Shown one piece after another: positions 1 to 6,301 of a stretch of 6,301 bases of DNA. The stretch covers positions 1 through 6,301 of the forward strand of contig JAHFAK010000090.1 of the NCBI GenBank assembly GCA_023250585.1, in the 5' to 3' direction. How positions within the stretch are numbered: the stretch's first letter is position 1; every line of letters begins with the position of its first letter. The notes beneath the pieces are model-generated. The model was not told the origin of the DNA and did not search any database. It saw nothing but the letters and a program-made list of their open reading frames with translations. The stretch is from Deltaproteobacteria bacterium (GTDB taxonomy: Bacteria > Bdellovibrionota_F > JAHFAK01). Made by a program: the position numbers and the translations under genes.

Positions 1-1
1 A

Positions 2-136
2 CGAACACTTGATGCGATTCATTTGGCAACAGCGGTTGTTTTTAGTAAAGCATATGAAACATTACAGATAGTAAGTTTTGATAAGCGAATTATCAGCAAT
101 GCCAAGGTAATGGGATTAACTGATAGCAATGTATGA
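2..136 (+). CDS. PIN-domain (VapC-like) toxin ribonuclease, C-terminal part only
   Basis: This is the last 44 codons of a gene whose start lies outside the window; reading begins at base 2 and ends at the TGA at 134-136. The visible sequence fits the end of a PIN domain. It has LDAIHLATA, where the Asp is one of the conserved metal-binding acids, then a strand leading to SFDKR, which carries the last conserved Asp of the fold, then an Ala and a terminal GL segment. PIN toxins of the VapC type are Mg-dependent RNases that cleave tRNA or rRNA and are paired with a small antitoxin, normally encoded just upstream, which would be outside the window here. The VapC family is inferred from the motif pattern and from the neighbouring toxin-antitoxin pair. 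The N-terminal acids cannot be checked, so activity is unknown. The stop codon overlaps the ATG of the next small open frame (ATGA, 133-136). Confidence 0.75.
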   Translation, partial: RTLDAIHLATAVVFSKAYETLQIVSFDKRIISNAKVMGLTDSNV

Positions 137-240
137 AGGACAAATGGTGGGGACCAATCTATGAAGACATTAAATTCCTATCGCTATTTTTCAGTGAGAA
201 TCGCATCATTGACAAATACCCAAAGAATAGGTACTATTAA
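133..240 (+). CDS. Candidate 35-residue small protein, unknown
   Basis: An open frame of 35 codons begins at the ATG that overlaps the stop of the PIN gene (ATGA) and ends with TAA at 238-240, three bases before the higB start. It begins MKDKWWGPIYEDIKFL and ends in a Lys/Arg/Tyr-rich tail (KNRYY). The predicted product is aromatic and amphipathic, with no signal peptide or membrane helix. I recognise no family. In favour of a gene are the exact fit between its neighbours and the start/stop overlap, which would allow translational coupling. Against it are its small size, the lack of a Shine-Dalgarno sequence near its start, and the fact that its last ten codons contain the proposed higBA promoter. 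It could be a coupled microprotein, a remnant of a lost gene, or chance. Confidence 0.3.
   Translation: MKDKWWGPIYEDIKFLSLFFSENRIIDKYPKNRYY
209..237 (+). promoter_or_regulatory. Sigma70-type promoter for higBA
   Basis: A perfect -35 hexamer TTGACA (209-214) is followed after exactly 17 bases by TACTAT (232-237), which matches the -10 consensus at four of six positions including the key A at position 2 and T at position 6. Transcription would start about 6-8 bases after the -10 box, at roughly 243-245, which coincides with the ATG of higB at 244. The toxin message would then have little or no 5' leader. The location directly before the toxin gene and the overlap with palindromic sequence support a real, autoregulated promoter. 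No transcript data are available. Confidence 0.5.
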
Positions 241-255
241 AAAATGACTTGGGTA
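217..255. repeat. Inverted repeat bracketing the higBA -10 region and start codon
   Basis: TACCCAA (217-223) and TTGGGTA (249-255) are perfect reverse complements separated by 25 bases. Their centres are 32 bases apart, close to three helical turns, with the -10 box and the higB ATG between them. The arms are more GC-rich than their surroundings. They could be half-sites for cooperative antitoxin binding, or the base of an mRNA/DNA hairpin if a longer transcript reads through from the PIN gene, which would place the higB start in the loop. Function is inferred only. Confidence 0.35.
226..238. promoter_or_regulatory. Candidate HigA operator palindrome over the -10 box
   Basis: AATAG (226-230), three bases, then CTATT (234-238) form a perfect inverted repeat with 5 bp arms that covers the whole -10 hexamer. 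XRE-type antitoxins bind short palindromes as dimers and repress their own operon, so this is a sensible operator candidate. The site is short enough to arise by chance in AT-rich DNA, so its position is the main support. Confidence 0.35.
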
Positions 256-519
256 GTTGTAGAGCAAAAGAGCGTTATCAAAGAACTCAATAAACTACCC
301 GGGCATATACAGGCTTCTTATTCTTATTGGAGGAATCTTGTTATCTTTGATGGTATTAATAAGCTTAGAGAAATTAAATCATTTCATTTTGAAAAATTAA
401 AAGGACGGCGGAACAAACAATTTTCTTGTAGGTTATCAAAAAGTTATCGCGTTATTTTTGAAGTTGTCGTGAAAGAAGTAAAAGTAATTGTTCTCGAGGT
501 AAATAAACATGAGTATTAA
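244..519 (+). CDS. higB: RelE/HigB-family mRNA interferase toxin
   Basis: This 91-residue protein fits the RelE/HigB fold, a small ribosome-dependent RNase that cleaves mRNA in the A site and is neutralised by the antitoxin encoded next. Characteristic features are an N-terminal helix with Lys-rich spacing (residues 8-18), a central FHFEKLKGRR segment (about 47-56), the strand SCRLSKSYRVIFEV (61-74) with the Arg and Tyr-Arg residues typical of the family, and the closing strand ending in NKHEY (87-91). The size is normal for the family. The ATG at 244 has no good Shine-Dalgarno site at normal spacing; the proposed promoter would start transcription right at this codon, and the only purine stretch (around 224-231) is far upstream. 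Its 3' end overlaps the antitoxin gene by 11 bp. The toxin-first order is the usual arrangement for higBA. The RelE/HigB superfamily call is firm, the exact subfamily less so. Confidence 0.87.
   Translation: MTWVVVEQKSVIKELNKLPGHIQASYSYWRNLVIFDGINKLREIKSFHFEKLKGRRNKQFSCRLSKSYRVIFEVVVKEVKVIVLEVNKHEY
496..500 (+). promoter_or_regulatory. Shine-Dalgarno site of higA inside higB
   Basis: GAGGT lies eight bases before the higA ATG at 509, within the last codons of higB. It is the best ribosome binding site in the toxin-antitoxin block and it settles the antitoxin start. With the poorly served toxin start it suggests that antitoxin is made in excess of toxin from the same message. Confidence 0.6.
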
Positions 520-892
520 GCCATATAAAAGACATACAGAAATTAATGATCTTTCATCGGTTTTTTTTGAGATTGGTTTAGCCTTACGATTACGTAAGAT
601 TTCATCCAAAGAGATTGAAAGAGACATTGCACGTTCAAAACTCAATGAAATTATAGGGAGGATTGAGAATATATCTTTTCAAGAAACATGGGATGATTCT
701 CATATCAGCCCGGGTAAGCGCTTAAAGGCAGCTTTGAAAATACATGAATTAACACAAGCAGAACTTGCACGTAAACTTGCAGTACCAAGCCAAAAAATTA
801 ATGACTTAGTTCAAGGGAGAATGAATTTGACTATTAGTTGGGCAAAAAAGATTGGACGTGTCTTGAATATTAATTATAAAGTTCTATTATAA
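509..892 (+). CDS. higA: HigA-type antitoxin with C-terminal XRE helix-turn-helix
   Basis: This 127-residue protein is the predicted partner that neutralises the upstream HigB-like toxin and represses the shared promoter. The C-terminal half is an XRE/Cro helix-turn-helix domain: ISPGKRLKAAL (66-76), then LTQAELARKLAVPSQKINDL (81-100) as the helix-turn-helix, then QGRMNLTISWAKKIGRVLN (102-120). The N-terminal 60-odd residues form a charged, mostly helical extension (for example SSKEIERDIARSKLNEIIGR region, 32-51). In HigA2-type antitoxins the toxin-binding segment precedes the DNA-binding domain, so toxin binding by this extension is a reasonable inference. The start at 509 has GAGGT at 496-500. 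The 11 bp overlap with higB implies coupled translation. No convincing terminator follows, so some read-through to obgE is possible. Confidence 0.87.
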   Translation: MSIKPYKRHTEINDLSSVFFEIGLALRLRKISSKEIERDIARSKLNEIIGRIENISFQETWDDSHISPGKRLKAALKIHELTQAELARKLAVPSQKINDLVQGRMNLTISWAKKIGRVLNINYKVLL

Positions 893-962
893 CCTAACTC
901 TAAAATTTAGTTTTGCTGAAAAATTTGCCTTAAGTTTTCAATTTTTTCTCAGTTGTGTTCTT

Positions 963-968
963 TATACT
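963..968 (+). promoter_or_regulatory. Weak -10-like element before obgE
   Basis: TATACT matches the -10 consensus at five of six bases and lies about 40 bases before the obgE start, in the only non-coding spacer upstream of the six-gene train. No acceptable -35 hexamer lies 16-18 bases upstream (940-945 reads AATTTT) and no TGn extension precedes it. The spacer 893-1010 otherwise holds no gene, no RNA I can recognise and no convincing terminator. Confidence 0.2.
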
Positions 969-1010
969 TTTCCATTGCCAAAATGAGCCAGCCGTGCGAT
1001 TCTGTAGGCT

Positions 1011-2033
1011 ATGAAATTCATTGATGAAGCAAAAATTTATATAGAAGCAGGGCGAGGGGGAGATGGCGCGTGTAGCTTTCGTAGGGAAAAGTACATTCCT
1101 AAAGGAGGCCCTGATGGTGGAGACGGTGGAGATGGTGGAAGTGTCATTATTGAAGCATCCCATACCAAAAGGACACTCCTTGATTTTAAGTATCAACAAC
1201 ATTTCCGAGCAGAGGCCGCAGGCCATGGAAGTGGGCAAAATAAAACAGGAAAAAATGGCGCTGATATTACTCTTCACGTTCCTCTTGGGACAGAACTGTA
1301 TAATTTTACTACTAAAGAATTTATAGCCGATCTTTCTGAGGAAGGGCAGAAAATTATCATCGCTCATGGAGGTCAAGGTGGACGGGGAAATACTCGCTTT
1401 AAATCCTCAACCAATCAGGCACCTCGACGTTTTGACTATGGGAAAGAAGGCGAGAGCATAACGCTCCAACTTGAACTCAAAGTTCTCGCAGATGTTGGTA
1501 TTCTCGGTTTTCCGAATGTAGGTAAAAGCACCTTTTTATCAGTTGTTTCTAATGCAAAACCTAAAGTTGCCGATTATCCATTTACTACATTACATCCTCA
1601 GCTAGGACTTGTTCGTGTTGATGAAGATTTTGATTTTGTACTCGCCGATCTTCCAGGGCTTATTGAAAATGCTGCAGAAGGAGTGGGATTAGGATTTCGA
1701 TTTTTAAAACATTTAGAAAGAACAAAAATGCTGCTTCATTTTTTAGACATTTCTGCCGGAAGATCCCATGAAGTCATCATTAATGACTATCATATATTAA
1801 ATCGAGAACTCGAAAAGTATGGAGGGATACTTCCTCAAAAAAAACAGCTGGTTGTTTTAACTAAATACGATGTACATGAAGAGGATCAAAAAGTATCAAG
1901 GTTATTTGATTATTTTAATAAAATGAATAAAACTATAATTTCTATTTCATCAGTCACCAAGCATGGTATTAAAGACTTACTCTATCGTATTAAAAAAGAG
2001 CTCTCTCTTCTTGAAGAGACTAAAGAATTATGA
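1011..2033 (+). CDS. obgE: Obg/CgtA GTPase, ribosome assembly
   Basis: Obg is an essential cytoplasmic GTPase that binds the 50S precursor during late assembly and links ribosome maturation to growth and stress signals. The 340-residue product has the Gly-rich Obg fold at residues 1-158, with the signature start MKFIDEA, the GGPDGGDGGDGGS loop and GGQGGRGN at 120-127. The G domain follows: G1 GFPNVGKST (166-174), switch I YPFTTLHPQLG (189-199), G3 DLPGLIENAAEG (213-224), G4 TKYD (284-287) and G5 SSV (313-315). G4 has Thr in place of the usual Asn of NKxD. There is no C-terminal OCT domain, so it is shorter than the roughly 390-430 residue E. coli and B. subtilis forms. The start is fixed by the conserved MKFIDEA, although only TAGG at 1005-1008 resembles a ribosome binding site. 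The usual upstream neighbours rplU and rpmA are absent. Its TGA overlaps the next ATG by four bases. Confidence 0.98.
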   Translation: MKFIDEAKIYIEAGRGGDGACSFRREKYIPKGGPDGGDGGDGGSVIIEASHTKRTLLDFKYQQHFRAEAAGHGSGQNKTGKNGADITLHVPLGTELYNFTTKEFIADLSEEGQKIIIAHGGQGGRGNTRFKSSTNQAPRRFDYGKEGESITLQLELKVLADVGILGFPNVGKSTFLSVVSNAKPKVADYPFTTLHPQLGLVRVDEDFDFVLADLPGLIENAAEGVGLGFRFLKHLERTKMLLHFLDISAGRSHEVIINDYHILNRELEKYGGILPQKKQLVVLTKYDVHEEDQKVSRLFDYFNKMNKTIISISSVTKHGIKDLLYRIKKELSLLEETKEL

Positions 2034-2761
2034 AGGTAATTAAAATAATTATCGTAGTCAGTATATTTTTGTTGAGCTTCTGGGTATACGCTTATGCGGA
2101 AGATTTGGTCGGAGCGCGTATTCTCAATCAAGCCCTTGATGCTGAATACTCTTCCATTGGAACTTTGTATCCCGATGGATTTCACGTAACTCTTTCGTTG
2201 TCTATGGAATCAAGATATAAAGGAAAGCAGATTAACAAAGCTACGTGCACGAGCACTATTGAAGAACTTCTCGGTAGTTTTTGGTTTGATAAGATGAATG
2301 GTGTAAGTGGCAAACATCTCAAAGGTAGTTATCGCAACAACAATCTTTTTTTGGTTTCCTATGAAAGCCAACCATCAGAGCCATATGCAATAGATTCCGA
2401 TATATTCAATCATTTTATGCATCTCAAAAAAAGCATTTTTGATGATTGGAAAAATCGTTATGAGCATTATAAAACATCGATGATATTTACTAATCAAAAA
2501 GAAGAATTTCTCGAAGGAAAAGAGGTTCACGTGATTACGGGTAAGCTCAGTGGTAACTCTTCTCATTATACCTATCATGATATATCTCTCTTAAGTCTGA
2601 ACCTTGAATCTAAAATTGAAAAGACCACCCATATACCTCTTTCTTTTATTCTTAATGTAGAATATGCTCAGAAAAACAATGGAGGTGATGCAGTATATTT
2701 TAAAGAAAATTTTGAGTTAACTATAACAGAAAGACATGCGGTTCCCCATGATGAGACTTAA
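2030..2761 (+). CDS. Exported protein of unknown function
   Basis: The 243-residue product starts with a clear Sec signal peptide: MKVIK, a hydrophobic stretch to about residue 20, then a likely signal peptidase site at AYA-ED (23/24). The cleavage site lacks the lipobox cysteine of lipoproteins. The mature part is soluble, with alternating strand-like segments (FHVTLSLSMES, 51-61; SFILNVEYA, 205-213; ENFELTITE, 226-234) around a helical middle rich in Lys, His and Tyr (about 126-150). It has one cysteine, C73, so no internal disulfide. This pattern would suit a mainly beta periplasmic or surface protein, but I recognise no family and assign no function. It is coupled to obgE by an ATGA overlap and overlaps rsfS at its 3' end, so it belongs to the same transcript. 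Conservation next to obgE-rsfS in related genomes would be the best clue to its role. Confidence 0.85.
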   Translation: MKVIKIIIVVSIFLLSFWVYAYAEDLVGARILNQALDAEYSSIGTLYPDGFHVTLSLSMESRYKGKQINKATCTSTIEELLGSFWFDKMNGVSGKHLKGSYRNNNLFLVSYESQPSEPYAIDSDIFNHFMHLKKSIFDDWKNRYEHYKTSMIFTNQKEEFLEGKEVHVITGKLSGNSSHYTYHDISLLSLNLESKIEKTTHIPLSFILNVEYAQKNNGGDAVYFKENFELTITERHAVPHDET

Positions 2762-3098
2762 ACAAAAACTTACAACTATTGTGTCAGAAGTATTGAATAA
2801 AAAAGCCTATGATCCGGTGATCCTTGATATTAAAAAATTATCCTCTCTCGCCGATTATTTTGTTATTGTAACCGTAGATTCTGGCCGCCAGGCCAAAGCA
2901 GTTGTTGATAGTCTTATTATAAAATTGAAACAAAAAGGCGAATATCCATTTGGTGTTGAAGATACGGGGGATACGTGGGTAGTTGTTGATTATAACGATA
3001 TTATTGTCCATATCTTTCAGAAAAAAGAACGAGAATACTACAATTTAGAAAAATTATGGATAGAAGCAAAAAAAATACATATGGATATAAAGGAATAA
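2736..3098 (+). CDS. rsfS: Ribosomal silencing factor RsfS (Iojap/DUF143)
   Basis: RsfS binds ribosomal protein L14 (uL14) on the 50S subunit and blocks joining with 30S, which lowers translation in starvation or stationary phase. The 120-residue protein has the whole family pattern: an N-terminal helix, LADYFVIVT (38-46), SGRQ (49-52), the acidic E75 before GDTW, WVVVDYNDIIVHIF (81-94) and YYNLEKLW (101-108). The length is normal. The start is ambiguous. ATG 2736 has AGAAAG at 2728-2733 but very close, and gives a 26 bp overlap with the preceding gene; ATG 2748 or 2751 would shorten the protein by four or five residues and still leave the conserved core intact. In many genomes rsfS sits near nadD and obgE; here nadD is replaced by an exported protein gene. 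The following gene begins ten bases after the stop. Confidence 0.96.
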   Translation: MRFPMMRLKQKLTTIVSEVLNKKAYDPVILDIKKLSSLADYFVIVTVDSGRQAKAVVDSLIIKLKQKGEYPFGVEDTGDTWVVVDYNDIIVHIFQKKEREYYNLEKLWIEAKKIHMDIKE

Positions 3099-3108
3099 TG
3101 AGGTACCT

Positions 3109-3642
3109 ATGAAGATCCAAAAATATATAATTATACTTTTATTCTTGTATTGCGTAGCTACTACTGCATACGCCCAGCGAGAAAAAGACTCAAGTCTTGA
3201 GGACACCTATAATCTCAGCGAAGCAGTTTTGGTAGTAAATCTTAAGAGCATTCAAGAGGTTGATAGAGTATCACTTAGTAAACATCAACCATTTATGACT
3301 TATACGTTTCAGGTCGTTGATGTTGTGGATAGTAAAAAACATAGATTAAAAAAAGATGACGAGATTACGTATTCTCATGCTAAGTATTTGAAGTTTAGGT
3401 TACATAAACTCCGTGAAAAATTACAAGAAAATAAAATACTCCTCATTTTTGTAGGAAAGGTTGCCGGAAGCGCTGTTGTTCTCAAATCGCAGGATACTGT
3501 TTTTGAAGTTATACCAAATAAACAAGGAATATTGGTTCTTAAAGATCCGGCCGAGTTTCAGCGTGTATTTAATAGTGAGCTTACCCGCATTCCTGAGTTA
3601 AAAGAAAAAATTAAAGCCTTTACCCATAAGAAAGATACATAA
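3109..3642 (+). CDS. Small exported protein, probable partner of the adjacent metalloprotease
   Basis: This 177-residue product begins with a Sec signal peptide: MKIQK, a hydrophobic core to about residue 17, and cleavage after AYA (20-22). The mature domain is rich in beta strands: EAVLVVNLKSI (38-48), then TYTFQVVDVVDS (65-76) leading to DDEITYS, and NKILLIFVGKV (108-118). The order of a 'carrier' strand, a 'TYTF.V.DV' strand and a 'LLIFVG' strand resembles small OB-like/NTR-like exported domains, but it lacks the N-terminal Cys of TIMP inhibitors and I cannot name the family. Mature residues contain no cysteine. TGAGGT at 3099-3104 is a strong, well-spaced ribosome binding site that fixes the start. 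The stop is one base from the ATG of the metalloprotease gene, so the two are very probably co-translated. An inhibitor, chaperone or scaffold for the protease is an inference from this pairing only. Confidence 0.85.
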   Translation: MKIQKYIIILLFLYCVATTAYAQREKDSSLEDTYNLSEAVLVVNLKSIQEVDRVSLSKHQPFMTYTFQVVDVVDSKKHRLKKDDEITYSHAKYLKFRLHKLREKLQENKILLIFVGKVAGSAVVLKSQDTVFEVIPNKQGILVLKDPAEFQRVFNSELTRIPELKEKIKAFTHKKDT

Positions 3643-3643
3643 A

Positions 3644-5359
3644 ATGAAAAAATATATAGGTATAGCAGCATTATTTTTTTGCATTAATACAAGTTCAAGT
3701 TTTGCATTTAACCGTCTCGATGATACCGGAAATAAAATCGTTCGTGGAGGCTATTGGGGAGTTTCCACCTTTGAAATTTATATTGATTCCGATGGTTCTA
3801 TCCCTGCTGTACCTGATCCAGAATCAGTGATTCAAGCTTCTTTTGATGAATGGAGTACGGTGAGTACAAGTTTTCTTGAGTTTTCCCTCAAAGGTAAAGC
3901 GAGCCGTGAAGAAGCAGAAAAAGCAGGGACGTCTATTCCGTTTTTTATTTATTTAGATACTGACGGTTCTATTACTGAAGAGCAAACAGGAATACAAAAT
4001 GGGCAAGGTATTTTAGGTATGGCCTTTCCTTTTGCTGCGAGTGATAGCACGACGGGTGAATATATTGATTCAATTATCGTTCTGAATGGAGCTACCATTT
4101 CAAATGAAACAGAAATGAGAACTACGTTAACACATGAACTTGGTCATTTTTTTGGTCTCGATCACTCAACTATTTTTGTTGATGGAGTCTATGTTCCTCT
4201 GATGTATCCCTGGCAAGATGATTCCCAAGAAACTCTTACGCAGGATGAAATTTCTGGCTTAAGCACGATGTATCCTAATAGTTCATTCACCCAAGAATAT
4301 GGCGCAATTAAGGGAACCGTTACGTTTGCTGATGGAGCACCAATATTTGGTGCAGACGTTGTGGCTATTGATGCCAAAACCTTGTTGCCTGTGGTGAGTA
4401 CGCCAGTTGGATTTCCTGCTTGTTTTGGCGACGAGTTTATTCAAAGTCCGGATTCATTTATGCTGACGGGGCTACCTGAAGGAGATTACTATATCAAAGT
4501 GCAAAGTTATCCGACGTTTGGAGGAATGTCTGGCTCAACGGTTTTTTTAATTGAAGATGAATATATCGCTGATAGTGGATCAGGAGTGGGTGCAGGAGAC
4601 TTCCTTAATTTTGTTACTGGTTTCCCAACACGATATTATCCTAACAAATCAAATATAAATAATGCGACGCTGATTTCGGTAAAAAAGGGAGAAGTGTCAA
4701 AAGATATTGCTATTACTCTTCCCTTTACTGATGATCCATCTGCTGTCTTTACTATCTATCATGATAATCCTTCTGATCTTGAAGTAATTATTGGCATTGG
4801 TGCAAGTACCAATGATTTTAAATTTTCAAAAACCATTCCAGTTTCGGATGAAGATGGGGATCATATTATTTCACAGGAAGTAGATTTATCAGGGGCGAAA
4901 TCTCTCTTGCCACCGACGACCACAAATAAAGTTTTTATTTTAACACGAGATGGAGAGAATAATAGCTTAAATGGAGCTCTTCTTAATTTTTCAATCTATG
5001 TGAATAAAAAACTCTATGTAGCAAAAGTAGCTTCGAATAATTCATTTATTGGTTTTACGAATAAAAATATTTACAATGCGGTTTCAATCGATGGATCAAG
5101 AACTTTTTCAACTGAGAGTTTTGATAAAACATTGGGTTTTGATGCCATTTGTGTGACCGAAAAAGGTGTAGTCGATAAAGAGGGAATTTTTACGCCAGAT
5201 ACGAGTAGTACCACTGGAGATGCTACATCGACGACTGAATCAGATTCAAAGAGTGGAGGATGTCTTCTCGTTCTTGGATCAGACGTTTATTCTATGCTGG
5301 CTCTGCTTTTTGTGCTTATATTATTTTTTGCCATGAGATTTTCATCACGAAGGAATTAA
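3644..5359 (+). CDS. Matrixin-family zinc metalloprotease, exported and C-terminally anchored
   Basis: This 571-residue protein has a signal peptide with likely cleavage after SFA (19-21). The catalytic domain follows directly (about 35-212): GGYWGVSTFEIYID, a helix with SFDEW (66-70), then the zinc site HELGHFFGLDH (164-174) with three His ligands and catalytic E165, and the Met-turn PLMYP (185-189). This HExxHxxGxxH plus Met-turn arrangement defines metzincins, and the compact domain fits the matrixin (M10A-like) group. No Cys-switch propeptide is present. Residues 221-286 (GAIKGTV to EGDYYIKV) look like a carboxypeptidase-regulatory/CnaB-type beta domain, and further beta-rich sequence runs to about 505. 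A Thr/Ser/Asp linker (518-536), SGGC (537-540), a membrane helix (about 541-564) and FSSRRN finish the protein, giving surface or membrane attachment. It lies one base after its small exported neighbour. The substrate is unknown. Confidence 0.94.
   Translation: MKKYIGIAALFFCINTSSSFAFNRLDDTGNKIVRGGYWGVSTFEIYIDSDGSIPAVPDPESVIQASFDEWSTVSTSFLEFSLKGKASREEAEKAGTSIPFFIYLDTDGSITEEQTGIQNGQGILGMAFPFAASDSTTGEYIDSIIVLNGATISNETEMRTTLTHELGHFFGLDHSTIFVDGVYVPLMYPWQDDSQETLTQDEISGLSTMYPNSSFTQEYGAIKGTVTFADGAPIFGADVVAIDAKTLLPVVSTPVGFPACFGDEFIQSPDSFMLTGLPEGDYYIKVQSYPTFGGMSGSTVFLIEDEYIADSGSGVGAGDFLNFVTGFPTRYYPNKSNINNATLISVKKGEVSKDIAITLPFTDDPSAVFTIYHDNPSDLEVIIGIGASTNDFKFSKTIPVSDEDGDHIISQEVDLSGAKSLLPPTTTNKVFILTRDGENNSLNGALLNFSIYVNKKLYVAKVASNNSFIGFTNKNIYNAVSIDGSRTFSTESFDKTLGFDAICVTEKGVVDKEGIFTPDTSSTTGDATSTTESDSKSGGCLLVLGSDVYSMLALLFVLILFFAMRFSSRRN
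5252..5356 (+). other. C-terminal tripartite sorting/anchor signal (SGGC, membrane helix, Arg tail)
   Basis: The last 35 residues of the metalloprotease have three parts: SGGC, a hydrophobic helix of about 24 residues, and a short basic end (RFSSRRN). A low-complexity Thr/Ser/Asp linker precedes them. This is the design of protein-sorting tails such as MYXO-CTERM and Synergist-CTERM, where a small motif with an invariant Cys next to Gly precedes the helix and the tail is processed by a myxosortase or rhombosortase-like intramembrane protease. A plain C-terminal membrane anchor would look similar, but the GGC at the helix edge argues for sorting. Confidence 0.6.
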
Positions 5360-5366
5360 TATCACG

Positions 5367-6248
5367 ATGACGAAACGTATTTTAGTTATTGAGCACGATC
5401 GTTCATTTTTCAATCGTATCCGCGATTTTTTCTCACCTGAGCTTCAGTGTGTCTTTGCTGATACAAGACAGGAAGCATTAAGCCTTCTCCAAAATAAAAA
5501 GTTTGATATAATTATTTTAAGCGCCGAATTGCATGAGGTGAGTGGGTATCTTTTATGTAAAACGATTAAAGAGAATACTTTATTTCAATCTATTCCTTTA
5601 ATTATTGTTTCTGAAGCTTCCGATGCTGCCGTGACATTTGAACAACATAAGAAACTAAAATTTCATGCAGATGCATATGTAGAAAAAAAAGTATCCAATG
5701 ACTCTCTACTTAAGATAATGTATTCTTTTATACCCAGTCTTGAACATGCTGAAAAAATGCCAGAAATAAAAGAATCCATAAAAGATCTCGAACAAGAACT
5801 TGTTCAACAAAAGAAAGTCAATGAAATGCTTTTGAGAAAACTCAATGAGTATCGGGAAGAGTGTAGTTTTTTAAGAAAAAAGGTTAACCGGGTTGATGAA
5901 CAATTAGAGATTTATAGTCCCAAAAAATCTATTGTCAGATTCCGTGATCATTTCAAATCTCATGATGACGCTCTTTTAGAACTTGAGAAAAAAGATCGAG
6001 AGATACAAAACCTCTTTGATACAGTTACGTCATTACGAGATGAGATGAAAAAATCTAAAGAAACAGTAAGATCCGAAACAGAAGTTCGTGAGACTCAACA
6101 TAAACAAGTACTAGACCAGCTAGAATTGGATTATAAAAATAAATTAGAAAAGTTTGAAGAACGAGAGAGAAAGTTTCGTGAGATTCAAAAGAAATATCGT
6201 GAAGCGACCGAAGAGTTTTTTGATAAAGTTGACGAGCTAAGGAAATAA
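5367..6248 (+). CDS. Pseudo-receiver domain protein with long C-terminal coiled coil
   Basis: Residues 3-122 of this 293-residue cytoplasmic protein have the CheY-like receiver pattern: KRILVIEHD (3-11), a helix, FDIIILSAELHEVSG (46-60), IPLIIVSEAS (76-85) and ADAYVEKK (101-108). Key positions have changed. The acidic pair reads E9-H10, the phospho-acceptor Asp is replaced by S52, and the Pro after the conserved Lys (K107) is Lys. Aspartyl phosphorylation is therefore unlikely and the domain probably works as a binding module. Residues about 128-182 and 203-293 are highly charged, Leu-spaced coiled coil (DLEQELVQQKKVNEMLLRKL is a typical stretch), broken by a linker (183-202). No output DNA-binding or enzymatic domain is present. 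The layout recalls AglZ and FrzS, motility scaffolds of Myxococcus, although it is much shorter than AglZ. AAGGA at 5350-5354 serves the start, seven bases after the protease stop. Confidence 0.9.
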   Translation: MTKRILVIEHDRSFFNRIRDFFSPELQCVFADTRQEALSLLQNKKFDIIILSAELHEVSGYLLCKTIKENTLFQSIPLIIVSEASDAAVTFEQHKKLKFHADAYVEKKVSNDSLLKIMYSFIPSLEHAEKMPEIKESIKDLEQELVQQKKVNEMLLRKLNEYREECSFLRKKVNRVDEQLEIYSPKKSIVRFRDHFKSHDDALLELEKKDREIQNLFDTVTSLRDEMKKSKETVRSETEVRETQHKQVLDQLELDYKNKLEKFEERERKFREIQKKYREATEEFFDKVDELRK

Positions 6249-6301
6249 AGAAAGTTATCGATGTGTATATCTATTGTCGTTTTCTCACTCCGTTGCTTCA
6301 T

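Follow-up and report, generated by a model that had tools for sequence, protein, structure and literature searches.

The small exported protein encoded immediately upstream of a matrixin gene in the DNA analyzed here appears to represent an unnamed and widespread family of exported proteins with a predicted NTR/TIMP fold. This family is tied to secreted metzincins, mostly matrixins, and its members are likely the cognate inhibitors, or gatekeepers, of the adjacent proteases. We assign this reading as a whole a probability of somewhat above one half (about 0.57).

Organization of the Window and Characteristics of the Two Genes

The window, i.e., the entire stretch of 6,301 nucleotides that was analyzed, contains an apparent operon consisting of obgE (identified from its own sequence, without a family scan), a gene for an exported protein, rsfS, the partner gene P0001, the matrixin gene P0002 and a response regulator. 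The features of the two genes of main interest are as follows.

3100..3104, + strand: Shine-Dalgarno sequence GAGGT of the partner gene, 4 nt 5' of the first ATG (from the sequence)
3109..3642, + strand: partner gene P0001, encoding a 177-aa exported protein of predicted NTR/TIMP fold, putative divergent member of the matrixin-companion family (from the ORF, family HMM, AF2 and Foldseek/VIA)
3109..3174, + strand: predicted signal peptide of P0001, residues 1-22, cleavage AYA/Q (from the sequence; the AxA motif aligns with the family)
3175..3540, + strand: predicted OB-barrel (NTR/TIMP-like) domain of P0001, comprising a helix (8-14) and strands, mature residues to 122 (from AF2 secondary structure)
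3643..3643, no strand: one-base intergenic gap between P0001 and P0002 (from the sequence; no clear Shine-Dalgarno ahead of the protease)
3644..5359, + strand: matrixin gene P0002, 571 aa, peptidase family M10 (from Pfam PF00413, and karilysin and MMPs in the PDB)
3644..3706, + strand: predicted signal peptide of P0002, residues 1-21 (from the sequence)
3707..4282, + strand: matrixin catalytic domain of P0002, without a prodomain (from Pfam and PDB matches)
4133..4165, + strand: zinc site HELGHFFGLDH of P0002 (H164, E165, H168, H174; from the sequence)
4202..4204, + strand: Met-turn methionine M187 of P0002 (from the sequence)
5252..5356, + strand: C-terminal GGC, transmembrane segment and basic tail of P0002, of the surface-sorting type (from the sequence)

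The first-pass annotation of this DNA had described a small exported gene with a strong ribosome binding site, located one base upstream of a matrixin that lacks a propeptide, and this description agrees with the positions of the two reading frames and of the GAGGT sequence listed above. A comparable Shine-Dalgarno sequence was not seen at the start of P0002 in AAGAAAGATACATAAAATG, and the translation of P0002 is therefore probably coupled to that of P0001. The signal peptide of P0001 (LLFLYCVATTAYAQ) contains no lipobox of the kind expected for the lipoproteins known as potempins, and the mature protein has no Cys residue and thus neither the N-terminal CxC motif nor the disulfides of the TIMP type. 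In searches of Pfam and NCBIfam, P0001 did not match any family.

The assignment of P0002 to peptidase family M10 is based upon its match to the Pfam Peptidase_M10 model (PF00413; E = 2.9e-8, 34.2 bits compared to a gathering cut-off of 24) and upon the presence of an intact HExxHxxGxxH motif and Met-turn. Its closest solved structure in a PDB search (query 27-205) was karilysin. The catalytic domain begins only a few residues past the signal peptide and no Cys-switch prodomain is present, as the Pfam and karilysin matches also indicate; the annotation was thus correct on this point, as well as on the zinc ligands H164, H168 and H174. The C-terminal arrangement of GGC, a transmembrane segment and a basic tail is found at the end of all four matrixins of this genome (P0002 and those at L142, L143, and L052), and two CPBP/Rce1-like membrane proteases (G000:C42 and C164) are candidate sorting enzymes for these tails. 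A sorting tail that includes a Cys residue is likewise present at the C-terminus of the matrixins of the MXAN_2677/2678 family of myxosortase-dependent metalloproteases (NF041905); membership of P0002 in NF041905 was rejected, as its match is weak (E 1.2e-7) and its score of 31 bits is far under the cut-off of 250.

Several other features of the window may be noted. A HigB-like toxin gene (PF05015, E 5e-7) and a gene resembling an HTH antitoxin overlap each other (244-892), and 5' of them is a truncated frame (2-133) that contains a PIN-like DAIHLATA motif. The exported protein encoded between obgE and rsfS (2030-2761, 243 aa) has no Pfam match, and the frame at 5367-6248 encodes a response-regulator receiver domain and, after it, an extended region resembling a coiled coil; the Pfam scan recognized no output domain in this frame.

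Association of the Partner Family with Matrixins

Searches with P0002 identified three further matrixins in the same genome, in addition to others from other genomes. A small exported gene is present directly upstream of all four matrixins of this genome, separated from them by a 1-base gap or overlapping them by 4 bases, and the same arrangement was observed beside matrixins in several other genomes. A first partner profile (A2), built from six partners, was then run together with PF00413 against 386 genomes. It produced 92 matches in 65 of these genomes, and one half of them (46 matches, from 36 genomes) immediately preceded a PF00413 matrixin gene in the same orientation, compared to approximately 0.15 same-strand pairs that random placement would give. 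Since some of the proteases were located in overlapping long frames and were initially scored as absent, their presence was rescored by the position of the motif, counting those up to 2.5 kb downstream in the same orientation.

A location of the small protein mostly away from protease genes had been named in the annotation as evidence against its proposal, and a survey of homologues beside proteases had been suggested; this survey gave the opposite outcome. By motif position, 63 of 91 partner loci in the 386 genomes have an HExxH protease downstream (53 of these 63 with the strict motif and 12 in one open frame), while for 10 more a strict zincin is located upstream; for seven of the loci that lack a downstream motif, the available sequence stops close to the edge of the contig. 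A second set of 44 loci came from a collection of named genomes, which was scanned independently with partner sequences as the only seeds. A protease was found downstream in 39 of these and upstream in three, and one locus was cut by the end of its contig. The second set spans the Myxococcota, Planctomycetota, Eisenbacteria, Latescibacterota, Gemmatimonadota, Lentisphaerae, Oligoflexia, and Pedosphaera, with the pairing represented in at least seven phyla. A strict zincin motif on the opposite strand was not found at any of the 91 or 44 loci. The pairing is hence not a local accident. Of the 72 clear matrixins (E < 1e-9), 33, i.e., fewer than half, have a partner detected by A2, which is a narrow profile that misses P0001 itself.

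The two domains are also found in a single polypeptide. In at least 11 loci of the 386-genome set, a signal peptide, the partner and the catalytic domain are present in one frame, in this order, and no hydrophobic segment is located between the partner and the catalytic domain. Apparent C-terminal fusions are seen at L123 and L141, also with no hydrophobic segment between the domains. Those at L082, L122, L137, and L186 were not counted, because a hydrophobic segment separates their domains; they may be polyproteins or adjacent genes. The frame at L186 (4062-5402) encodes a matrixin with a Cys-TM-RRR tail, followed by a signal-peptide-like segment and a partner domain, and it is possibly a polyprotein that is cut by sorting and signal peptidases.

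Sequence Characteristics of the Family and the Position of P0001

The partner profile matched no family in Pfam or NCBIfam, and the Pfam TIMP and NTR models were unmatched by P0001, its three paralogues, one relative and 33 family members. A weak match of one of the paralogues to an IseA inhibitor (E 1e-4, below the cut-off) was set aside, as its siblings had no such match. A single-sequence search with P0001 of 58 other genomes revealed no homologue, because P0001 is too divergent, and the family was reached through the neighbors of the matrixins. Divergence within this genome is greater among the partners than among their proteases (18% identity versus 43% for the closest protease pair). P0001 shows weak similarity to the family HMM (15.5 bits, compared to a maximum of 9.7 among 10,000 shuffles) and a pairwise z of 4.6 (standard deviations above shuffles) to two partner paralogues from the same genome; it also shares with the family a signal peptide and a location upstream of a zincin. 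Taken by sequence alone, these similarities weakly indicate that P0001 is a divergent member of the matrixin-companion family.

The mature N-terminus of the family is conserved, with T, S or A in the first position followed mostly by T, so that most members start with T-T or T-V. Other peaks of conservation are a glycine pair after strand C (G63-G64, in the C-D connector) and a G..QGK loop before strand F, whose conserved residues (G101 and Q104-G105-K106) lie in the E-F loop. In MMP-TIMP complexes, TIMP binds the protease by means of its N-terminus, C-D connector and E-F loop, and by topology the conserved residues of the family are predicted to fall at this same binding edge. P0001 possesses neither the conserved N-terminal T-T nor the PGG motif, its mature form starting with QREKDSS, and a zinc-ligating N-terminus is therefore less certain for P0001 than for the family; this start may not reach the zinc in the manner seen in TIMP.

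Predicted Fold of the Partner Proteins

The structure of a typical member, the mature partner from Citreicoccus, was modeled with AlphaFold2 using an alignment of 33 sequences. The model is an OB barrel (pLDDT 91.3, pTM 0.85). When it was compared by Foldseek with 350,542 PDB chains, the top 13 matches were all agrin NtA, TIMP-1 or TIMP-2 (E 6.6e-4 to 1e-2), and the NTR domain of PCOLCE and TIMP-3 appeared lower in the results. VIA-align ranked N-TIMP-3 highest, tied with NtA; the N-TIMP-3 alignment covers 117 of 121 residues (model 1-162 on chain 1-121), with a Z of 10.9 and an rmsd of 2.6. Residue 1 of the model, the predicted mature N-terminus, superposes on residue 1 (Cys1) of several TIMP structures. 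The model for P0001, which was based upon 17 homologues, has lower scores (pLDDT 73, pTM 0.72), although its elements follow each other as in the Citreicoccus model; its Foldseek and VIA matches were the NTR (C345C) domains of complement C3, C4 and C5, and TIMP-2. As the homologues used for P0001 were a subset picked for agreement with an expected alignment, this model provides supporting evidence that is not independent. Based upon these models, a TIMP/NTR three-dimensional fold is predicted for both the partner family and P0001. The NTR fold does not by itself indicate a function, since the NTR domains of complement and agrin are not protease inhibitors.

Comparison with Known Systems

A close genetic parallel is seen in Tannerella, where the KLIKK proteases, including the matrixin karilysin, are directly preceded by the genes for potempins (PMC7296668; PMC4404884), small lipoproteins that specifically inhibit the co-encoded protease (PMC7296668). 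The arrangement described here shares with the PotA-karilysin pair a small exported protein directly upstream of a secreted protease, and karilysin is also the best PDB match of P0002. In contrast to the potempins, which are Tannerella lipoproteins, the partner family is present in multiple phyla and is sometimes fused to the protease, and P0001 has an ordinary signal peptide. Work by Ksiazek in 2023 is said to have described some potempins as OB-fold barrels. A potempin chain was not found when the partner profile was searched against PDB sequences at E up to 10, nor among the Foldseek and VIA matches listed, in which the nearest folds are TIMP/NTR. An MMP-like type VI effector paired with a potempin-A-like immunity protein has also been reported (PMC13340143).

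The likeness to TIMP consists of the predicted fold, which aligns with almost all of the N-terminal domain at Z values of up to 10.9, the N-terminus in register with Cys1 in the typical partner and an M10 protease as the counterpart. TIMP itself has been described as arising in the eumetazoan ancestor (PMC10755359). Unlike TIMP, the partner family lacks CxC and disulfides and, as indicated above, is not recognized by the Pfam TIMP and NTR models; so far as its sequence is concerned, the partner is not a TIMP. Matches to Pfam TIMP (PF00965) were obtained for only two of the 386 genomes, at loci without a matrixin. These bacterial proteins (L250 and L251) carry an N-terminal CSC motif and no metalloprotease gene adjoins theirs.

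In Listeria, the mtz-tim locus encodes a metzincin paired with a TIMP-like lipoprotein, which is cleaved by the metzincin, and its authors knew of no other TIMP-like protein from bacteria (PMC8235301). Both systems combine a metzincin gene with an adjoining gene for a secreted protein that is predicted to be TIMP-like. However, mtz-tim is phage-derived and Gram-positive, and its partner is a lipoprotein encoded downstream that is cleaved rather than shown to inhibit.

Proposed Function and Alternative Explanations

We propose that the partner would be translated first and exported separately from the matrixin, and that an edge of its OB barrel, formed by the free N-terminus, the C-D connector and the E-F loop, would cover the active-site cleft of the protease. 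The propeptide-less and surface-anchored matrixin would thereby stay inactive for as long as the partner is neither displaced nor degraded. The annotation had likewise suggested an inhibitor or folding partner supplied in trans, as a remedy for the missing propeptide. The TIMP/NTR fold, the N-terminal fusions and the precedent of the potempins fit the inhibitor that it envisaged; its argument from the propeptide is not supported. Most of the matrixins for which no partner was detected have no long prodomain either, and the missing propeptide thus does not explain the pairing. The distance from the signal core to HExxH has a median of 155 aa in the unpaired matrixins compared to 147-172 aa in the paired ones (Mann-Whitney p = 0.35), by a crude measure in which 20 of 57 were unmeasurable; the idea of the partner as a propeptide substitute specific to paired matrixins is not supported by this comparison.

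The upstream position of the partner gene, its probable translational coupling and the N-terminal fusions would be expected as well of a foldase-type prodomain, so that the partner might act as a propeptide-like chaperone in trans, aiding the folding of the catalytic domain or its survival during export, with any inhibition being incidental. We consider this unlikely, since many matrixins have neither a detected partner nor a propeptide and their catalytic domain apparently folds unaided, and since the predicted TIMP-like fold and the conserved edge of the barrel point to binding at the cleft. The partner could instead be a substrate of the protease or a releasable effector, as has been proposed for Tim of Listeria, which its metzincin would cut and set free; cleavage of Tim by Mtz has been reported, as has a cell-wall phenotype that requires both proteins (PMC8235301). 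Tim, however, is a lipoprotein encoded downstream, whereas the partner gene described here is upstream, P0001 has no lipobox and some partners are fused at the N-terminus of the protease, making this explanation rather improbable.

The presence of NtA and complement NTR domains among the nearest folds would also be consistent with an accessory module for targeting or adhesion, by which the partner holds the protease at the surface or to a ligand, in the manner of agrin NtA and laminin. As the matrixin already possesses its own GGC-transmembrane sorting tail, and as such a role leaves the conserved mature N-terminus of the family unexplained, we regard it as quite doubtful. Lastly, the strong divergence of P0001, for which the single-sequence search of other genomes was empty, could mean that it is an unrelated exported protein whose location in the window is incidental. 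This is very improbable given that the same pairing is seen for each of the four matrixins in this genome, that P0001 exceeds the shuffle controls both with the HMM and in pairwise comparison and that the same NTR fold is predicted for it.

Returning to the proposed inhibitor, a more specific form of this proposal is that the pair constitutes a bacterial counterpart of the MMP-TIMP system. A Cys-free partner of TIMP fold would then regulate matrixins of many phyla, its free N-terminus ligating the zinc as Cys1 of TIMP does, and the pairing would be older than, or independent of, the animals. We put this forward tentatively, as a possibility with the odds against it.

Significance of the Partner Family

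The tissue-remodeling MMPs and the TIMPs that inhibit them are a textbook example of paired regulation. The identification of a family of predicted TIMP fold that accompanies matrixins in at least seven phyla of bacteria, and is sometimes fused to them, gives an unnamed family a testable function and points to a likely means by which many secreted bacterial proteases are controlled. It also raises the question of how the MMP-TIMP pairing originated, i.e., by inheritance, by transfer or by two separate inventions. In addition, the family may supply small, disulfide-free scaffolds that bind MMPs. The recurrent pairing suggests that bacteria restrain such proteases with a TIMP-like partner.
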